64,000 nt of DNA, taken from the NCBI RefSeq assembly GCF_002494345.1, contig NZ_NXNI01000001.1, forward strand, positions 1,984,001 to 2,048,000. The letters are read 5' to 3'. The translations under genes and the position numbers were made by a program. Below the pieces are notes generated by a model, which did not search any database, was not told where the DNA came from, and saw nothing but the letters and a program-made list of their open reading frames with translations. Positions within the stretch are counted from its first letter, which is position 1; each line of letters starts with the position of its first letter. Shown here in pieces: positions 1-64,000 of this stretch. The DNA is from Natrinema ejinorense. Its GTDB lineage: Archaea; Halobacteriota; Halobacteria; Halobacteriales; Natrialbaceae.

Positions 1-1100
1 AGACCGCCGCCGACGTCGCCGAAGATGTTGTTGGTGCCCATCGCCCTGCCCATCCGATCCTCGGGCGTGAGGTCGGCGAGCAGTGCCGTCAGCGGACCGC
101 CGACCCCGCCCTGTCCCGCACCGATCAGGATACACCCGAGCACGACGGCCCCCAACGACGGCGCGACCGTGAGTACGACGAACCCGGCACAGCTCGTCGC
201 GAGGAAGACGATCAGGACGGGAATGCGTGCGCCGACGCCGTCGCTGATCTTGCCACTAGAGATCGTAAAGACCGCGCCCGAGAGCGTGGAGACCGCCATC
301 AGCAGTCCGGAGGTCCCCTGTTCCCCGTAGTCAATGCCGTAGCCCGCAACCTCGAGCGAGAGCGTCAACGACTCGATTTGCAGGTACAGAACCAGCGTCG
401 AGAAGAGGACGCCGATGTACGCGAAGTAGAGCCCGAAGTTGACGAGGCCGACGGTCAGTGCGGGGAGGGTCGTCTCGAAGTCCAGCGGGTTGATCGACGA
501 GTCGGTCGACTCGACGTGGGTTTCGGGGACGATGAAGTAGGCGATGACGCTCGCCAGGCCGGCGAAGGAGGCCGCGATGGCGAACGCCGTGGCGTTGTTG
601 TACACTTCGCTGACGATGCCGCCGAGCACCATGCCCGCGGGGAACCCGAACGTGATCCCGGCTCGGACGATGCCCATGCTCGTCCCGCGCGAGTTGGCCT
701 CGCTGACGTCGGCGGTGATCGTGTACGCCGTCGCGAACACGAGCGCGCTGCCGATGCCCCACATGATTCGCGCGAGAACGAACCAGAGTTCGGGCATCGA
801 AGACCGGATGGCGATCACGTAGCCGACGGTCGCGAGCCCCTCGATCGCCAGGCCGACGACGAACGGTTTCCGGGTCCCGATCCGGTCGACGAGCACGCCC
901 GCCGGCCCGTTTGCCACCAGTCGCGTCCAGCGATTCGCCGAGAGGATGACGCCGACCATGAACCCCGAGATCCCCAGTACCTCGCCGAGGTTCGGCAGAA
1001 TCGGGAAGACGACGCCGCCGCCGAAGCCGACGAAGAAGGTACTCGCGACGACGGCGTAGACGACGGATCTGGCAGTCGATTCGGAACTCGAGTCGGACAC
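1..1100 (-). CDS. MFS transporter, C-terminus cut by window edge
   Basis: Membrane transporter of the major facilitator superfamily; the substrate cannot be told. From the GTG at 1100 the minus-strand frame is open for 366 codons to base 1, so the last helices lie outside the window. The loop after helix 2 reads GVLVDRIGTRKP, the MFS motif A, and a second, weaker copy (GKISDGVGARIP) sits in the middle of the protein, as expected from the duplicated six-helix fold. Hydrophobic segments begin near residue 12. It starts 78 bases after mat on the same strand and could be read through from it. The GTG start is inferred from where homology-like hydrophobic sequence begins. Confidence 0.85.
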   Translation of the reverse strand, partial: MSDSSSESTARSVVYAVVASTFFVGFGGGVVFPILPNLGEVLGISGFMVGVILSANRWTRLVANGPAGVLVDRIGTRKPFVVGLAIEGLATVGYVIAIRSSMPELWFVLARIMWGIGSALVFATAYTITADVSEANSRGTSMGIVRAGITFGFPAGMVLGGIVSEVYNNATAFAIAASFAGLASVIAYFIVPETHVESTDSSINPLDFETTLPALTVGLVNFGLYFAYIGVLFSTLVLYLQIESLTLSLEVAGYGIDYGEQGTSGLLMAVSTLSGAVFTISSGKISDGVGARIPVLIVFLATSCAGFVVLTVAPSLGAVVLGCILIGAGQGGVGGPLTALLADLTPEDRMGRAMGTNNIFGDVGGG

Positions 1101-1178
1101 GTGCAGTCACTCGCTGGTTCGATTCGCACTGGCGTACATCGCGGCTCACGCTGGTCGAAGAAAACGCGGCGTGTTCGT

Positions 1179-2384
1179 TCAGAACGTCGAGAGTTCGCCC
1201 TCGATCACGCTGCGGGTGATCCCGGTCACGTCCGCGAGTTCCCGGTCGACGATGGCTTCGACGTCGGCCTCGACATCCGAGACCGCGACCCCGTCGTCGG
1301 TGACGACGTGGACGTCGGCGACGTGGGGCTGATCGATCGGGCGACCGATCTGGGAGAGGAGGCGCACACGCAGATCGCGGATGCCGTCGACCTCGTCGAC
1401 GACGGACTCCGCGATCTCCGTCGAGAGCAGGTTGTAGATCTTTCCGATGTGATTGACCGGGTTCTTCCCGCTGGTCGCCTCCATCGACATCGACCGGTTG
1501 GGCGTGATGAGACCGTTCGCGCGGTTACCGCGCCCCACGGAGCCGTCGTCGCCCTGTTCGGCGGAGGTTCCGGTCACCGTGAGATAGATCGAACCCTCGT
1601 CGTAGTCGTCGGCCGTGTTGACGTGGACCTCGACCGCGCGGTCGGTGTACTCGCGTGCGACGCCGTCGACGAACTCCCGGACGGACTCGACGGCCTCGAC
1701 GTACTCGTCAAGATCCGCGACGTACTCGTCGACCATCGCCGCCGCGACGGTGACGTCGATCTCGTCGCCCTCGCGCTTGCCCATGATCTTCACGTCGGGG
1801 CCGAGTTCCGGGTTCTCGTCGGCGTACTCCCCGTTCAGCCGACGTTCGGCCTCGAGGACGATCTGCTCGGTCTCGGTCAGCGGCGCGTGACCGACGCCGA
1901 AGCTCGTGTCGTTGGCCATCGGGACGCTGACTTCGTCTTCGCCGAAGACCTCCTGGAGGTCGCCGCTACCCTCGCCGAGTTTGACATCGACGACGATGTC
2001 CTCGCCGACGGTCAGCTGAGGTATCTCGGACTCGAGGTACTCCCGTGCCGCTCGCAGCGCGATCGTCTCGGCGGGGATGGTCTGGCCGTCGTAGTGTTTG
2101 GTCGCGCGGCCGACGATCAACAGATAGATCGGATCGACGACTTCACCGCCACCGAAGGCGGGCGCGGCCTCGCCCGCGACGAGTTGCGTCTCGTCGGTGT
2201 TGAAGTGCAACACTTCGCCGACGCGGTCCAGATACTCGCGTGCGAGCGCCCCGGCGACGCTCTCGGCGATTCCGTCGCAGATAGAGTCTGGATGTCCGAT
2301 GCCCTTTCGTTCGACGATTTCGACCTCCTGGTCCTCGACCGCTTGCCGGTCGATGGACTCGATCCGGATGTTCCGCTCGCTCAT
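1179..2384 (-). CDS. mat: S-adenosylmethionine synthetase, archaeal type
   Basis: Makes S-adenosylmethionine from methionine and ATP in the cytoplasm. At 401 residues it has the usual length of the archaeal AdoMet synthetase family, which is distinct in sequence from bacterial MetK. The N-terminal [14 protein letters not shown] segment and the central [18 protein letters not shown] segment are family signatures. The start is supported by a TATA-like box about 30 bases upstream, which leaves almost no leader. A palindromic repeat (2477-2562) lies just beyond the promoter. No competing start was found. Confidence 0.97.
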
Positions 2385-2404
2385 TGTCGGGACTTGACGG
2401 AGCG

Positions 2405-2420
2405 AGTTCGTATAACTTGC
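2405..2420 (-). promoter_or_regulatory. Promoter of mat (TATA-like box)
   Basis: On the minus strand the sequence reads GTTATACGAAC, with the TATA-like core centred about 30 bases before the mat ATG. This places transcription start only a few bases before the start codon, the near-leaderless arrangement common in haloarchaea. Confidence 0.55.
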
Positions 2421-2476
2421 GGAAACAGATACGGGACAGAAAATGCCTGTAGGTTATGTCGCGATCGACGGACGGC

Positions 2477-2562
2477 CGATAGCAACTCCTGAAACGGTTG
2501 ACACGCTACTCGCAACGCTGTCGTGCGATCAGGTGTACGGTGACTGTCAGTGGCTGCTATCG
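2477..2562. repeat. Palindromic element, copy A (about 86 bp)
   Basis: The two ends are inverted repeats (CGATAGCA...TGCTATCG with matching flanks), and the inner part, including GTCGTGCGATC, also folds on itself, so the whole stretch can form one long hairpin. A clearly related sequence with the same core lies at 45198-45283. The right arm covers the stop codon (2547-2549) of the CYTH gene, and the left arm is about 57 bases upstream of the mat TATA box. Function is unknown; a 3'-end hairpin or a miniature mobile element are both possible. Confidence 0.8.
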
Positions 2563-3104
2563 TCGGCGGCGAGCAGTAAGCCGAGATAGGAGGTCCGGAG
2601 CTGGTCGTCGGGATCGAGTCCCAGTCGCTCGAGGACGTCGTAGGCCCCCTGGCGGGCCGTCTCGAGATCCGTCTCGACTTCGACGTCGGTCTCGACCTCG
2701 ACGTACTCGCCGACGTCGTCGACCGAATCGAGGGTGACGGTGTATTCCTCGAGCGCGAACCGCTCGCGATCCTTGCGGACCGTCGCGGCGGGCTCGAAGC
2801 CGAGGTTCGTCAGGATCGCGTCCGTCTTTTCCCCGTCACCGACGGCGGTCTCGACTTCCTCGCGGGTCTTGGACTCGTCGTCGACCAGTGGCCCCTTGTA
2901 GGTGACGCGGGTCTCCGCCTCGCCGTCTTCTGGTCGCTCCGACCGGATCCGAAGCGCCTCGTCGGTCTCGGCGAACTCCCGGTGGGGTGCGTCGTAGTAG
3001 GTGTCGACCTGCACGACGGCACCCCGTGGCGTCGCCTCGAGCGCCACGAGGCGGTCTCGGACGGGCTCGAGATCGGCGGGGACTTTCACTTCGACCTCGT
3101 ACAT
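2547..3104 (-). CDS. CYTH-domain protein (class IV adenylate cyclase / triphosphatase family)
   Basis: Cytoplasmic 185-residue protein of the CyaB/thiamine-triphosphatase superfamily, whose members bind triphosphates in a beta-barrel tunnel. It opens with MYEVEVKV, the ExExK motif that defines CYTH proteins, and the charged pairs typical of the barrel follow (for example VETDVEVE). The length matches single-domain archaeal CyaB-like proteins. Whether it makes cAMP or hydrolyses a triphosphate cannot be decided from sequence. Its last codons and stop lie inside palindromic element A. It is divergent from the FKBP gene. Confidence 0.85.
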   Translation of the reverse strand: MYEVEVKVPADLEPVRDRLVALEATPRGAVVQVDTYYDAPHREFAETDEALRIRSERPEDGEAETRVTYKGPLVDDESKTREEVETAVGDGEKTDAILTNLGFEPAATVRKDRERFALEEYTVTLDSVDDVGEYVEVETDVEVETDLETARQGAYDVLERLGLDPDDQLRTSYLGLLLAADDSSH

Positions 3105-3122
3105 GCTCGGGGGGAGGTGGAG

Positions 3123-3170
3123 CTGTAATAAGTATCGGTCGCTCTCGCTCGAAAACGTCGTACTTAAATG
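3123..3170. promoter_or_regulatory. Divergent promoters of the CYTH and FKBP genes
   Basis: Two TATA-like boxes face away from each other in an 88-base gap. One (minus strand, ACTTATTA, about 3125-3134) is 26 bases before the CYTH ATG. The other (plus strand, ACTTAAATG, about 3162-3170) is 27 bases before the FKBP ATG. Both imply leaderless or nearly leaderless transcripts. Confidence 0.5.
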
Positions 3171-3192
3171 TCGACGGCGGGACGTACAACGT

Positions 3193-4161
3193 ATGACTGA
3201 GGATCAAGAGGCCGAGCTCGAGGAGCAGGCCGATGACGTCGACGAAGAAGTAACCGAGGAAACCGCCGACGAAGCCGAGGGGCTGCAGGAAGGCGACTTC
3301 GTCGAACTCGAGTACACCGCGTACACCACCGAGGACGAACAGCTGGTCGACACGACCGACCCCGAGGTCGCCGAGGAAGAGGGCGTCGACGATCAGGGCC
3401 AGGAGTTCAAGCCGCGAACGATCGTTCTGGGCGAGGGCCACATCTTCGAGGCCGTCGAACAGGCGGTCACCGGCTCCGAACCCGGCGATTCCGGCACCGT
3501 GACCGTTCCCGCCGAGGACGCCTTCGGCGAGTACGACCCGGACGACGTCCAGACCGTCAGCGCCGAGAAGATCGACGAGGACGACCGCTACCCCGGTGCC
3601 AACGTGCAGATCGACGGCCAGCAGGGCTACATCAGCACGATCATCGGCGGCCGCGCCCGCGTCGACTTCAACCACCCGCTGGCCGGTGAGGACGTCGAGT
3701 ACGAGTACACGGTCGCCGACGAGGTCGACGACCGCGAACAGCAGGCCGCCGGCCTCTTCGAGATGTACCTCGGGATGGAGCCCGACCTCTGGATCGAAAC
3801 GGACGAGGTCGAGGAGGAGGTTCCCGTCGAACCCGACGAGGACGCCGACGAGGACGCAGAACCCGAGTTCGAGACCGAAACGGTCGAGAAGGAGACGCTC
3901 TATCTGGAGGCCACGCCCCAGATGACCATGAACCAGCAGTGGATGATGGGCAAACAGCAGATCGGTCAGGACATCATCGAGAAGGTCGGCGTCGACCGCG
4001 TCATCGTCCAGGAAGTCATCGACGGCATGGGTGGCATGGGCATGGGCGGTATGATGGGCGGCATGGGCGGCATGGGCGGTGGCGACATCGAGGAGGCCCT
4101 CGAGGACGCCGACGTTGATGCCGACGAGATCGTCGAAGAGCTCGAAGGCGCAGAAGAGTAA
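3193..4161 (+). CDS. FKBP-type peptidyl-prolyl isomerase (SlyD-like) with Met/Gly-rich tail
   Basis: Folding helper that isomerises prolyl bonds; 322 residues, very acidic. After an acidic leader (1-30) the FKBP core runs from about residue 31 to 180 with the flap-inserted chaperone domain of the SlyD group (around 110-165; VDFNHPLAGEDVEYE is a typical core strand). The C-terminal part is separated by an acidic stretch, and residues 278-297 form a Met/Gly run (seven Met in twenty residues) before an acidic end. The tail may bind soft metals, as the His/Cys tail of bacterial SlyD does, but that is inference. The ATG at 3193 is chosen because a TATA-like box lies 27 bases upstream. Confidence 0.9.
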   Translation: MTEDQEAELEEQADDVDEEVTEETADEAEGLQEGDFVELEYTAYTTEDEQLVDTTDPEVAEEEGVDDQGQEFKPRTIVLGEGHIFEAVEQAVTGSEPGDSGTVTVPAEDAFGEYDPDDVQTVSAEKIDEDDRYPGANVQIDGQQGYISTIIGGRARVDFNHPLAGEDVEYEYTVADEVDDREQQAAGLFEMYLGMEPDLWIETDEVEEEVPVEPDEDADEDAEPEFETETVEKETLYLEATPQMTMNQQWMMGKQQIGQDIIEKVGVDRVIVQEVIDGMGGMGMGGMMGGMGGMGGGDIEEALEDADVDADEIVEELEGAEE

Positions 4162-4227
4162 CGCACCCGGCGATCGCTGGCCGTTCTGTAGCGTACTGAC
4201 ACCGACCATGGACGTGCGCGTCTCCCC

Positions 4228-4232
4228 TTTTT
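4228..4232 (+). terminator. Possible T-rich terminator after the FKBP gene
   Basis: A CCCC-TTTTT tract lies 66 bases after the FKBP stop. Short T-runs act as archaeal terminators; no hairpin is evident. Confidence 0.3.
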
Positions 4233-4278
4233 CGCCCGCGGGAACGTAGCGGTCGAACCGGACCAGTACTTCAGATCG

Positions 4279-4560
4279 GTGTCTCTGCGGGTCGAATTTT
4301 CCCGGCTCTCGCGATACGTACTCTACGGCGGCGTCCCGGCCGTCGGTACCGCCATCGCCGCGTTGTCTGTCATGACCGCAGCGAGGGTCCGCCCTTCGGA
4401 GAACCGGTCCGTGTGGTCCTCGTTCCGATGAGCGTCGCCGTCGGCGTCTTTCCCCTCGCGTTGCTGGTCGCGTACGTTCTGCGAACGGCGACGGTGACCG
4501 AGCGGACCGCCGCGAGTACGCCGTTACGACGCCCGAGCAAGAGCCGTGACCGGATCGGGG
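4279..4560 (+). pseudogene. Frameshifted small two-helix membrane protein gene
   Basis: A frame from the GTG at 4279 encodes a hydrophobic segment (YGGVPAVGTAIAALSVMTA) and runs out of coding sense near 4380. The -1 frame from 4383 continues with EGPPFGEPVRVVLVPMS and a second clear TM segment (VGVFPLALLVAYVL), ending in charged residues. Joined, they make one plausible protein of two helices of about 85-90 residues, so a single-base change near 4381 has split it. It could also be a sequencing error. This is the only content seen between the FKBP gene and the RecA-like gene. Confidence 0.45.
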
Positions 4561-4575
4561 GAGCGGCGACGCTCC

Positions 4576-5202
4576 TCACGCGATGTCGCGGCTCGTGTCG
4601 ATCGCCACTTCCTCGATGAGTTCGAGCTTGATCGCGTCGGTCGGCTGGCTGCCGCCGCGGAACTTGGGGATCGTCAGGTGATTCTCGAGTTCGGTGCCGG
4701 CGACCTCGGTCCGGAGATCGAAGACGGCGTCGGCAGCGTGGTAGGTCCGTGCCCGGTTGAGGGGTTCGTCGTCGCCTTTCAGGCAGTGCAACACGGCGAT
4801 GCTCCCCGTCTCGAGCATCTTGTCTTTGAGGTCGTTGAGAAAGCGGACGTACTCGTCGGTGTCACACCGCTCCAAGACGTCCATCGTGTCGATGATGAGA
4901 TTGGCGCCGTCGGGCAAGGCACCGATGAGTTGGGTCGCCTCCTCGAGAGGCATGTCGCTCGTGACGTGTCTGACCGTCGGGCTTCCGACGGCCGACGGCG
5001 AGGAGTCGATGGCGTGGCGGACGGCGTCGTCGGAGCGTTCGGTCGAGAGATAGAGCGTCCCGCGTGCGGCCGTGAGTTCGTACAAGAGGAGTTCCGACTG
5101 GCTGGCTGGCTCGGCGGTGTAGGCGACGATACACCCCGGTGGGAGCCCACCGTCGAGCTTCCGGTCCAACACGTCGATTCCCGTATCCAGCCGGCCGACC
5201 AT
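4576..5202 (-). CDS. RecA/RAD55-like protein lacking the Walker lysine
   Basis: A 208-residue protein with the fold of RecA/KaiC-type ATPases (start TGIDVLDRKLDGGLPPG is the usual lead-in to the P-loop). Where the P-loop should follow, the sequence is CIVAYTAEPASQSELLL, with no Gly-Lys-Thr/Ser, so ATP hydrolysis is doubtful. A Walker B-like strand remains (NLIIDTMDVL). Such degenerate proteins are common in haloarchaea and are often named HTR-like; their role is unknown. The ATG at 5202 was chosen because the domain begins there; a TATA-like GTTATAC lies about 33 bases upstream. Confidence 0.75.
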   Translation of the reverse strand: MVGRLDTGIDVLDRKLDGGLPPGCIVAYTAEPASQSELLLYELTAARGTLYLSTERSDDAVRHAIDSSPSAVGSPTVRHVTSDMPLEEATQLIGALPDGANLIIDTMDVLERCDTDEYVRFLNDLKDKMLETGSIAVLHCLKGDDEPLNRARTYHAADAVFDLRTEVAGTELENHLTIPKFRGGSQPTDAIKLELIEEVAIDTSRDIA

Positions 5203-5360
5203 ACGATTACGACTTATTATTGTAGCGGCTGTATAACTCTTTGCTTTCAATACACACCAGCTGGATGCAATGATTTTCCGCCGATCGGTGATTCGAAGTC
5301 GGGGAACTCGCCGTGCCGAATGGAGAGATTCAAGGGGCACGCCACAGCCTACACGAACGA

Positions 5361-6305
5361 ATGCGCCACGATCACCTCATCACGAGCAAACAACTCTCTC
5401 GGGGAGACATCGAAACCGTCCTCGACTACGCAGCCGAGCTCGACGCCGACCCGTCGACCGTCGCCGACCGCCACGCGGGAACGTTGCTCGGCCTGCTCTT
5501 TTTCGAGCCGAGCACGCGGACGAAGATGAGCTTCGAGACCGCGATGAAACGGCTCGGCGGCGACGTCGTCGATATGGGATCCATCGAGTCCTCGAGCGTG
5601 AAGAAAGGGGAAACGCTCGCCGACACGGTCCGGGTCATCGAGGGCTACACCGACGCGCTCGTCTTGCGCCATCCCAAGCAGGGAGCGGCGACGATGGCCA
5701 GCGAGTTCGTCGACGTTCCGCTGGTGAACGCCGGGGACGGTGCGGGCCACCACCCGACACAGACGATGCTCGACCTCTACACGATCCGGGAGAACGCCGG
5801 CCTGGACGACCTGACGATCGGCATCATGGGCGATCTGAAGTACGGTCGGACCGTCCACTCGCTGGCCTACGCGCTGACGAACTTCGACACCCGCCAGCAC
5901 TTCATCAGCCCGGAGAGCCTCCAGTTGCCCCGCGAGGTCGTCTACGACCTCCACCAGCGACAGGACGGCACGGGGATTCGGGAACACGACTCCCTCGAGG
6001 AGGTCCTGCCATCGCTCGACGTGCTCTACGTCACGCGGATCCAGCGCGAGCGGTTCCCCGACGAAAACGAGTACCAGAAGGTCGCCGGCGAGTACCAGAT
6101 CGACGCCGACACGCTCGAGGCCGCAAGCGACGAGTTAACCGTGATGCATCCGCTCCCGCGAGTCGACGAGATCGCGCCCGAGATCGACGAGACCGACTAC
6201 GCCGCGTATTTCCAACAGGCACACAACGGCGTCCCGGTCCGAATGGCGCTGCTGGACCTGCTGTTGAGCGACGACAAGCGTATCGGCGGTGATGACGATG
6301 AGTAA
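5361..6305 (+). CDS. pyrB: Aspartate carbamoyltransferase, catalytic subunit
   Basis: Joins carbamoyl phosphate and aspartate in the first committed step of pyrimidine synthesis. At 314 residues it has the standard length. The carbamoyl-phosphate signature [13 protein letters not shown] and the HPLPR motif near the C-terminus are both present, as is GHHPTQ in the middle. It overlaps the start of pyrI, so the two subunits of the allosteric holoenzyme are translated together. The ATG at 5361 fits the normal N-terminus (MRHDHLIT). Confidence 0.97.
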
Positions 6306-6819
6306 CGATCACGACCACCACGACGGGAACGACGACCACGAACTGCGAGTGAGCAAAATCCGCGATGGCACCGTCATCGATCACGTCCACGGCGGGCAGG
6401 CACTGAACGTCCTCGCGATCCTCGGGATCGACGGCAGCGAGGGCGAAGAGGTGTCCGTCGGGATGAACGTCCCCTCCGATCGGCTCGCACGCAAGGACAT
6501 CGTCAAGGTCGAAGGGCGCGAACTGAGCCAGGACGAGGTCGACGTCCTCTCGCTGATCGCGCCGGACGCGACGATCAACATCGTTCGGGACTACGACGTC
6601 GTCGAGAAACACCGCGTCGAACGACCCGACGTCGTCGAGGGCGTGCTCTCCTGTCCGAACGCCGGCTGTATCACGACCGGCGACGAACCGGTCACGTCCC
6701 GCTTTACCGTGCTCGAGGATGGCGTTCGCTGTTCGTACTGTGAGACGATCGTTCGAGAAGAGATCGCGTCGCTGATCGATACGTGGGGCCACGGCGAGCG
6801 CGCTTTTTTCCGGGACTGA
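6298..6819 (+). CDS. pyrI: Aspartate carbamoyltransferase, regulatory subunit
   Basis: Regulatory chain (173 residues) that binds nucleotide effectors and holds the PyrB trimers together through a zinc site. The zinc ligands are visible as CPNAGC followed by CSYC near the C-terminus, and the effector domain contains the usual GTVIDHV segment. Start choices are GTG 6289, ATG 6292 and ATG 6298; the last is used because it gives the usual short hydrophilic start ([10 protein letters not shown]). It overlaps the pyrB stop. A T6 run at about 6804-6809 lies inside the last codons. Confidence 0.96.
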
Positions 6820-6868
6820 CGACTATCCAGAATCTCTAAGTGTGTTCCGACCGAAGGCTCCACTGGAC

Positions 6869-6982
6869 ATGTCACGTACCGTCAAGATCGTACTCGCCCT
6901 GTTCGTCGTCGCCGTCCTCTACAAACTCACCGTTGGCGGCTCGTCGGACGTCGAAGTCGACTACGAACCGACCGAAGAATAA
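6869..6982 (+). CDS. Small single-helix membrane protein (37 aa)
   Basis: Short gene with one hydrophobic segment (VKIVLALFVVAVLY) followed by an acidic tail ending YEPTEE. Codon use is typical of its neighbours, with strong C/G in third positions. A TATA-like AATCTCTAAG lies 30-39 bases before the ATG. It sits 49 bases after pyrI on the same strand. No family is recognised; the topology suggests a small membrane anchor or a partner of a larger complex. Confidence 0.6.
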   Translation: MSRTVKIVLALFVVAVLYKLTVGGSSDVEVDYEPTEE

Positions 6983-7028
6983 CGCACGATTCCGAACGGC
7001 TTACGGTGCCGGCGTCGTACACTGAGTT

Positions 7029-7874
7029 ATGTACGGCGTCGTCACTCGGAACGCCGAAGAAGTACGGTGGCCGGAGTTCGACCGCGGGTTCTACGAAGTC
7101 AAAGACGTGACCGGCCGGTCCGCCGAACCGATCGCCGACGGGGTAAACATGGTCTCCTGTTTCGGCGACAACGCCGCGGCCGACGCCGATCCGTCGCTGG
7201 TCCCCGTCGACGACATGGGACGGCCGGCCGATCGGGAGCGGTCGTACTTCGACTGGGCCTACATCTGTCCGACTCGAGCGGATTACCGGGAGGGACTGCT
7301 CGAGGTCATCGACGACTGCGTCGCAGAAAACGAGGACGTGCGCCTCGACGACATCGGCTTTCCCCGCGCGGAATACTGTCGCTGTGGCGTCTGCGAGCAG
7401 GAGTTCGAAGCGAGCGGGTACGACGACCGCATGGCGTGGCGTGCGAGCGTCATCACCGACTTCGTCGCGGAGGCGGTCGAACACATCCCCGGGACGGTCT
7501 ACATGACCCTCTATCCCGATCCGTATCCCGGCCACCTTTACGAACGCGCCGGCATCGACCTCGCGGCCATCGAGGAGTACGTCGACGAGTTCGTCGTCCC
7601 CCTCTACGATACCGCCTACGGGACGACCTACTGGCTCGAGACGATCGCAAAGGGGTTCGAGAGCGCCCTCGAGACGCCGTTTAATATCGAATTGTACGCG
7701 GTAAACGTCGATGTCGACGACCTGATCCACGCGACCGAAGTCGCCGAGGAATACGCCAACGGGGTCTTCTTCGGCTACGAGGCGAGCAACGGGCGCGCGG
7801 CGCTGCGCCGGATGCGGGCCGACGAACGCGAGGGCGTGACACACGGCGAACCGACGTCCGATTCGGACGGCTAA
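7029..7874 (+). CDS. Conserved hypothetical protein, possible TIM-barrel enzyme
   Basis: A 281-residue soluble protein with no signal peptide. It resembles glycosidase-like TIM barrels in its alternation of strands and acidic motifs (DWAYICPTRADYREG, LDDIGFPRAEYC, PGTVYMTLYPDPYPGH), but I cannot assign a family with confidence. A CRCGVC cluster around residue 120 could bind a metal. It lies 46 bases after the small membrane protein and on the same strand as pyrBI; the link to pyrimidine synthesis is not shown. The C-terminal 15 residues are acidic and probably disordered. Confidence 0.7.
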   Translation: MYGVVTRNAEEVRWPEFDRGFYEVKDVTGRSAEPIADGVNMVSCFGDNAAADADPSLVPVDDMGRPADRERSYFDWAYICPTRADYREGLLEVIDDCVAENEDVRLDDIGFPRAEYCRCGVCEQEFEASGYDDRMAWRASVITDFVAEAVEHIPGTVYMTLYPDPYPGHLYERAGIDLAAIEEYVDEFVVPLYDTAYGTTYWLETIAKGFESALETPFNIELYAVNVDVDDLIHATEVAEEYANGVFFGYEASNGRAALRRMRADEREGVTHGEPTSDSDG

Positions 7875-8135
7875 CCGCGGCCCCGGCCGTCGTTCCGTCC
7901 TCGGTTCGCTGCCGGCTCCCAAGCAGTAATTACGCCGTCGGACGCCGCGACAGGATCGATTACTCCGGGATGGGACGCCGGTATCGTCTCGCCAATTGAC
8001 TGATGGGCGACAGCCTGTTACGGCGAATTGGTGACGTACTACCGACTGGAACCGACGACCCCCTTTATCTGCGTCTCGGTTGCCCCCAGTCGTGACCGAG
8101 GATCGACAGCGGCGACGGATCCTCAGGTGAGTGGT

Positions 8136-9362
8136 ATGAGAGACCAACAACGTCAGCAGTCCCGGAACACGAACAGGGACACACAGCAGATGGCACAGTC
8201 GACGATGAACCAGGGCCAGCAGACCATCGAACAGCTGATCGACCTCCAGCGCAATATGGCCCGCATGACGCTGAGTGCACTCGAGTGGCAGGACACTGCC
8301 CAGCGACAGGGCCTCGAAATGACGAAAACGATCCTCGAGAGCGCGCCGGGCTCGCAGTTCACCGAATCGATGGTCCAGAGCTATCTCCAGGGGATGGAGG
8401 CCGTCATGCCGGAGATGGAGCGGGCGATGGAAAAGGGCATGCAGGCGGCCACGCAGCCCCAGATGGAGGAGATGGGCTCGCAGCCGATCGGTCAGGGCCG
8501 GGCCAGCGAAGGGGAACCGAGCCAACGCGGGGCGGGCGGTCGGATGGCCGACCAGCAGATGGGGAGCCAGCAGGCCGGCAGACAGCAATTCGGCGGGGAA
8601 CAGGCCAGTACTGAACGATCGAGAGACACGCCACGGACACAGCCGGGCGAGCAGCGTGCCTCGAGCGAACGATCGCAGCCACAAGGTTCCGCTGGGACCG
8701 GGGAGTGGGTCTCGCCACAGGAGTACGGTGGCGAGTCGGCGAGCGCCTCCGGCTTCCAGCAACGACCGATGACGGGAGCGCAGACACGCTCGGGACAGCC
8801 GGACATCTCCCCTCAGGAGAGTCGGATCGAGCAGGGCAGGCTGGGTGGGTCCCAACGGAGTCAGACCGGCGGCCCTCCACAGGAGCCGGGTCGATCACCC
8901 ACGACCGGCCAGTTCGAACAGCGTGGGCAATACGGCCAGGAAGGGCAGCCGCAGCGTCACTCCCAGGAACCACAGCCTCGGGGCGGGCAACAGGGTCCCC
9001 AGGGCCAGCACGGTGGCCAGCCTCGGGGCGGTGAACAGGGCGGACGCGCCAGCGAGTACGAACAACCGATGCAGGGACGGGAATCGTCGCAGCCACGGAC
9101 GACCGGTCAGGGACGGGTTAGAGACCAGTACTCACAGCGCATCGAGACGGAGCACCGCGAGCGGGGAGAGCGGGGACGACCGAGTGCACGGGGGCACCAG
9201 GGGGAGAGTCCACAGTCGGGGGCTCGTGGTTCTCCGGAGCCTGGCGGGGAACTAACCGAGGGCCGAAGTGGCGGCGAGATGGATCGGACCGACGAGACGG
9301 GCGAGAGCAAGGACACGCAAGGACAGTCCGAACGGGACCACAGCGACGAGGACGAGGAGTAA
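8136..9362 (+). CDS. Phasin-like protein with long Q/G/R/S-rich disordered region
   Basis: A 408-residue protein in two parts. Residues 1 to about 110 are helical and Met/Gln-rich (QTIEQLIDLQRNMARMTL; SALEWQDTAQRQGLEMTKT) and look like polyhydroxyalkanoate granule-associated phasins. The rest, about 290 residues, is low-complexity and rich in Gln, Gly, Ser, Arg, Glu and Pro, with no predicted fold, ending in an acidic tail. The GTG at 8127 is an equally possible start. Phasin identity is an inference from the pattern of the helical part; no PHA synthase is in the window. The tail could drive condensation or coat a granule. Confidence 0.65.
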   Translation: MRDQQRQQSRNTNRDTQQMAQSTMNQGQQTIEQLIDLQRNMARMTLSALEWQDTAQRQGLEMTKTILESAPGSQFTESMVQSYLQGMEAVMPEMERAMEKGMQAATQPQMEEMGSQPIGQGRASEGEPSQRGAGGRMADQQMGSQQAGRQQFGGEQASTERSRDTPRTQPGEQRASSERSQPQGSAGTGEWVSPQEYGGESASASGFQQRPMTGAQTRSGQPDISPQESRIEQGRLGGSQRSQTGGPPQEPGRSPTTGQFEQRGQYGQEGQPQRHSQEPQPRGGQQGPQGQHGGQPRGGEQGGRASEYEQPMQGRESSQPRTTGQGRVRDQYSQRIETEHRERGERGRPSARGHQGESPQSGARGSPEPGGELTEGRSGGEMDRTDETGESKDTQGQSERDHSDEDEE

Positions 9363-9498
9363 GCGCAGGACTGATCAGTCGGGCCGATCAACGATCCGCG
9401 TCGTTTCGTCGCTCGAGGCCGGGACTCGAGGCCGACCCGGTCCGTCGAACCGTCGCTCCTCGTACTTGGGGCGTCGCCGAAAGAAGTTCGAAACGGTG

Positions 9499-9921
9499 TT
9501 ACCGGCTTCGGTCGTCGCCGAGGAGGTCGTCGTCATCGTCGTCGCGGATCAGCCCCTCGTCGTCCGAGCCGCTAATATCGTCGTCGTCCCGGTCGATACC
9601 GCGATCCTGTCCCGTTCCGGAACCGGCTGTGCCGGTCCCGGTGTCCATATCGCCGGTTCCGCCGGACGCGCCGACACCGGAGAGGTCGTGCTCGAGGTGG
9701 ATTTCGTCGTCGGTGACGCGACTGACAGCCTCTTCCTGAAGCGGGTAGGTATCCGCCCCGCTGTCGCTCCATCCGAGCGTTGCCTTGATCGAGTCCGTGA
9801 TGCCGGGGTCCGGTTCGACGTGGGCCGTTCCGTGTTCGACGGCTGCGACCATTCCGACCTCGTCACCGTCGGCGTTGACGACGCGTTTGCCGACGTCGTC
9901 GTCGGTAAATTGCGGGGTCAT
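9499..9921 (-). CDS. PRC-barrel domain protein with Asp-rich tail
   Basis: 140 residues. The first part (DDDVGKRVVNADGDEVG, then AHVEPDPGI) is the strand pattern of a PRC-barrel, a small beta-barrel found in photosynthetic reaction centres, RimM and many haloarchaeal stress proteins. The second half is Gly/Thr then Asp-rich and probably unstructured. The ATG at 9921 is chosen because the barrel begins there. It converges with the phasin-like gene. Function is unknown. Confidence 0.75.
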   Translation of the reverse strand: MTPQFTDDDVGKRVVNADGDEVGMVAAVEHGTAHVEPDPGITDSIKATLGWSDSGADTYPLQEEAVSRVTDDEIHLEHDLSGVGASGGTGDMDTGTGTAGSGTGQDRGIDRDDDDISGSDDEGLIRDDDDDDLLGDDRSR

Positions 9922-10029
9922 TACAGTGTCATCAGCGGCCGATCCGCGCAAGGTCGTGGTGCTTGCGCGCGCTTGCGACCGGACGGTCGGACTCGAGTCT
10001 CGATGCCGAAACGGTGTCGGAGGGGCCGA

Positions 10030-10794
10030 TTACTCGAACTCCGGCTCCCGGTCCTCGAGGAACGCAGTGACGCCTTCCTCGTGGGCGTCCGACGTCCGGG
10101 CCTGTGCCTGCAGCAGGTTCTCGTAGTCGAGCGCGTCGTCCCAGGCGCGACCCATGTTTTCGTGCATGGCCTGTTTCATCATGCCGATGGTGGCCGTCGG
10201 GCCGCTGGCAAGTCCCGCGACGGTTTCGGCGACGCGATCGTCGAGTTCGTCGGCAGGGACCGACTCGTTGACCAACTCGAGGTCGGCCGCACGCTCGGCG
10301 TCGAAGAACTCGCCGGTGAACGCGAGTTGCTTTGCGGCCCGCAGTCCGACGATGTGCGGGAGGATGACGGTACCGCCGGTATCGGGAATCAGGCCGACTC
10401 TGACGAACGCACAGGAAAACGTCGCATCGGCGGCGGCGTAGGCGATGTCCGCGAGCGCGACGATCGAGAGGCCCGCACCGATGGCGTCGCCGTTTACCTT
10501 CGCGACGATCGGAACGGGACACTCGAGCATCGCTTCGACGACGCGGCCGAAGGTTTCGGTGACCCGCTCGTAGGCCGCCTTCGAGGAGTCGGGTGTTTCC
10601 GCCATCGACTCGAGGTCGCCCCCGGCGCTGAACGCGTCGCCGTTGCCGGTAATGACGATCGCGTCGTACTCCGCGGGCGTGGCGGCTTCGATCTCGTCGG
10701 CTAGCTCGTCGGCCGTCTCCATCGTGAGCGCGTTGAGCGCAGCGGGTCGATCGAACGCCAGTCGCAACACGCCGTCGTCGCTGTTGATCTCCAT
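10030..10794 (-). CDS. Enoyl-CoA hydratase/isomerase family protein, PaaG-like
   Basis: Cytoplasmic crotonase-fold enzyme of 254 residues acting on an acyl-CoA. The oxyanion-hole region AFSAGGDLESM is present. The two glutamates of true hydratases are absent: their positions read GAGLSIVALADI and CAFVRVGLIPDTGGT. This last pattern is that of PaaG, the ring 1,2-epoxyphenylacetyl-CoA isomerase group, which uses an aspartate instead. So an isomerase is more likely than a hydratase. No other phenylacetate genes are in the window. A TATA-like box (10816-10824) precedes it. Confidence 0.85.
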   Translation of the reverse strand: MEINSDDGVLRLAFDRPAALNALTMETADELADEIEAATPAEYDAIVITGNGDAFSAGGDLESMAETPDSSKAAYERVTETFGRVVEAMLECPVPIVAKVNGDAIGAGLSIVALADIAYAAADATFSCAFVRVGLIPDTGGTVILPHIVGLRAAKQLAFTGEFFDAERAADLELVNESVPADELDDRVAETVAGLASGPTATIGMMKQAMHENMGRAWDDALDYENLLQAQARTSDAHEEGVTAFLEDREPEFE

Positions 10795-10812
10795 GCCGCA
10801 GGTGTTGGTCGG

Positions 10813-10826
10813 CCGGATATTAACTG
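10813..10826 (-). promoter_or_regulatory. Promoter of the PaaG-like gene
   Basis: Minus strand GTTAATATCC is centred about 26 bases before the ATG, consistent with leaderless transcription. Two direct copies of GACCGATCGGCGA lie nearby at about 10878 and 10898, between this gene and the Bat-type regulator. Confidence 0.5.
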
Positions 10827-10950
10827 TTGGAGACTTCTCTTCTCGAGCAGCGGTGTCAAGTTCGTTCAGTCGACCGATCGGCGATCAACAGACCGATCGG
10901 CGAAAACCATCGCTTCGACCGTCGGACGAACCCCGTTCCCTCGAGGGGGC

Positions 10951-11619
10951 TCAGTTCGACGGGACCGGCGGTGCGGCGGTCTCTTCTTCGGTCACGTTGA
11001 GTTCGGACGTGACGAGTGCGCGGTAGGCCCGCCGGAGTCGCTCGGAGAGGGCTTGATGGGAGATACCCAGCTCCTCGGACAGTTCCTGCATCGAGACCTC
11101 GCGGGGGATCTCGAAGTAGCCGTGGTCGATCGCTGCGACCAGCGTTTCGTACTGGCGGGCCGTCAGCCCACACTGGGAGTGGCTCTCCTCGGCGAGATCG
11201 AAGAGCCGGACGATCGTCGGCGTGACGTCGTTGTCGTCGAGGCGGTCGTACAGCGAACTCACGCTCTCGCGGTCGACCACGCGGACGGTGAGCAGCCACG
11301 TGCCGTTCGACGCGGCGGCGCTCAGTACCGTCCCGCCCTCCTCGAGGGTGAGCTCGAACGGGTCGACGGTATCGGGTTCGAACTCGATGTCGTACAGCCA
11401 CCGGTCCTCGTCGCTGCTGATCCGGGAATACGCGCCGATCGCGGCGGCCCCGTCGAGGGCCGCTTCGAGTTCCGACCGCGAGGGCCCCGACAGCCAGAGC
11501 CCGTGGCCGCTCGAGGCGATCACCCGTTCCATTTCGCACGTCAGGGAGGGGACAGCCGCGAACAGCTCGCCCGTTCCGGTTCCGTCAGCCGGGATCTCGA
11601 TGTCTGCGATGGATGTCAT
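10951..11619 (-). CDS. HTH_10 (bacterioopsin-activator type) transcription regulator
   Basis: A 222-residue DNA-binding regulator. The C-terminal region (LTARQYETLVAAIDHGYFEI, then SMQELSEELGISHQALSERL) is the HTH_10 helix-turn-helix that defines haloarchaeal Bat-like regulators. The N-terminal 150 residues form the sensor domain common to this family; it contains only single cysteines and lacks the cysteine cluster expected of a redox sensor. It is the last gene of the minus-strand respiratory block, after wtpB, so control of molybdate uptake or respiration is possible but unproven. The ATG at 11619 follows a TATA-like GGTTATGC about 31 bases upstream. Confidence 0.9.
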   Translation of the reverse strand: MTSIADIEIPADGTGTGELFAAVPSLTCEMERVIASSGHGLWLSGPSRSELEAALDGAAAIGAYSRISSDEDRWLYDIEFEPDTVDPFELTLEEGGTVLSAAASNGTWLLTVRVVDRESVSSLYDRLDDNDVTPTIVRLFDLAEESHSQCGLTARQYETLVAAIDHGYFEIPREVSMQELSEELGISHQALSERLRRAYRALVTSELNVTEEETAAPPVPSN

Positions 11620-11761
11620 GAGTCTCACCCGTGGATACGACTACGAACTGCATAACCCCACTTCCAAAGCACTTAGAACCGTTCAGAGCGAATTACACGC
11701 GTTTTGATGGGTTCGAAGGACGAGACGACACGCCACACGACGACGGCTCAGGCGGTCCGTC

Positions 11762-12610
11762 TCAGTGTTGCCTGGGCGTTCCGACCAGCAACTGGACGGC
11801 GACGACGACGGTCACGGCGATCGCGAGCAAGGCGAGCGCGATGGGGACGATGGCGTCGATCCCACGAGCGATAAACGAGACGCGGATCTGCACGGGCATG
11901 GTTCGCGGTGAGTACGCGACCATCATCGTCGCGCCGAACTCGCCGATCGCCCGGACGAACGTCAGTACGATCCCGGCGGCGATGGCGTTGCGCGCAAGCG
12001 GCAGCGACACCAGTCGTATCGTTCGCAGTGGCCCATACCCCATCGTCCGCGCGGCTTCCTCGAGGCGGGGATCGACGCCGTCGAAGCCCGCGCGGGCGGT
12101 AACGACGAGAAACGGCGCGGCGACGAACGTCTGGGCGAGGACGACGCCGGCGTGGCTTCCCGTCAGCGGCATCCCGAGCGCCACGGCGGCCGCGCCGATC
12201 GGCGTGTATCGACCGACGACGGTCAGCAACATCACGCCGCCGACGATCGGCGGGACGACGAGCGGGAGCAAGACGAGCGCTTCGACCAGCCGCTTGCCGC
12301 GAAACGAGCCCCGCGAGAGGACGTACGCCAGCGGGACGCCGAAGACGGTCGCGATGGTCGTCGAAACCGGGGCCGTCACCAGCGAGGTTCTGATCGCGTC
12401 CTGAATCGTCGGATCCGTGAGCCCGGCGACGAGATCGACCGCCCGCATTCGAAGCAGAAAGACGGCGACGGGGACGACGAAGTACGCGAGCAACACTGCG
12501 CCGAGTAGCGCCGGGACGGCCAGCACCGTCGGGAGCCACTCGAGGCTAGCGGTACGACGAGTGTGACCGTCATCGGGATCCTCCTGACGGGCGGAATTGG
12601 CCCTGCTCAC
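11762..12610 (-). CDS. wtpB: Tungstate/molybdate ABC transporter permease
   Basis: Inner-membrane channel subunit of an oxyanion importer (282 residues, about six TM helices). The EAA loop that contacts the ATPase reads EEAARTMGYGPLRTIRLVSLP. Similarity in length and motif is to ModB/WtpB/CysT permeases; the neighbour binding protein and the molybdoenzyme operon point to molybdate or tungstate rather than sulfate. It overlaps the wtpA stop by four bases. No ATPase gene (wtpC/modC) is next to it in this window. Confidence 0.88.
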   Translation of the reverse strand: MSRANSARQEDPDDGHTRRTASLEWLPTVLAVPALLGAVLLAYFVVPVAVFLLRMRAVDLVAGLTDPTIQDAIRTSLVTAPVSTTIATVFGVPLAYVLSRGSFRGKRLVEALVLLPLVVPPIVGGVMLLTVVGRYTPIGAAAVALGMPLTGSHAGVVLAQTFVAAPFLVVTARAGFDGVDPRLEEAARTMGYGPLRTIRLVSLPLARNAIAAGIVLTFVRAIGEFGATMMVAYSPRTMPVQIRVSFIARGIDAIVPIALALLAIAVTVVVAVQLLVGTPRQH

Positions 12611-13560
12611 GGCTGGATCGCCTCCGGCGGATCGCCGTGGAATCGCGGCAACGAGCCGTCGACCCGCAGCCCGGACTCGGTGAGCAGGTCGTCGTTCTCG
12701 AGGAGGAACGCGACGAACTCCTGTCCCGCCTCGGGATTGTCCGCATCGGTACGGACCGTCGCGTTGTAGACGACGGGCGACCCCTCGACGGTGTGGCCGT
12801 CGGCGGTCGTGTAGCTCGCCTGCGCGTACCGGTCGGCGGCGGCGGGAGCACCGAAGTTGTACGCGTCGGAAAGCCGGCGGACGGCAACCTCACGCTCGGA
12901 CGCCATGTTGCTATAGGCGACCGCACAGGCACGATTCCCGCTCTCGACACCGGCGAGCAGTTGCGATTCGTTGGGAACGTGAGCGACCGTTTCGGCCATC
13001 GCGTCGCGAAACCCGTCGAGCCCGTGTTCCCGTTCGGCGAGTTCGAAGAGGAGGAGCGCCCGATAGCCAAGCGGGTCGAGATCCGGATCACTGATCGCGA
13101 TCGCACCTTCGTCGGCGTCGTCGAAACACTCGTACCACGGGCGATCGGTCTCGAGACACGCACCCAGGTCGGTCTCCGGTTCGTAGGCGATCACGACCTC
13201 GTTGGCCGCGAACGAGGCGTCCCAGTCGGCGTGGTCGGGGTAGAGTCGATCCCGCAGGAGTTCGATGTCGGCTCCGATCACGACGTCCGGATACTTCGTT
13301 CCGTCCTCGACCAGCCGCAACACCGCGTTGGTTCCGTGATATTCGCCCTCGTAGTGGACGTCGGACCCGGCTTCGAACGCCGGGCCGATCCGCTCTTCGA
13401 GGGCGATAGCAAGGCTGCCCGCAGCGAGCACCCGAACCCTGTCGGTGCTGCCGAGACAACCCGCGGTCCCGACGAGTCCCGCGGTGAGGCCGCCCACCCC
13501 CGCGAGTACCTCCCGACGGCTCCTCGAGGGGCTCCGACCGCGACCGTCGTGGGTATCCAT
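12607..13560 (-). CDS. wtpA: Tungstate/molybdate-binding lipoprotein
   Basis: Solute-binding protein of 317 residues that captures molybdate or tungstate outside the cell. The N-terminus is a Tat lipoprotein signal: SRREVLAGVGG, hydrophobic stretch, then TAGC lipobox at about residue 35. The mature protein starts with VRVLAAGSLAIALE, the ligand-loop pattern of this family, and later has YEGEYHGTNAVLRLVEDG. The start at 13560 is set by the signal peptide and by a TATA-like box 25 bases upstream. It is the first gene of the wtpAB pair, next to mobB, so it probably feeds the molybdoenzyme encoded at 20-23 kb. Confidence 0.88.
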   Translation of the reverse strand: MDTHDGRGRSPSRSRREVLAGVGGLTAGLVGTAGCLGSTDRVRVLAAGSLAIALEERIGPAFEAGSDVHYEGEYHGTNAVLRLVEDGTKYPDVVIGADIELLRDRLYPDHADWDASFAANEVVIAYEPETDLGACLETDRPWYECFDDADEGAIAISDPDLDPLGYRALLLFELAEREHGLDGFRDAMAETVAHVPNESQLLAGVESGNRACAVAYSNMASEREVAVRRLSDAYNFGAPAAADRYAQASYTTADGHTVEGSPVVYNATVRTDADNPEAGQEFVAFLLENDDLLTESGLRVDGSLPRFHGDPPEAIQP

Positions 13561-13580
13561 ACCACTCCTTTCTATCCCCG

Positions 13581-13590
13581 GTATAAATAT
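13581..13590 (-). promoter_or_regulatory. Promoter of wtpAB
   Basis: Minus strand ATATTTATAC is centred 25 bases before the wtpA ATG. Just upstream are two short inverted repeats (ACTGG..CCAGT at about 13592-13609 and GTTCC..GGAAC at about 13602-13620) that could be an operator. Confidence 0.55.
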
Positions 13591-13702
13591 AACTGGTATT
13601 GGTTCCAGTATTGTGGGAACTAAACCGAAGGTGGTTTCGACAGCGGATCTACGACGGCTACACGGTCGCCCGACCACGGCCCGTCGCGGCCGTCGAAGCG
13701 GC

Positions 13703-14260
13703 TTACTCGGTCGGTTCGTCGCTCGGGTGCTCAGCGATGTCGGTCGAGGCATCGAGTTTGTCGAGCCCACGGATCGTTTCGACGAGTTCGTCGATCGGGT
13801 CGTCGCCGCGGCCGACGACGGTACCGCCGACCGCCGACGCGTCCCGATCCCCGACGAGAACCGTCGGCAGCGGCGCGTCGGCGAACCCTTCGACGATGAC
13901 GGTGTCGTATCCGCAGCGGGCGAGCCGCTCGAGCGAACTCGTCAGCGCTCGAATTTCGGGGTCGTCGGACTCGAGGAGCGACTCCGCGTCGTCGGGATCG
14001 GGCGGGTTCCGCTTTCCCCGTGTCGTGACCTCGAAGGTCAACGCGGGCGTCACCCCGACGACGGTTTCGGCACCGGCGGTCCGGTGGCGATGCGTGTCGG
14101 TCCCTGGGGTATCGATCTCGATGTCGTGGTGGATCGATTTGACGGTCGCGACGCGGCCGGTCTCTGCCAACCGCGGGACGAGCCGCTCGACGAGCGACGT
14201 CTTGCCGGCGTCGCTTGGGCCGGCCAGACAGACGACACGGAGACGCGAACCCTGACACAT
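13703..14260 (-). CDS. mobB: Molybdopterin-guanine dinucleotide biosynthesis protein MobB
   Basis: GTP-binding adaptor of molybdenum cofactor (bis-MGD) synthesis, 185 residues. The P-loop GPSDAGKTSLVERL begins near residue 14, followed by VKSIHHDIEIDTPGTDTHRHR, the MobB segment around the nucleotide and by VIVEGFADAPLP near the end. It lies 82 bases after the mrp-like gene and before wtpA, placing cofactor finishing and Mo uptake beside the molybdoenzyme operon. ATG 14269 is an alternative start, three codons earlier. Confidence 0.92.
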   Translation of the reverse strand: MCQGSRLRVVCLAGPSDAGKTSLVERLVPRLAETGRVATVKSIHHDIEIDTPGTDTHRHRTAGAETVVGVTPALTFEVTTRGKRNPPDPDDAESLLESDDPEIRALTSSLERLARCGYDTVIVEGFADAPLPTVLVGDRDASAVGGTVVGRGDDPIDELVETIRGLDKLDASTDIAEHPSDEPTE

Positions 14261-14342
14261 AGCTCTCATCTCGGTGTACGGCTACAAGACCCGTTCGAAC
14301 GGTCGACGGTGGGTGGATCGCGTTGCCTTCGACTCGCCGGGA

Positions 14343-15620
14343 CTACCGCGAAACGGCCATCACCCACTCGTTCGGCCCGCGCCGGCGGACTTCGTACTCC
14401 TCGAACGCGTCGCCAGGCGGTCCGTCGCGACCGACCGCGGCGACGAGCTCCGCCGCGAGCGGCGACGGATCGTGATCGTTGAGCAGGTAGAACCACTCGC
14501 CGGGCTCGGTCACGCGGAACTCCTCGGTGGCCTGCTCGTGGCGGATCGGCTTCGGCAGCCCGCGCAGGTCGAGCGCGTGATCGGGCACCGAGAAATCGTC
14601 GACGTCCTCGAGCCGCTCGCGGACGGCGTCGGCGAGGTCGATCATCTCGGCTGGCACGCCGTCGTCGAAGTCGCGAACCCGCTCGTCGAAGGGTAGTTCG
14701 CACAGTACCGGTTTGTCGAGTTCCCGCTCGACGTCCGTGTCCGGGAAGAGATCGTGTTCGCGGCCACAGTCGCAGGTAAACCCGCGCATGTTGACGACCG
14801 TTCCCAGCAGCGGGACGCCGTTTTCCTCGAACAGCGTGGCGCTGCGCGACGTGTCGGCCACGCTGGTCGGATGCGGCGTGCTGACCAGCACTGCGCCGTC
14901 GATGGGAAGCGACTGGAGCGCCGTCAGGACGATGTCACCGGTCCCCGGCGGCAGGTCGACGACGAGGGTGTCGAGCTCGCCCCACGCGGTGTCCTCGAAC
15001 AGTTCGCTGACGGCCTCGTGAGCCATCGCGCCGCGCCAGGCCAGGGGCTCGTCGTTCGCGATAAGGCCGACGCTCATCGCGGTGAGATCGCCGGCGTCGA
15101 TCGGTTCGGCGTTCCCCTCGGCGTCGGCGGCAATCGGCCCCTCGAGATCCAGTAGTTCGGGCACGTTCGGCCCGTAGAGGTCGGCGTCGAACAGGCCGAC
15201 GTCGTGGTCCGGTTCGGCCGCCAGCGCCCGGGCGAGTTGCGTCGAGACGGTCGTCTTGCCGACGCCGCCCTTGGCGCTCGCGACGGCGATCACGGTGTCG
15301 ACGCCCGCGGGACCGTCGATCTCGTCGTCGGCGGCCCCATCGGGCGCGTCGCCTTCGACCGTCGCACGCTCGACGCCGGGCGTTGCCAGGGCCCGCCGGC
15401 GGATTGCCTCGGTGACGTCCTCCGCGGTCGGTTCGTCGAAGCCGGTGAGATCCGCGTCGATCCGCACGACCCGCTCGTCGACCGAGACGGCAGTCACCAG
15501 CCCGGAGTCGAGCACGTTGCCGCCCAGGTCCGGATCTTCGACGTCGCGCAGGCCGTTCCGGACGCGGTCGGCGAGGTCGTCGGTCGGGACGTCGTCGGGA
15601 ACGATATCGTGTTTCGCCAT
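14343..15620 (-). CDS. Mrp/NBP35-type Fe-S carrier ATPase fused to a DUF2249 domain
   Basis: 425 residues in three parts. Residues about 10-90 are a MIP18/DUF59 domain. Residues about 107-340 are a ParA-like Fe-S carrier ATPase with the deviant Walker A ASAKGGVGKTT (KGGVGKT at 117-123) and a CDCGREHDLFPD segment in place of the usual CxxC. The last 80 residues (LDLRGLPKPIRHEQATEEF, then EWFYLLNDHDPSPL) match DUF2249, a small domain often found with nitrogen-oxide metabolism. The gene closes the molybdoenzyme operon, one base after its neighbour, so it may deliver Fe-S clusters to that enzyme. Domain names are from recognised motifs. Confidence 0.88.
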   Translation of the reverse strand: MAKHDIVPDDVPTDDLADRVRNGLRDVEDPDLGGNVLDSGLVTAVSVDERVVRIDADLTGFDEPTAEDVTEAIRRRALATPGVERATVEGDAPDGAADDEIDGPAGVDTVIAVASAKGGVGKTTVSTQLARALAAEPDHDVGLFDADLYGPNVPELLDLEGPIAADAEGNAEPIDAGDLTAMSVGLIANDEPLAWRGAMAHEAVSELFEDTAWGELDTLVVDLPPGTGDIVLTALQSLPIDGAVLVSTPHPTSVADTSRSATLFEENGVPLLGTVVNMRGFTCDCGREHDLFPDTDVERELDKPVLCELPFDERVRDFDDGVPAEMIDLADAVRERLEDVDDFSVPDHALDLRGLPKPIRHEQATEEFRVTEPGEWFYLLNDHDPSPLAAELVAAVGRDGPPGDAFEEYEVRRRGPNEWVMAVSR

Positions 15621-15621
15621 G

Positions 15622-16284
15622 TTACCAGGCCTCGAATTCGTCGGCGTCCTCGTCGGGTTCGCGCTCGGTCATCAGCGTCCCGCCGTAGGGACGGTAGTCG
15701 AGGTCGTAGGTGTTGGCGACCGTATCCAGCGCGTCTTCCCGCTCGGCGATCGTCGCGGTATCGAACTCGAAGGCCTCGATGGCCGCGACCAACTCTTCGT
15801 CGGTCACCCGTCCCTCGGCGTAGCCCGCCGCGATGCCGTCGCGGAGGATGTCGGCGTTCCGGCGCAGCCGCGTTGCTTCGTCGAACTGCTCGCGCATGTC
15901 GTCGTCGAGCCCGCCCCGATCGAGGGGAATTCCCTCGAGCAACTCGGTCGCCCGCTCGTCGAACTGACCGGCCATCTTCAACAGTTCGACGACCTGTTTC
16001 TTCGGGGTAAGCGACTGCCAGGCGTTGCGGGCATCGTCGGCGACGACGGCGTCGACGGCTTCGGTCCACTCCGTCGAGCGTTCGACGTCCTCGAACGCCT
16101 GCGCGACGAACGCGCCGACGTGGTCGTCGGGAATCGTGACGCCGAGTGATTCCTCGATGGGTGACCCCCCAGCACTGGTGTCGGTCGTACAGCCCGCATC
16201 GGGGTCGTGGTCGCGGTTTGCATCCGATTCGCCGTTCGCGTTCCGTGGCTCGTCCGTGGGTGTGCTGTCGAGTTCGTAGGTCAT
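15622..16284 (-). CDS. Hypothetical protein of the molybdoenzyme operon
   Basis: A 220-residue acidic, soluble, mostly helical protein with no recognised family. The first 45 residues are low complexity (Asp, Asn, Thr). The rest is helix-rich (AWQSLTPKKQVVELLKMAGQ, DEELVAAIEAFEFDTATIAE). It overlaps the HEAT gene before it by four bases and is one base from the Mrp fusion, so it is translated with the operon. A chaperone or assembly role is suggested only by this position. Confidence 0.75.
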   Translation of the reverse strand: MTYELDSTPTDEPRNANGESDANRDHDPDAGCTTDTSAGGSPIEESLGVTIPDDHVGAFVAQAFEDVERSTEWTEAVDAVVADDARNAWQSLTPKKQVVELLKMAGQFDERATELLEGIPLDRGGLDDDMREQFDEATRLRRNADILRDGIAAGYAEGRVTDEELVAAIEAFEFDTATIAEREDALDTVANTYDLDYRPYGGTLMTEREPDEDADEFEAW

Positions 16285-17171
16285 CGTCGATCACGCTGTC
16301 CCTGCGTCAGGCCGTCGATCGAGCCGGCTGGCCCTCGCCCCGGGCCGGGGCCCTGCCGTTCTCGTTCCCGTCGCGATCCCGGCCCGCCGCCGGGTGCGGC
16401 ATCGTCGTCCAATTCGGCGTCGATCTGCTCGGGGTCGACGCCGCGTGCCGTCGCGAGCGCTCGCTTCGCCGACCGCCGCACGTCGTCGCTGCGGTCGTTC
16501 AATCCGTGGCGCTCGAGGACCTCCTCTGCCCGGTCCGTCCCGAGGTCGCCGAGGCTGGTCGCGGCCTTCGCCCGGACGAACGCCTCCGGATCGCGGGCCA
16601 ACACTGCGGCGAGGATCCGAACCGTCTCGCCGACGTCGTCGGCGTACTCCCGCAGGTAGTCGGCCGCGTACTCCCGAACGCCGGAGTGGGGATCGTGTTT
16701 GAGTTGCTCGATCAGCAACTCCTCCGAGGCCGCACCCGTCTTCGAGAGGGCGATGACGGCGTTGCGCCGCACCCAGCCGCTGTCGTCCTCGAGAGCCGCC
16801 CGAAGCGGCTCGTCGTTTTCGGGTTCGGCCCGCGACTGGGCGACGACCGCCTCGGCGCGGACCCACTCGTGGTCGTCGTTCAGCGCCGCCCGAATCGCTG
16901 CCTCGGCCGCGTCACCACCATCAGAACTCGCGGCGAGGCCGAGCGCCTCGACCGCGAACTGTCTGACATCGGCCGATTCGTCCTCACCTACCCGCTCGGC
17001 AAGCCCCGCGATCGTCGCGGGTTCCAGCCCGCCGTCGTCGGCCGGATCGACCAATCCGAGCGCGGCGCGGCGGCGATCGCGCTCGCGATCGGCCTCGAGC
17101 CGAGTCCGGAGCGTTGCTTCGTCGTCGTCGGGTGCCCGGCCGCGGGCACTTCGGTTCGCGTAGTCGGTCAT
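16281..17171 (-). CDS. HEAT-repeat protein of the molybdoenzyme operon
   Basis: 296 residues with at least five HEAT/PBS-lyase-type repeats, seen as recurring units such as SADVRQFAVEALGL, HEWVRAEAVVAQSR, SGWVRRNAVIALSK, HSGVREYAADYLRE, EAFVRAKAATSLGD and SDDVRRSAKRALAT, spaced about 31-35 residues. Such solenoids bind partner proteins. The C-terminal 40 residues are Gly/Arg/Pro-rich. The ATG at 17171 overlaps the stop of the heme b subunit gene. A scaffold role in enzyme maturation is inferred. Confidence 0.85.
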   Translation of the reverse strand: MTDYANRSARGRAPDDDEATLRTRLEADRERDRRRAALGLVDPADDGGLEPATIAGLAERVGEDESADVRQFAVEALGLAASSDGGDAAEAAIRAALNDDHEWVRAEAVVAQSRAEPENDEPLRAALEDDSGWVRRNAVIALSKTGAASEELLIEQLKHDPHSGVREYAADYLREYADDVGETVRILAAVLARDPEAFVRAKAATSLGDLGTDRAEEVLERHGLNDRSDDVRRSAKRALATARGVDPEQIDAELDDDAAPGGGPGSRRERERQGPGPGRGPAGSIDGLTQGQRDRR

Positions 17172-18208
17172 TCCTTGATCCTCCAGTAGCTGACGAGCCA
17201 CGCGGCGACCGTCGCGAGGACGATCGCAGCGGGCCAGTTCGTCGCGGCACCGGCCAGCCAACTCGCGGATTCAGTCGCGCTGGCCACGGCACCGCTGTTG
17301 GCGCTTTCGCCGTCACTGTTGTCGCCGCTCCCGCCGGAATCGGCCGTTGCGAGCGTTCCGTCCTCCGTATCGAGCGTGAGGAACTCGTAGGACAGTGACT
17401 TCTGTCCGTTCGCCTCGTCGGCGCTCCCGTTCCAGATCGCGTACGTGAGGTACATCCGCTCGTCGCCCTCGAACGAGGCGTCGTACTCGCCACTTGCCTC
17501 GTGTTCGCGCTGGAACACGACGGCCCAGCCATCGTCGGTCCGTTCGCCGTTCGCCGCGACCGGCTGAGTCTCCGCGTTCGTCAGCGAGCCATAGCCCATC
17601 GCGTAGTAGTTCTGCCCGTACCGGTTATACGCGGACTGCGAGAGCGGGTTCCCCGCCGCCTGACCCGGCTTCGTTCGGTTATCCGGGTGTGGATAGGTGT
17701 ACATGTCGCCGCCCGGGTCGGACTCCGAGAACTGCCAACTCGAGCGCCAGTACCAGATGTTGACCGGATTACCGTTTGCCCCCATCGTGATCGGCGGCTC
17801 GTCCCCGCTCCGGAGCATGATCGCCGCGGCGTCGCTGTAGGCGTTCGGCTCGTTGATCTCCGTGTCCATCGTCGGGTCCTCCCACTCCATCCGGAAGGCG
17901 ACGTGCGTGTCGTTCGTCACGGACTGGACCGTCACGTCGTCGACGCTGCCGCCGCCATAGGGGGCAATCATCTGCTGGTTCTCGAGCGAGACGGTCTCGG
18001 TCGGCGCGTCCTTCCACGCCTCGGCGTCCGGCTCCGCCGGCACCTCGTTGACCGACAGGATCGACAGCGGACCGCCCGTGAGGACGGCGATTCCGACCAC
18101 CTGCACGACCATCACGAGACACAACACGATCGCGGCCAGCTTCGTCGCCTCGCGTGCGGCCGTACGATCGATCGAGAGCGGACCGATCTCGATTGGGTCC
18201 GAGCTCAC
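17168..18208 (-). CDS. Heme b subunit (ethylbenzene dehydrogenase gamma type)
   Basis: Electron-transfer subunit of 346 residues resembling the gamma subunits of ethylbenzene and dimethylsulfide dehydrogenases (PF09459 family), which hold one heme b through a Met and a Lys. Candidate ligands are a Met in the IMLRSGDEPPITMGANGN region and Lys in ANGQKSLSYEFLTL. Unlike soluble gammas it has a TM helix near residues 20-45 and another at about 322-342, so the heme domain would be tethered outside the membrane at both ends. It overlaps the TorD gene and the HEAT gene by four bases each. Confidence 0.85.
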   Translation of the reverse strand: MSSDPIEIGPLSIDRTAAREATKLAAIVLCLVMVVQVVGIAVLTGGPLSILSVNEVPAEPDAEAWKDAPTETVSLENQQMIAPYGGGSVDDVTVQSVTNDTHVAFRMEWEDPTMDTEINEPNAYSDAAAIMLRSGDEPPITMGANGNPVNIWYWRSSWQFSESDPGGDMYTYPHPDNRTKPGQAAGNPLSQSAYNRYGQNYYAMGYGSLTNAETQPVAANGERTDDGWAVVFQREHEASGEYDASFEGDERMYLTYAIWNGSADEANGQKSLSYEFLTLDTEDGTLATADSGGSGDNSDGESANSGAVASATESASWLAGAATNWPAAIVLATVAAWLVSYWRIKE

Positions 18209-18906
18209 GGCGTCTCACCTCCGTTCGCCGCGTCCGCCGACACGCTCGGGTCCGGGTGCTTCCCGTTATCGTAGGTCACCAGTTCCTCGACGAGGTCCGC
18301 CGCAGCCTCGTAGGCCGGTTCGTCCGTCGCCCGACGGAGGTCGTGTGCGAGCGCCGGCACGAACTCGACGAGGTGGTCGGCGAGTACCGTCGCCTCGGCC
18401 TGCCCGACGCGCTCGGCGGCGGTGGACTCGCCCGACTCGAGTGCGACGGCCCGCTGGCCGGCCAGCACCTGCGCCAACTCGAGTTCGGCGGCGGCGTGGT
18501 CCTGCCGCTCCGCGAAGTCGTCGCTGGGCTCGAGGCCGAACTCCTCCATCAGGCCGACGACGGTCGCGATCCGGCGCTGCTCGCTGCTAATCTCGTCACG
18601 GGTCGTGTAGTGGGCCTCGTAAGGGATCACGGCGTAGGTCCCGTCGTCGCTTGGGAGGCCGAACAGCTCGTTGTACGCCGTCCGGAGGTCCTCGACGTCG
18701 GTTTCCGCGAGGGCCTCGAGCAGTGCGGTCGCCTCCTCGGCGACGGTGAGCTGCTCGGCGGCCCGTTCGATCCCCGCTCGGGCCTCGGGGTCGAGCAGTT
18801 CGCGAACGGTGTCCTCGGTCGGGTAGGTAAACGCCGCGGCGGCGGTACAGTACAGCGTGGCCCGCGCGGCGTGATACTCGGGGTCGGGAGTGGTTGTCGG
18901 TGTCAT
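18205..18906 (-). CDS. TorD/DmsD/NarJ-type chaperone
   Basis: Cytoplasmic chaperone of 233 residues that holds the molybdoenzyme until its cofactors are in place and guards its Tat signal. The all-helical pattern and the segment YNELFGLPSDDGTYAVIPYEAHY match the TorD family core (Y-x-x-L-F ... P-Y-E). It lies seven bases after the Fe-S subunit gene and before the heme b subunit gene, as in other type II enzyme operons. Confidence 0.9.
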   Translation of the reverse strand: MTPTTTPDPEYHAARATLYCTAAAAFTYPTEDTVRELLDPEARAGIERAAEQLTVAEEATALLEALAETDVEDLRTAYNELFGLPSDDGTYAVIPYEAHYTTRDEISSEQRRIATVVGLMEEFGLEPSDDFAERQDHAAAELELAQVLAGQRAVALESGESTAAERVGQAEATVLADHLVEFVPALAHDLRRATDEPAYEAAADLVEELVTYDNGKHPDPSVSADAANGGETP

Positions 18907-18913
18907 TGGTCTG

Positions 18914-20095
18914 TTAGGGCTGGTTAGTCCACATCTCGCCCTCGCGGACCTCCATCTCTTCCTCGAAGGGCATGTCGACGACCTTGTTCCCCTTGCGGTC
19001 CCACCCCTTCACGCGATTTTCTTTGACGGTGTAGGTCTCGATGAGGCGGGTGGTCGCGCCGAACAGCTGGAGGATCCCGAGGGTGTGGTGGCTCGGATTT
19101 CGGACGCGATCCTGGACGATCTTGATCGATTCTTCGAAGGTGCTGCCGGGCCACTCGTTTTGTTTGTCCGCGGTGTTCGGCGTGAACATCTGGGTGAGGA
19201 ACTCCGGTGGCACGTGGTAGGGCGGCATGTAGAACACCTGCGGCCGGGTTCCGAACTGCGGGTACAGCGGGAGCGCGATCTTCTCGTCGCTCTTGGCGAG
19301 GTAGTTCACCGGACTCCGGCCGGCCGCCGCCGACGTGTTTCCGCCGGGGTGGCCGGCGTCGGGACCGCGATTGATGTTGCCGTGCAGGCGCGTCTTCCCG
19401 ATACACGAGGAGACACACCGCGGGACGTTCCCCTCCTCGATGCGCGGGAAGCAGCCGACCGGCTTCTCCGAGACGCCCGTCTCGGGGTTGTACATCGGCT
19501 TGTGGTACGGACAGGACTTCACGCACTTCCGGTAGCCCCGGCACCGCTCCTGATCGAGCAGGACGATCCCGTCCTCCTCGCGCTTGTAGATCGCCTTCCG
19601 CGGACACGCGGCGAGGCAAGCGGGGTTCTTGCAGTGGTTACAGAGCCGCGGCAGGTAGAACTGCCACATGTCGTGGTACTCGTCGTTCTCGAGGTCGCTC
19701 TCGACGACGTCGCCGGTGGGGTACTCGCCGTGAACCTGGTCGTCGCCCAGCGCGGGGTACTCCCACTCCTCTTTCTGTGCGATGTAGCCTTTGACTTTCT
19801 CGCCGTCCTCGGCGGCCTCGAAGATCGTCTCGTCGTCGCCGAGATCGTCGAGCAGCCGCATGTCCCAGCCCATCGGGTAGCCGCCGTAGGGCTCGGTCTC
19901 GACGTTCATCCACCACATGTACTCCTCGCCCTTCCCGCTCGTCCAGGTGGACTTGCAGGCAAAGGAGCAGGTGTTGCAGTTGATACACCGGTTGATGTTG
20001 ATGATCATCCCCCAGTGCCAGTCCCGCTCTTCGTCGCGGTGTTCGTAGGGGTAGCTGTGCTCGCGCCCGAGTTGTGGATTGTAGGTTTCCGGCAT
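18914..20095 (-). CDS. Four-cluster Fe-S subunit of type II molybdoenzyme (NarH/DdhB/SerB-like)
   Basis: Electron-wire subunit of 393 residues. Four cysteine groups are visible: CINCNTCSFAC (Cys37, 40, 43, 47), CNHCKNPACLAAC, CRGYRKCVKSC and CFPRIEEGNVPRCVSSC. In the third group a Tyr replaces one Cys, where NarH has Trp (CRGW), so that cluster should be [3Fe-4S], as in NarH, DdhB, SerB and EbdB. There is no signal peptide, so it would be carried across the membrane by the Tat signal of the catalytic subunit. Its ATG overlaps the stop of that gene. Confidence 0.93.
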   Translation of the reverse strand: MPETYNPQLGREHSYPYEHRDEERDWHWGMIININRCINCNTCSFACKSTWTSGKGEEYMWWMNVETEPYGGYPMGWDMRLLDDLGDDETIFEAAEDGEKVKGYIAQKEEWEYPALGDDQVHGEYPTGDVVESDLENDEYHDMWQFYLPRLCNHCKNPACLAACPRKAIYKREEDGIVLLDQERCRGYRKCVKSCPYHKPMYNPETGVSEKPVGCFPRIEEGNVPRCVSSCIGKTRLHGNINRGPDAGHPGGNTSAAAGRSPVNYLAKSDEKIALPLYPQFGTRPQVFYMPPYHVPPEFLTQMFTPNTADKQNEWPGSTFEESIKIVQDRVRNPSHHTLGILQLFGATTRLIETYTVKENRVKGWDRKGNKVVDMPFEEEMEVREGEMWTNQP

Positions 20096-23000
20096 CAGCT
20101 GTCACCTCCCTGCAACGAACCGCTCACGTAGTCCTGGAATAGTTCGTCCTTCCGCGCGTCGCCGGGCCACCAGTCCGCCTCCTCGTACTTCTCGACTTCC
20201 ACGAGGTCGTCCCGGTTCGTGCCGGTCGGTGCCCAGACGGTCTCCTCGTAGCCGTGCTCGAGTTCGGCCCCCTTCCAGACGATGTCGTCCTCGACCTCCT
20301 CGGAGATGTTCGGATCGCCGAAGACGGACTTGTGGACGAGGTCGTCGGTCTCCTGTGCGGGGTCGAGCCAGATGTTCGTCGTGACGTTGTACCCCTTGAC
20401 GCTGTCATCGTTCTCTTCGTCGTCCGGGAAGTGCTGGGGCCACCAGCCGTGCCAGATGGTCAGTTGGCCCATGTCGCCGGCCGAGCGCGGCCGCTGGCGT
20501 TCGCTGATCATCACGCGCACGACGAGGTCGCCGCGCTTGCCGCTGATCCGGACGTAGTCGCCGTTCTCGACGCCGATGTCCGCGGCGTCTTCGGGATGCA
20601 TCTCCACGAAGGCCTCGCCGAGCGGCGGCGTCTCCTCCGTCTCGCCCTCCCCTTGCGGGAACGAGAAGTCGTCGACCAGCCGTTCGGTGCCCTCCGGATC
20701 GGCGTTGGTCGACCCGAAGTCGCGCGACGCCCAGATCAGGTTCCAGTCCGTCATCCCCCACGAGGAGTGGGTGCGGTACTTCGGATGGGGCGTGTTGAAG
20801 TAGAACTGATACTCCTCGTCGTGATACAGCGGGTTCTCCTCGTCTTTCGCCTCGTCCCACTTCTTGTTCACCCCGTAGGGCGTCCCCTCGGGGCTCTCGA
20901 TGTGATCCAGATCGGCCCGGCCGAGCTCGAGGAAGCGGTCTTCCTCCTTGTGGAACTCCATGCGGCCGGTCTTGGTGTAGAACGGCCGATCCTCGTTGAT
21001 CTGGGAGTAGAAGGGGATCCGCGGATAGGTCTTCAACTGGAGCCGTTCCGGGCCGTCCTCGATGTCCTCGACGTCGATGTCGCGGGTCGTCATTCCCGCG
21101 TCCAGCGTCTGCTGGATGTAGTCGCGGACGTCCTTGTCGTCGTCGAGGAACTTATCGAAGTACGCCCGGTAGGAGTCGACGTTGCGTTCCTCCGGTGGGA
21201 TCTTCTCGTCGAGTTTCTCGGCGACGAGCGCGACGGCCTCGCCGTCCTGTTTCGTATCGTAGAGTGAATCCATGACCCCGTGGTCCATGTGGATGAACGG
21301 GTTCTCCGGGCCGACGGTGATGTCGGGATAGTCACACTCGAGCCAGGAGGGGACCGGGAGCACGATGTCCGCGTGGCGCGCGGAGTAGGTCATGTGCATG
21401 TCCGAGACGATCGAAAGCTCGTTGCTGGTGTCGGGGTGTTTGACGAAGTTCTCGATGACGTGCTCCTGATGTTTGGTCTGGTTCAGGAGGTTGCAGTTCA
21501 TCGTCCACAGGATCGTCGGCTTCGACATCGTGTACGACTCGGCGTTCGTCGGCACCACCGGCTCCTCGGCGTCGCCCTGTGGCACGAGATCGAGTTCGCG
21601 GTCGAAGTCGCCGCGGATCTCGTGGGCGTCTAGCTGCTCGCCGCCGAAGAACGCGAACGCGTAGCCGGGATACATCCCGTGGGCTGCGTTGCCGTCGGGG
21701 TTGACGTAGGAGGGGTAGCCGTCCAGCAGTTCGATCTTGTACTGGCCGGAGTAGTTGTAGTAGCCGGCCCCTCGCTCGCCGATGTTGCCCAGCATCGACT
21801 GGACGAAGAAGATCGTCCGCTGGAGCGAGTCGTTCGAGTGGAACCAGTGGTTGATCCCCTCGCCGGTGAACCACTGGGCCTTCTCGGCGTCGGCGAACTC
21901 CCGGGCGGTCGTCCGGAGCGCATCGGCCGGGATCGTCGTGATATCCTCGACCGTCTCCGGATCGTAGTTCTCCATGATGTTCGACTTCTGGCGGACGAAG
22001 TCGGTGTGGACCGCCACCGACCCGCCGTCGGCCAGACTGACGTCGGTGTCGACTTCGAGTTGCGGTGTCGCTCCCATCTCGTCGCCCACTTCTTCGCGGG
22101 TGACGGGGACCGGGTCGCCGTTCTCGTCGAGCATCACGAAATCGCCCCAGTCGTTTTCCTCGTGACGTTCCTCGCTGTCTTCTGCGGGCGGTTCGTGGTC
22201 CGGGAACACCTCGTGGGCGCGGAGGTACTTCCCGTTGTCCTGCCGGATCAACAGCGGCAGGGTCGTGAACTTCCGCATGAACTCCTCGTCGTAGAGTTCC
22301 TCGTCGATGATGACGTGGGCCATTCCCAACGCGAAGGCGGGATCGCTGCCCGGCCGAACGGGAAGCCACCGATCGCACTTCTGGACCGTCGGTGAGTAGT
22401 CGGGGTAGACGCCGACCATCTTCCCGCCGCGCTCGCGGGTCTCCTGGAGGAAGTGGTTGTCCGCGAGCTTGTTGTGGATCAGGTTCTTCCCCTGCATGAT
22501 CGTGTAGTCGGCGGCCCGCCAGGCCGACGCATCGGCGTCGCTGGTCTGATAGCCCGTCGTGATGACGTGGCCCGGCGGGAGGTCGGCGTACCAGTCGTAC
22601 TCCGTCCACTCGCAGCCGCCGAAGATCGAGGCCAGTCGCCGTCCGGCCCCGTGACGGGTGATCAGCCCGTCGGCCTTGATGGCGTTGAAGATGTGGAACC
22701 GCTTTTCGTCCTCCAGACTCGCCATCTTCTCGGCTATCAGGTCGATGGCTTCGTCCCAAGAGACGCGCTCGAATTCGTCCTCGCCGCGGCCCTCGGGGTT
22801 TGGATCGTCGGGACTCCACCCCTTGCGGACCATGGGATACTTGATCCGGCTCGGCTCGAACGTTCGGCGGTGGAGGGTCAGTCCCTTCATACAGCCGCGG
22901 GGGTTCCAGTGGCGGCTGACGCCCGCTTCCTCGTATCCGCCGGGACTCCCCGGACCGGGACTCCCTTCCTCTTCGTGGTAGATCTGTTCCGCCCTGATCG

Positions 23001-23256
23001 GCACGCCGTTTTTCATGTAGAAGTTCAGCGCACACGACTGCGTACAGTTGGGGTGACAGACCGTCCAGTCGACCCTGTCGTACGAGTAGATATCGTGATA
23101 GACCTGCTCCCAGTCCCGGTTCGGATAGGACTTGAGCGGGTTGTCGACCTGCGTGATCGAGTCGACCGTTTGCGTCGCTCCCCACGCGGAGCCGATGAGG
23201 GACCCGACTGCCCCCGTCCCGGCCGCCGCCAGGAAATCGCGTCGCGAGAGACTCAT
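20095..23256 (-). CDS. Type II DMSO-reductase-family molybdoenzyme, catalytic subunit (probable nitrate reductase)
   Basis: Exported Mo-bisPGD oxidoreductase of 1053 residues. The Tat motif SRRDFLA is at residues 4-10. The first Fe-S site reads C67-x3-C71-x3-C75 ... C122 (NPRGC), with Cys at the position where NarG has His, though His68 is next to it. The sequence pattern (WYADLPPGHVITTGYQTSDA, KMVGVYPDYSPTVQKCDRWLPV) follows NarG and its relatives SerA, DdhA, EbdA and ClrA. At the Mo-ligand position of NarG (Asp222 in QTD) this protein has QTSD (Ser239, Asp240). The substrate is not certain: nitrate is favoured by the neighbouring heme d1 operon; chlorate, selenate or an organic donor are alternatives. 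The ATG at 23256 is set by the Tat signal. Confidence 0.85.
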   Translation of the reverse strand: MSLSRRDFLAAAGTGAVGSLIGSAWGATQTVDSITQVDNPLKSYPNRDWEQVYHDIYSYDRVDWTVCHPNCTQSCALNFYMKNGVPIRAEQIYHEEEGSPGPGSPGGYEEAGVSRHWNPRGCMKGLTLHRRTFEPSRIKYPMVRKGWSPDDPNPEGRGEDEFERVSWDEAIDLIAEKMASLEDEKRFHIFNAIKADGLITRHGAGRRLASIFGGCEWTEYDWYADLPPGHVITTGYQTSDADASAWRAADYTIMQGKNLIHNKLADNHFLQETRERGGKMVGVYPDYSPTVQKCDRWLPVRPGSDPAFALGMAHVIIDEELYDEEFMRKFTTLPLLIRQDNGKYLRAHEVFPDHEPPAEDSEERHEENDWGDFVMLDENGDPVPVTREEVGDEMGATPQLEVDTDVSLADGGSVAVHTDFVRQKSNIMENYDPETVEDITTIPADALRTTAREFADAEKAQWFTGEGINHWFHSNDSLQRTIFFVQSMLGNIGERGAGYYNYSGQYKIELLDGYPSYVNPDGNAAHGMYPGYAFAFFGGEQLDAHEIRGDFDRELDLVPQGDAEEPVVPTNAESYTMSKPTILWTMNCNLLNQTKHQEHVIENFVKHPDTSNELSIVSDMHMTYSARHADIVLPVPSWLECDYPDITVGPENPFIHMDHGVMDSLYDTKQDGEAVALVAEKLDEKIPPEERNVDSYRAYFDKFLDDDKDVRDYIQQTLDAGMTTRDIDVEDIEDGPERLQLKTYPRIPFYSQINEDRPFYTKTGRMEFHKEEDRFLELGRADLDHIESPEGTPYGVNKKWDEAKDEENPLYHDEEYQFYFNTPHPKYRTHSSWGMTDWNLIWASRDFGSTNADPEGTERLVDDFSFPQGEGETEETPPLGEAFVEMHPEDAADIGVENGDYVRISGKRGDLVVRVMISERQRPRSAGDMGQLTIWHGWWPQHFPDDEENDDSVKGYNVTTNIWLDPAQETDDLVHKSVFGDPNISEEVEDDIVWKGAELEHGYEETVWAPTGTNRDDLVEVEKYEEADWWPGDARKDELFQDYVSGSLQGGDS

Positions 23257-23499
23257 CGCCGACCACCTCGTGTGGCGGAGCGCTTCGGTTGCATACACGC
23301 CGACGTTACGATTCGACTCTTTAACCGAGATTGCACGTTCCCACGCTCTGAGGACGCTACCGCCGAAATCCTGCTAATGGGGGGTATTCATATGGGGGCG
23401 ACTCTCTCGAGCGTGATTCTCGGGCATCCGCGAGGAGGAGACCGTCTATTCGGCAAGCGATCGAAACCGAAGGAGCGGTGAATCGACGCGGTCGCCGGC

Positions 23500-24798
23500 T
23501 CACGACTCCTCGAGGCCGGCGTCGAGATCGAAGAGCCGGTGTGTGGCCTCGATGATCGCATCGTCGCCGTCGCGTGCAGCCGTCCGAAGGCGTTCGGTCG
23601 GCGTTCCGAGGAGCGACCCGGTCAGCGCGCTGGCGAAGTCCTCCAGGACGGCCTCGGGATCGTCCCCGTTCTCGAGGCGTGCCCGCGCCTGCTCGAGTTC
23701 GCGCTCACGGATCGTCGCCGCAGTGCGGTGCAGTCCGCGGAGCGTGTCCTCGGCGCGGTTCTCGCGTTCCCGATCGACGAACGACGCGACCGCGTCGGTC
23801 ACCGCAGCTTCGACTGCCGGGATCGCGTCCCGCCGACCCGAGACGGCCGCCTCGATCCCGGCCTGGATTTCGTCGAGATCCACGACCGGAACGGCGGAGT
23901 GTCGAACCGCCTCGGCGACGTCCGGCGGGTTCGCCAGGTCGACGACGACCGTCCCGTGTTCGAGTTCCCGCATCGTTTCGGCGGTCACCACTGGGTCCGC
24001 CGCACCCGTCGCCGTCACGACGGCGTCCGCGTCGGCTATCGCCGCTCCCAGCGATTCGAGCGGCCAGTACCGCCCGTCCGCCGTGGCTATCTCCGGCGCG
24101 CTCGAGCGGTTGACCACGTCGATGCGACTCTCCCATCGATGCGTGGCTGCCTTCGCGACCGAGGTCGCCATCTCACCCGCGCCGACGACGACGAGACGGT
24201 CCGGCACTCGGCCGCGAGCCTCGAGTCGCTTACAGGTCGCACTCCCGTAGCTGACCGCCCCCTCGTTGATGTCGGTCTCGTCGCGGCAGCGCCGTCCCAC
24301 CGAGACGGCTGCGTCCGCCGTCCGCGTCACCACGCCGCCGGCGAGTCCCGCCTCGAGTGCCGTCTCGAACGTTCGACGGAGCTGTCCGAGGACGTGGGCC
24401 TCGCCGACGACGGTGCTCTCGAGTCCGCAGGCGACGCGGAACAGGTGGTCGACGACGTCGAGTCCCGTCTCCGTTCGAGCGCCGTCGGGATCGCCGAGCG
24501 CCTCGCCTGCGACGCGAAGCCCCTCGTCCCGATCCGCCGGCGTCCGAGTGCTGCAGTACGCCTCCACCCGGTTGCACGTCGAGAGGACGACCGCCTCGGT
24601 GACGCGGTCGTGGCCTGCGATCCGACGGGCGACCTCGAGCGGTTCGGCCGGCCGGATCGTTCCCAACTCGTCCGTCGAGTGCGTGGCGCAACTGACCCGG
24701 CAACACGCGAGCCGGCGGACGCTCTTCGGCGTCGTTGCGACCGTCGCCGAGTCGAGGTCGGTTCTCGCGTCGGTGGGTGCCAAGTCGGGTGCGTGCAT
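23500..24798 (-). CDS. Glutamyl-tRNA reductase paralogue in the heme d1 operon
   Basis: 432 residues of the HemA family, which reduces glutamyl-tRNA to glutamate-1-semialdehyde, the entry to tetrapyrroles. The catalytic STCNRVE motif is intact (Cys75), with GLESTVVGEAHVLGQLR and the NADPH-domain VVVGAGEMATSVAKAA following. It has about 25 extra residues at the N-terminus and two more Cys (ACC at 31-33). It starts four bases after the radical SAM gene and ends the operon. The likely role is extra precursor supply for heme d1 when the reductase is induced; whether it is the only HemA cannot be seen here. Confidence 0.9.
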   Translation of the reverse strand: MHAPDLAPTDARTDLDSATVATTPKSVRRLACCRVSCATHSTDELGTIRPAEPLEVARRIAGHDRVTEAVVLSTCNRVEAYCSTRTPADRDEGLRVAGEALGDPDGARTETGLDVVDHLFRVACGLESTVVGEAHVLGQLRRTFETALEAGLAGGVVTRTADAAVSVGRRCRDETDINEGAVSYGSATCKRLEARGRVPDRLVVVGAGEMATSVAKAATHRWESRIDVVNRSSAPEIATADGRYWPLESLGAAIADADAVVTATGAADPVVTAETMRELEHGTVVVDLANPPDVAEAVRHSAVPVVDLDEIQAGIEAAVSGRRDAIPAVEAAVTDAVASFVDRERENRAEDTLRGLHRTAATIRERELEQARARLENGDDPEAVLEDFASALTGSLLGTPTERLRTAARDGDDAIIEATHRLFDLDAGLEES

Positions 24799-24802
24799 CT
24801 GT

Positions 24803-26023
24803 CTACTCGAGTACTGCGGGCGCGTCGACCGGTGGCGCGTGGTCGGTCGGTAGTTCCTCCGTCCTGTACTCGGCGTCCGTGAGATAACACCGCGGATCCT
24901 CGGCCCAGAGGTCGTCGTAGACCGCGGCGGCGCGGGCGCGGGAGTTCCCGCCGCAGACCTCCTTCCACGGACAGCGGCCGCATTTCCCGTTCAGGTGGTC
25001 TGTCGGCTCGGCCAGCTCGGACCAGAGCTCGCTTTCGGCGAGGATCTCGTCGAGGCGCTGTTCGCGGACGTTCCCGAGCGTGTACTGCGAGAGGAACATG
25101 CTCGGGTGGACGTCGCCGCGGTGGTCGACGTTGACGACCTTCGGGCCGGCGTCGCCGTTCTTGACCACCCGACCGGGGCCGTCGTCGAACAGGAGCTCTC
25201 GAGCCCGTTCGGCGTGAGCCGGCATGTCCTCGCGGATGCGGTGATAGAGGTAGACCGCGTCGGCGTAGTTGCCGGCGGTCAGGATCTGCATGTCGGGGTG
25301 GGTCTCGGCGAGCGTTTTGGTGCGCTCGTAGAGGTAGTCCACGATTTCGCGCGTGCGCTCGACGGAGAGGTCGGCGTCGGTGATGTCGCCGCCGCGCCCG
25401 GAATAGATGAGGTGAAAGAGGTTGACGCGGTCGATTTCCTCCTCGACGGCGAGATCGATCACCGCGGGGACGTCGTCGACGGTTCCCTGGGTCATCGTAC
25501 ACCGGATCCCCGTCCCCATCCCGGCGTCGCGGGCGTTACGGAGCCCGTTGCGCGCTCGCTCGAAGGCCCCGTCAACGCCGCGGAACTCGTCGTTCGTCGC
25601 CCCGACGCCGTCCAAGGAAACGCCGACGTACTGCATCCCCGCGTCGGCCACGTCTCGGGCGCGTTCCTCCGTGAGGAAGGTCCCGTTGCTCGAGGCGATC
25701 GGACGCAATCCCTGTTCCGAGGCGTACCGGGTGAGTTCGGCGATGTCGTCGCGGAAGAACGGCTCCCCGCCGCTAAAGACGAGTACCGGCACGTTCACCG
25801 CGGCCAGCGAGTCGATGAAGGCCTTGGCCTCGGCGGTCGACAGCTCCTCGCTGTCGCGCTCGTCGCAGGCCCCGAAGTAGCAGTGCTTACACCGCAGGTT
25901 GCACGCGGGGGTCGTATTCCAGACGACGAGCGGGACGAGCGCATCGCTCGTGTGACGCTTCTCGTAACGGATCTGTTCCGGTCGATTGTCGAGTCCTCTG
26001 ATGAGTCGTGTGAGATCGATCAT
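24803..26023 (-). CDS. nirJ: Radical SAM heme d1 biosynthesis protein, NirJ-like
   Basis: 406 residues. The radical SAM cluster motif CNLRCKHC is at Cys41, Cys45 and Cys48, and the C-terminal domain carries a second cysteine set (CGRCPWKEVC ... CYL) typical of the NirJ/AhbC/AhbD group. NirJ removes two propionate side chains of the d1 precursor; AhbC and AhbD act in archaeal heme synthesis. NirJ is preferred because the gene sits between a NirF-like gene and a HemA paralogue in an operon headed by a heme d1 enzyme. The ATG at 26023 overlaps the stop of the NirF-like gene. Confidence 0.85.
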   Translation of the reverse strand: MIDLTRLIRGLDNRPEQIRYEKRHTSDALVPLVVWNTTPACNLRCKHCYFGACDERDSEELSTAEAKAFIDSLAAVNVPVLVFSGGEPFFRDDIAELTRYASEQGLRPIASSNGTFLTEERARDVADAGMQYVGVSLDGVGATNDEFRGVDGAFERARNGLRNARDAGMGTGIRCTMTQGTVDDVPAVIDLAVEEEIDRVNLFHLIYSGRGGDITDADLSVERTREIVDYLYERTKTLAETHPDMQILTAGNYADAVYLYHRIREDMPAHAERARELLFDDGPGRVVKNGDAGPKVVNVDHRGDVHPSMFLSQYTLGNVREQRLDEILAESELWSELAEPTDHLNGKCGRCPWKEVCGGNSRARAAAVYDDLWAEDPRCYLTDAEYRTEELPTDHAPPVDAPAVLE

Positions 26024-27162
26024 TGGTCCACCTCCGGGCGGAAGATGCCGCTCGGTTTCTCCCCGAAACCGTCGATTCGGCGACCGACTGCGACGTCCGC
26101 CGGGCGATCGTCGGCCAGCGGTCGCGTGTCGAGCACCGCGAGGTCGGTCCGCTCCATGTTCCCGACGTAACACTCCTCGCCGTCGGGTCCGAAGACGACG
26201 TGGAGCGGTTCCCCGCCGATCTCGACGCGGCCGGCGACCGACAGGTCTGTCAGGTTCAGGATCGTCACGAACGGCTCGTCGTAGGAGTCGACGACGGCGT
26301 AGCGGCCGTCCGGCGTCACGCCGGCAAAGCCGGTCGTCGTTCCGACGTCGAGCAGCGTTTCGGTCGGCGACGCCTCGCCCGCCGCGGCCGCCTCGAGATC
26401 GACGACGCCGACCCGCTCGTCCTCGCGGGCCGGGAACAGCCCGTACCGATACTCGGGCCCGTCCGCGACGGCGAAGCCGTGGGGGTTCGTCCCCGTCTCG
26501 GCGGTACAGCGGACGCGCTCGGCGGCCGCGTCGACGAACGAGGCCGACGAGCCGCCGGCGTGGTTAACGACCAGGAGCCCGTCGTCGTCGAGTACGTACA
26601 GGTCGTGTGGCTCCGCGCCGACGGGGATCCGCGCCTCGACCTCGAGCCGGGGGTCCGCGCCGAGCACGGTGATTTCGTCCTCGATCTTCTGGCCCACGTA
26701 GAGGCGGTCGTCCGGGCCGATTCGCATGCCGGAACTCCGCGAAAGCGGCCGCGTCCCCGCGGGCTCGAGTCGGCCGTCCTCGTCGATATCGAACGCGAGG
26801 ACGCCCGGATCGGACGCCGCCGGCAGATCGACGGCAGTCCCGACGAACAGCGAGTCACCGCCGGGGCCCAGCGCGCTCCCGACGGGCATCGTTCCGAGCC
26901 GGTCGACGCGCTGGACGGTCTCCAGGCGCTCGAGGTCGAGTACCTCGAGATGGGCGCTGGCGATGTACAGCAGATACGCGACGGGTTCGTCCGGGTGGAA
27001 CAGCGCCGTATGCGGGTACCGTCCCTCGCCGACCTCCGCGAGGACCTCGCCCTCGGAGAGATCGGCCGCGCTGAAGTGGCTGCTCGCGGCGTTCTTGACT
27101 ATCGTCGGCGTGCGGGACGATCCCTCGGTCGCGACGGCTGCGCTATCGGTATCGAAAGTCAT
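26020..27162 (-). CDS. NirF-like beta-propeller, heme d1 biosynthesis (copy 1)
   Basis: 380 residues of WD/YVTN-like blades (for example GGEPLHVVFGPDGEECYVGN, ALGPGGDSLFVG). NirF and NirN share their fold with the d1 domain of NirS and bind late d1 intermediates. No signal peptide or TM helix is seen, so this protein should be cytoplasmic, unlike exported bacterial NirF. It overlaps both neighbours by four bases, so all are co-translated. It is clearly related to copy 2 but not a close duplicate. Confidence 0.75.
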   Translation of the reverse strand: MTFDTDSAAVATEGSSRTPTIVKNAASSHFSAADLSEGEVLAEVGEGRYPHTALFHPDEPVAYLLYIASAHLEVLDLERLETVQRVDRLGTMPVGSALGPGGDSLFVGTAVDLPAASDPGVLAFDIDEDGRLEPAGTRPLSRSSGMRIGPDDRLYVGQKIEDEITVLGADPRLEVEARIPVGAEPHDLYVLDDDGLLVVNHAGGSSASFVDAAAERVRCTAETGTNPHGFAVADGPEYRYGLFPAREDERVGVVDLEAAAAGEASPTETLLDVGTTTGFAGVTPDGRYAVVDSYDEPFVTILNLTDLSVAGRVEIGGEPLHVVFGPDGEECYVGNMERTDLAVLDTRPLADDRPADVAVGRRIDGFGEKPSGIFRPEVDQ

Positions 27163-28319
27163 GGATATCTCCCTCTGTCGGTACGGAAACAGCCCGCAGG
27201 CCCGGCCCCGTCGGGCAAATCTATCTTCGCCACGATCGGATCGTGGGCGGGTTCGGATCGGGGGGAATCGCCCGTCGAGCGGACCACGTCGGCATCGATG
27301 ACGGTCACCGCGTCGCCGTCGACGCTCGGAACGTAACAGACCCGGCCGTCCGCGCTGAACCGCGGATGACGCGGCGTCGGGCCAGTTTCGACTCGCGCGA
27401 CGATCTCGAGGGTCGCCGGCTCGAGGAACGTGACGCGGTCGTCGTCGTACGCATCGACGGCGACCAGCGCCCCGTCGGGAGTCGCGTCGGTGAACGCGGT
27501 GGCCGTTCCCAGCGGGACGCGTTCGACGGCCGTCGAATCGGCGTCGCCGCGTCGAACCGCGTTCACGTCGACCGCCGTAACGCCGTCACCGTCGGTGTTC
27601 CCGACGAACCACCGATCGCTGGCCGGAACGGCCGTCCCCCCTCGCGGGTTCGGAGCCGGAACCGAGCCGAGCACCGACGCCTCGAGTGCGTCCACGAACG
27701 TGACGCTTCCCGCGTCGACGTTGTTCACGCCCACCAGTCCGTACGCCGGGTCGTACGCCAGGTCCTGGGGACCGCCGGCGACCGCGAACCGGTCGCGTTC
27801 CGCGAACGGCGGCGTTCCGGAAATGCGGACGACCTCGTCGGCGTCTTTCAGTGCGACCCAGACGTCGTTTCGGACGTCGACTGTTAGCCCGGCGGCCTTC
27901 CCCGTCGGGAGTTCCTCGACCAGTTCGAGCCCATCGCCGTCCGTTCGGAAGACGGCGAGTCCGGGCCGATCGTCCCCGGGAAGGCCCCCGTACGTGCTGA
28001 CGAACAGGTACCGTCCGGTCCGGGTCAGGACCGCTCCCACCGGCGCAGTACCGACCGTCTCGACGCGATCCGCGACGGAGAGCGTCCGGAGATCGACGAT
28101 CTCGAGCGCGTTCGACGCCATGTAGGGGACGTACGCCCAGCGTCCGCCCGGGTGGGCCGCGAGCGCGTGAGGCTGGCGTCCCTCGCCGACTCGGCCGATC
28201 GGCTCGTGGCGATCCGCATCGATCACGGTCAGCCCCGCTCCGCGGAGGTGCTTGACGAGCGCGAGTGGCCCCCGTGCGTGCCGGGTCGCTGCCGTCGTTT
28301 CGGTGTGGGTGTCGGACAT
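27159..28319 (-). CDS. NirF-like beta-propeller, heme d1 biosynthesis (copy 2)
   Basis: 386-residue propeller, again without signal peptide. Blades include GRQPHALAAHPGGRWAYVPYM, EIVDLRTLSVADRVETVG and PTPRHPRFSADGRVCYVPSV. The opening GEGRQPHALAAHPG in this copy matches GEGRYPHTALFHPD in copy 1, which shows common origin. It begins 26 bases after the CuA-d1 gene. One copy could act as NirF (last oxidation/dehydrogenation step) and the other as a NirN-like carrier; the sequence does not say which. Confidence 0.75.
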   Translation of the reverse strand: MSDTHTETTAATRHARGPLALVKHLRGAGLTVIDADRHEPIGRVGEGRQPHALAAHPGGRWAYVPYMASNALEIVDLRTLSVADRVETVGTAPVGAVLTRTGRYLFVSTYGGLPGDDRPGLAVFRTDGDGLELVEELPTGKAAGLTVDVRNDVWVALKDADEVVRISGTPPFAERDRFAVAGGPQDLAYDPAYGLVGVNNVDAGSVTFVDALEASVLGSVPAPNPRGGTAVPASDRWFVGNTDGDGVTAVDVNAVRRGDADSTAVERVPLGTATAFTDATPDGALVAVDAYDDDRVTFLEPATLEIVARVETGPTPRHPRFSADGRVCYVPSVDGDAVTVIDADVVRSTGDSPRSEPAHDPIVAKIDLPDGAGPAGCFRTDRGRYP

Positions 28320-28345
28320 GTGCCTGTGGGAACGGTCGGTTGCGT

Positions 28346-30190
28346 TCAGTGTCCCTCAGCGCGGACGCCGAGGAACTTCCCGGTCGGTGCCAGCAGGTCC
28401 TCGATCTGGGTCAGCAGTTCGCCCGTGTTCGGATCGAACACGAGGATCGATTCGTTGTCGCCCATCCAGACGCTGATGTACACCTTCTCGCCGTCGCGGC
28501 TGAACTCGGGATGGATCGCGGCGGCGGCACCCCACTGGCTGCAATCGATCTCCTGGTCGACCTCGAGGGTCTCGGGGTCGATCGTGTAGACGTAGGCGTC
28601 GTCCTCGCTGTCGGTGAGGATGACGTCGGCCCAGACGTAGTCGCTGTTCTCGTGTTTCCTGATGAACAGCCCCGATCCCCTGACGTCGATCATCTCTTCG
28701 ACCTCCCAGGTCTCCGTGTCCCAGACGCCGACGCTCGGCGCGCCAGCGTGGGTAGTAAAGGCGAGGTCCTCGTCGGGGTAGAGCGCGCCGGGGCCGGGGT
28801 GTGGCACCCCGTCCATCGGAATCGCGGCGACGTGGCTCCGTTCTTGCGTGTCGATGACGTCCATCTGGTTGTCCGTCTGCGAGGCGATCATGAAGTAGCG
28901 ACCGTCCTCCGTGAAGAATCCGTCGTGGAGGGTCCGACCGCATTCGATGGTCGCCACGACCGGGAAGTCCTCCTGCGTGTAGTCGATGAGCCACACTTCA
29001 CCGCCCTCCTTGAGCCCCGCGAGGAACAGCCCTTCGTGGGGAACGTCGTACAGCGAGCAGACGCGGCTCCCGAGACTCTCGCCGTCGGGGTTGACGGTGT
29101 GGGTCGGGATCCGCTTGATCGGCTCCATAGTCTCGGCGTCACAGATGACGAGGTGGTTCGGGTTGTAGAACCCGCCGATCACGTAGTTGCCGTCCCGGGA
29201 GACCGCGATGTCCCGGGCGTCCGTCCCGGCGTCGGCGACGGCGACCCGTTCGAAGTCGAACAGATCGATCTTGTACATCTCCCCCTGTCTCGATTGCGTG
29301 TACACGTACGCGCCCTCACGCGTCTGCTCGGGGAGGTCGGGATGGAAGTCGTGAACGTGGATCGCCTTCCCCACGTTCTCGACCCGCTGCATGAACTCGT
29401 CGTTGACCGTGTCGATCATCGCCACCGAACCGTTGTTGCGTTCGGTGACGACCATGATGTCCCGCAGATCGAGGTCGTGTTGGGGCTCTTGGGCCAGTTC
29501 GCTCTCTTCTTTGAGGATCTCGTGGCGCTCTTTCAGCGTCTCCATGTCGGTGAAGTCGACCCTGTCGACGGACTCGCCCTCGGGAACGACGTACAGTTGG
29601 CCGTTCATCTGGGCGTGACCGTCCCCGCAGTAAATGTTACACTCGAAGTCGAAGGTCCCCTCCTTGTCGGTGACGAACGTGACCGAATCGATCACCTCGT
29701 CGTCCGTGCTCTCGGGGAGATTGACCGGCCCGACGTCGTACGGCTCCTCGAGGTAGAACGTGTGGTACTTGAAGTCCGGGTTCTGCTCGAAGGTCGCCTT
29801 CGTGAACTCGATCGTGAGCTCCGTGTTCGGAGCCACTCGGATCTCTTGGGGTCGGAACTCGTATTGATGTGCCGACAGCTGAACGGTCTCGCTTTGCTGT
29901 GCGTCCGGTGTCTCTTCGTTCGACGAGTCCCCATCTTCGTCGTCGTCGTCCGTCGGCCCCGGCGCATCGTCGTCGTCGTTACTGGCACAGCCCGCGAGTG
30001 CTGCCGACGCCGCCACGATGCCGCTCGTCTTCAGGAACGTCCGACGACCCGGACTCGGGATCCCCATCTCGAAGTGGAGTTCGTCGTCGAAATCCAGGTT
30101 CTTCGCGATCTCTCTCGAAGCGCTCAAGTGGCGCTTGATTCGTTCCTCGTGGTCCGCCATCGACTGGGCCGCTGACTCGGATTGTGACAT
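28346..30190 (-). CDS. CuA domain-cytochrome d1 fusion, probable nitrite reductase
   Basis: 614-residue exported enzyme. A 48-residue hydrophilic leader precedes a Tat lipoprotein signal (RR at 49-50 in GRRTFLKTSG, lipobox LAGC with Cys68). Residues about 100-205 are a cupredoxin with a full CuA set: His143, Cys184, Cys188, His192, Met195 (CNIYCGDGHAQM). From about 240 to 614 is an eight-bladed cytochrome d1 propeller that tracks NirS closely: His278 (KAIHVHDF) at the heme ligand position, catalytic His422 (LHDGFF) and His464 (VPHPGPG), and the ending PTGKF. It has no CXXCH heme c motif. I infer nitrite reduction to NO with CuA as electron entry, probably from a halocyanin. It heads the d1 operon. 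Confidence 0.9.
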   Translation of the reverse strand: MSQSESAAQSMADHEERIKRHLSASREIAKNLDFDDELHFEMGIPSPGRRTFLKTSGIVAASAALAGCASNDDDDAPGPTDDDDEDGDSSNEETPDAQQSETVQLSAHQYEFRPQEIRVAPNTELTIEFTKATFEQNPDFKYHTFYLEEPYDVGPVNLPESTDDEVIDSVTFVTDKEGTFDFECNIYCGDGHAQMNGQLYVVPEGESVDRVDFTDMETLKERHEILKEESELAQEPQHDLDLRDIMVVTERNNGSVAMIDTVNDEFMQRVENVGKAIHVHDFHPDLPEQTREGAYVYTQSRQGEMYKIDLFDFERVAVADAGTDARDIAVSRDGNYVIGGFYNPNHLVICDAETMEPIKRIPTHTVNPDGESLGSRVCSLYDVPHEGLFLAGLKEGGEVWLIDYTQEDFPVVATIECGRTLHDGFFTEDGRYFMIASQTDNQMDVIDTQERSHVAAIPMDGVPHPGPGALYPDEDLAFTTHAGAPSVGVWDTETWEVEEMIDVRGSGLFIRKHENSDYVWADVILTDSEDDAYVYTIDPETLEVDQEIDCSQWGAAAAIHPEFSRDGEKVYISVWMGDNESILVFDPNTGELLTQIEDLLAPTGKFLGVRAEGH

Positions 30191-30227
30191 TTCGGACACC
30201 TCTACGGGTGAGGCTCTGGACCACACA

Positions 30228-30236
30228 CGTATAACC
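30228..30236 (-). promoter_or_regulatory. Promoter of the CuA-d1 operon
   Basis: Minus strand GGTTATACG lies about 42 bases before the ATG, giving a predicted leader of roughly 15 bases. A GTTCG half-site is just upstream (about 30252), but the full CGAAC-N4-GTTCG palindrome reported for haloarchaeal denitrification promoters is not present. Confidence 0.5.
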
Positions 30237-30308
30237 GGGCAGCAACGTTTCGAGTTCGCGAGAGGTCACGGGAAGATGTTCGTCGGGGGGTTTTTCCGTC
30301 GTTCCGAT

Positions 30309-30335
30309 ACGATATCCGTGGCTGCGAAATATCGT
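30309..30335. promoter_or_regulatory. Inverted repeats in the divergent region upstream of the d1 operon
   Basis: ACGATAT at 30309-30315 and ATATCGT at 30329-30335 form a perfect 7-base inverted repeat with a 13-base spacer. A second pair, CCGCCGAA at 30364-30371 and TTCGGCGG at 30403-30410, lies closer to the plus-strand gene. The gap between the divergent genes is 255 bases, long enough for operators; regulators are unknown. Confidence 0.35.
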
Positions 30336-30445
30336 GCCCTAACGCCCTCTACATCGAGTTCTGCCGCCGAACCTGATCGGCAGCAGTTCCCACCGCGTAG
30401 GATTCGGCGGTACAAACATGTCTAAATGAACCGATACATATACAC

Positions 30446-30886
30446 ATGACGACAGACAGCACGAAGTCGAAACCGCGGGGCGACCGGATGACGACTGACT
30501 TCTTCGACGACGTCCTGACCGAGTATCTCGAGGACGACCGCATCGAGGACGGCGTCGTGAGACTCCGCCTGGACAACGGGCGAACTCGTCGGTTCGTCAT
30601 CGGCGACGACACCGAGTCGATGGATTCGTTCGAATACGTCCGTCGCGAACTCGAGGAAGTACAGCACCTGATCGACGAAAACGAGGATCGCTTCGACCAA
30701 CCGGTCGAGTTCTCCGTCCCGGTCCGGGACGAGGAACAGGTCCTCGAGGAAGTCGAAGACGAAGGGGCGGTCACGACCTGGATCAAGCCGGAGGGGTTCG
30801 GACTCCTGCTCGAACACCTCCACGCGATGGCCGGCGACGAGACTCCTGCGGAACCGACCGACGAAATGGACGCGACGACCGACTGA
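30446..30886 (+). CDS. Conserved acidic hypothetical protein, divergent from the d1 operon
   Basis: A 146-residue soluble acidic protein with no recognised family. It reads as a small alpha/beta domain (DGVVRLRLDNGRTRRFVIGD, VEFSVPVRDEEQVLEEVE) with a disordered acidic end. A TATA-like TCTAAATG lies about 22 bases before the ATG. It shares its upstream region with the CuA-d1 operon, so joint regulation is possible, but nothing in the protein suggests a regulator. Confidence 0.65.
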   Translation: MTTDSTKSKPRGDRMTTDFFDDVLTEYLEDDRIEDGVVRLRLDNGRTRRFVIGDDTESMDSFEYVRRELEEVQHLIDENEDRFDQPVEFSVPVRDEEQVLEEVEDEGAVTTWIKPEGFGLLLEHLHAMAGDETPAEPTDEMDATTD

Positions 30887-31045
30887 GACGCACCGAGCGG
30901 TGCGACTCGGGGGAGCCCCGTCGGACCGCAATCGTCGTCTCTCGGGACGGGCTCCGTGATCGTCACGAAATACTACCGCGAACCGAACCGATACGCGAAC
31001 GGTGAGCGAGGTGCCCGGCGTCACGCCGGCCCTCGAGTCCGCTTC

Positions 31046-31711
31046 TCAGAACAGTTCGACGCGGATTCCGTCGTCTGCGAGCTCGTCGGCGAACGCCTCG
31101 GCGTCGGTCTCGATGGGCTCGAACGTGTCGTAGTGCTCGGGAAGGACCAGGTCGGGCTCGACGCTCCGCGCGAAGTCGGCCGCCTCGTGACGGTCCATGG
31201 TAAAGTGGCCGCCGATGGGTGGGACGAACACGTCCGCCGTAATCGACTCGTGGTGTGGGAGGAAGTCAGTATCCGACGGGACGAACACGGTCGTCCCCTC
31301 GAGAGTCACCACCAGCCCGATCACCTCGCCCTCGGCGTGGAACGGCGCGCCGTCCTCGTCGAGGTGGTCGCCGTCAGGGTCGTTGTATGCAGGCACCGTT
31401 CGGACGTCGAGCCCTTCAACGGTCGCCTCGCCATCGTGAGGCAGGTCGATCACGTCGAGCGCGAGGTCACCGGTGTCCACCGCCTCGTAAACAGCGACGG
31501 TCGCGTCCGGTCCCGCGACGGCCTCGATCGCGTCCGGATCGTAGTGGTCCATGTCGTCGTGCGTGACGAACACGACGTCGCCGTCGCTCGGATCGTCAGC
31601 GAGTACCTCTCCCCACGGGTCGACGTAGATGACGAGGCCGTCGTCGGTCTCGAGACGAATGCTTGCGTGGCCGAGTCGTTCGAACGTGATTCCCTCGTAG
31701 TCGACGGACAT
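31046..31711 (-). CDS. Metallo-beta-lactamase-fold hydrolase (UPF0173/UlaG-like)
   Basis: 221 residues with the fold of the UPF0173/UlaG hydrolases (start FERLGHASIRLE, then VIYVDPWG). The metal motif reads THDDMDHYD, so the third position of HxHxDH is Asp rather than His; the later histidines (GGHFTMDRHEA, LPEHYDTF) remain. Substrate unknown. Several MBL-fold and cysteine-cluster genes lie together here without evident operon overlap. Confidence 0.85.
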   Translation of the reverse strand: MSVDYEGITFERLGHASIRLETDDGLVIYVDPWGEVLADDPSDGDVVFVTHDDMDHYDPDAIEAVAGPDATVAVYEAVDTGDLALDVIDLPHDGEATVEGLDVRTVPAYNDPDGDHLDEDGAPFHAEGEVIGLVVTLEGTTVFVPSDTDFLPHHESITADVFVPPIGGHFTMDRHEAADFARSVEPDLVLPEHYDTFEPIETDAEAFADELADDGIRVELF

Positions 31712-31776
31712 GGCTACTCGAGTGGACGGTCCGGATCAGCTTTTATGTACCGCACCCGCGATCGGTTGTCTTCGCG

Positions 31777-32493
31777 TCACTCATCGCGGGGCGTCCCATC
31801 GATCCGTTTCGCGCCCTCGGAGTCGTGGACGACCACCTCGCCGGGGTCGGGGTCGGCGGGTTCGTACTCGTCTCGAACCGCGATGGCTTCCTCGAGTTCC
31901 CGAACGGCGCGTTCCTTCAGCGCTCGCGCCAATTCTCGGGCGTCCGTACGGGAGATGTCCCGACCGAGCCCCTCGCACTCGTGGGCGCGGACCATTCCCG
32001 CCTCGTCGTCGGTTTCGCCGGCTTCCCGTTGCGCTTCCAGCGCAACGCTGTCGACGGCCTCGCCCATCGGCTGGCTGGTGCCGGCGAGCGCGATGCTAAA
32101 CGGGTAGGTCCGACAGATCAGCGGGCGGTCGTCGTGGGCGGTACAGGCCCCCGTGCCCGACTCGTCCTCTTCGTAGAAGGTACAGTCACCACAGCCGTCG
32201 GTCTGGAGCGCCCATTCGAAGGTCTCGCCCTCGAGCCCGTCGTCACCCTCCGAGAGCCCGTATGGCATGGGCCGAGCGACGTCGCGCCAGTCGTAGTCGC
32301 CGCCATAGCTGTCGCCCTCCTCGAGAGCGCGGACTTCGTCCGGAAACACCGTCGCGGTGTGGTCCTCCTCACCGTGGCCCCGACAGCAGGCCCCACAGCG
32401 GGTACACTCGAAGCCGATCGACTCGATCGCATCCGCGAGGTCGTCGACGGCGAGCTGGCGTGCCTCTTCGAGGTCGGCTTCGAGCGATTGCAC
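31777..32493 (-). CDS. YkgJ-family cysteine cluster protein
   Basis: 238 residues, probably binding a zinc or Fe-S cluster. The cysteine set is CTRCGACC near residue 19-26, GCGDCTFYEE in the middle and LICRTYPFS after GACTAHDDRP, which matches the YkgJ/Fli-type cluster family (PF03692). The start is a GTG at 32493. Function is not established for the family. It is 29 bases before the next MBL gene's stop, on the same strand. Confidence 0.85.
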   Translation of the reverse strand: MQSLEADLEEARQLAVDDLADAIESIGFECTRCGACCRGHGEEDHTATVFPDEVRALEEGDSYGGDYDWRDVARPMPYGLSEGDDGLEGETFEWALQTDGCGDCTFYEEDESGTGACTAHDDRPLICRTYPFSIALAGTSQPMGEAVDSVALEAQREAGETDDEAGMVRAHECEGLGRDISRTDARELARALKERAVRELEEAIAVRDEYEPADPDPGEVVVHDSEGAKRIDGTPRDE

Positions 32494-32522
32494 ACCCCAA
32501 CCTACGCGGCGACGCGGAAAAG

Positions 32523-33320
32523 TCAGTCGCCCTCGCCCGCGGTCGCCGTGGCGCGGTCACCGTCCCACGCCAGCGCTCCCTCGACGGCGAGTTTCTCGAG
32601 ATGGGCGACCACCGTCGCCGTCGCGAGGTCACGAACGCCCGACAGATCCTTCTCGTAGGCCGCGTCGACGATCTCCTCGAGCGTCTCTGCACCCGCAGTG
32701 ACTGCCTCGTTGACTCGTCGTTCGCGCTCGGCCCGGTGGGCGAGCAGTCGCTCGAGGGTCGCTCGCGGGGCGTCGATGTCGGGCCCGTGGCCCGGATAGA
32801 GCGCCGGCGGATCGATCGCCCAGAGGCGGCGCAACGTCGACACGTACGCGCGCATGTCGCCCTCGGGTGCACCAACGACGACGCTGCCCTCGCGGACGGC
32901 ACAGTCACCACAGAGGATCGGGCCGTCGAGGCCGGCCTCGAGCGCGACGTGGTCGGGCGCATGGCCGGGCGCGTCGAGGATTCGAACGCGCTCGTCGCCG
33001 AGTCGGATCGCCGTCCCCGGCGTGAACGTCCGATCGGGATCACACCCCGTCGCGTCGTGAAATCGGCCGGTTCGACCGTACCGGGACCAAACGGTCGCAC
33101 CGGTCTCCGCGGCGTAGGATTCGACGCCACCGACGTGATCCGGGTGCGTGTGCGTGAGGAGAACGTGCTCGACGTTGCGCTCGGCAACCAGCCGGTCGAG
33201 CGCGTCGGTTCGCGCCGCCGGATCGACGAGGACCGCGGGGTCCGTCCCGAGTAGATAGGCGTTCGTTTCGCCACTGGGGGCGCGTGTCGCAACTGGAACG
33301 GAGCGGGAAACGACATCCAT
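32523..33320 (-). CDS. MBL-fold metallohydrolase (glyoxalase II-like)
   Basis: 265 residues. The HTHPDHVGG motif, DAPGHAPDHV and LYPGHGPDI supply the binuclear metal ligands of the glyoxalase II-like group. The C-terminal third is a winged-helix-like tail (ATATVVAHLEKLAVEGAL) found in the LACTB2-type members. The ATG at 33320 is chosen because the protein begins MDVVSRSVPV there. Substrate unknown, possibly a thioester or RNA. Confidence 0.85.
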   Translation of the reverse strand: MDVVSRSVPVATRAPSGETNAYLLGTDPAVLVDPAARTDALDRLVAERNVEHVLLTHTHPDHVGGVESYAAETGATVWSRYGRTGRFHDATGCDPDRTFTPGTAIRLGDERVRILDAPGHAPDHVALEAGLDGPILCGDCAVREGSVVVGAPEGDMRAYVSTLRRLWAIDPPALYPGHGPDIDAPRATLERLLAHRAERERRVNEAVTAGAETLEEIVDAAYEKDLSGVRDLATATVVAHLEKLAVEGALAWDGDRATATAGEGD

Positions 33321-33451
33321 ACCTCGACGTGACACCGAGGGAAAAAGTGTATGTCGGCAGCCGGTGGATGCCCTGTGATCGAATCGGACGCGTCAGCGAC
33401 CGGTGTGACCTGCCCGTGTCGCGTTCCCGACGGTATCGATCCGCTCTCGAA

Positions 33452-33733
33452 TCAGTGTTTCAGGAAGTACACCTGCTTGCGCGCGTCACGGAAACTGTAT
33501 CGGGAGCCGACGAGGCCGACGTCCTCGAGGCGATTGAGCGCGTAGCGAACGGTCCGGTCGGGGAGGAGCGATTCCTCGGCGAGTTGGCCCTGCGAGAGCG
33601 GCGAGTCGGTCTCGAGCACTTTCGCGACGAGCTTCGCACTCGGTGGCAGCTCACGGAGACGGTCGCGGTATTCGTCCTTCGAAAGGGTATCTTCGGCGGC
33701 AGCGGCACGATCCTCAGCTGTACTCATGCTCAT
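33452..33733 (-). CDS. Winged-helix (MarR/TrmB-like) transcription regulator
   Basis: 93-residue DNA-binding protein: SAKLVAKVLETDSPLSQGQLAEESLLPDRTVRYALNRL contains the helix-turn-helix, with the wing in VGSRYSFRDARKQVYFL. ATG 33727 is an equally good start. It is one of many small stand-alone haloarchaeal regulators and its targets are not evident. Confidence 0.85.
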   Translation of the reverse strand: MSMSTAEDRAAAAEDTLSKDEYRDRLRELPPSAKLVAKVLETDSPLSQGQLAEESLLPDRTVRYALNRLEDVGLVGSRYSFRDARKQVYFLKH

Positions 33734-33920
33734 ACCTACTCGAGCGGAATCGCTGATGGTAAAGCTTCCCTATATGTGGATACGAATACTGTAGTTTGTA
33801 TAAGGGGTATGAATGGTGTATTAACACATATGATCGAAAGGGAGCGCTCGACGGGTCTCGGCGCGTGGGTCGCGGAACGGTCGGGCGAATTTGCCAGCGA
33901 CCCTCGGCGGACTCCAGTAT

Positions 33921-33930
33921 CGTTTTATCC
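33921..33930 (+). promoter_or_regulatory. Promoter of the methyltransferase gene
   Basis: CGTTTTATCC lies about 30 bases before the GTG start. The preceding 180 bases (33734-33920) are AT-richer and hold no gene. Confidence 0.45.
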
Positions 33931-33955
33931 TCTCACAATAGTAGATTCGCCCAGT

Positions 33956-34663
33956 GTGAAAGGACAGGAGTGGTACCAAGCCGACGATATCGCCGAGGAA
34001 TACGACGACAAACGGTTCTCCCGGGGCGGACAGCTGATCGACCGCCGCGAAAAGGAGGCCGTCCTCGAGGCCATCATGCCCGTCGAAGACCGGAAGGTCC
34101 TCGAAATCGCCTGTGGTACCGGGCGGTTCACGGTCATGCTGGCCCACCAGGGCGCCGACGTGGTCGGATTGGACATCTCGGCGGCGATGTTACAGCAAGG
34201 ACGACGCAAGACGCAGGATACCGAGCTCGCAGGCAGCCTCGAGTTCCTCCGGGGCGACGCGGGCCGGCTGCCGTTTCCGGACGATCACTTCGATACCGTC
34301 GTCGCGATGCGGTTTTTCCATCTCGCGGACGATCCCGAGGGCTTCCTCGAGGAGATGCGCCGTGTCTCCCGCGATCAGATCGTCTTCGATACGTTCAACC
34401 GGTTTTCGACGCGGAGCGTCTACAACTGGGCGCTCCCGATGGGATCGCGACTCTACTCGAAGAGCGAAGTCGCGGTGCTCCTCGCGAAGACGAACCTCAC
34501 GCTCGTCGACGTCGAGGACGACTTCCTCCTTCCGTACGGGCTCTACCGCTCGATCCCCAACGGGTTCGCGTCACCGCTCCGGGCGCTCGACGAGGCGGTC
34601 GGGAAACTCCCGATCAGCGACCACTTCGCGTCGGTCTCGTACTGGAACGCGAAGGTTCGATGA
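33956..34663 (+). CDS. Class I SAM-dependent methyltransferase
   Basis: 235 residues. SAM-binding motif I is VLEIACGTGRFTVMLA, followed by ADVVGLDISAAML and GRLPFPDDHFDTVVAMRFFHL, the pattern of UbiE/Methyltransf_11 enzymes. The GTG at 33956 is chosen as start because a TATA-like TTTTATCC lies about 30 bases upstream and the upstream frame has no coding character. The methyl acceptor is unknown; the glycosyltransferase gene follows 71 bases later on the same strand. Confidence 0.88.
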   Translation: MKGQEWYQADDIAEEYDDKRFSRGGQLIDRREKEAVLEAIMPVEDRKVLEIACGTGRFTVMLAHQGADVVGLDISAAMLQQGRRKTQDTELAGSLEFLRGDAGRLPFPDDHFDTVVAMRFFHLADDPEGFLEEMRRVSRDQIVFDTFNRFSTRSVYNWALPMGSRLYSKSEVAVLLAKTNLTLVDVEDDFLLPYGLYRSIPNGFASPLRALDEAVGKLPISDHFASVSYWNAKVR

Positions 34664-34734
34664 CCGGATCGATCCGAACGATGGGTTCGATCTGAAACCC
34701 ACCTATTTACTATTCGGACCTCCTATTGGCCCGT

Positions 34735-35634
34735 ATGGAGCTCTCGGTAGTCGTGTCGACGCTTAACGACCGGGAGCGGTTGCTGTCGTGTCTCGACGCC
34801 CTCGGGGACCGGACGCCGCCGTCGACGGAGATCATCGTCGTCAACGGACCCTCCTCGGACGGAACGACCGGGACGGTCCGAGAGCGCGACGACGTCGACG
34901 TCCTCGTCGAGATTTCCGAACGAAACCGCAGCGTCTCTCGGAACGCCGGCCTCGAGGTCGCGACCGGAGATATCATCGCCTTCCTCGACGGCGAGTACGC
35001 GATCGACACCGACTGGTATTCGGCCATCGACGACGCGATCACCACCGAGACGGCGATCGTTACCGGGCCCGTCACCGGCGGCCCGGTCGGAACGACCGAC
35101 CAGTCCTCACAGCGGATCGCCGGACGGACGGTGACGCTTTTCCACGGCGAAAACGTCGCGTTCGAGCGATCGGTCCTCGAGGCCATCGACGGGTTCGACG
35201 AGTACCTCGGGGAGGAAAGCGAACGCGACTGTGCCCATCGCATGGCAACGCTGGGCTGTGAGGTGACGTGGTCGGAGTCGATGGCCGCCCGCTGTGAGGT
35301 CGGAACCGACGGCGGTCGTGCCGATCCCGACTGGGGGGCAACCTACCGATCGCTGTCCTATCGGCTCGCGAAGAACTACGGTCCGCGACCGAGCGTCCTC
35401 GCTCGGACCGTCGGAAGCGCGCTCCGGGACGGTGCCAGCGGCGTTTGTCGGTTGGCGTCCGGCGACGCGACGCCGACGGGCTGGGTGTCGGACGGGACCG
35501 ACGTGGTCACGAACATTGCCCGTGGGCTGTGGGACGGCGTCCGGGCCCGATACGCCGATCGATCGACCCAGCGAAATCCCAACGGGATTTCGGAGCGACA
35601 CGACCGGGCAGTCCAGATCTACGATCGTCGGTAG
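34735..35634 (+). CDS. Family 2 glycosyltransferase
   Basis: 299 residues. The opening SVVVSTLNDRERLLSCLDAL, IIVVNGPSSDGT and IIAFLDGEYAIDTDWY (a DxD-like site) are those of GT2 enzymes that move a sugar from a nucleotide- or lipid-linked donor. The second half (ESERDCAHRMATLGCEVTWS) fits AglE-type haloarchaeal enzymes of N-glycan assembly, but the acceptor cannot be told. A TATA-like CTATTTAC lies about 28 bases before the ATG at 34735; an earlier TTG is less likely. Confidence 0.85.
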   Translation: MELSVVVSTLNDRERLLSCLDALGDRTPPSTEIIVVNGPSSDGTTGTVRERDDVDVLVEISERNRSVSRNAGLEVATGDIIAFLDGEYAIDTDWYSAIDDAITTETAIVTGPVTGGPVGTTDQSSQRIAGRTVTLFHGENVAFERSVLEAIDGFDEYLGEESERDCAHRMATLGCEVTWSESMAARCEVGTDGGRADPDWGATYRSLSYRLAKNYGPRPSVLARTVGSALRDGASGVCRLASGDATPTGWVSDGTDVVTNIARGLWDGVRARYADRSTQRNPNGISERHDRAVQIYDRR

Positions 35635-35639
35635 TCGAT

Positions 35640-35860
35640 TGCTGCGGTGATTGGCAGCCACTCACTCGCCCCGGAAATCGGGCTCCTTGGCCACGAACCG
35701 TGCTTAAGGATCATCTTTGAGTCGATAGCTATTGCAGTATATTCTCGAGACCAGTCGCCGTTGATTTTGACAGCGGTTTCGTCAATACCGACCCGCGACG
35801 GCGTCGCCGGAACGCTCGTTCTCCCGAGAGCCTTCTAAATCCGCCTCATAGCTCTCGATG
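35640..35860 (-). mobile_element. Remnant of an IS6-type (ISH) transposase
   Basis: On the minus strand between about 35800 and 35691 one frame reads RVGIDETAVKINGDWS then REYTAIAIDSKMIL, the DDE region around the first Asp of haloarchaeal IS6-family transposases. The frame breaks on both sides (a TAG stop lies just upstream), so only a decayed fragment is left. No terminal inverted repeats were recognised. It fills most of the 364-base gap between the glycosyltransferase and the propeller lipoprotein. Confidence 0.6.
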
Positions 35861-35998
35861 AGCAGATTTGCGAGCATCAATCCAACTCAACGTCATGGCC
35901 TGCTCTCCTCTCAAACTGGCGCAACTAGACAGTGATAGTTGTTTTTCAGATATCGGTGTGAAATTATAAGTAAGAGCAAAAGCATCTATTATCGCATA

Positions 35999-37063
35999 GT
36001 GGATAGACGAAAATATCTGGCCCTAGGTGGAAGCGCTGTGCTAGCCGGATGTATCGGATCACCGCTTTCACTGTTGTCCGATGATTTGGTGAAATGGACG
36101 GCTAGTCTCCCTTCCGGTCCGTGGACTTCTCCAGTGATTGCTGACGGCACCGTTTATATTGGCGCAGACAACCAGCTACTAGCTTATTCGATAGAGGACG
36201 GAGACCCGATAGCGTTTCAGTTTGATGAATTGGGGACTCTCACTGCAACACCTAGTATTGTTGATGGCAAACTATTAATTCCTGTTTTCAATGAAGAGAA
36301 TGAAGAGAGCGCGTTAACGAAACTCAATGACGATGGTGAAGTTATATGGAAACGAAACTTGTCTGGCGGGTATCCATTTTCTATGGATGTCCACGAGAAT
36401 ACCATTTCTATTCGTACTGAATCTATGGTGTTTTTGCTTAGAGAGGATGGGACAATTAAGTGGGAGGTGGAAACACCAACAGTCAACCATGATTATCTGA
36501 TGCGATTAGCTGATCTTTCACCCATACTTCATAACGAGTCTGTGTTTATACCCTCTCCTAACGGACTGAATAAACGGGACCGCGAAACGGGGGTACGAGA
36601 ATGGACCTCGCTACAGAGACAAGTAGCAGCGACGCCGACAGTGTCTGGAGAAACCATTTACTGTACATCAAATGAGGGGCTCGTTACGTCCATTGATAAA
36701 AACACAGGTAAGCAAAATTGGCGGAGAAGTATCTCTGGATCGTGGACCGCACCCGAAGTTGATGACGAAACTGTGTATGTTACCTCTGGAACTGATGTTC
36801 TTGCGCTCGATCGGACGAACGGTAAAACACGATGGCGGCTCGGCGACTATGGGCTTCACGGCGACTCATACACCGATCCCGTGATCGTCGAAAACACAGT
36901 AATAACCGGTTCTATCGGGCGAACGATGACGTTGGTGTCAGCAAATGATGGGCAGCGGTTGGATCACTACGAAGGGAATGGAACGAGAACAGCAATTGCA
37001 GTTGATGGCGACATCGCGGTTGCAGTTGATGGCGACCAGCTAGCAGCCCTCAATTTGCCGTAG
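35999..37063 (+). CDS. PQQ-like beta-propeller lipoprotein, AT-richer gene
   Basis: 354 residues starting at a GTG; the start is chosen because it opens a lipoprotein signal (RRKYLALGGSAVLAGC). Repeated blades such as TVYIGADNQLLAYSIEDG, TIYCTSNEGLVTSIDKNTG and TVYVTSGTDVLALDRTNG match the PQQ-like (YWTD/BamB-type) propeller. No evidence for actual PQQ binding. Codon use and composition are markedly AT-richer than the surroundings, and a transposase remnant sits upstream, so the gene looks recently acquired. Confidence 0.85.
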   Translation: MDRRKYLALGGSAVLAGCIGSPLSLLSDDLVKWTASLPSGPWTSPVIADGTVYIGADNQLLAYSIEDGDPIAFQFDELGTLTATPSIVDGKLLIPVFNEENEESALTKLNDDGEVIWKRNLSGGYPFSMDVHENTISIRTESMVFLLREDGTIKWEVETPTVNHDYLMRLADLSPILHNESVFIPSPNGLNKRDRETGVREWTSLQRQVAATPTVSGETIYCTSNEGLVTSIDKNTGKQNWRRSISGSWTAPEVDDETVYVTSGTDVLALDRTNGKTRWRLGDYGLHGDSYTDPVIVENTVITGSIGRTMTLVSANDGQRLDHYEGNGTRTAIAVDGDIAVAVDGDQLAALNLP

Positions 37064-37278
37064 AACTTTGTGTGGGAATATGAACGAGGGAGTACGTTGG
37101 TGCCTGTGTCGTCGACAAATCGTCGATTAGTCACGCCGTCTTTCCCGCACATTTTCCTCGAGTCATAGCTCGCAGTTCGTCTATAACTCGCTGAACCGCA
37201 GCGTCCACCAGTAGGGAGTGGACGATGTCCGGATACCAGTTAGTACTACGATCCGTCGTAGCACTGCCCCGATTGCCG

Positions 37279-37497
37279 TCAGGCTGCCTCCCAGGGCTTG
37301 GTCTCGAGGTCGACGAACTCGAATAGCTCCTCGAACTCCTCGGGCAACTGCGCATCCGCGTGAGCCAGTTCCCCGCCGGGAACCCGTCCGCTGACGAGGT
37401 CGACGACGGCCTTGATCCGGTAGACCGCCTCGGCCTGCCGACCGCCCTCGAGCCTGTGTTGTACCTCGCCGATGAAATCACCGTAGCTCGTACTCAT
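37279..37497 (-). CDS. Small DUF2267-like protein
   Basis: 72 residues (YGDFIGEVQHRLEGGRQAEA, VVDLVSGRVPGGELAHADAQL, EEFEELFEF) that match one half of a DUF2267 protein, a family of about 130 residues made of two such modules and built of helices. So it is either a natural single-module form or a truncated gene. The 215 bases between it and the propeller gene contain a 16-base palindrome (CTACGA-4-TCGTAG at about 37249) and no gene. Confidence 0.7.
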   Translation of the reverse strand: MSTSYGDFIGEVQHRLEGGRQAEAVYRIKAVVDLVSGRVPGGELAHADAQLPEEFEELFEFVDLETKPWEAA

Positions 37498-37576
37498 CGG
37501 TGTCGACAGTGATCGAACGGTTCGGGGGCCCCCAAAACCTACCGCTACCGACGCGACGATCGAACCTGCGGGAACG

Positions 37577-38560
37577 TTACAGCCGAGCCGGCGCGAGCGC
37601 CTCGATCGTCGTCTCCGTGACCTCGCTCGAGGCCGGCTCCGGAACGACGACGATCGGGTGGTCGATTCCCGTCTCGGCAACGAGCGTCCGGAGCTGGTCG
37701 CGGGCTTCCTCAGGCGTGCCGGCGACGCCGAGATCGGCGATCATGTCGTCGGTCACCGCGCTCGCAGCAGCCCGTTTGTCGCCCTCGCGCCACGCCTCGG
37801 CGATCCGGTCCGCCGCCGTCGGGAACGCCGTCGCGACGGCCCGGCGATACCCCTCACCGCTCCCGACGTAGTAGGCGACGTGTCGGCGCAGGGTCTCGCG
37901 AGCGTCGGCCGGCTCCTCGCTGACCGCCGACGGAACGTACGGCGCGATCGTGATCTCGTCGGGCTCCCGGTCGCGTTCCCGCGCAGCCGTCGCGACCTCC
38001 TCGAACGCGTCCTCGAGGCGCGAGAAGGGGATGTTGTGCGGGATCCAGCCGTCGCACAGTCGGCCGACGACGCGCCGGTTGGCCGGCCCGAGTCCGGCGT
38101 GGTAGATCGGGACGTCGGTTTCGACCGACGGAAAGTTCGCCGCCTCGAGCACCTCGCCCTCGTACTCGACGGCCTCGCCGGTACCGGCGGTGAACTCGCG
38201 AATCAGCTCGATCGTCTCGTGAGCACGCCGTACCGGTCGATCGAACGCCATTCCGTGGAGGCCCTCGACTGCGGTCGCCGTACTCGTCCCGAGCCCGAGC
38301 GTGAACCGTCCCTCGGAGGAACGGGCAAGCGAGGTGGCCGTCATCGCGAGGACGGCCGGCGACCGGGAGTAGACGTTCAAAATCGCGGTTCCGATGCCGA
38401 TTTCGTCGGTCCGGCAGGCCATCTCGGTCGCCTGCACCACGCCGCTTTCGCCCCAGAGCTCGCCGACCCAGACGGCGTCGTATCCCTGCGATTCGGCTCG
38501 AACGGCGACATCCCCGAGATTCACGTCGCCGAACGACGTGACCATGAGTCCAACGTCCAT
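37577..38560 (-). CDS. F420-dependent luciferase-like (LLM) oxidoreductase
   Basis: 327 residues of the bacterial-luciferase-like TIM-barrel family. DVGLMVTSFGDVNLGDVAV, SQGYDAVWVGELWGESGV and RFTLGLGTSTATAVEGLHG are typical of the coenzyme F420-dependent branch related to methylene-tetrahydromethanopterin reductase. Substrate unknown. The ATG at 38560 is chosen because the barrel's first strand starts there. It lies 55 bases after the amidohydrolase gene on the same strand. Confidence 0.88.
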   Translation of the reverse strand: MDVGLMVTSFGDVNLGDVAVRAESQGYDAVWVGELWGESGVVQATEMACRTDEIGIGTAILNVYSRSPAVLAMTATSLARSSEGRFTLGLGTSTATAVEGLHGMAFDRPVRRAHETIELIREFTAGTGEAVEYEGEVLEAANFPSVETDVPIYHAGLGPANRRVVGRLCDGWIPHNIPFSRLEDAFEEVATAARERDREPDEITIAPYVPSAVSEEPADARETLRRHVAYYVGSGEGYRRAVATAFPTAADRIAEAWREGDKRAAASAVTDDMIADLGVAGTPEEARDQLRTLVAETGIDHPIVVVPEPASSEVTETTIEALAPARL

Positions 38561-38615
38561 GCTCCCGCCGTTGCTCCCCAGCGACAAAAATCGACTCCCC
38601 AGAAGGGGGCGACGG

Positions 38616-40205
38616 TCACGTCGGTCGGTCGTCGAAGACCACATCGCCGTCGACGAGCGTCATCGTGACCTCGATCTCGTCGATCCGATCCGAGTGGGCC
38701 CACGGAGACTCCTCGAGCACGACCAGATCCCCTCGCGTGCCGGGCTCGATGGCCCCGAGCCGGTCGCCGTCGAAGCCGGCCTCGGCCCCGCCCTGTGTGT
38801 AGGCGCGGAGTGCCTCCGTAACGGACAGTCGCTGCGCTTCCGTCGGCGCGTTTACCGCATGCTGGACCCCCAATAGCGGGTCGAGAGGCATACAGTCCGA
38901 CCCGAACGCGAGGGTGACGCCCGCCTCGAGGACTCGGCGGAACCGGTTCGTCCGATCGCGTCGGTCCTCGCCCAGCCGCCTGTCGTAGAGCCCACCCGCC
39001 GCCGCCCAGCGGAGGAAGTTCGGCTGCATCGACGCGACGATCCCGGCCTCGGCCATGCGTTCGAGGTGGTCGTCGGTCGCCAGCTCCGCGTGTTCGATCC
39101 GGTGGCGCGAGCCGCCGGGATCGGCGGTCGACTCGAGGGCCGACAGCGTCTCCTCGATCGCTTCGTCGCCGATGGCGTGGACGCAGAGCTGGAATCCCTC
39201 CGCGTTGGCGCGCTCGACGAGGTCGGCGAGGTCGGCGGGGTGGACGACCCACTGCCCCCGCTCGTCCATCGCGTCGCCGGAAGCTGCCAGTTCGGCGTCG
39301 TCGCGACCGGCGTCCGCATACGGCTCCCGCAACTTCGCCGTCCGACTCCCGAAACTCCCATCGGAGAAGGACTTGATCGCGCCGGTCCGGACGCGTCCGT
39401 CGCCGTCGTTCGTTCCCACTCCGACCTCGACGAGTGCCTCGAGGTGGTCGCTCCAGTAATCGATCCGGACGCGCAGCGGGAGGTCGCCGTCGGCGGCCAT
39501 GTCGCGGTAGACGCGCGGGGCGACGGAGCCACGAACCTTGTCGTGGACGCCGGTGACACCGCGTTCGACCGCGTCCGCCGTCGCCGCCGCGAGAAGCGCT
39601 CGCATCTCCTCGCGGTCGGCCGTGAGCCGCTCTCTGACCACCGTGGCCGCATCCTCGACGGCGACGCCGGTCGGCTCGCCGTCCTCGCGTCGAAGGTCGG
39701 CGTCGGGAAGGTCGTCCGCGAGGCGCTCGAGGGCGACCGTGTTCAGCGACGCGGTATGCAGGTCGACCCGCATCGCGACGACCGGCCGCTCCTCGCTGAC
39801 GCGGTCGAGTTCCGTCCGCGTGAGCGGCGTCGAATCCGCCGCCGACCACTCGCTCTCGTCGTAGCCGAACCCGAGGACCCACTCGCGATCGGGGTCGTCG
39901 TCCGCGTCTGCCCGAAGCAGATCGACACACTCCCCGGCGGAGTCGGCGGTCGAGAGATCCGCGTGGACCAGGTGCTGTCCCAGTTGCTCCATGTGCGTGT
40001 GCGCATCGATGAACCCCGGCAGAACGACGCGACCGCCGCAGTCGATCACGTCGGTTTCGATTCCCGCGAGGAACTCGAGTTCGTCCGTGGTTCCGAGCCG
40101 GACGAGTTCGCCATCGCGGATCGCGACTGCCTCGTGGACGCTGTCGGGTTCGGTGAGCGTATGGACTTCCGCGTCGAGCAGCAAGCGATCGGCGGCCTCC
40201 GTCAT
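38616..40205 (-). CDS. YtcJ-like metal-dependent amidohydrolase
   Basis: 529 residues of the amidohydrolase superfamily, YtcJ/exoenzyme-regulatory group. The metal site begins GFIDAHTHMEQLG (HxH) and later HAIGDEAIEETL, RHRIEHAEL and FGSDCMPLDPL supply the remaining ligands. The N-terminal ADRLLLDAEVHTLTE and the C-terminal GDLVVLEESPW form the outer beta-sandwich. Substrate unknown. The ATG at 40205 fits the normal family start. Confidence 0.9.
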   Translation of the reverse strand: MTEAADRLLLDAEVHTLTEPDSVHEAVAIRDGELVRLGTTDELEFLAGIETDVIDCGGRVVLPGFIDAHTHMEQLGQHLVHADLSTADSAGECVDLLRADADDDPDREWVLGFGYDESEWSAADSTPLTRTELDRVSEERPVVAMRVDLHTASLNTVALERLADDLPDADLRREDGEPTGVAVEDAATVVRERLTADREEMRALLAAATADAVERGVTGVHDKVRGSVAPRVYRDMAADGDLPLRVRIDYWSDHLEALVEVGVGTNDGDGRVRTGAIKSFSDGSFGSRTAKLREPYADAGRDDAELAASGDAMDERGQWVVHPADLADLVERANAEGFQLCVHAIGDEAIEETLSALESTADPGGSRHRIEHAELATDDHLERMAEAGIVASMQPNFLRWAAAGGLYDRRLGEDRRDRTNRFRRVLEAGVTLAFGSDCMPLDPLLGVQHAVNAPTEAQRLSVTEALRAYTQGGAEAGFDGDRLGAIEPGTRGDLVVLEESPWAHSDRIDEIEVTMTLVDGDVVFDDRPT

Positions 40206-40387
40206 GGGAGTGAGCCCGCGGTCGAGTAGGAAAAGAATTGGGACCGAGAACGGATCGGTTGGACGCGACCCAGGGGATCGGAAGCTCGAGTGTAAGGAAC
40301 GCCAAACGCCGAAATACGGACGTAACGCCGGCCTACAAACGCGATCCGGGCACAAGGTTGACGTAGCCGTTCGTGGACTGTCCACCT

Positions 40388-40774
40388 ATGATCGATCGCG
40401 AAAGCCGCATCGTGTTCGGCTCGTTGCTCCTGTTCGTCCTCGCGCACGCCGGCTCGAGCATCGTCGATCGCCAGTTCGGGATCGCGCTGACCGGGCGGCC
40501 GTTGCTGTCGTTTCTCCTGTTTGCCGGCGTCGCCGTCGCACTCCCCCAGCTGTATCTCGCGGTCACGGACGGCGGGCTGTCCCCGCGAAGCAGGCTCCGG
40601 TTCGTCGCGGTCGCCACGGCCACGTTTGCGGTCGCGTTCGCCGCCGACGCCGACGGCCTTCGCAATCTCCTGATCGCGACGATCGGCACCGCCTCGCTCC
40701 TCGGACTGCTCTGTTATGAAGTCCTCGCGGACTATCGCGCCGCCAGCGACGGGCCCGTGATCGGCCTCTCGTAG
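40388..40774 (+). CDS. Small four-helix membrane protein
   Basis: 128 residues with four hydrophobic segments (VFGSLLLFVLAHAG; FLLFAGVAVALPQLYLAV; FVAVATATFAVAFAA; LIATIGTASLLGLLCYEVL). No family recognised; haloarchaea have many such DUFs. A decayed second copy follows at 40808-41005, so the gene was once duplicated in tandem. Confidence 0.7.
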   Translation: MIDRESRIVFGSLLLFVLAHAGSSIVDRQFGIALTGRPLLSFLLFAGVAVALPQLYLAVTDGGLSPRSRLRFVAVATATFAVAFAADADGLRNLLIATIGTASLLGLLCYEVLADYRAASDGPVIGLS

Positions 40775-40807
40775 TCGGGTCGCGGTATCATCGGTTCGGT
40801 CCCCCCC

Positions 40808-41005
40808 GCTGGAGTCGTCTTCGCCGAGGTGGTACTCGCGGAACGATGGCTGGCGATCACGGTCAGTGGCTGTCGCGGCGATAGCCGCCGACGGTTCCGG
40901 TCGACTTCAAGACCGGCTACTCATCGGTATCGGTAGCGGCGCGTTCCTCGTGCTCGTCGGCTACGAACTCGTCGCGGGCTGTCGGGACTCGAAGGCAGCG
41001 GAGCC
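40808..41005 (+). pseudogene. Decayed tandem copy of the four-helix membrane protein
   Basis: From 40808 one frame reads AGVVFAEVVLAERWLAITVSG, like AGVAVALPQLYLAVTDGG of the intact gene. After a shift to the +1 frame near 40860, VAVAAIAADGSGRLQDRLL then GAFLVLVGYELVAGCR follows, like the intact gene's last helix and its LLCYEVLADYR end. The N-terminal helix is missing and the frame is broken. The second frame then runs to the start of hmgA. Confidence 0.55.
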
Positions 41006-41083
41006 ACGGAGCGAACCCGGTCGACCGCACTCGAGCCACGACGATCAGCAACTGTTAGGGCCCACCACCCTCTTGGCCCATCC

Positions 41084-42361
41084 ATGACAGACCCCGAGGA
41101 ACTCGCCGAGCGGGTGCGCGAGGGCGACCTCCGCATTCACGAACTCGAGGATCACGCCGACTACGACACCGCGGCCCGGGCGCGTCGGCTGTTCATCGAA
41201 CGGGAGACGGGAACGGACCTCGAAGCGATCGGGGAGTACGCCTTCCCCGCCGAGCAGGCGGATCCGAACATCGAGAACATGATCGGCGCCGCACAGGTGC
41301 CGATGGGGGTCGTCGGTCCCGTCCCCGTCAACGGTGAGGAAACCTCACCGACCTCGCAGAACTCGGGGAGGTCTGCGAACGACGGCGGCGCGGCCGACGG
41401 CGAACACTACCTGCCGCTCGCGACGACCGAAGGCGCGCTCCTGGCGTCGGTCAACCGCGGCCTTTCGGTGATCGGCGCGGCCGGCGGAGCCGACGCCCGC
41501 GTCACGAAAAACGGGATGACTCGAGCGCCGGTCTTTCGGGTTGGGGGCGTCGTCGAGGCCGCCGAGACCGTCGAGTGGGTCGAAGCGAATTTCGAGGCCC
41601 TGCGCGAGGCCGCCGAATCGACGACGAGCCACGGCGAACTGCTCGACATCGAGCCGTACGTCGTCGGCGACTCGGTCTACCTCCGGTTCGCCTACGACAC
41701 CAAGGACGCGATGGGAATGAACATGGCGACGATCGCGACCGGCGAGGCCTGCGAACTCGTCGAAGCTGAAACCCCTGCCTCGCTCGTGGCGCTCTCGGGC
41801 AACCTCTGTTCGGACAAGAAACCCGCTGCCGTCAACGCCGTCGAGGGACGGGGCCGCTCTGTCACCGCCGACGCCGTGATCCCCGGCGACCTCCTCGAGG
41901 AGCGACTCCACACGACCGCCGACGCCATCGCCGAGGCCAACACCCGCAAGAACCTGATCGGCAGCGCCAAGGCGGGCAGTCTGGGGTTCAACGCTCACGC
42001 AGCCAACGTGGTCGGTGCGGCTTTCCTCGCGACCGGACAGGACGAGGCCCAGGTCGTCGAAGCGGCCAACACGATCACGACGATGGACGCCCGCGAGCGC
42101 GAGGACGGCTCCACCGACCTCTACGCCAGCGTCTCGCTTGCCTCCCTCGAGGTCGGTACCGTCGGCGGCGGGACGACGCTGTCGACGCAGGCCGAAGCGC
42201 TCGAGATCCTCGGTCTCCGCGGCGGGGGCGATCCGCCGGGGTCGAACGCCGACGCACTCGCCGAGATCATCGCGGTCGGCGCGCTCGCCGGCGAACTCTC
42301 CCTGCTCGGGGCGCTCTCCTCGCGACACCTCGCGAGCGCCCACGAGGATCTGGGTCGGTAG
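41084..42361 (+). CDS. hmgA: 3-hydroxy-3-methylglutaryl-CoA reductase, class I
   Basis: Makes mevalonate for isoprenoid lipids, using NADPH; 425 residues. Catalytic elements are ENMIGAAQVPMGVVGP (Glu), DAMGMNMATIAT (Asp), NLCSDKKPAAVN (Lys) and the C-terminal SRHLASAHEDLG (His). Residues about 85-102 (EETSPTSQNSGRSANDGG) are an insert between conserved PVNG and GEHYLPLATTEG that I do not expect in haloarchaeal HMG-CoA reductases; the DNA there contains a small inverted repeat. The target of statins in halophiles. Start ATG 41084 is standard. Confidence 0.97.
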   Translation: MTDPEELAERVREGDLRIHELEDHADYDTAARARRLFIERETGTDLEAIGEYAFPAEQADPNIENMIGAAQVPMGVVGPVPVNGEETSPTSQNSGRSANDGGAADGEHYLPLATTEGALLASVNRGLSVIGAAGGADARVTKNGMTRAPVFRVGGVVEAAETVEWVEANFEALREAAESTTSHGELLDIEPYVVGDSVYLRFAYDTKDAMGMNMATIATGEACELVEAETPASLVALSGNLCSDKKPAAVNAVEGRGRSVTADAVIPGDLLEERLHTTADAIAEANTRKNLIGSAKAGSLGFNAHAANVVGAAFLATGQDEAQVVEAANTITTMDAREREDGSTDLYASVSLASLEVGTVGGGTTLSTQAEALEILGLRGGGDPPGSNADALAEIIAVGALAGELSLLGALSSRHLASAHEDLGR

Positions 42362-42535
42362 GAATCGGGGGCGGAGGTCGATGTCCCGGTCGCGAGCACG
42401 CTCCGGGGAGCGTCCGCCCTCGACGCGTAAAACTAATCGGAAATACTCATATTTCAGTTATTTCCTCGTGTAGAACTAGCGCCTTCGAGAGCGCTTTACT
42501 CGGCAGGTAATGGAACATCCACATCGAACCTGCCA

Positions 42536-42548
42536 GAACGTATAAGCG
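42536..42548 (+). promoter_or_regulatory. Promoter of the histidine kinase gene
   Basis: GAACGTATAAGCG puts a TATA-like core 27 bases before the ATG. The preceding 175 bases (42362-42535) are AT-richer in part (42430-42480) and contain no gene I can support. Confidence 0.5.
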
Positions 42549-42569
42549 TAGTGGGGGCATATCGATCAC

Positions 42570-43700
42570 ATGGCTCAGCGCTGGCTCCGGACGAACGCCG
42601 CCCTCCTCGTTGGCGCGTTCGGAACGGCGCTGTTTTTGCTCGCGGTGGGGCACCACGCGACCGAGTTGTCCACCCACGACGGGATAGGGCCGATCCTCGC
42701 AGTGCTTCTCGATGGCACCCCGGCACTGGGCCTCGTCTTCGTCGGGTACTGGCTTTCGGCCAGCGATCTCTCGACCGATGGCCGGTGGACCGTGTGGCTC
42801 TGGTGTCTCGCCGGAGCCGTCCTGATCGGGGCCGTCATGGGTGCCACGGTCCTCGTACGGGCGCTCGAAGGGCGGACCATCGCCGAACCCGTCTTCCCGC
42901 TGCTGGTCGCAGTCGAGGCGGGGGCCATCGCGGGCAGCGTCGCCGGCTACTACAACGCTCGAGCACGGGCGGATGCCCGGCAGGCCGAAACGGTGACTGG
43001 CGCGTTCGCGTTCGTCAATACCCTCATCCGTCACGATCTGCGCAACGACCTGAACGTAATCCAGGGCTACGCCGACTCGATGGCGACCGCAGCCGACTCG
43101 ACGGCTACCGAACCGGATCCCAACGACCCAACAGTCATCCTCGAGAAAACCGACGAGGCGCTCACCCGTATCGAAACGACGGAAGCGATCGCCGACATCC
43201 TGATCGGCGATCCGGCGTTCGAGCCGGTCGACCTCGCGGCGATCACCGCCGAGATGGCCACTCGAGTCGACGAGACGTTCGAGGTGGACGTAACGACTGC
43301 CCTCCCCGAGCGGGCCTACGTCACCGCCAACTCCGGACTGCGATCGATCGTCGACAACCTCCTGGAGAACGCCGCCGAACACAACGATGCCGACGAGCCA
43401 CGGATCCACGTCGAGGTGACGGTCGCGTCGGAGACGGTCCGACTGTCCGTCCGCGACAACGGACCGGGGATTCCCGACGCACGGAAGGGAGCGGTCTTCG
43501 ATACCAACGCGGAGGGATCCACGGGTGGGCTCTCGCTGGTCGGCACCCTGATCGACGGCTACGGTGGGAGGGCATGGGTCGAGGACAACGACCCTCGGGG
43601 CACGGTTTTCGTCGTGGAACTTCCCCGAGTGACCGATCCGAACAGCAACGACGATCCAGTCGATGCGGTCGAAACAGCCCGGTCGAGAGCAGCCGGGTGA
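42570..43700 (+). CDS. Membrane histidine kinase
   Basis: 376 residues. About four TM helices fill residues 8-130, then a phosphoacceptor helix NTLIRHDLRNDLNVIQGYAD (His155), the N-box NLLENAAEHND, the G1 box RDNGPGIPD and the G2 box TGGLSLV. It lacks a PAS or receiver domain and no response regulator lies next to it, as for many haloarchaeal kinases. The signal is presumably sensed by the membrane part. Start ATG 42570 is backed by a TATA-like box. Confidence 0.92.
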   Translation: MAQRWLRTNAALLVGAFGTALFLLAVGHHATELSTHDGIGPILAVLLDGTPALGLVFVGYWLSASDLSTDGRWTVWLWCLAGAVLIGAVMGATVLVRALEGRTIAEPVFPLLVAVEAGAIAGSVAGYYNARARADARQAETVTGAFAFVNTLIRHDLRNDLNVIQGYADSMATAADSTATEPDPNDPTVILEKTDEALTRIETTEAIADILIGDPAFEPVDLAAITAEMATRVDETFEVDVTTALPERAYVTANSGLRSIVDNLLENAAEHNDADEPRIHVEVTVASETVRLSVRDNGPGIPDARKGAVFDTNAEGSTGGLSLVGTLIDGYGGRAWVEDNDPRGTVFVVELPRVTDPNSNDDPVDAVETARSRAAG

Positions 43701-43710
43701 CCGCAGCGCC

Positions 43711-43756
43711 GTCGGTACCGTCCGCGACTCAGAGCAGTCGGTACCGTCCGCGACTC
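43711..43756. repeat. 20-base direct repeat across the end of the DUF5817 gene
   Basis: The sequence GTCGGTACCGTCCGCGACTC occurs at 43711-43730 and again at 43737-43756, with six bases between. The second copy is the last codons of the minus-strand gene; the first lies just after its stop. This looks like a small local duplication. Confidence 0.8.
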
Positions 43757-44253
43757 TCGCTGACGACGCCGCGTCGCGTGAGCGTCTCGAGTATCTTCCT
43801 GACGGAGTCGGCCCCGACCCCGCGTTCGGCGGCGTAGTCGACGACGTCGGCTTCGGTCGGTTCCTCGAGGCGCTCGAGTGCGCGCTCGACGATCTCTTTC
43901 TTACTGCCACTCCGGGTGGGCCCGCGCGGATCCCGGTCGCCGGCCGCGTCGATCTCGTCGACGTTCAGTCCGGCTTCCTCGAGGTACTCGTCGTCGTCGA
44001 CGACGCCGTCGGCCACGTCGTCCTCGAGCGCGGCGAAGGAGTCCAGTTCGGCGAAGGCCTCGCCCTCACCCTGTCGGTTCGCGAGCATCGACGCTCGCAC
44101 GTCGCGAGCGTGGGCCGCGTCGTCGGTCTCGACGAACTTCTTGCGCTTCTCGAAGGCCCGGCGCGAGCCACAGCGGGGACACTGGGTCGTCTCCGATCGG
44201 CCCTCGATGATCCAGAGGTTCGAACACTCGCTACAGCCGACGACGGCGTACAT
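43729..44253 (-). CDS. Zinc-ribbon and winged-helix protein (DUF5817 type)
   Basis: 174 residues. The N-terminus is a zinc ribbon (VGCSECSNLWIIEGRSETTQ then CPRCGSRRAF), the middle is acidic and helical, and the C-terminal 60 residues form a winged helix (EIVERALERLEE, GADSVRKILETLTRRGVVSE). This layout suggests a nucleic-acid-binding or transcription role, unproven. The ATG at 44253 was chosen because the ribbon begins there. It converges with the kinase gene. Confidence 0.85.
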   Translation of the reverse strand: MYAVVGCSECSNLWIIEGRSETTQCPRCGSRRAFEKRKKFVETDDAAHARDVRASMLANRQGEGEAFAELDSFAALEDDVADGVVDDDEYLEEAGLNVDEIDAAGDRDPRGPTRSGSKKEIVERALERLEEPTEADVVDYAAERGVGADSVRKILETLTRRGVVSESRGRYRLL

Positions 44254-44360
44254 GTCTCGCAGTGGTCCCTCGGGACAGTTCAACGTTCGGCAATCGGAGT
44301 GAAACTGGTCGGTTTCGTCGACGGCCGTCCAGCGGGTATCGCCGCCGAGAAACCGGGCGG

Positions 44361-44693
44361 TCAGTGCGCGGAGACGTCGGAGACGATGTTCAGACAGTAG
44401 ACGCCCGCGAGGATGAGGCCGACGCCGATGACGGCCGCTCCGTCGAGCCGTTCGTCGAACGCCACCACCCCGACCGACACGATACCGACGATACCGAGCG
44501 CGGCCCACGTCGCGTAGACGATGCCGACCGGCAACTCCTCGAGAGTGAGCGAGAGGAGGTAGAACGCGAGGCCGTAGCCGACGAGAACGCCGAGACTGGG
44601 GAGTGGCCGCGAGAAGCCTTCGGAGAGCTTGAGCGCCGTCGTTCCCAACAGCTCGGAGAGGATCGCTCCGGCGAGTATGGCGTACGGATTCAT
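44361..44693 (-). CDS. Small multidrug resistance (SMR/EmrE) transporter
   Basis: 110 residues in four TM helices. The membrane-embedded Glu of helix 1 is in LAGAILSELLGTTALKLSEG, and PVGIVYATWAALGIVGIV matches the helix 3 signature of SMR proteins. These work as antiparallel dimers that export cationic compounds or guanidinium in exchange for protons. It stands alone, between the DUF5817 gene and the cupin. Confidence 0.92.
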   Translation of the reverse strand: MNPYAILAGAILSELLGTTALKLSEGFSRPLPSLGVLVGYGLAFYLLSLTLEELPVGIVYATWAALGIVGIVSVGVVAFDERLDGAAVIGVGLILAGVYCLNIVSDVSAH

Positions 44694-44828
44694 ACGAGCC
44701 CATATATATAGAAAGTTGATATTTGTTTCGAAACGTGATGCGGACCGAACCCACGAGACGATCGACCGAGTGGGGCGCAGCCGCCGCTATCCGCGGAATT
44801 ATGTCGGTCGCCCCCGTCGGAACTGCGT

Positions 44829-45170
44829 ATGGAACGCGTTTCGCTCGACGACTGCGAGCCGTCGGAAGCGGCTGACGGCGTCCACCTGGCACTGATGGCC
44901 GGCACCGACTCGATGAACGTCCAACACTTCGAGATCGAGCCCGGTGCCGTCGTCGACGAGCACAGCCACCCACACGAGCAAACCGGCTTCATCGTCGCGG
45001 GCGAACTCGTCTTTCTCGTCGACGGGACGGAACTCGTCTGCGAACCGGGCGATTCCTACGCGATTCCGGGCGACCAGCCCCACGCCGCGGAGAACCGGGG
45101 CGACGAGACCGTCCGCGGGATCGACATCTTCAGCCCGCCGCGCGAAAACCCGAGCTGGCAGTCCGACTGA
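44829..45170 (+). CDS. Single-domain cupin protein
   Basis: 113 residues forming one cupin barrel. The metal motif 1 reads EHSHPHEQTGFIVAGELVF and motif 2 reads PGDSYAIPGDQPHAAEN, with the usual three His and one Glu. Substrate unknown; such proteins are often small sugar or acid binding enzymes. Its stop is 27 bases before palindromic element B. Confidence 0.9.
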   Translation: MERVSLDDCEPSEAADGVHLALMAGTDSMNVQHFEIEPGAVVDEHSHPHEQTGFIVAGELVFLVDGTELVCEPGDSYAIPGDQPHAAENRGDETVRGIDIFSPPRENPSWQSD

Positions 45171-45197
45171 TCGGGCGAGAAGCCTCGAGCCGTCACA

Positions 45198-45283
45198 CTA
45201 TCGTAGTCACTGAAACGATTTACACACTGATCGCAACGCCGTCGTGCGATCGGGTGTGCAATGACTTTCAGTGACTACGATAG
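45198..45283. repeat. Palindromic element, copy B (86 bp)
   Basis: Arms CTATCGTAGTCACTGAAA (45198-45215) and its exact reverse complement (45266-45283) flank an inner part that is itself nearly palindromic around GCAACGCCGTCGTGC. The whole element can form one hairpin. It shares its length, arm sequence and core (TCGCAACGC, GTCGTGCGATC) with copy A at 2477-2562. The right arm includes the stop codon of the minus-strand small membrane protein, as copy A does for the CYTH gene. Confidence 0.88.
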
Positions 45284-45433
45284 GAGTGCGGTCACCAGCT
45301 GGAAGAAGACGAACAGCCCGACGCCGGTAATCGCGACCGCGAGCCCGAGGGGAAGGGCGATACGGAGGGTCTTCCGGACCGCAGCTGCCGTTGTCGACGC
45401 CGCTTTCGTGGGAATGTGCATCGCCTGTGCCAT
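45275..45433 (-). CDS. Small single-helix membrane protein (52 aa)
   Basis: A short gene not flanked by overlapping candidates: a charged start (MAQAMHIPTKAASTTAA, then VRKTLR) and one TM helix (IALPLGLAVAITGVGLFVFF). Third positions are G/C-rich like real genes. The stop codon TAG lies in the right arm of palindromic element B. Function unknown. Confidence 0.65.
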   Translation of the reverse strand: MAQAMHIPTKAASTTAAAVRKTLRIALPLGLAVAITGVGLFVFFQLVTALLS

Positions 45434-45548
45434 ACCGGCGACACCAGATGCACGGACTTGAATTTCAGTCAGACGGACGACAGACGCCCTCTCGACCGGG
45501 TTGCCGGTGAGCCAGGGGAGAACGGCGGTCCGCAGGTCCGCTCGTCGA

Positions 45549-45989
45549 TCACTGCGGTCGCTTTCGCATCTCGACGTGTGGAATGCCTGCCTCCTCGAAC
45601 TCGTCGCCGACCTGTTCGTACCCGCGCTCTCGATAGAACCCGACGACGCGGGTTTGAGAGTGCAACACGAGGGTCTCGAGACCCCGCGATTCGGCGCGCG
45701 TTTCGACGGCGTCCATCAGCGCTTGGCCGACCCCCTCACCGCGGCGCGAACGACGGACGGCGACGCGCTCGACCTTGCCGACATCGCCCGCGCCGTCCGT
45801 AAGCCGTCGGAGCCGCGCGGCTCCGATCGCTTCGTCGTCGTCGACGGCGACCAGGTGCGTCGCCTCGCTGTCGTGGTCGTCGTATTCGAGCGCCTCGTCG
45901 ACGCCCTGTTCCTCGACGAACACCTCCCGACGAACTGCGAACGCAGCCTCCCGATCGGCCTCACTCTCCGCGACTCGTACCTCGAGCAT
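45549..45989 (-). CDS. GNAT-family N-acetyltransferase
   Basis: 146 residues. The acetyl-CoA loop is VERVAVRRSRRGEGVGQALM (RRGEGVG), preceded by REVFVEEQGVDEALEYDDHD, which is the ElaA/YjcF type. It ends with VGFYRERGYEQVGDEF, the usual final beta strand region. Acceptor unknown. Confidence 0.9.
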   Translation of the reverse strand: MLEVRVAESEADREAAFAVRREVFVEEQGVDEALEYDDHDSEATHLVAVDDDEAIGAARLRRLTDGAGDVGKVERVAVRRSRRGEGVGQALMDAVETRAESRGLETLVLHSQTRVVGFYRERGYEQVGDEFEEAGIPHVEMRKRPQ

Positions 45990-46055
45990 CGCCCCACCGT
46001 AGGGCGACCACGTCCGAGAACGTTCCGATATGGGGCGTCGGCGCGGTTCCGATCG

Positions 46056-46823
46056 CTACAGCCCGGTCGGCACGTCGAGGAAGGTCGTCTCGAGGCCCCA
46101 TTCGCCGACCAGTTCCTGAAGCGACCGCACGCCGAACGTCTCCGTCGCGTAGTGCCCGGCGAGGAAGACGTGAATCCCGGCCTCCTGGGCCTCGTGGTAG
46201 GCTTTCCCCTTCCCCTCACCCGTGACGAGCGCGTCGGCGTCGGCCGCGACGGCGTCGTCGAGCCAGTCGGTGCCGCTGCCGGTGACGATCGCCACGTCCT
46301 CGATCCGCTCGGGGCCGAAATCGAGGTGCTGGATCGGCTGGCCGCCCGTATCGAGGGTGGCCTCGAGTCGCTCGCGTACCTCGTCGGCCGCGTAGGGGTC
46401 GGCTGTCCGCCCGCGCTGGCCGACGTACTCGGGACCGAGCTCGCCGAAGGGGGACCGATCCTCGAGGTCGAGCAGGTCGGCGACGCCGGCGGCGTTGCCC
46501 AGCTCCTGATGGCCGTCCAGCGGGAGGTGCGAGACGTACAGCGCGAGGTCGTTCTCGATCAGGGGGGCGATCCGGTCGTAGGTTCGTCCGGTCACGCGGT
46601 CGAAACCGCCCCACGAGAGCCCGTGGTGGACGACGAGCAGATCCGCGTCGGCCTCGATCGCCCTCTCGAACGTCTCGCGGACGCCGTCGACGGCGACGGC
46701 GACGCGTTCGATCTCGCCCTCATCCGGCCCGACCTGCAGGCCGTTCGCGCTGGCGTCGAGGTCGGCGTAGTCGGCGGTTCCAAGCTCCTCGTCGAGTCGG
46801 TCGACGATCCGTGAGAGTTCCAT
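46056..46823 (-). CDS. NIF3-like dinuclear metal protein (GTP cyclohydrolase I type 2 family)
   Basis: 255 residues. ADLLVVHHGLSWGGFDRVTG carries the first metal histidines and GHYATETFGVRSLQELVGEW the last, with EGKGKAYHEAQEAGI between. The family holds two metals inside a toroid; its physiological role is uncertain and names as GTP cyclohydrolase are not well founded for archaea. Independent gene, 102 bases before the oxidase stop. Confidence 0.9.
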   Translation of the reverse strand: MELSRIVDRLDEELGTADYADLDASANGLQVGPDEGEIERVAVAVDGVRETFERAIEADADLLVVHHGLSWGGFDRVTGRTYDRIAPLIENDLALYVSHLPLDGHQELGNAAGVADLLDLEDRSPFGELGPEYVGQRGRTADPYAADEVRERLEATLDTGGQPIQHLDFGPERIEDVAIVTGSGTDWLDDAVAADADALVTGEGKGKAYHEAQEAGIHVFLAGHYATETFGVRSLQELVGEWGLETTFLDVPTGL

Positions 46824-46925
46824 ACCACTCGTTGGCCGGGGATCTCCTTGTATCGGCTGGTTTCAGCCGGTCGTACGACGGCCTCGAGTGTGGCTCGCTT
46901 CTCACGCGTAGAAATCACGACCGTG

Positions 46926-49391
46926 CTACATGAGATAGAACAGCGGGAACAGGATCACCCAGACGATGTCGACGAAGTGCCAGTAGAGCCCGAAGTACTC
47001 GACTGGCCGGTGGTCCCGGAGGTAGGCATCGACGGACACGACGCGGTAGATCATGAACCCGGCGATGAGCAAGCCGAGGATGACGTGGAGCGCGTGCAGC
47101 CCCGTCGTCACGAAGTACATCGAGTACTGGAGTTCGGTGAACCAGTAGATGCCGTGGGCGAACTCCTGGCCCCACTCGTAGCCTTTGATTCCGAGGAACG
47201 TGAGCCCGAGCAACAGCGTGGCCCCCATCGACGCCAGCAGGCCGCGCTTATTCTCGCGTTCGGCCATCACCAGCGCGAGGATGACGGTAAAACTCGAGGT
47301 CAACAGGACGTAGGTGTTGACGAGACCGACCACCTCGGAGGGCGGGACGGGCTCGATCTCGCCCCAGCCGGTGTGGAGCCGCATGAACACGTACGCCCCG
47401 ATGACGGCACCGAAGACGACGACGTCGGATGCGAGGAAGAACCAGACACCGGTTTTCGTGGTTCCGACGCCCTCGAAGGGCCACCGCTCGGCGATCGCCA
47501 TCTCGGGGGCGTCGAACCGCTCGCGACCGTACTGGAAGAGCGTGACCAGGAGGATGCCGACACCGACGACCGAGAGCGCGGGATAGACCAGGGTGGTCGA
47601 ACCGACGCCGGAAACCTCCGCCCCGCGCGGGATGGCGAACTCGGCGACCCACGGGGTCAGCCCCGACAGTCCGAGGAACGTGACGAACATGCCGATCCCG
47701 ATTCCGAACGGCCAGATACTCGCGTGATCCTCGTGGCCCGCCTCGAGGGGCTCGGGGTGGTCGACTCGCTCGTGGCCGGTCGCGCCGCCGTCGGTCGCGG
47801 TCGCATCGTCGACGAACTCGAGGCGGCCGCTGGCGTAGCTGGGCCGATCGGGCCAGTTCTCGAGGGGCGGCGGCGAGGTGGTCGCCCACTCGGCGGTTCG
47901 GGAAAACGCCCACGGGTTGTCGGGTGCGTCGGGGCCCGAAACCAGGCTCTTTGCGAGCGTGACGAAGACGAGCAGGACGGACAGACCGAGGACGAACGCT
48001 CCGACGGTCGCCAGCTGGTGGTAGAGCTGTGCTCCCTCGCCGTAGTGGAAGACACGCCGGGGCGTCTCCCAGGCGATGAACATCGGGAAGTACAGCAGGT
48101 TGAACCCGAAGAAGTAGACGGCGAAGCTGAGTTTGCCGAGCCGCTCGGAGTACATCTTCCCGGTGATCTTGGGCCACCAGTAGTAGAGCCCGCCGATCAG
48201 CGCGGTGACGCCCGCGACCATCACGTAGTGGAAGTGAGCGACGACCCAGTAGGTGCCACGGAACTCGTAGTCGAGGACGACGGCACCAAGGAAGACGCCC
48301 GTAATGCCGCCGATGATGAACAACACGAGCGCACCCAGCGTGAAGAGAAACGGCGTCGTAAACCGGACGCGGCCCTTGACCATGGTATAGATTATCGCGA
48401 AGACCATCAGGTCGAAGGGTAACGAGATCCCGATCGTCGTCGCCATAAAGAGCGTCTTGATCGGGAGGTTGATCGTGGTCAGGAACATGTGATGCATCCA
48501 GACCAGGAAGGACTGCACCGCAACCAGCACCATCGCGATGATGACCCACTTCCGACCGACGAGTCGGCGTCCGGTAAACGTCTGTACCGTCTCGAATATG
48601 ATCCCAAGCGCGGGGAAGAAGACGATGTAGACCTCCGGATGGCCGAAGAACCAGAAGATGTGTCCCCAGAGCAGGCTCGAGCCCTGCTCCGTCGACGAGA
48701 AATACTGCGTCAGCAGGATACGGTCGGTGAGCATGAGGATCAATGCGGCCAGCAACGCCGCGAAGGCAAACAGCATCATCCAGACGGTCAGCAGCGTCCC
48801 CCAGGTGAACAGGGGCATGTTCCAGAGCCCCATCCCCTCGGCGCGACAGCAGTGGATCGTCGTCAGGAAGTTCACGGAACCGAGGGTAACCGACATGGTA
48901 AACAGGACCAACGCGAGGATCGTCGTGTTTCCGCCCGTGGTCAGCGCGTAGCCGGGATTGTAGATCGGCACGTTCAGCGGGGCGTACATGTACCAGCCGT
49001 TGGCCCACGACGTTCCCTGAAAGAACGAGAGCAAGACGAGAATCCCCGAAAACAGGTAGAACCAGTAGCTCAATGCGTTCAGCCGTGGGAACGCGAGGTC
49101 TTTCGCCCCGATCTGTAAGGGGACGACGTAGTTCGCGAACGCGAAGCCAAGCGGCGAAATGAACCAGAACACCATCAGGAGTCCGTGGACCGAAACCGCC
49201 TGATTGTACTCGGTGTTCGTGAGCAGTCCGGTCCCACCGGCCTCCCAGAGGTGGAGGCGAAACACCAGTGCCAGCACGCCGCCCGCCACGAGCAAGAACA
49301 GCGCGGTCACCAGATAGAGGATCCCGACGTCTTTGTGGTTGGTCGTCACCAGCCACCGCTTGATCGTCGTCCGCGGGGGCAACTCACTCAT
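46926..49391 (-). CDS. Cytochrome c oxidase subunits I and III, fused
   Basis: 821-residue heme-copper oxidase chain. Subunit I fills about residues 1-480: heme ligands in HGLLMVFWF and HFHYVMVAG, the CuB and Tyr crosslink site in FGHPEVYIV, and the second and third CuB His in WMHHMF. After a linker of about 60 polar residues the five-helix subunit III follows (GVWFFLASDVVVFGAVIGAY, TGLHALHVILGL). Subunit II with its CuA domain is not adjacent. On the minus strand an upstream 42-codon frame (49512-49384) overlaps its start in an ATGAGTGA arrangement. Confidence 0.95.
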   Translation of the reverse strand: MSELPPRTTIKRWLVTTNHKDVGILYLVTALFLLVAGGVLALVFRLHLWEAGGTGLLTNTEYNQAVSVHGLLMVFWFISPLGFAFANYVVPLQIGAKDLAFPRLNALSYWFYLFSGILVLLSFFQGTSWANGWYMYAPLNVPIYNPGYALTTGGNTTILALVLFTMSVTLGSVNFLTTIHCCRAEGMGLWNMPLFTWGTLLTVWMMLFAFAALLAALILMLTDRILLTQYFSSTEQGSSLLWGHIFWFFGHPEVYIVFFPALGIIFETVQTFTGRRLVGRKWVIIAMVLVAVQSFLVWMHHMFLTTINLPIKTLFMATTIGISLPFDLMVFAIIYTMVKGRVRFTTPFLFTLGALVLFIIGGITGVFLGAVVLDYEFRGTYWVVAHFHYVMVAGVTALIGGLYYWWPKITGKMYSERLGKLSFAVYFFGFNLLYFPMFIAWETPRRVFHYGEGAQLYHQLATVGAFVLGLSVLLVFVTLAKSLVSGPDAPDNPWAFSRTAEWATTSPPPLENWPDRPSYASGRLEFVDDATATDGGATGHERVDHPEPLEAGHEDHASIWPFGIGIGMFVTFLGLSGLTPWVAEFAIPRGAEVSGVGSTTLVYPALSVVGVGILLVTLFQYGRERFDAPEMAIAERWPFEGVGTTKTGVWFFLASDVVVFGAVIGAYVFMRLHTGWGEIEPVPPSEVVGLVNTYVLLTSSFTVILALVMAERENKRGLLASMGATLLLGLTFLGIKGYEWGQEFAHGIYWFTELQYSMYFVTTGLHALHVILGLLIAGFMIYRVVSVDAYLRDHRPVEYFGLYWHFVDIVWVILFPLFYLM

Positions 49392-49671
49392 CGGTGGCCA
49401 CCTCCCACCCTAGTCGGCGTCTCGAGTCCGCGCCGTCCCCGACCGATGGCGTGTCGGAGCGGCCGACGTCCCACCGGTCGAGACGACTCGTCGAAGACAC
49501 GACTGAAACCATACTCAACACATCCTCATTACGATTCGCCGTATCAAGATGTCCGGTGCGTTTGCAAGCAGTACTCGACGGATCGGTTCTCCTCGAATCC
49601 AGGATGTTGCCAGTAGCAGCCGTCAGACCTCCTTGCGGGACGATAGCGGGTCGACGCCCCATCCGCCGGCG

Positions 49672-50505
49672 TTACCGATCGCTCGAGCCCCCAGCCAGCC
49701 CCGGATAGTCGGCGACGACCCCGTCGACGCCGGCGGCTGCGAGGTCGTCGAACTGGATCCAGTTCGTCGCCGTCCAGACGTTGACCGCCCGCCCCTCGTC
49801 GTGGGCCACGGCGAGAACGTCGACCGCGGGCGCTTCGTCCGACAGCCCTGCGTACGCCGTCGCGGTCAGTTCCGTCCCGGAAATCGCGTTTCGCGGCGGG
49901 TGGATCGCCTCGCAGTCGTAGCGACGCGCGATCTCGAGGCCGGCCTCGAGGTCGTCCCAGATCAACGGTGCGGCTGCGTACGTGGTCGTGGCCGCCCGGA
50001 GCGCCGCGATCGCCCCCTCGCAAAACGACGAAAAGAGGAGGTCGCCGTCGAAGGCCCTACAGTCGGCGACGACGCGCTCGACGAACGGCTGCCACACCGC
50101 CCGTCGCCGGGCACGCTCGTCCGGGGAAAGCGACTCCCCGATTCGCAGGTCGGTCGTCCCGGGGGTCTTCAGTTCCACGTTGATACCGACCGTCTCTGGA
50201 ACCGCCGCGAGTAGCTCCGACAGCGTCGGGATCGTGGCATCGGTGCCCAACACCCGCGTCTCCCGTAGTTCCTCGAGGGGCGTCTCCCAGACGAGTCCGG
50301 TGGCGTCGGTGAGCGCTCGCCCGTCGCGACGTTCCCCGAGACGCTCGTCGTGGACGACCACCGGCGTCCCGCAGGCCGCCGGCTGGACGTCGATCTCGAG
50401 CATCGCGGTCTCCTCGTGAGCGGCCGCCCGCTGGGCAGCAGCGACGGTGTTCTCGGGCGCGACGCCGGCGTAGCCGCGGTGTGCGATGACGGCGGGACGG
50501 GGCAT
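49672..50505 (-). CDS. Glycerophosphodiester phosphodiesterase
   Basis: 277 residues, GDPD family TIM barrel. It starts AVIAHRGYAGVAPENT with catalytic His, and AMLEIDVQPAACGTPVVVHD holds the metal-binding Glu-Asp and second His. It hydrolyses glycerophosphodiesters, here perhaps from archaeal lipid or phosphate recovery. It is separated by 280 bases from the oxidase gene; nothing else is evident in that gap apart from the short frame noted there. Confidence 0.92.
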   Translation of the reverse strand: MPRPAVIAHRGYAGVAPENTVAAAQRAAAHEETAMLEIDVQPAACGTPVVVHDERLGERRDGRALTDATGLVWETPLEELRETRVLGTDATIPTLSELLAAVPETVGINVELKTPGTTDLRIGESLSPDERARRRAVWQPFVERVVADCRAFDGDLLFSSFCEGAIAALRAATTTYAAAPLIWDDLEAGLEIARRYDCEAIHPPRNAISGTELTATAYAGLSDEAPAVDVLAVAHDEGRAVNVWTATNWIQFDDLAAAGVDGVVADYPGLAGGSSDR

Positions 50506-50611
50506 AGCGGATCGACGATCGGCCGGCTAATGGAAGCTCCGAAGACGGACGGAGCGGCGACGTGGCGTCTCCCGGCCAGCCGTTGATGCGTCTGCTCCGT
50601 GAACGTCCGGT

Positions 50612-50869
50612 ATGACCGAGCCCACCCTTACGGACGTCGAACGCGCCCTCGATCGTGCCGCCGGCCTCGAGACCGCGGAGGCCGTCTCGGTGTTGCGAAC
50701 GGCCCGACAGGACGTTCGGGATCTGGCGAACAACCCTGACGTGGACGAGGAGCGGCGACAGGAACTGGAAACCCGACTCGAGCAGCGGATCCGCGAGGTC
50801 AAAGAGCGCGACGCCTACGACAGCGGGCTGGGATCGGCGATGAACCCGGCCGAGGACGACGCCCCATAA
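50612..50869 (+). CDS. Conserved small helical hypothetical protein (85 aa)
   Basis: Soluble, acidic and highly charged, with two long amphipathic helices (DVERALDRAAGLETAEAVSV; LETRLEQRIREVKERDAY). No known domain. It is divergent from the phosphodiesterase gene and 210 bases before npdG. A coiled-coil interaction role is possible. Confidence 0.65.
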   Translation: MTEPTLTDVERALDRAAGLETAEAVSVLRTARQDVRDLANNPDVDEERRQELETRLEQRIREVKERDAYDSGLGSAMNPAEDDAP

Positions 50870-51048
50870 GAGCGTGTCCGAGCGCCGTCTAACGGCGTCG
50901 CCCACGGTCGTGAACGCTGGACACTATCGCGTGCGGGAGCGCTCCGGCGGGGAGAGAGACACGTCGCTTGGACGTCTCCGTCTCTGTGACCGTCGATCCA
51001 CTGTCGACTCCGTCCGAGGAGCCGGCGATATCGGCCGATCTCCGGCCC

Positions 51049-51056
51049 CTTTATTC
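51049..51056 (+). promoter_or_regulatory. Promoter of npdG
   Basis: CTTTATTC is centred about 28 bases before the ATG, so the transcript would be leaderless. The 150 bases before it contain no gene. Confidence 0.5.
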
Positions 51057-51079
51057 GGGTGCCGTCCCGAGGGGGACGT

Positions 51080-51748
51080 ATGCGAATTGCACTGCTTGGC
51101 GGCACTGGCGACATCGGCGAAGGACTCGCACTTCGGTTCGCACGCGATACGAGCCACGAGATCCTCATCGGCTCGAGGGATCCCGAGAAGGCCCGCGACG
51201 CGGTCGCGGAGTACGAGGACGAACTCGAGGCGCGCGGTGCCGAGGCGGACATCAAGGGCTTCGGAAACGAGATGGCTGCCGACCGCGCCGACGTGGTCGT
51301 CCTCAGCGTCCCGCCGTACTACGCCGGCGACACCGTCGAGGCGGTCGCCGACAGTCTCGATTCCGACTCGGTTCTGGTCACCCCTGCGGTCGGCATGCAG
51401 GGCGACGAGGACGGGCTCCACTACCACCCGCCCGACGCCGGGAGCGTCACCCAGCTCGTCGCCGGCCGGGCTCCCGACGACGTACCGGTCGTCGGTGCCT
51501 TCCACAACCTCGCGGCCGACGCGTTATCGAATCTGGACAACGATCTGGACCTCGACACGCTCGTCGTCGCCGACGACGACGACGCCAAAGAAACCGTCCT
51601 GTCGGTCTCGAACGAGATCGAGGGGCTGCGCGCACTCGAGGCCGGGCCGCTCGCCAACGCCGCCGAAGTCGAGAGCGTCACGCCGCTGGTCATCAACATC
51701 GCGAAGTACAACGAGGGAATGCACGACGTCGGCGTGAAGTGGATCTAG
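51080..51748 (+). CDS. npdG: F420H2:NADP+ oxidoreductase
   Basis: 222 residues. The opening MRIALLGGTGDIGEGLALRF is the NADP-binding glycine-rich loop, then LIGSRDPEKARDAV fixes the phosphate; VVGAFHNLAADAL is a family core segment. It exchanges hydride between F420H2 and NADP. The ATG at 51080 is 28 bases after a TATA-like CTTTATTC (51049-51056). It supplies reduced cofactor for F420 enzymes such as the LLM oxidoreductase at 37.6-38.6 kb. Confidence 0.9.
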   Translation: MRIALLGGTGDIGEGLALRFARDTSHEILIGSRDPEKARDAVAEYEDELEARGAEADIKGFGNEMAADRADVVVLSVPPYYAGDTVEAVADSLDSDSVLVTPAVGMQGDEDGLHYHPPDAGSVTQLVAGRAPDDVPVVGAFHNLAADALSNLDNDLDLDTLVVADDDDAKETVLSVSNEIEGLRALEAGPLANAAEVESVTPLVINIAKYNEGMHDVGVKWI

Positions 51749-51828
51749 TGGCGGTCCACGCCCCCACTGGGGGGTCGAATCCGACGGTCTACTCCCCGTC
51801 GACCCTGCAGTCGACGGGTGGAACGGGA

Positions 51829-52740
51829 CTAGGACCGACTCACGTCGACGCCTCGCGATGACTCCCGCTCGAGCGTCGTCACGGCGATCCCCACGATCAC
51901 GACGACCCCGCCGATCACCGTGATCGCGTCGGGGACCTCCGAGAGCAAGACGAGCGCGAGGAGGGTCGCACCGACGGGCTCGCCCAGCCAGGCGACGCTG
52001 ACGACGACCGACTCGAGGTGCTCGAGGGCCCAGTTACTCACCGTATGGCCGACGATGCCGGGGCCGACGGCCAGGCCGAGAAAGAGCAGCCACTCGCGGG
52101 GGGAGTAGCCGACGTAGGAATGGCCCTGGACGCCGACGAGGAGGAACAGCGTGACGACGCAAACACCGTAGACGACGGTCACGTAGGGTAACACGGGAAC
52201 GCGCTGGCGGATCGAACGACCGGCCAGTACGTAGCCGGCGACGGTTATCGCGCCGAGTACCGCGAGCGCGTTCCCACGGAGCGTCACGCCGGCGAGGCCG
52301 TTCCGTCCGACGCTCCCCAGCGACATCGCGGTGGCTCCGGCGATCGTGACAGCAATCCCCACAACCGTCCCGCGGCCGATCCGCTCGCCGAGGAACAGCC
52401 CCGCCCCGAGCGCCACGAAGACCGGCTGACTCTGGACGAGCGTGACGCTCGCGGCGACGCTCGTCCGCTCGAGGCTCGCGAACCAGGCCGCGAAGTGGAC
52501 GGCCAGCGCGATGCCGGCGAGGACGGCCCCCACGAGGTCGCGACGCGAGAGGCCAGCGAAGGCCCCGCGGTGACGGGTAACGGCCAGCGGGGCGACGAGT
52601 CCCGTCGTAAAGAGCACGCGATAGAAGGCCGCGACCGAACTGGGAGCGTCGCTCCAACGGACCAGAATCGCGCTCGTGCTCGTCGCGACCACCGCGACGG
52701 CGAGCGCGAGCGTCGGCGTGGCCTCGAAATCGACGGTCAC
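51829..52740 (-). CDS. EamA/DMT-family transporter
   Basis: 303 residues with ten predicted TM helices in two related halves, as in drug/metabolite transporters. Typical parts are FYRVLFTTGLVAPLAVT, SLERTSVAASVTLVQSQPVF and the second half GHTVSNWALEHLESVVVSVA then WLGEPVGATLLALVLL. Substrate unknown. Confidence 0.92.
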   Translation of the reverse strand: MTVDFEATPTLALAVAVVATSTSAILVRWSDAPSSVAAFYRVLFTTGLVAPLAVTRHRGAFAGLSRRDLVGAVLAGIALAVHFAAWFASLERTSVAASVTLVQSQPVFVALGAGLFLGERIGRGTVVGIAVTIAGATAMSLGSVGRNGLAGVTLRGNALAVLGAITVAGYVLAGRSIRQRVPVLPYVTVVYGVCVVTLFLLVGVQGHSYVGYSPREWLLFLGLAVGPGIVGHTVSNWALEHLESVVVSVAWLGEPVGATLLALVLLSEVPDAITVIGGVVVIVGIAVTTLERESSRGVDVSRS

Positions 52741-52794
52741 ATCGATGTCGACGGGGCCGCGAAACTAAACGGATTCCGAAACGAAGCGGGATCC

Positions 52795-53403
52795 TTACTC
52801 GTCGGGCAGCTGCGTCCCGCGGTAGATCGACGCGAGCTCGAGGTCGACGTCGTCCAGACCGACGATGATGTCCTCCTCGGGCGAGAGGTCCTCGGCCTCC
52901 CACCCCTCGAGGAAGGCGACGGCGTCCTCGCGGGCAGCGTAGGGGCGGGGATCGATCCCCATCGGGTCCTCCGCCGCTTCCTTGTCGGTAATGAGAACGA
53001 AGTTGGCTTCGGTCGCGTCGATGAGGTCTGCGGTCTCGTAGTCGGTCGTCCAGGCACCGGCGATCGGCGAGTCAGGCGTCGACGATACTTTGTAGGCGAA
53101 CAGACAGCCCGGCGAGTCGAAGACGGCCGCCAGCCCGTTTTCGTGGACGAGCTGGCCCTTGCCGTAGTACTTGGTCGCTGGCATCCCACAGACTGCACAG
53201 CGGTGCCCCTCGGGAAACTCGAATGGACCGTCCTCGACGTTCTCGATCGAGGGCTCGTACACCTGCGGTGGCGGCTCGTCGTCGGTGTCTCCGTTCCCGT
53301 CGTTCCCAGGTCGGGCACCGCCCAGACAGCCCGCGATACCCGTGGCCACGCCGACCCCGAGCGCACCCAGTAGCCCCCGCCGCTCGAGCGCGTCGTCACA
53401 CAT
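52795..53403 (-). CDS. nosL: NosL-like copper-binding lipoprotein
   Basis: 202 residues. A lipoprotein signal (ALGVGVATGIAGC) is followed by an acidic linker and the NosL signature HRCAVCGMPATKYYGKGQ (Cys-x2-Cys-Gly-Met), then FDSPGCLFAYKV. NosL delivers Cu(I) to nitrous oxide reductase. No nosZ is present in this window, so it may serve a distant nosZ or another copper site; the CuA-d1 protein is 22 kb away. The ATG at 53403 is set by the signal peptide. Confidence 0.9.
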   Translation of the reverse strand: MCDDALERRGLLGALGVGVATGIAGCLGGARPGNDGNGDTDDEPPPQVYEPSIENVEDGPFEFPEGHRCAVCGMPATKYYGKGQLVHENGLAAVFDSPGCLFAYKVSSTPDSPIAGAWTTDYETADLIDATEANFVLITDKEAAEDPMGIDPRPYAAREDAVAFLEGWEAEDLSPEEDIIVGLDDVDLELASIYRGTQLPDE

Positions 53404-53491
53404 ACCCGCCTCTAGGGCCCCACCGATCAAAGCCGACGTGGTTCAGCTATCGAATGCGACGGTCCGGCCATCGATCCCGGATCCGGGTCGG

Positions 53492-53971
53492 CTACTCGAG
53501 CCGCGATTTCGCGAGGCGATGACGACTCCGGAACATGGCCTCGAAGCCGACCTTCGACAGCGGCGCGACCGCGTCGCCGAGTCCGCCAAGCGGCAGTTCG
53601 TACTCGACGCGGTCGTGGATCACCGTCCGGTCGCCGTCGGCGTGGAACGTGTGGGTGTGTACCCAGTGGTCGAACAGGCCGTGAACCATCTCGTCGCGGA
53701 AGTACGCCGAGCCATCGTCGCGCTCGCGGGCCGTGATCACCGACGTCCAGTGTTGGCGCGGTCCCACGCCGAACGGGCGGATCGACAGCGCGATTTCCGC
53801 CCCGGGCTCGAGCACGTCCGGGTCTGACTCGCCCTCGGAGCCGATCACGCGCTCGACCCGCATCCCCATCCAGTCGGGCGTTACCGCCTCGAGCCCCGAA
53901 ACACGGGAGTTGAACGCCCAGACGTCTTCGAACGGCGAGTCAACGGTCGTTTCGCGTTCGTAGGTCGGCAT
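53492..53971 (-). CDS. SRPBCC-fold (START/Bet v1-like) protein
   Basis: 159 residues. Strand-helix pattern MPTYERETTVDSPFEDVWAF, FGVGPRQHWTSVI, DGDRTVIHDRVEYELPLG is that of the polyketide-cyclase/SRPBCC fold, which holds hydrophobic ligands. No enzymatic residues can be assigned. The ATG at 53971 is used because the first strand starts there. Confidence 0.85.
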   Translation of the reverse strand: MPTYERETTVDSPFEDVWAFNSRVSGLEAVTPDWMGMRVERVIGSEGESDPDVLEPGAEIALSIRPFGVGPRQHWTSVITARERDDGSAYFRDEMVHGLFDHWVHTHTFHADGDRTVIHDRVEYELPLGGLGDAVAPLSKVGFEAMFRSRHRLAKSRLE

Positions 53972-54067
53972 GGCGTGGTCTCCTCGGGCAGCCAACATAA
54001 AAACGTGGGTCCCAAACGGCGAACGCCACGGACCCGAACCCCGGTGGCGACGGAGAGCCCCGAGTAC

Positions 54068-54496
54068 CTACTTCAACCGCTCTTGCAGGAAAGACGGGTG
54101 GGCCGCAGTGACGCCGTCGATCTCGAGCAACTCGTCGGAGATGATCTCGCCAAGCGAGTCGCCGTCTTCGGCGCGCACTTCGGCCATCAGCATGTGGTCA
54201 CCGCTGGAACTGTACAGTGCTTCGACCTCCGCGAGATCCTTGATCGCCTGTGTCGCCTCGACGTAGCGTTCGCTCGCGACGTCGAGTCCGACCAGCGCGA
54301 TCGTCTGGCTCGAGAGCTTTTTCGGGTCCACGTCGGCCGAGTAGCCGACGATGACGCCCTCCTCCTCGAGCTGATTGATGTATTTTCGGACCGTCGGTTT
54401 CGAGACGTTCGCCCGCTCGGCGATCTCGGCGTAGGACGCCTGTGCGTCCTCCTCGAGGACTTCGAGGATACGATCTTCCGTCGCCTGGGTACTCAT
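54068..54496 (-). CDS. Lrp/AsnC-family transcription regulator
   Basis: 142 residues. The helix-turn-helix (SYAEIAERANVSKPTVRKYI) is followed by the RAM effector domain (VEALYSSSGDHMLMAEVRAE). Lrp proteins sense amino acids and related ligands and control metabolic genes. Its start overlaps the start region of a divergent membrane-protein gene, so the two probably share control. Confidence 0.93.
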   Translation of the reverse strand: MSTQATEDRILEVLEEDAQASYAEIAERANVSKPTVRKYINQLEEEGVIVGYSADVDPKKLSSQTIALVGLDVASERYVEATQAIKDLAEVEALYSSSGDHMLMAEVRAEDGDSLGEIISDELLEIDGVTAAHPSFLQERLK

Positions 54497-54965
54497 GAGA
54501 GTATGTTTTGCTCCGGCGGAAAAATATCTTTTGTATCCGAAAACGACGGATATCCGAACGGAAGCGCGCTGGGACGGCCGTCTCGAGGATCGGATACCGA
54601 CAGTCGTAACCGCCGGACTTATCGCTCACTGGGGCCTGTTCGGACACTGGATGGTCGATCCGAATCTCGTTAGCGGTGCCGTCTGGGTAGTCTGTGGGTT
54701 CGCGATCGTGGGCCTGGGCTGGCTCATCGCGGTCCGTGGGCGAGTGGAACTACACGCGAACTACGACGAGTCGGTCGACCCGACGTACGCCGCTCGGTGG
54801 GCCGGCGGGACGGGCCTGCTCATGGGGGTGCTCGTCGTGGCGTATGGCGTCCGTGAGATGCGCTACGGCTTCGAATCGCGCCTGCTCGCCGGGCTGATCG
54901 TTGCCCTGCTCGTCCTGAGCTACGTTTCGAAACTGTTCGCCGGCGGATTCGGTAGCCGTGAGTAG
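54495..54965 (+). CDS. Membrane protein with about four helices, start uncertain
   Basis: 156 residues if the ATG at 54495 is used, which overlaps the divergent regulator start. TM segments are VVTAGLIAHWGLFGHWMV, AVWVVCGFAIVGLGWLIAV, GTGLLMGVLVVAYGV and LAGLIVALLVLSYVSKLF. The first helix starts near base 54600, so a start at 54651 would cut it. A TTG at 54531 is a third possibility. No family recognised. Confidence 0.65.
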   Translation: MRVCFAPAEKYLLYPKTTDIRTEARWDGRLEDRIPTVVTAGLIAHWGLFGHWMVDPNLVSGAVWVVCGFAIVGLGWLIAVRGRVELHANYDESVDPTYAARWAGGTGLLMGVLVVAYGVREMRYGFESRLLAGLIVALLVLSYVSKLFAGGFGSRE

Positions 54966-55038
54966 TTGACACGCGATCCCGGCAGCGGTATCGAACGGAC
55001 CGACATATTGAAGTCACACAACAGGTGAGTGAGGGTAC

Positions 55039-56208
55039 ATGTTCGTCGGCGATCGAGACGTCCGCTCCGTCCTCCCGGCTCTGGCGCTCGCAGTCGTCCT
55101 CCTCACGGCAGGCTGTGTCTCCGTGCCGAGTGCCGGTCCCGATCCGGCGGCCCTCGAGGACGAGGTCACCGCGGCCGACCCGCCCGACGAGGTCACCGCG
55201 ACGGTCGTCAGTACCCGGACGGTCGACGGTGAAACGATCCGAACTACCGAGGCGGTCTGGCTCCGTGCGGATGGACGGAGTCGGATCGAGACGGAATCGA
55301 GCGGAGCCGGTACCGTCATCGTCGACGACGGAACCCAACGCTGGCACTACGATGCCACTCGTGACTGGGTGACTCGACTCGAGACCGATCCGACCGCGCT
55401 GTCGATCCTCGAAGGGCTGTACGTACAGCAGCAACGATACCTCGAGGCGTACGAGATGACGGCGGTCGAGGAGGACGCGGTCGATGGCCGGGACACCTAC
55501 CACGTCACGTTCGACCCGCCGGCGAACGAGACGATCGAACGATCGATCAGCGTGTTGATCCAGGATACGGAGTACGTCATCCCGCTGGCGACCAGCGACG
55601 TCGAACACGCCGAACGCGGCGCTGATCGCGTGGAGGTCTGGTACGATCAGGAGACGCTGTTCCCGGTCAAACAGACGATCGAGGGCGACGGTGTCGTACT
55701 GGAACGAACCTACCGAAACCTCTCGATCGACGGTGGAATCGACGACGAGCGGTTCGAATTCGATCCGGCGGCCGTGGGCGGCACCGAGACCGACGTCGAG
55801 TCGATCGCACTGCCATCGATCGACGACTACGAAACCCTCACAGCAGCCGACGAAGCCGTCCCGTTCACGGTTGCCGAACCGCCGGCGAGCGCGCTGCCAG
55901 CGGGCGTCGAACTCGATTCGATTACGGGATACGAGTTCCCGGACGAGAATCGAACGCAGGTGTCGCTCCAGTACCGGAGCGGGGACGACGAGACGGTGTC
56001 GGTCACCACGAGCGACGGCCCGCGTCGGTTCGCGGTCGGCGGCGAGGCGGTCCCGGTCGGAACCGCGACGGGAACGATCGCCGAAACCGACGAAGGGACG
56101 GAACTGCAGTGGTCGTGTGGTGAATCGTACTACTCGGTTTTCGTCGAGGACAGCTTCGACGACGGAACGGCAGTCACGGTCGGTGAATCCCTCGATCTCG
56201 ACTGTTGA
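55039..56208 (+). CDS. Lipoprotein with LolA-like (DUF2092-type) fold
   Basis: 389 residues. A Sec lipoprotein signal (ALALAVVLLTAGC) precedes a beta-rich domain with repeated strands such as WLRADGRSRIETESSG, RWHYDATRDWVTRLET and DTYHVTFDPPAN, which resembles LolA/LolB-like lipid-binding proteins. A second beta region (DSITGYEFPDENRTQVSLQY) follows from about 280 and resembles DUF4367. It ends in a single Cys. Role unknown in archaea, which have no outer membrane. Confidence 0.8.
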   Translation: MFVGDRDVRSVLPALALAVVLLTAGCVSVPSAGPDPAALEDEVTAADPPDEVTATVVSTRTVDGETIRTTEAVWLRADGRSRIETESSGAGTVIVDDGTQRWHYDATRDWVTRLETDPTALSILEGLYVQQQRYLEAYEMTAVEEDAVDGRDTYHVTFDPPANETIERSISVLIQDTEYVIPLATSDVEHAERGADRVEVWYDQETLFPVKQTIEGDGVVLERTYRNLSIDGGIDDERFEFDPAAVGGTETDVESIALPSIDDYETLTAADEAVPFTVAEPPASALPAGVELDSITGYEFPDENRTQVSLQYRSGDDETVSVTTSDGPRRFAVGGEAVPVGTATGTIAETDEGTELQWSCGESYYSVFVEDSFDDGTAVTVGESLDLDC

Positions 56209-56239
56209 CTGGTGTCATCGTCTCACCGGAGACTGACAC

Positions 56240-56315
56240 AAAAAACGGCTGACGACAGTCGGGAACGAGACGGCGACCGACTGCCGGCTATGGGACTCGC
56301 GAATCGGTTCGCGAG
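56240..56315 (-). terminator. Hairpin and T-run after korB
   Basis: One base after the korB stop is a perfect 8-base stem (CTCGCGAA/TTCGCGAG, 56296-56315) with a 4-base loop. About 50 bases further on the minus strand reads TTTTTT (56240-56245). The T-run alone would be a plausible archaeal terminator; the hairpin may protect the 3' end. Confidence 0.45.
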
Positions 56316-56316
56316 A

Positions 56317-57252
56317 TCAGGTGTGACGCTCGAGCAGATCGTAGCTGCGCTCCCACTCGGCGTCGTCGTCGAAGTACCGTTCCGCAAGGGGCTGGTCGGG
56401 CAACTCGCCGACGGCGGACTTCTCCGCCTGGTAGGACGGCCGATCCTCGTCGACGTAGTAGCGGCCGGTCAGGACGGTCCCCTCGTTGAGGACGTCCTCG
56501 GTCTCGTGCATCATTTCCGCGGCCTCGCGCCGGTCGGTGACGTCGTGGTCGTAGTCGTCGGATTCCTGGATGTCGATGTAGGGGACGTACTGCCGGGCGT
56601 CCTTGTTCCAGGTCGGACACTGGGTCAGGAAGTCGACGTGGGCGAAGCCGTCGTGTTCGATGGCCTCCGCGATGATCTCCTTTGCCTGGTTCGGGTTGAC
56701 GGCGGCGGTGCGGGCGACGTAGCTCGCACCGGCGGTCAGTGACAGCGACAGCGGCCGCAGCGGCGTCTTCGCGCTGCCGGATGGCTGGGTCTTGGACTTG
56801 TGACCCTTCGGGCTCGTGGGCGAGGTCTGGCCCTTCGTCAGGCCGAAGATCTCGTTGTTGAACACGATGTAGGTCATGTCGTGGTTCTCCCGGGCCGTGT
56901 GGATGAAGTGGTTTCCACCGATCCCGTAGCCATCGCCGTCACCGCCCGCGGCGATGACCTCGAGGTCGGTGTTCGCCAGTTTGGCGGCACGGGCCACGGG
57001 CAGCGAGCGCCCGTGGATCGTGTGGAAGCCGTACGTGTCGAGATAGCTGTTCAGTTTGCCGGAACAACCGATCCCGGTGACGGTCAGTACTTCTTCGGGC
57101 GTCTTGCCGACCTCCGGCAGCGCCTGTTTCAGCGACTTCAGGACGCCGAAGTCGCCACAGCCCGGACACCAGGTCGGCTGGGGTTCGACGCCGGGCGTGA
57201 ACTCGTCCCGGTCGATCTCCCGTTCCTCTCCGATCGCGTTAAATGCACTCAT
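56317..57252 (-). CDS. korB: 2-oxoacid:ferredoxin oxidoreductase, beta subunit
   Basis: 311 residues; thiamine diphosphate subunit of a CoA-acylating oxidoreductase that decarboxylates 2-oxoacids and reduces ferredoxin. The Fe-S/ThDP opening is TWCPGCGDFG, the TPP motif is in AAGGDGDGYGIGGNHFIHTA, followed by YIVFNNEIFGLTKGQTSPT. Haloarchaeal KorAB acts on 2-oxoglutarate or pyruvate; sequence alone does not separate them, so the symbol follows common use. It follows korA by two bases. Confidence 0.9.
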   Translation of the reverse strand: MSAFNAIGEEREIDRDEFTPGVEPQPTWCPGCGDFGVLKSLKQALPEVGKTPEEVLTVTGIGCSGKLNSYLDTYGFHTIHGRSLPVARAAKLANTDLEVIAAGGDGDGYGIGGNHFIHTARENHDMTYIVFNNEIFGLTKGQTSPTSPKGHKSKTQPSGSAKTPLRPLSLSLTAGASYVARTAAVNPNQAKEIIAEAIEHDGFAHVDFLTQCPTWNKDARQYVPYIDIQESDDYDHDVTDRREAAEMMHETEDVLNEGTVLTGRYYVDEDRPSYQAEKSAVGELPDQPLAERYFDDDAEWERSYDLLERHT

Positions 57253-57254
57253 GG

Positions 57255-59156
57255 TTAGTCACCTGCTGCGGGTTCGATTCGTACCTGTGCGGTCGGTTCG
57301 CGGTCCTCCTCGGCGAGGTTGACCTCGTAGCCCTCGACGATCTCGGCGGGCTCGAACGGATTGCCGTTGTACTTCAGCAGACTGGTCATCTTCTCGCCGA
57401 AGCGGCCCAGTTCCTTCTGGATCAGGCCGCGGAACTGTGCGGTGGCGTTCATTTCGACGACCATCGCCTCGTCGACGCTCTCGAGGAACTCGGTCACCTC
57501 GGTCTCGGGGAACGGCATCATGTCGGAGACGCCGATGCCTTTCACCGAGTGGCCGTTCTCGTTGAGCCGTTCGACGGCCTCCTGAACGGCACCCTGTGAG
57601 GAGCCCCACGTGATGATTCCGTACTCGGCCGTCTCGTCGCCGAAGTAGGTCTGGTTGGACTCGTGTTCCTCGTCGAGTTCCTCGCGGATGGAGTCGAGCT
57701 TCTCGATGCGGCGGGTCATCTGTGCGACGCGGTTGTCGGGATCCTCGCTGATGTGGCCGACGGGCGAGTGTTCGTTCCCGGTTGCGAGGTAGCGACCGCC
57801 CTTCTGGCCGGGTAACGACCGTGGGGCGACGTTGTTCTCGGCGTCAGCGTAGTTGAACCGCTTGAATTTGCCGCTCGCGTCGTGAGCCGCTTCCGCGAGC
57901 TCGTCCTCGGTCAGCGTCGCTCCCAGATCGGGCTCGGGCTCGCGGTCGAAGAACTCGACGTCCACGTTCTTGTTCTCGCCGGAGAGTTTCTGATCGTAGA
58001 TGATGATCGACGGGATCTGATAATCCCACGCGATCTCGAAGGCGAGTCGTGTCTGTTCGTAGGCTTCCTCGATGTTGCCCGGAGCGAAGACGACCCGCGA
58101 GGAGTCGCCCTGACTCGTGTAGAGGACGAACTCGAGGTCGCCCTGTTCGGGTTTCGTCGGCATCCCGGTCGAGGGGCCGGCTCGCATCGACTCGACGAGA
58201 ACCAGCGGCGTCTCGGTCATCTCGGCGAGGCCGAGCGGTTCGCTCATGAGCGCGAAGCCACCGCCCGAAGAGCCGGACATGGCCTTCGCACCCGCGTGGC
58301 TCGCACCGAGGGCGAGCGCCGCGGCGGCGATTTCGTCTTCGACCTGCTCGGAGACGCCGCCCATGTCGGGGAAGTTCTGGGCGAGGATGGTGAAGACGTC
58401 CGTCCACGGCGTCATCGGATAGCCGGCAATGAACCGACAGCCGGCGTCGATGGCACCGTAGGCGATCGCGTTCGAACCCGACAGCAGCGCCTGTTCGGTC
58501 TCGTGAGAGCCCGTTGGGGCGCGCAGTTCGTGCTCGAACTCGTACTCCTCGTTGATCGTCTCGTAGGCCTCGTGGAGGATCTCGAGGTTCGCCTCGAGAA
58601 CGTCTCCACCCATGGCGTCGGACATCAGGTCCTCGATGTGCTCGAGGTCCATCTCGAGCAGCGCCGCCGTCACGCCGACGCCGGCAGTGTTGCGCATGAC
58701 CTCGCGACCGTGCTCCCGCGCGAGGGACCGAAGGTCCATCGGGAAGACGTGCCAGTCGTTCTCCTCGGCGCGCTCGTGGAGGTCGATCGCCTCGACGTCT
58801 TCCTCGCTGATGAGACCCTCGTCGTAGACGATGATGCCGCCCTCGCGGAGATCGTCGAGATTCTCCGAGAGGGGTTTGACCTCTTCGTTGCCGTAGTAGG
58901 CGTCTTCCTGTGGATTGCGGGCGAAGGAGTCGCCCAGCGAGAGCAGGAAGTTATAGCCGTCACCACGTGACTGTACCTCCCGGTCTGCGGCCCGGATCTC
59001 GACGTACGTGTGGCCACCGCGAATCCGCGACGGATAGTGGCGGTGTGTAAACACGTCGAGTCCCGAGCGCATCAGCGCCTTGGCAAAGTTCTGGCTCGTC
59101 GAGTCGATCCCGTCGCCGGAACCGCCCGCGATTCGCCAGATAAGTTCGTCGCTCAT
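57255..59156 (-). CDS. korA: 2-oxoacid:ferredoxin oxidoreductase, fused gamma-alpha subunit
   Basis: 633 residues. The N-terminal gamma domain (LIWRIAGGSGDGIDSTSQNF) is joined to the alpha domain from about residue 220 (ALLSGSNAIAYGAIDAGCRF, MAGYPMTP-like FIAGYPMTPWTDVF). The GMPTKPEQGDLEFVLY segment is the CoA-linked active-site part of this family. It leads the korAB operon. A TATA-like GCTTTAGGC lies about 58 bases upstream (59210-59219), giving a leader of perhaps 30 bases. Confidence 0.9.
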   Translation of the reverse strand: MSDELIWRIAGGSGDGIDSTSQNFAKALMRSGLDVFTHRHYPSRIRGGHTYVEIRAADREVQSRGDGYNFLLSLGDSFARNPQEDAYYGNEEVKPLSENLDDLREGGIIVYDEGLISEEDVEAIDLHERAEENDWHVFPMDLRSLAREHGREVMRNTAGVGVTAALLEMDLEHIEDLMSDAMGGDVLEANLEILHEAYETINEEYEFEHELRAPTGSHETEQALLSGSNAIAYGAIDAGCRFIAGYPMTPWTDVFTILAQNFPDMGGVSEQVEDEIAAAALALGASHAGAKAMSGSSGGGFALMSEPLGLAEMTETPLVLVESMRAGPSTGMPTKPEQGDLEFVLYTSQGDSSRVVFAPGNIEEAYEQTRLAFEIAWDYQIPSIIIYDQKLSGENKNVDVEFFDREPEPDLGATLTEDELAEAAHDASGKFKRFNYADAENNVAPRSLPGQKGGRYLATGNEHSPVGHISEDPDNRVAQMTRRIEKLDSIREELDEEHESNQTYFGDETAEYGIITWGSSQGAVQEAVERLNENGHSVKGIGVSDMMPFPETEVTEFLESVDEAMVVEMNATAQFRGLIQKELGRFGEKMTSLLKYNGNPFEPAEIVEGYEVNLAEEDREPTAQVRIEPAAGD

Positions 59157-59251
59157 AGGTGGATCAGTGGCCGGTGGGCCAACCGTACCCGGAATTTCGG
59201 ACCACCGGGCCTAAAGCCTTTGCTATAGATTACCAAGGATCTTTCGTGAAG

Positions 59252-59377
59252 AATGGACATCCATTGAAGAATATGTATGGAAGATCATTACTATTGGTAC
59301 GAAACGCGTTTATAATTGTCCGCATTCGTCCGGCCCGCTCACGTCTCAGCGGTTCGATCGGCGATACATTTTATATC
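59252..59377 (+). promoter_or_regulatory. AT-rich control region of the E2-OsmC gene
   Basis: The 242-base gap before the E2 gene is distinctly AT-richer than its surroundings. It contains the inverted repeat AATGGA-CA-TCCATT (59252-59265), a possible operator, and a TATA-like ATTTTATATCC (59367-59377) centred about 27 bases before the ATG at 59399. No gene was found in it. Confidence 0.5.
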
Positions 59378-59398
59378 CATTTCATGCTACTCAATCCC

Positions 59399-61219
59399 AT
59401 GGGTTACATCGTTCGGATGCCGAAACTCGGGCTCGAGATGGAACGCGGGACGCTCCTCGAGTGGGCGATCGACGAGGGCGATTCGATCTCCGAAGGGGAC
59501 CCGATCGCCGAAGTCGAGTCGGAAAAGAGTATCGCGGAGGTCGAAGCTCGCGAAGACGGGGTGTTGCGACGGACGTACCTCGAGGCCGACGAGACGGTAC
59601 CGCCGGGGACGCCCATCGGGATCGTCGCGGCGGCCGAGGTCGACATCGACGAGCTCGAGGCCGAAGCGACGGCTGACCTCGAGGCCAACGTCGAAGTTGC
59701 CGACGAGTCCGAACCCGAACCGGACGAGCGCGCGGCCGATGCGGCCGCAAGCGGACGCGAAGCCAGCGCCGGGGGCGAGGCGACGGACGACGTCAAAGCC
59801 TCTCCCCGCGCTCGGGACCGGGCGGCGGAACTGGACGTCGAGTTGGCGGCCGTCGAAGGAACCGGCTATCAGGGATCGATCACCGAGGACGACATCGAAC
59901 GAGCGGCCAGCCAGGGCGCGGGCGCTGGTGAGCCGGACGCGTCGCCGCGAGCGCGCAGCCGTGCCGAAGAACTCGGCGTCGACCTCGCGAACGTCGAGGG
60001 GACCGGCTATCAGGGATCGATCACCGAGGACGACGTCGAGGCGGCCGCGGCCGAAACCGGTGGAACGAGCCGGACGGTCGCGGACGAACGGCCGTTCAGC
60101 GGGATGCGCCGGACGATCGCCGCCCGCTTGAGCGAGAGCTATCGCGAGGCCGTCCACGTGACCGTCCACCGCGAGGCCGACGCCGAGGCGCTGCTAGCTG
60201 CCGCCGCCGCGGCGGACGAAGCCCTCGAGACCGATGTGTCGGTCCAAGACCTCCTCCTCCGGGTCGTCTCGGCGACGCTCGCGGACCACCCCGCGTTCAA
60301 CGCGACGTTCGAAGACGACGTCCACCATCTCTGGGAGGAACACAACCTCGGGATCGCCGTCGACATCGAGCAGGGACTGATCGCGCCGGTGCTTCCTGAC
60401 GTCGAGAGCAAGTCGCTGACGGAACTCGCCGACGAGCGACGGGCCCTCGTCGACCGCGCGACGAGCGGCGATTACACGATGGACGATCTGCAGGGTGGGA
60501 CGTTCACCGTGACCAATCTCGGCGTCCTCGGCGTCGAGGCGTTCGATCCGATCATCAACCCGCCGCAGGTCGCCATCCTCGGCGTCGACGCCATCGCCGA
60601 GCAGCCGACCCGCGGCGAGGACGGCCTCGAGTGGCGACGGCACCTCCCCTTCGATCTGACGTTCGACCACCGGGTCGTCGACGGCGCGGACGCCGCCCGC
60701 TTCCTCGAGACGCTCGTCGACTACGTCGAGAATCCGTGGCCGGTCCTTCCCGAGGACGTCGCCACGGCGGCGGATCGAGCGGGCGAACGCGGGACCACCG
60801 GCGAAGCCGAGACGGAGATGCCCGGCCGGTCGGTCACCGCAACGAACCCCGACGGAATGCGGGGTCGTATCGAGGCCGGCTCCTTCGAGTGGATCTACGA
60901 CGAACCCGAATCCAGCGGCGGCACAGAGACCGGCCCGACTCCGGTCGACGTCGCCCTCGGCGGCCTCGCCTCGTGTCTCTCGCTGAGTACCAGATTCCAG
61001 GCGCGCAAACGCGACATGTCGGTCGACGAGATCCGAGTCGATGTGGACGCGACGCCCGAAGAGGGAACAGTCGAGGAGATTGCGGCGACGATCCGACTCG
61101 AGGCCGACGCGGACGACGAGACGATCGACCGGCTCGTCGACCTCGGCGAACGGGGCTGTCACGTCTCGCAAATGCTTCGGGAGGACCTGGAACTCGACCT
61201 CTCCTGGGAGCGCCTCTGA
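59399..61219 (+). CDS. Dihydrolipoamide acyltransferase (E2) fused to an OsmC domain
   Basis: 606 residues. An N-terminal lipoyl domain has the lipoyl Lys43 (ESEKS). Two peripheral subunit-binding domains follow (about 135-169 and 182-216), nearly identical in protein and with a 33-base identical DNA segment. The catalytic acyltransferase domain ends with DHRVVDGADAARFL (His424, Asp428). The last 130 residues are an OsmC/Ohr-like domain with the expected Cys pair, Cys526 (GGLASCLS) and Cys587 (ERGCHVS). The start at 59399 fits the lipoyl domain and TATA box. E1 components lie at 62.8-64 kb; no E3 is in the window. Confidence 0.92.
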   Translation: MGYIVRMPKLGLEMERGTLLEWAIDEGDSISEGDPIAEVESEKSIAEVEAREDGVLRRTYLEADETVPPGTPIGIVAAAEVDIDELEAEATADLEANVEVADESEPEPDERAADAAASGREASAGGEATDDVKASPRARDRAAELDVELAAVEGTGYQGSITEDDIERAASQGAGAGEPDASPRARSRAEELGVDLANVEGTGYQGSITEDDVEAAAAETGGTSRTVADERPFSGMRRTIAARLSESYREAVHVTVHREADAEALLAAAAAADEALETDVSVQDLLLRVVSATLADHPAFNATFEDDVHHLWEEHNLGIAVDIEQGLIAPVLPDVESKSLTELADERRALVDRATSGDYTMDDLQGGTFTVTNLGVLGVEAFDPIINPPQVAILGVDAIAEQPTRGEDGLEWRRHLPFDLTFDHRVVDGADAARFLETLVDYVENPWPVLPEDVATAADRAGERGTTGEAETEMPGRSVTATNPDGMRGRIEAGSFEWIYDEPESSGGTETGPTPVDVALGGLASCLSLSTRFQARKRDMSVDEIRVDVDATPEEGTVEEIAATIRLEADADDETIDRLVDLGERGCHVSQMLREDLELDLSWERL

Positions 61220-61249
61220 AATCGGGGGAACGGCCCGTTTGGCGGTCCG

Positions 61250-61759
61250 TTACTCCGGGTACGTCCGGTCCGGCTCCGGCATCGCGTCGACGTTCGCCCC
61301 GGTCTCGAAGATCGCGCCGTTGAGTTCGTCGGCGGTATCGAAGTACCAGAACTCGGTGCCGCCGTAGTTGCCGCTCTGGATGACCGGCAGTCCGGCGTCT
61401 TCGAACTCCTCGACGACCGCGTGGGGATCGTCGACGGCGAAACAGGCGACGTGGTGGAGCCCTTCGCCGTGGTCCTCGAGGTGATCCGTATAGATACTCG
61501 GCCCCTCGAGCGGTTCGATCAGCTCGACCATCGTCTCGCCGAGCTGGGTAAGCGCGAGCACCATCGAATACTCGTGGGACTCGCCGCGGTAGGTCCGGTC
61601 GGTGAGCGTCGGCGGCTCGAACCGGTACACCTCCCACGGGCCGACCCCGAGGATCGATCCGAACCGGTCCATCCCGTCGTCGATATCCTCGACGACGAAC
61701 GCGACCTGGGACAGCTCCGGAACCTCGACGTCTACTTGTGGAATGGTATCGTACACCAT
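61250..61759 (-). CDS. VOC-family protein (methylmalonyl-CoA epimerase-like)
   Basis: 169 residues of the glyoxalase/vicinal-oxygen-chelate fold. LSQVAFVVEDIDDGMDRFGS and HGEGLHHVACFAVDDPHAVVEEF are the paired metal-binding strands (His, Glu); the layout follows methylmalonyl-CoA epimerase-like proteins. Substrate unknown. It converges with the E2 gene and lies before the AcoX-like gene, so a role in branched-chain or acetoin-type metabolism is possible. The ATG at 61759 is used. Confidence 0.8.
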   Translation of the reverse strand: MVYDTIPQVDVEVPELSQVAFVVEDIDDGMDRFGSILGVGPWEVYRFEPPTLTDRTYRGESHEYSMVLALTQLGETMVELIEPLEGPSIYTDHLEDHGEGLHHVACFAVDDPHAVVEEFEDAGLPVIQSGNYGGTEFWYFDTADELNGAIFETGANVDAMPEPDRTYPE

Positions 61760-61826
61760 TGTAACGACCGCCGCTACCACGACGTCGAAGTAGTACTTTG
61801 TGTCGGCTGGATGTGACCGACGTTCC

Positions 61827-62840
61827 CTAGCGCTCGTCGATCCCGGCAGCCCCGAAGCCGCCGACCCGTGTGCCCCGCTCGAGGGTCGCGTCGACGTCGA
61901 CGAGTCGCGGCCCCTCCGGGACCGGCGTCAACTCGACCGTTGCGTCGGTGAGTTCGAGTTCGCGCTCGCCGTCGGCACCGACGACCCCGTCGGGGACGTC
62001 GAACGAGACGGACTCGCCCGGCTCGAGTCGGGCACACGACGTGACACCGATCGTCGCCGTGACCCCCGGCGCGACGATCGCGCGGACGGATCGGGGCGCG
62101 TCCGCCGGCTCGGCGAGGCGAACGGCGACGCCACCGGGCTCGGCGGGCGAAAGCGGCTCGAGGCTGCCTGCGACGGCCGGCAGCCCGATGTCGTCAGGAT
62201 GCGCCTGCGAAACGACCCCGCCGCGGAGATCGGTCGGGTCGAGCAGCGCACGGGTCCCGATGAACGACCGCGAGGAGACCTCGACGGCCGCGAGCCCCGT
62301 CAGCCGTCGCTCGCCGGTCGGCGTCTCGGCGCGCGCCTCGACCATCCCGTGTCGCGTGGTCACCGTTTCGGCCGGGACCGTCCCGGTCGCGATGAGCGCT
62401 GCCGCCGCACCCGCGACGGTACCGTCGACGGCCGACGGGACGACGTTGTTCGTCCCCGTCGAGACCGCGACCAGCGGGACGTCGCCGAGTTCGAGCGCGG
62501 CGTCGCGGGTCGTCCCGTCGCCGCCGAGGACGACAGCGACGTCAGCCGCGTCCCGAAATCGGGCCGCCGCCCGACGGGTGTCTTCCGCGCTCTCCTCGAT
62601 CGGTATCTCGAGCCTCGCTGCCTCGATGTCAGCGGGAGCCTCCGTGACCGCGTGGTCGGCGATTCCCGTCCGGTCGGGCATGATCAAGACCTCGAGGGGC
62701 TCGCCCGCGACGGTCAGCCCGTCACAGACGCACTCGGCGACCCGGCGCTTCGCGTAGTTGTCGACGACGCTCGCGCCGCCGGTGAGCCGGCGGATGTCGC
62801 GGCCCGCAGCGGGGTTGACGATCAGTCCGATAGTCGCCAC
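61827..62840 (-). CDS. NAD kinase-like protein (AcoX-type)
   Basis: 337 residues. It starts IGLIVNPAAGRDIRRLTGGA and has VAVVLGGDGTTRDAAL, the GGDGT signature of the NAD kinase/diacylglycerol kinase superfamily. Genes of this type (AcoX) are often found in acetoin or 2-oxoacid dehydrogenase operons, with unknown function. It lies 12 bases after the E1 beta gene on the same strand, and so fits that pattern. Confidence 0.85.
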   Translation of the reverse strand: MATIGLIVNPAAGRDIRRLTGGASVVDNYAKRRVAECVCDGLTVAGEPLEVLIMPDRTGIADHAVTEAPADIEAARLEIPIEESAEDTRRAAARFRDAADVAVVLGGDGTTRDAALELGDVPLVAVSTGTNNVVPSAVDGTVAGAAAALIATGTVPAETVTTRHGMVEARAETPTGERRLTGLAAVEVSSRSFIGTRALLDPTDLRGGVVSQAHPDDIGLPAVAGSLEPLSPAEPGGVAVRLAEPADAPRSVRAIVAPGVTATIGVTSCARLEPGESVSFDVPDGVVGADGERELELTDATVELTPVPEGPRLVDVDATLERGTRVGGFGAAGIDER

Positions 62841-62852
62841 GTGGTGACCCCG

Positions 62853-63854
62853 TTATGCGATCCGCTCGATCGCGGCTCTGACGTCGTCGCCATCGGGCAG
62901 GACCTCCTGCTCGAGTGGCGGACTAAACGGAATGTGCGTATCCGGCGTGCCGACCCGCTGGATCGGCGCGTCGAGGCTGAAGAACGCCTCCTCCTGAACG
63001 CGCGTGGCGATCTCCGCGTGAGTGCCATACGACAGGGGGCTCTCGTCGGCGACGACCAGTCGCCCCGTCTTTTCGACGCTCTCGACGATCGTCTCGGTAT
63101 CGAGCGGGTACAGCGAGCGCGGGTCGATGACCTCGATGCTGACATCCCCCTCGAGGGAGTCGGCCACGCCGAGGGACTCGCCGACGAGTCGCTGGGTGGC
63201 GACGACGGTGACGTCCTCACCCTCACGTTCGACGGCCGCCTCGCCGATCGGGACCGTGAAGTCGTCGTCGGTCGGAACCTCGCCCGACTGCTCGTAGATC
63301 ATCTTGTTCTCGAAGACGAACACGGGGTCGTCAGACCGGATGGCCGCCTTCGTCAGCCCCTTCGCGCTCGCGGCGGTTCCCGGCGCAACGGCTTTTAGCC
63401 CCGGGAAGTGTGCGATCCAGGTGTGAACCGTCCCCGAGTGCTGGCTGGCAGCTCCCATCCCGCCGCCCTCGGTGGTCCGGACGGTGACCGGCAGTTCGGC
63501 CTTCCCGCCGAACATGTAGTGCATCTTCGCCATCTGATTCATGATCTGTTCCATCGCGACGCCCGCGAAGTCCGAGAACATGAGTTCGACGACCGGCCGC
63601 GTGCCGGTCGCCGCCGCGCCGGTCGCCGCGCCCATGAAGCCGGCCTCGCTGATCGGCGTGTCCCGGACCCGTTCCTCGCCGAACTCCTCGAAGAGGCCGC
63701 TGGTCACCTCGAGGACGCCGCCGAAGAGACCGACGTCTTCGCCCATCAGGTAGACGTCCTCGTCGCGCTCGAGTTCTTCGCGGAGCGCCTGGCGGATCGC
63801 CTCCCGTACGGTCATCGTCTCGGTCTCGAGTTCGAGTTCTGCCTGTGCCGTCAT
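62853..63854 (-). CDS. 2-oxoacid/acetoin dehydrogenase E1 beta subunit
   Basis: 333 residues. Transketolase-like domain MTVREAIRQALREELERDED with MGEDVGLFGGVL, the ThDP region ISEAGFMGAATGAAATGTRP, and the C-terminal domain VIDPRSLYPLDTETIVESVEKT. It pairs with the E1 alpha gene, which overlaps its start by four bases. Whether it acts on pyruvate, branched-chain acids or acetoin cannot be told; the AcoX-like neighbour hints at acetoin. Confidence 0.92.
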   Translation of the reverse strand: MTAQAELELETETMTVREAIRQALREELERDEDVYLMGEDVGLFGGVLEVTSGLFEEFGEERVRDTPISEAGFMGAATGAAATGTRPVVELMFSDFAGVAMEQIMNQMAKMHYMFGGKAELPVTVRTTEGGGMGAASQHSGTVHTWIAHFPGLKAVAPGTAASAKGLTKAAIRSDDPVFVFENKMIYEQSGEVPTDDDFTVPIGEAAVEREGEDVTVVATQRLVGESLGVADSLEGDVSIEVIDPRSLYPLDTETIVESVEKTGRLVVADESPLSYGTHAEIATRVQEEAFFSLDAPIQRVGTPDTHIPFSPPLEQEVLPDGDDVRAAIERIA

Positions 63855-64000
63855 CGGTGGTCACCTCCGTTCGCTCCGCCGTCGGTACGCGCGACGTTCG
63901 CAAAGCGGTCGAGTTCCGGCGGCCGGTCGGCGAACATGTCCTCGTAGGCCGCGCTCGGTTCGGGCGAGTCCGTCTCCTGTGCGTACTCGACGGCGTTTTC
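63851..64000 (-). CDS. 2-oxoacid/acetoin dehydrogenase E1 alpha subunit, C-terminal end
   Basis: Partial gene running off the window: 49 residues plus the stop. The end reads SAAYEDMFADRPPELDRFAN, the usual E1 alpha tail, and is followed by the overlapping start of E1 beta (ATGA). The frame is open across the edge. The N-terminal ThDP-binding part is outside. Confidence 0.85.
   Translation of the reverse strand, partial: ENAVEYAQETDSPEPSAAYEDMFADRPPELDRFANVARTDGGANGGDHR

Follow-up and report, generated by a model that had tools for sequence, protein, structure and literature searches.

A haloarchaeal protein that joins a predicted CuA domain to a NirS-type heme d1 propeller

Architecture of the fusion protein

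The window, the whole 64,000-nucleotide stretch of Natrinema ejinorense DNA that was analysed, contains an open reading frame (positions 28346–30190, minus strand) that runs from ATG to TGA over 614 codons with no internal stops. Its 614-residue product was assigned as a CuA–heme d1 fusion and Tat lipoprotein on the basis of sequence, Pfam and NCBIfam models, alignment and fold search. The initial annotation, which gave no strand for the gene, had proposed a Tat lipoprotein signal, and a leader of the twin-arginine type (PSPGRRTFLKTSG...LAGC) with a lipobox is present at residues 49–68 (RRTFLKTSG...LAGC; 29987–30046, minus strand), read from the sequence and kept in the 12 genomes that carry the fusion. 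It is preceded by an unusual N-terminal extension of approximately 48 residues, which is conserved in the carriers (12 aligned).

The cupredoxin domain, residues 100–205 (29576–29893, minus strand), is defined by NCBIfam models, alignment and the solved Thermus CuA fragment 2lln. In NCBIfam, residues 100–201 match the CuA end of lactonase-type NosZ (5e-16) and residues 169–205 match CoxB (3e-5). The aligned ligands are His143 (29762–29764, minus strand) and those of the loop C184-x3-C188-x3-H192-x2-M195 (29606–29641, minus strand), which are in register with 2lln; the ligand numbering first proposed (His143, Cys184, Cys188, His192 and Met195) is correct at all five positions. The nearest relatives of this domain in its own genome are only 31–41% identical, and the origin of the CuA domain is unresolved.

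The eight-bladed heme d1 propeller, residues 241–608 (28367–29470, minus strand), is supported by Pfam, alignment and fold search, with a Cytochrom_D1 match over the same residues (E=1e-77). In alignments with bacterial NirS, His278 (29357–29359) falls at the heme d1 ligand position, and His422 (28925–28927) and His464 (28799–28801), all on the minus strand, align with the two catalytic histidines, as the initial annotation had claimed. The CxxCH motif is absent from the full sequence of the fusion protein, which also has no match to a cytochrome c domain in Pfam or NCBIfam. These absences, with the Cytochrom_D1 and CuA matches, bear out the build that had been put forward: as far as sequence analysis can confirm it, a CuA cupredoxin stands in place of heme c and is joined to a NirS-type d1 active site. 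The five CuA ligands and His278, His422 and His464 are invariant among 12 aligned fused proteins, whose identity falls to 49%, and are kept in all 16 fused proteins of the set used for the tree.

A chance or frame artefact as the source of the fusion was ruled out, the reading frame being intact and conserved in 12 genomes.

Structure prediction, one of the checks originally suggested, produced an AlphaFold model with a mean pLDDT of 72 and low confidence at the CuA loop 187–191 and at loops 463–465 and 513–525. Owing to this low confidence in the ligand loops, the geometry of the model was left out of the evidence. Compared with solved folds, the model is closest to cd1 NirS (Z 43), followed by NirN (41) and NirF (35), with other propellers at approximately 30 or less.

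Comparison with NirS and other known systems

The yardsticks for the d1 domain were NirS, NirN and NirF proteins encoded in annotated nir clusters of bacteria. At the three d1 positions, NirS has H-H-H (8 of 8 true NirS references), NirN has H-D-H, with Asp at the His422 position in all references, and NirF has H-Y-H. The H-H-H triad is present in 16 of 16 CuA–d1 proteins and also in a set of d1-only paralogues. The d1 domain of the fusion is 41% identical to that of Ruegeria NirS, 30% to NirN and 24–28% to NirF. In the tree, which has few references and a midpoint root, the CuA–d1 and d1-only proteins form a clade beside NirS and NirN (support 90/93 and 93/92). Within the limits of that sampling and rooting, the alignments and tree indicate that the fusion has the active site of NirS without nesting among the bacterial NirS proteins. 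One Azospirillum protein annotated as cytochrome D1 (labelled NirS_Azo2) was rejected as a NirS, being NirN-like with H-D-H, and was left out of the NirS references.

The fusion shares with NirS (of Pseudomonas and Paracoccus, the Ruegeria type being the nearest seen) the d1 propeller with its proximal and both catalytic histidines, export from the cytoplasm, and a gene cluster that includes accessory genes for a radical SAM enzyme and d1 propellers. It differs in having a CuA cupredoxin where the NirS references have a heme c domain with CxxCH, in being a Tat lipoprotein whereas NirS has a short cleavable leader, and, in the tree of few references, in falling in a separate clade. The CuA domains of nitrous oxide reductase (including L-NosZ) and of cytochrome oxidase subunit II have the same cupredoxin with a His and C-x3-C-x3-H-x2-M, and NosZ too pairs CuA with a propeller; in the fusion, however, the CuA domain is N-terminal and would serve a heme d1 site rather than CuZ or a heme–copper site. 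A copper domain fused to a NirS-type protein is also described in Chloroflexi, in which some C1-C2-NirS proteins have an N-terminal cupredoxin or plastocyanin, but there the two cytochrome c domains are retained, and the copper domain is added to them without, in the sections available to us, any claim that it is CuA (PMC8756737).

The accessory gene module

The fusion gene is followed on the minus strand by four genes separated by 26, −4, −4 and 4 bases. These encode propeller A, a signal-less d1-type propeller of 386 residues (27159–28319; domain match, pocket residues and model); propeller B, its signal-less paralogue of 380 residues (26020–27162; pocket residues and profile comparison), which overlaps A by 4 bases; a radical SAM/SPASM enzyme related to NirJ and AhbC (24803–26023; family models, motifs and tree), which overlaps B by 4 bases; and, 4 bases past the radical SAM gene, a second glutamyl-tRNA reductase, HemA (23500–24798; family models). 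The order fusion, propeller A, propeller B, radical SAM gene is common to all carriers, and HemA comes next in all carrier loci but one (L029).

Propellers A and B are paralogues of 33% identity that share with NirF and NirN the fold and the position of the d1 proximal histidine. In propeller A the pocket reads H-Q-N/R, so that the proximal position is kept and Gln and Asn/Arg occupy the other two, and in propeller B it is H-H-H, with all three d1 histidines kept; neither has the H-Y-H of NirF or the H-D-H of NirN. No hydrophobic leader was found in 15 homologues of each propeller, whereas the NirF and NirN references have one. In a fold search, the model of propeller A matched NirS (39.6), NirN (36.2) and NirF (36.0), and unrelated eight-bladed propellers reached 35.0, a small margin for NirF. 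A profile comparison with NirF reached a probability of 98%; since high scores are to be expected of any propeller in such a comparison, pocket residues and gene order were used instead.

The radical SAM enzyme has intact motifs CxxxCxxC (CNLRCKHC) and CX2CX5CX21C (CGRC-x5-C-x21-C), and meets both cysteine motifs given for NirJ, CX3CX2C and CX2CX5CX20–21C, in an account that also covers the role of NirJ (PMC10548856). Curated models do not separate NirJ from AhbC for this protein. In the tree it forms its own clade (99/95) beside AhbC and NirJ, apart from AhbD and outside the bacterial NirJ clade. The two propellers and this enzyme are not orthologues of NirF, NirN or NirJ when clade, motif or localisation is considered, and for that reason heme d1 synthesis can only be inferred.

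The AhbC/AhbD pair and the housekeeping HemA of the genome are located elsewhere, so the radical SAM and HemA genes of the module are extra copies. The bacterial nir clusters compared likewise contain nirJ and nirF, and in three of them hemA, a tetrapyrrole-entry gene, is nearby. The shared intermediate, 12,18-didecarboxysiroheme, is already made by haloarchaea (PMC3403918). By gene content, the cluster appears to hold extra copies of the step types needed for heme d1 from this compound, as expected for a heme d1 pathway, itself inferred, that branches off the siroheme-dependent heme synthesis of haloarchaea.

Distribution and denitrification context

The fusion is rare, being carried by 12 of 292 haloarchaeal genomes scattered over four genera: Natrinema (among them N. 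thermotolerans, N. pallidum, N. altunense and N. gari), Halorubrum (H. salipaludis and H. amylolyticum), Natronomonas (sp. LN261) and Halobiforma (H. haloterrestris and H. nitratireducens). This answers the suggestion in the initial annotation that its spread among archaea be searched. No fusion was found outside the Halobacteria in a scan of 84,980 species, in plasmid records or in 393 genomes of the phylum. The species scan, which used two exact peptide patterns and would miss divergent homologues, returned nine loci, all haloarchaeal, and none of 72,556 plasmid records contained a full-length match. In the 393 genomes, the sole match outside the carriers was an ordinary cytochrome c–d1 NirS (L053, genome G583), on a single contig of 3.2 Mb.

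The d1-only paralogue is signal-less, lacks CuA and has the full NirS-type histidine triad (L013–L019; for example, L031:9454–10737); a membrane protein and a molybdopterin-binding oxidoreductase are encoded near it. It is restricted to carriers of the fusion (7 of 12, compared with 0 of 280 other genomes), as if it shared the heme d1 supply of the module, and may act in the cytoplasm as a heme d1 enzyme or carrier.

The source genome also encodes NirK, NosZ, two qNOR-like proteins and an eNOR-like reductase with a CuA subunit. NirK is present in 11 of the 12 carriers, the source genome included, and a role for the fusion as replacement for a missing NirK was rejected on this ground. The genome of Natrinema gari (G092; L005, L023 and L044) yielded neither a NirK above the family cut-off nor an eNOR-like gene; the CuA–d1 enzyme, with its activity inferred, may be the only NO-forming nitrite reductase there.

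At the position of the catalytic Tyr the eNOR-like reductase has Gln (HGTQQ vs HPEVY), the mark given for eNOR (PMC8756737). It occurs in 11 of 12 carriers and 42 of 280 other genomes (p=3e-8) and, within genus, in 7 of 8 carriers and 2 of 8 others (p=0.04); none of these frequencies takes the relatedness of the genomes into account. In the two Halobiforma species the reductase sits a few kilobases from the fusion, and a divergent gene for SCO1, the copper insertion factor of CuA sites, adjoins the fusion gene; the reductase is also close to the fusion in one Natrinema genome (G144). At three loci (L021, L030 and L046), the eNOR-like NO reductase and its CuA subunit are encoded near the CuA–d1 gene; those from Halobiforma also have SCO1. 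The cluster of the fusion has no recognised gene for halocyanin, the donor proposed in the initial annotation.

Downstream of the module lies an operon for a nitrate-reductase-like molybdenum oxidoreductase, found there in the window and in four relatives (5 of 12 carriers). On the minus strand it encodes a molybdopterin alpha subunit of DMSO-reductase type II (20095–23298; family models and structure-level relative), whose closest solved relative is Kuenenia NxrA, and, from the annotation of the window, an Fe–S beta subunit (18914–20095), a delta chaperone (18205–18906) and an EB_dh gamma subunit (17168–18208). The enzyme is nearest to NxrA and only distantly akin to nitrate reductase. Its alpha subunit is rare (24 of 292 genomes) and 77–97% conserved, and in some other haloarchaea (G053, G031, G128 and G146) coordinates place the enzyme 9–13 kb from a NirK-family gene. 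Two Natrinema assemblies (G034 and G091) have the gene in two pieces that overlap, and it is absent from a genome of the same species (G005). Natrinema species have been said to lack NarG (PMC8400030), and the enzyme encoded at 20095–23298 may be their unidentified nitrate reductase.

On the other side of the fusion gene, and divergent from it, a small acidic protein of no known family (30446–30886, plus strand; window annotation and locus comparison) is conserved in 10 examined loci of Natrinema and Halorubrum. Farther away, at 46926–49391, an oxidase has COX1 and COX3 fused in one protein of 821 residues.

Proposed function and alternative explanations

A d1-type nitrite reductase, as proposed in the initial annotation, is the reading favoured alike by conservation, fold search and gene neighbourhood, with nitrite turnover and the cofactors as inferences. 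The fusion is probably a dissimilatory, NO-forming heme d1 nitrite reductase in which electrons enter via a binuclear CuA site and not heme c, an assignment inferred from sequence, fold and gene context without biochemical evidence.

The radical SAM enzyme and the two signal-less propellers would convert didecarboxysiroheme to heme d1 in the cytoplasm, where the apoprotein would be loaded with the cofactor before being exported, folded, by Tat. Cytoplasmic finishing and loading are inferred because propellers A and B, unlike bacterial NirF and NirN, have no signal peptide. After export, CuA would be inserted by a SCO1-type factor and reduced by a small copper protein, the inferred donor; electrons would then pass from CuA to heme d1, at which nitrite would be reduced to NO, and an eNOR-like or qNOR enzyme would remove the product. 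The sequence features and gene associations can be read from the genomes, and cofactor identity, direction of the reaction, donor and place of loading are inferred from them.

Nitrite reduction does not require the fusion, since nearly all carriers have NirK, and in most carriers a second nitrite reductase looks redundant. This apparent redundancy, and the adjoining molybdenum enzyme closest to the nitrite oxidoreductase NxrA, would suit a protein that binds CuA and heme d1 but oxidises NO to nitrite, as in NO detoxification, or reduces oxygen, a reaction that cytochrome cd1 also catalyses. The NirS-like active site speaks against such a function, which is considered unlikely, and the association with an NO reductase fits the production of NO; moreover, two nitrite reductases in one genome are not unusual, being found in 5.3% of nir genomes (PMC10999283).

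It is less likely again, and would be surprising, that the fusion is a heme d1 maturation factor, an archaeal counterpart of the dihydro-heme d1 dehydrogenase NirN in which CuA replaces the cytochrome c of NirN as electron acceptor. NirN too joins a d1 propeller to an electron-transfer domain, the module has no NirN gene and the fold match to NirN (Z 41) falls little short of that to NirS, but the Asp that all NirN references have in place of His422 and the higher d1 identity to Ruegeria NirS (41%) than to NirN (30%) weigh against it, and carriers without the d1-only paralogue would be left without a heme d1 terminal enzyme. The least probable account, to which very little weight is given, holds that true heme d1 is beyond the capacity of the cluster, so that the fusion binds a d1 precursor or ordinary heme and serves as a sensor or has an unknown activity. 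It draws on the radical SAM enzyme, which falls outside both the NirJ and the AhbC clade, and on the propeller pockets that differ from those of NirF and NirN; strict conservation of both catalytic histidines, the extra HemA and radical SAM copies that travel with the fusion and the intact NirJ-type cysteine motifs are against it.

Returning to the nitrite reductase, a wider scheme can be drawn, which is put forward tentatively as having somewhat less than an even chance of being right. In it, nitrite respiration would be free of c-type cytochromes: heme d1 would be made from an intermediate of the siroheme pathway by separate cytoplasmic enzymes and loaded before Tat export, and the reduction of nitrite, of NO (by the eNOR-like enzyme) and of N2O (by NosZ) would all draw electrons through CuA entry sites supplied by small copper proteins.

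Relation to earlier work and implications

The gene has been seen before under other descriptions. It carries the label nirS, by orthology, in 21 genomes of haloarchaea (PMC11052009, Table 6), and in a survey a protein from Halobacteriota without a c domain serves as an outgroup (PMC10999283); both are almost certainly the CuA–d1 family or its d1-only paralogue, and the genera are the same. Neither main text, in the portions available to us, mentions the CuA domain or the gene module, and a text search of the literature found no description of a CuA–d1 enzyme or naming of its CuA domain or gene set. In a 2021 survey of denitrification in haloarchaea, NirK alone was reported and NirS was stated to be absent (PMC8400030). 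What is called new here is the pairing of a known catalytic domain with a known electron-transfer domain, together with an unrecognised set of accessory genes.

Counts of nirS in saline metagenomes either miss CuA–d1 genes or file them as classical NirS. NirS has been described as needing heme c as its point of electron entry. If the assignment is right, the CuA–d1 enzyme would show that this entry module can be swapped for copper, as happened in the NO reductases, and would explain the use of heme d1 by a group poor in cytochrome c; the gene set would then be an archaeal route to heme d1 that is independent of NirF and NirN. The fusion and what appear to be its own cofactor-making genes point to a nitrite respiration that would need no cytochrome c.
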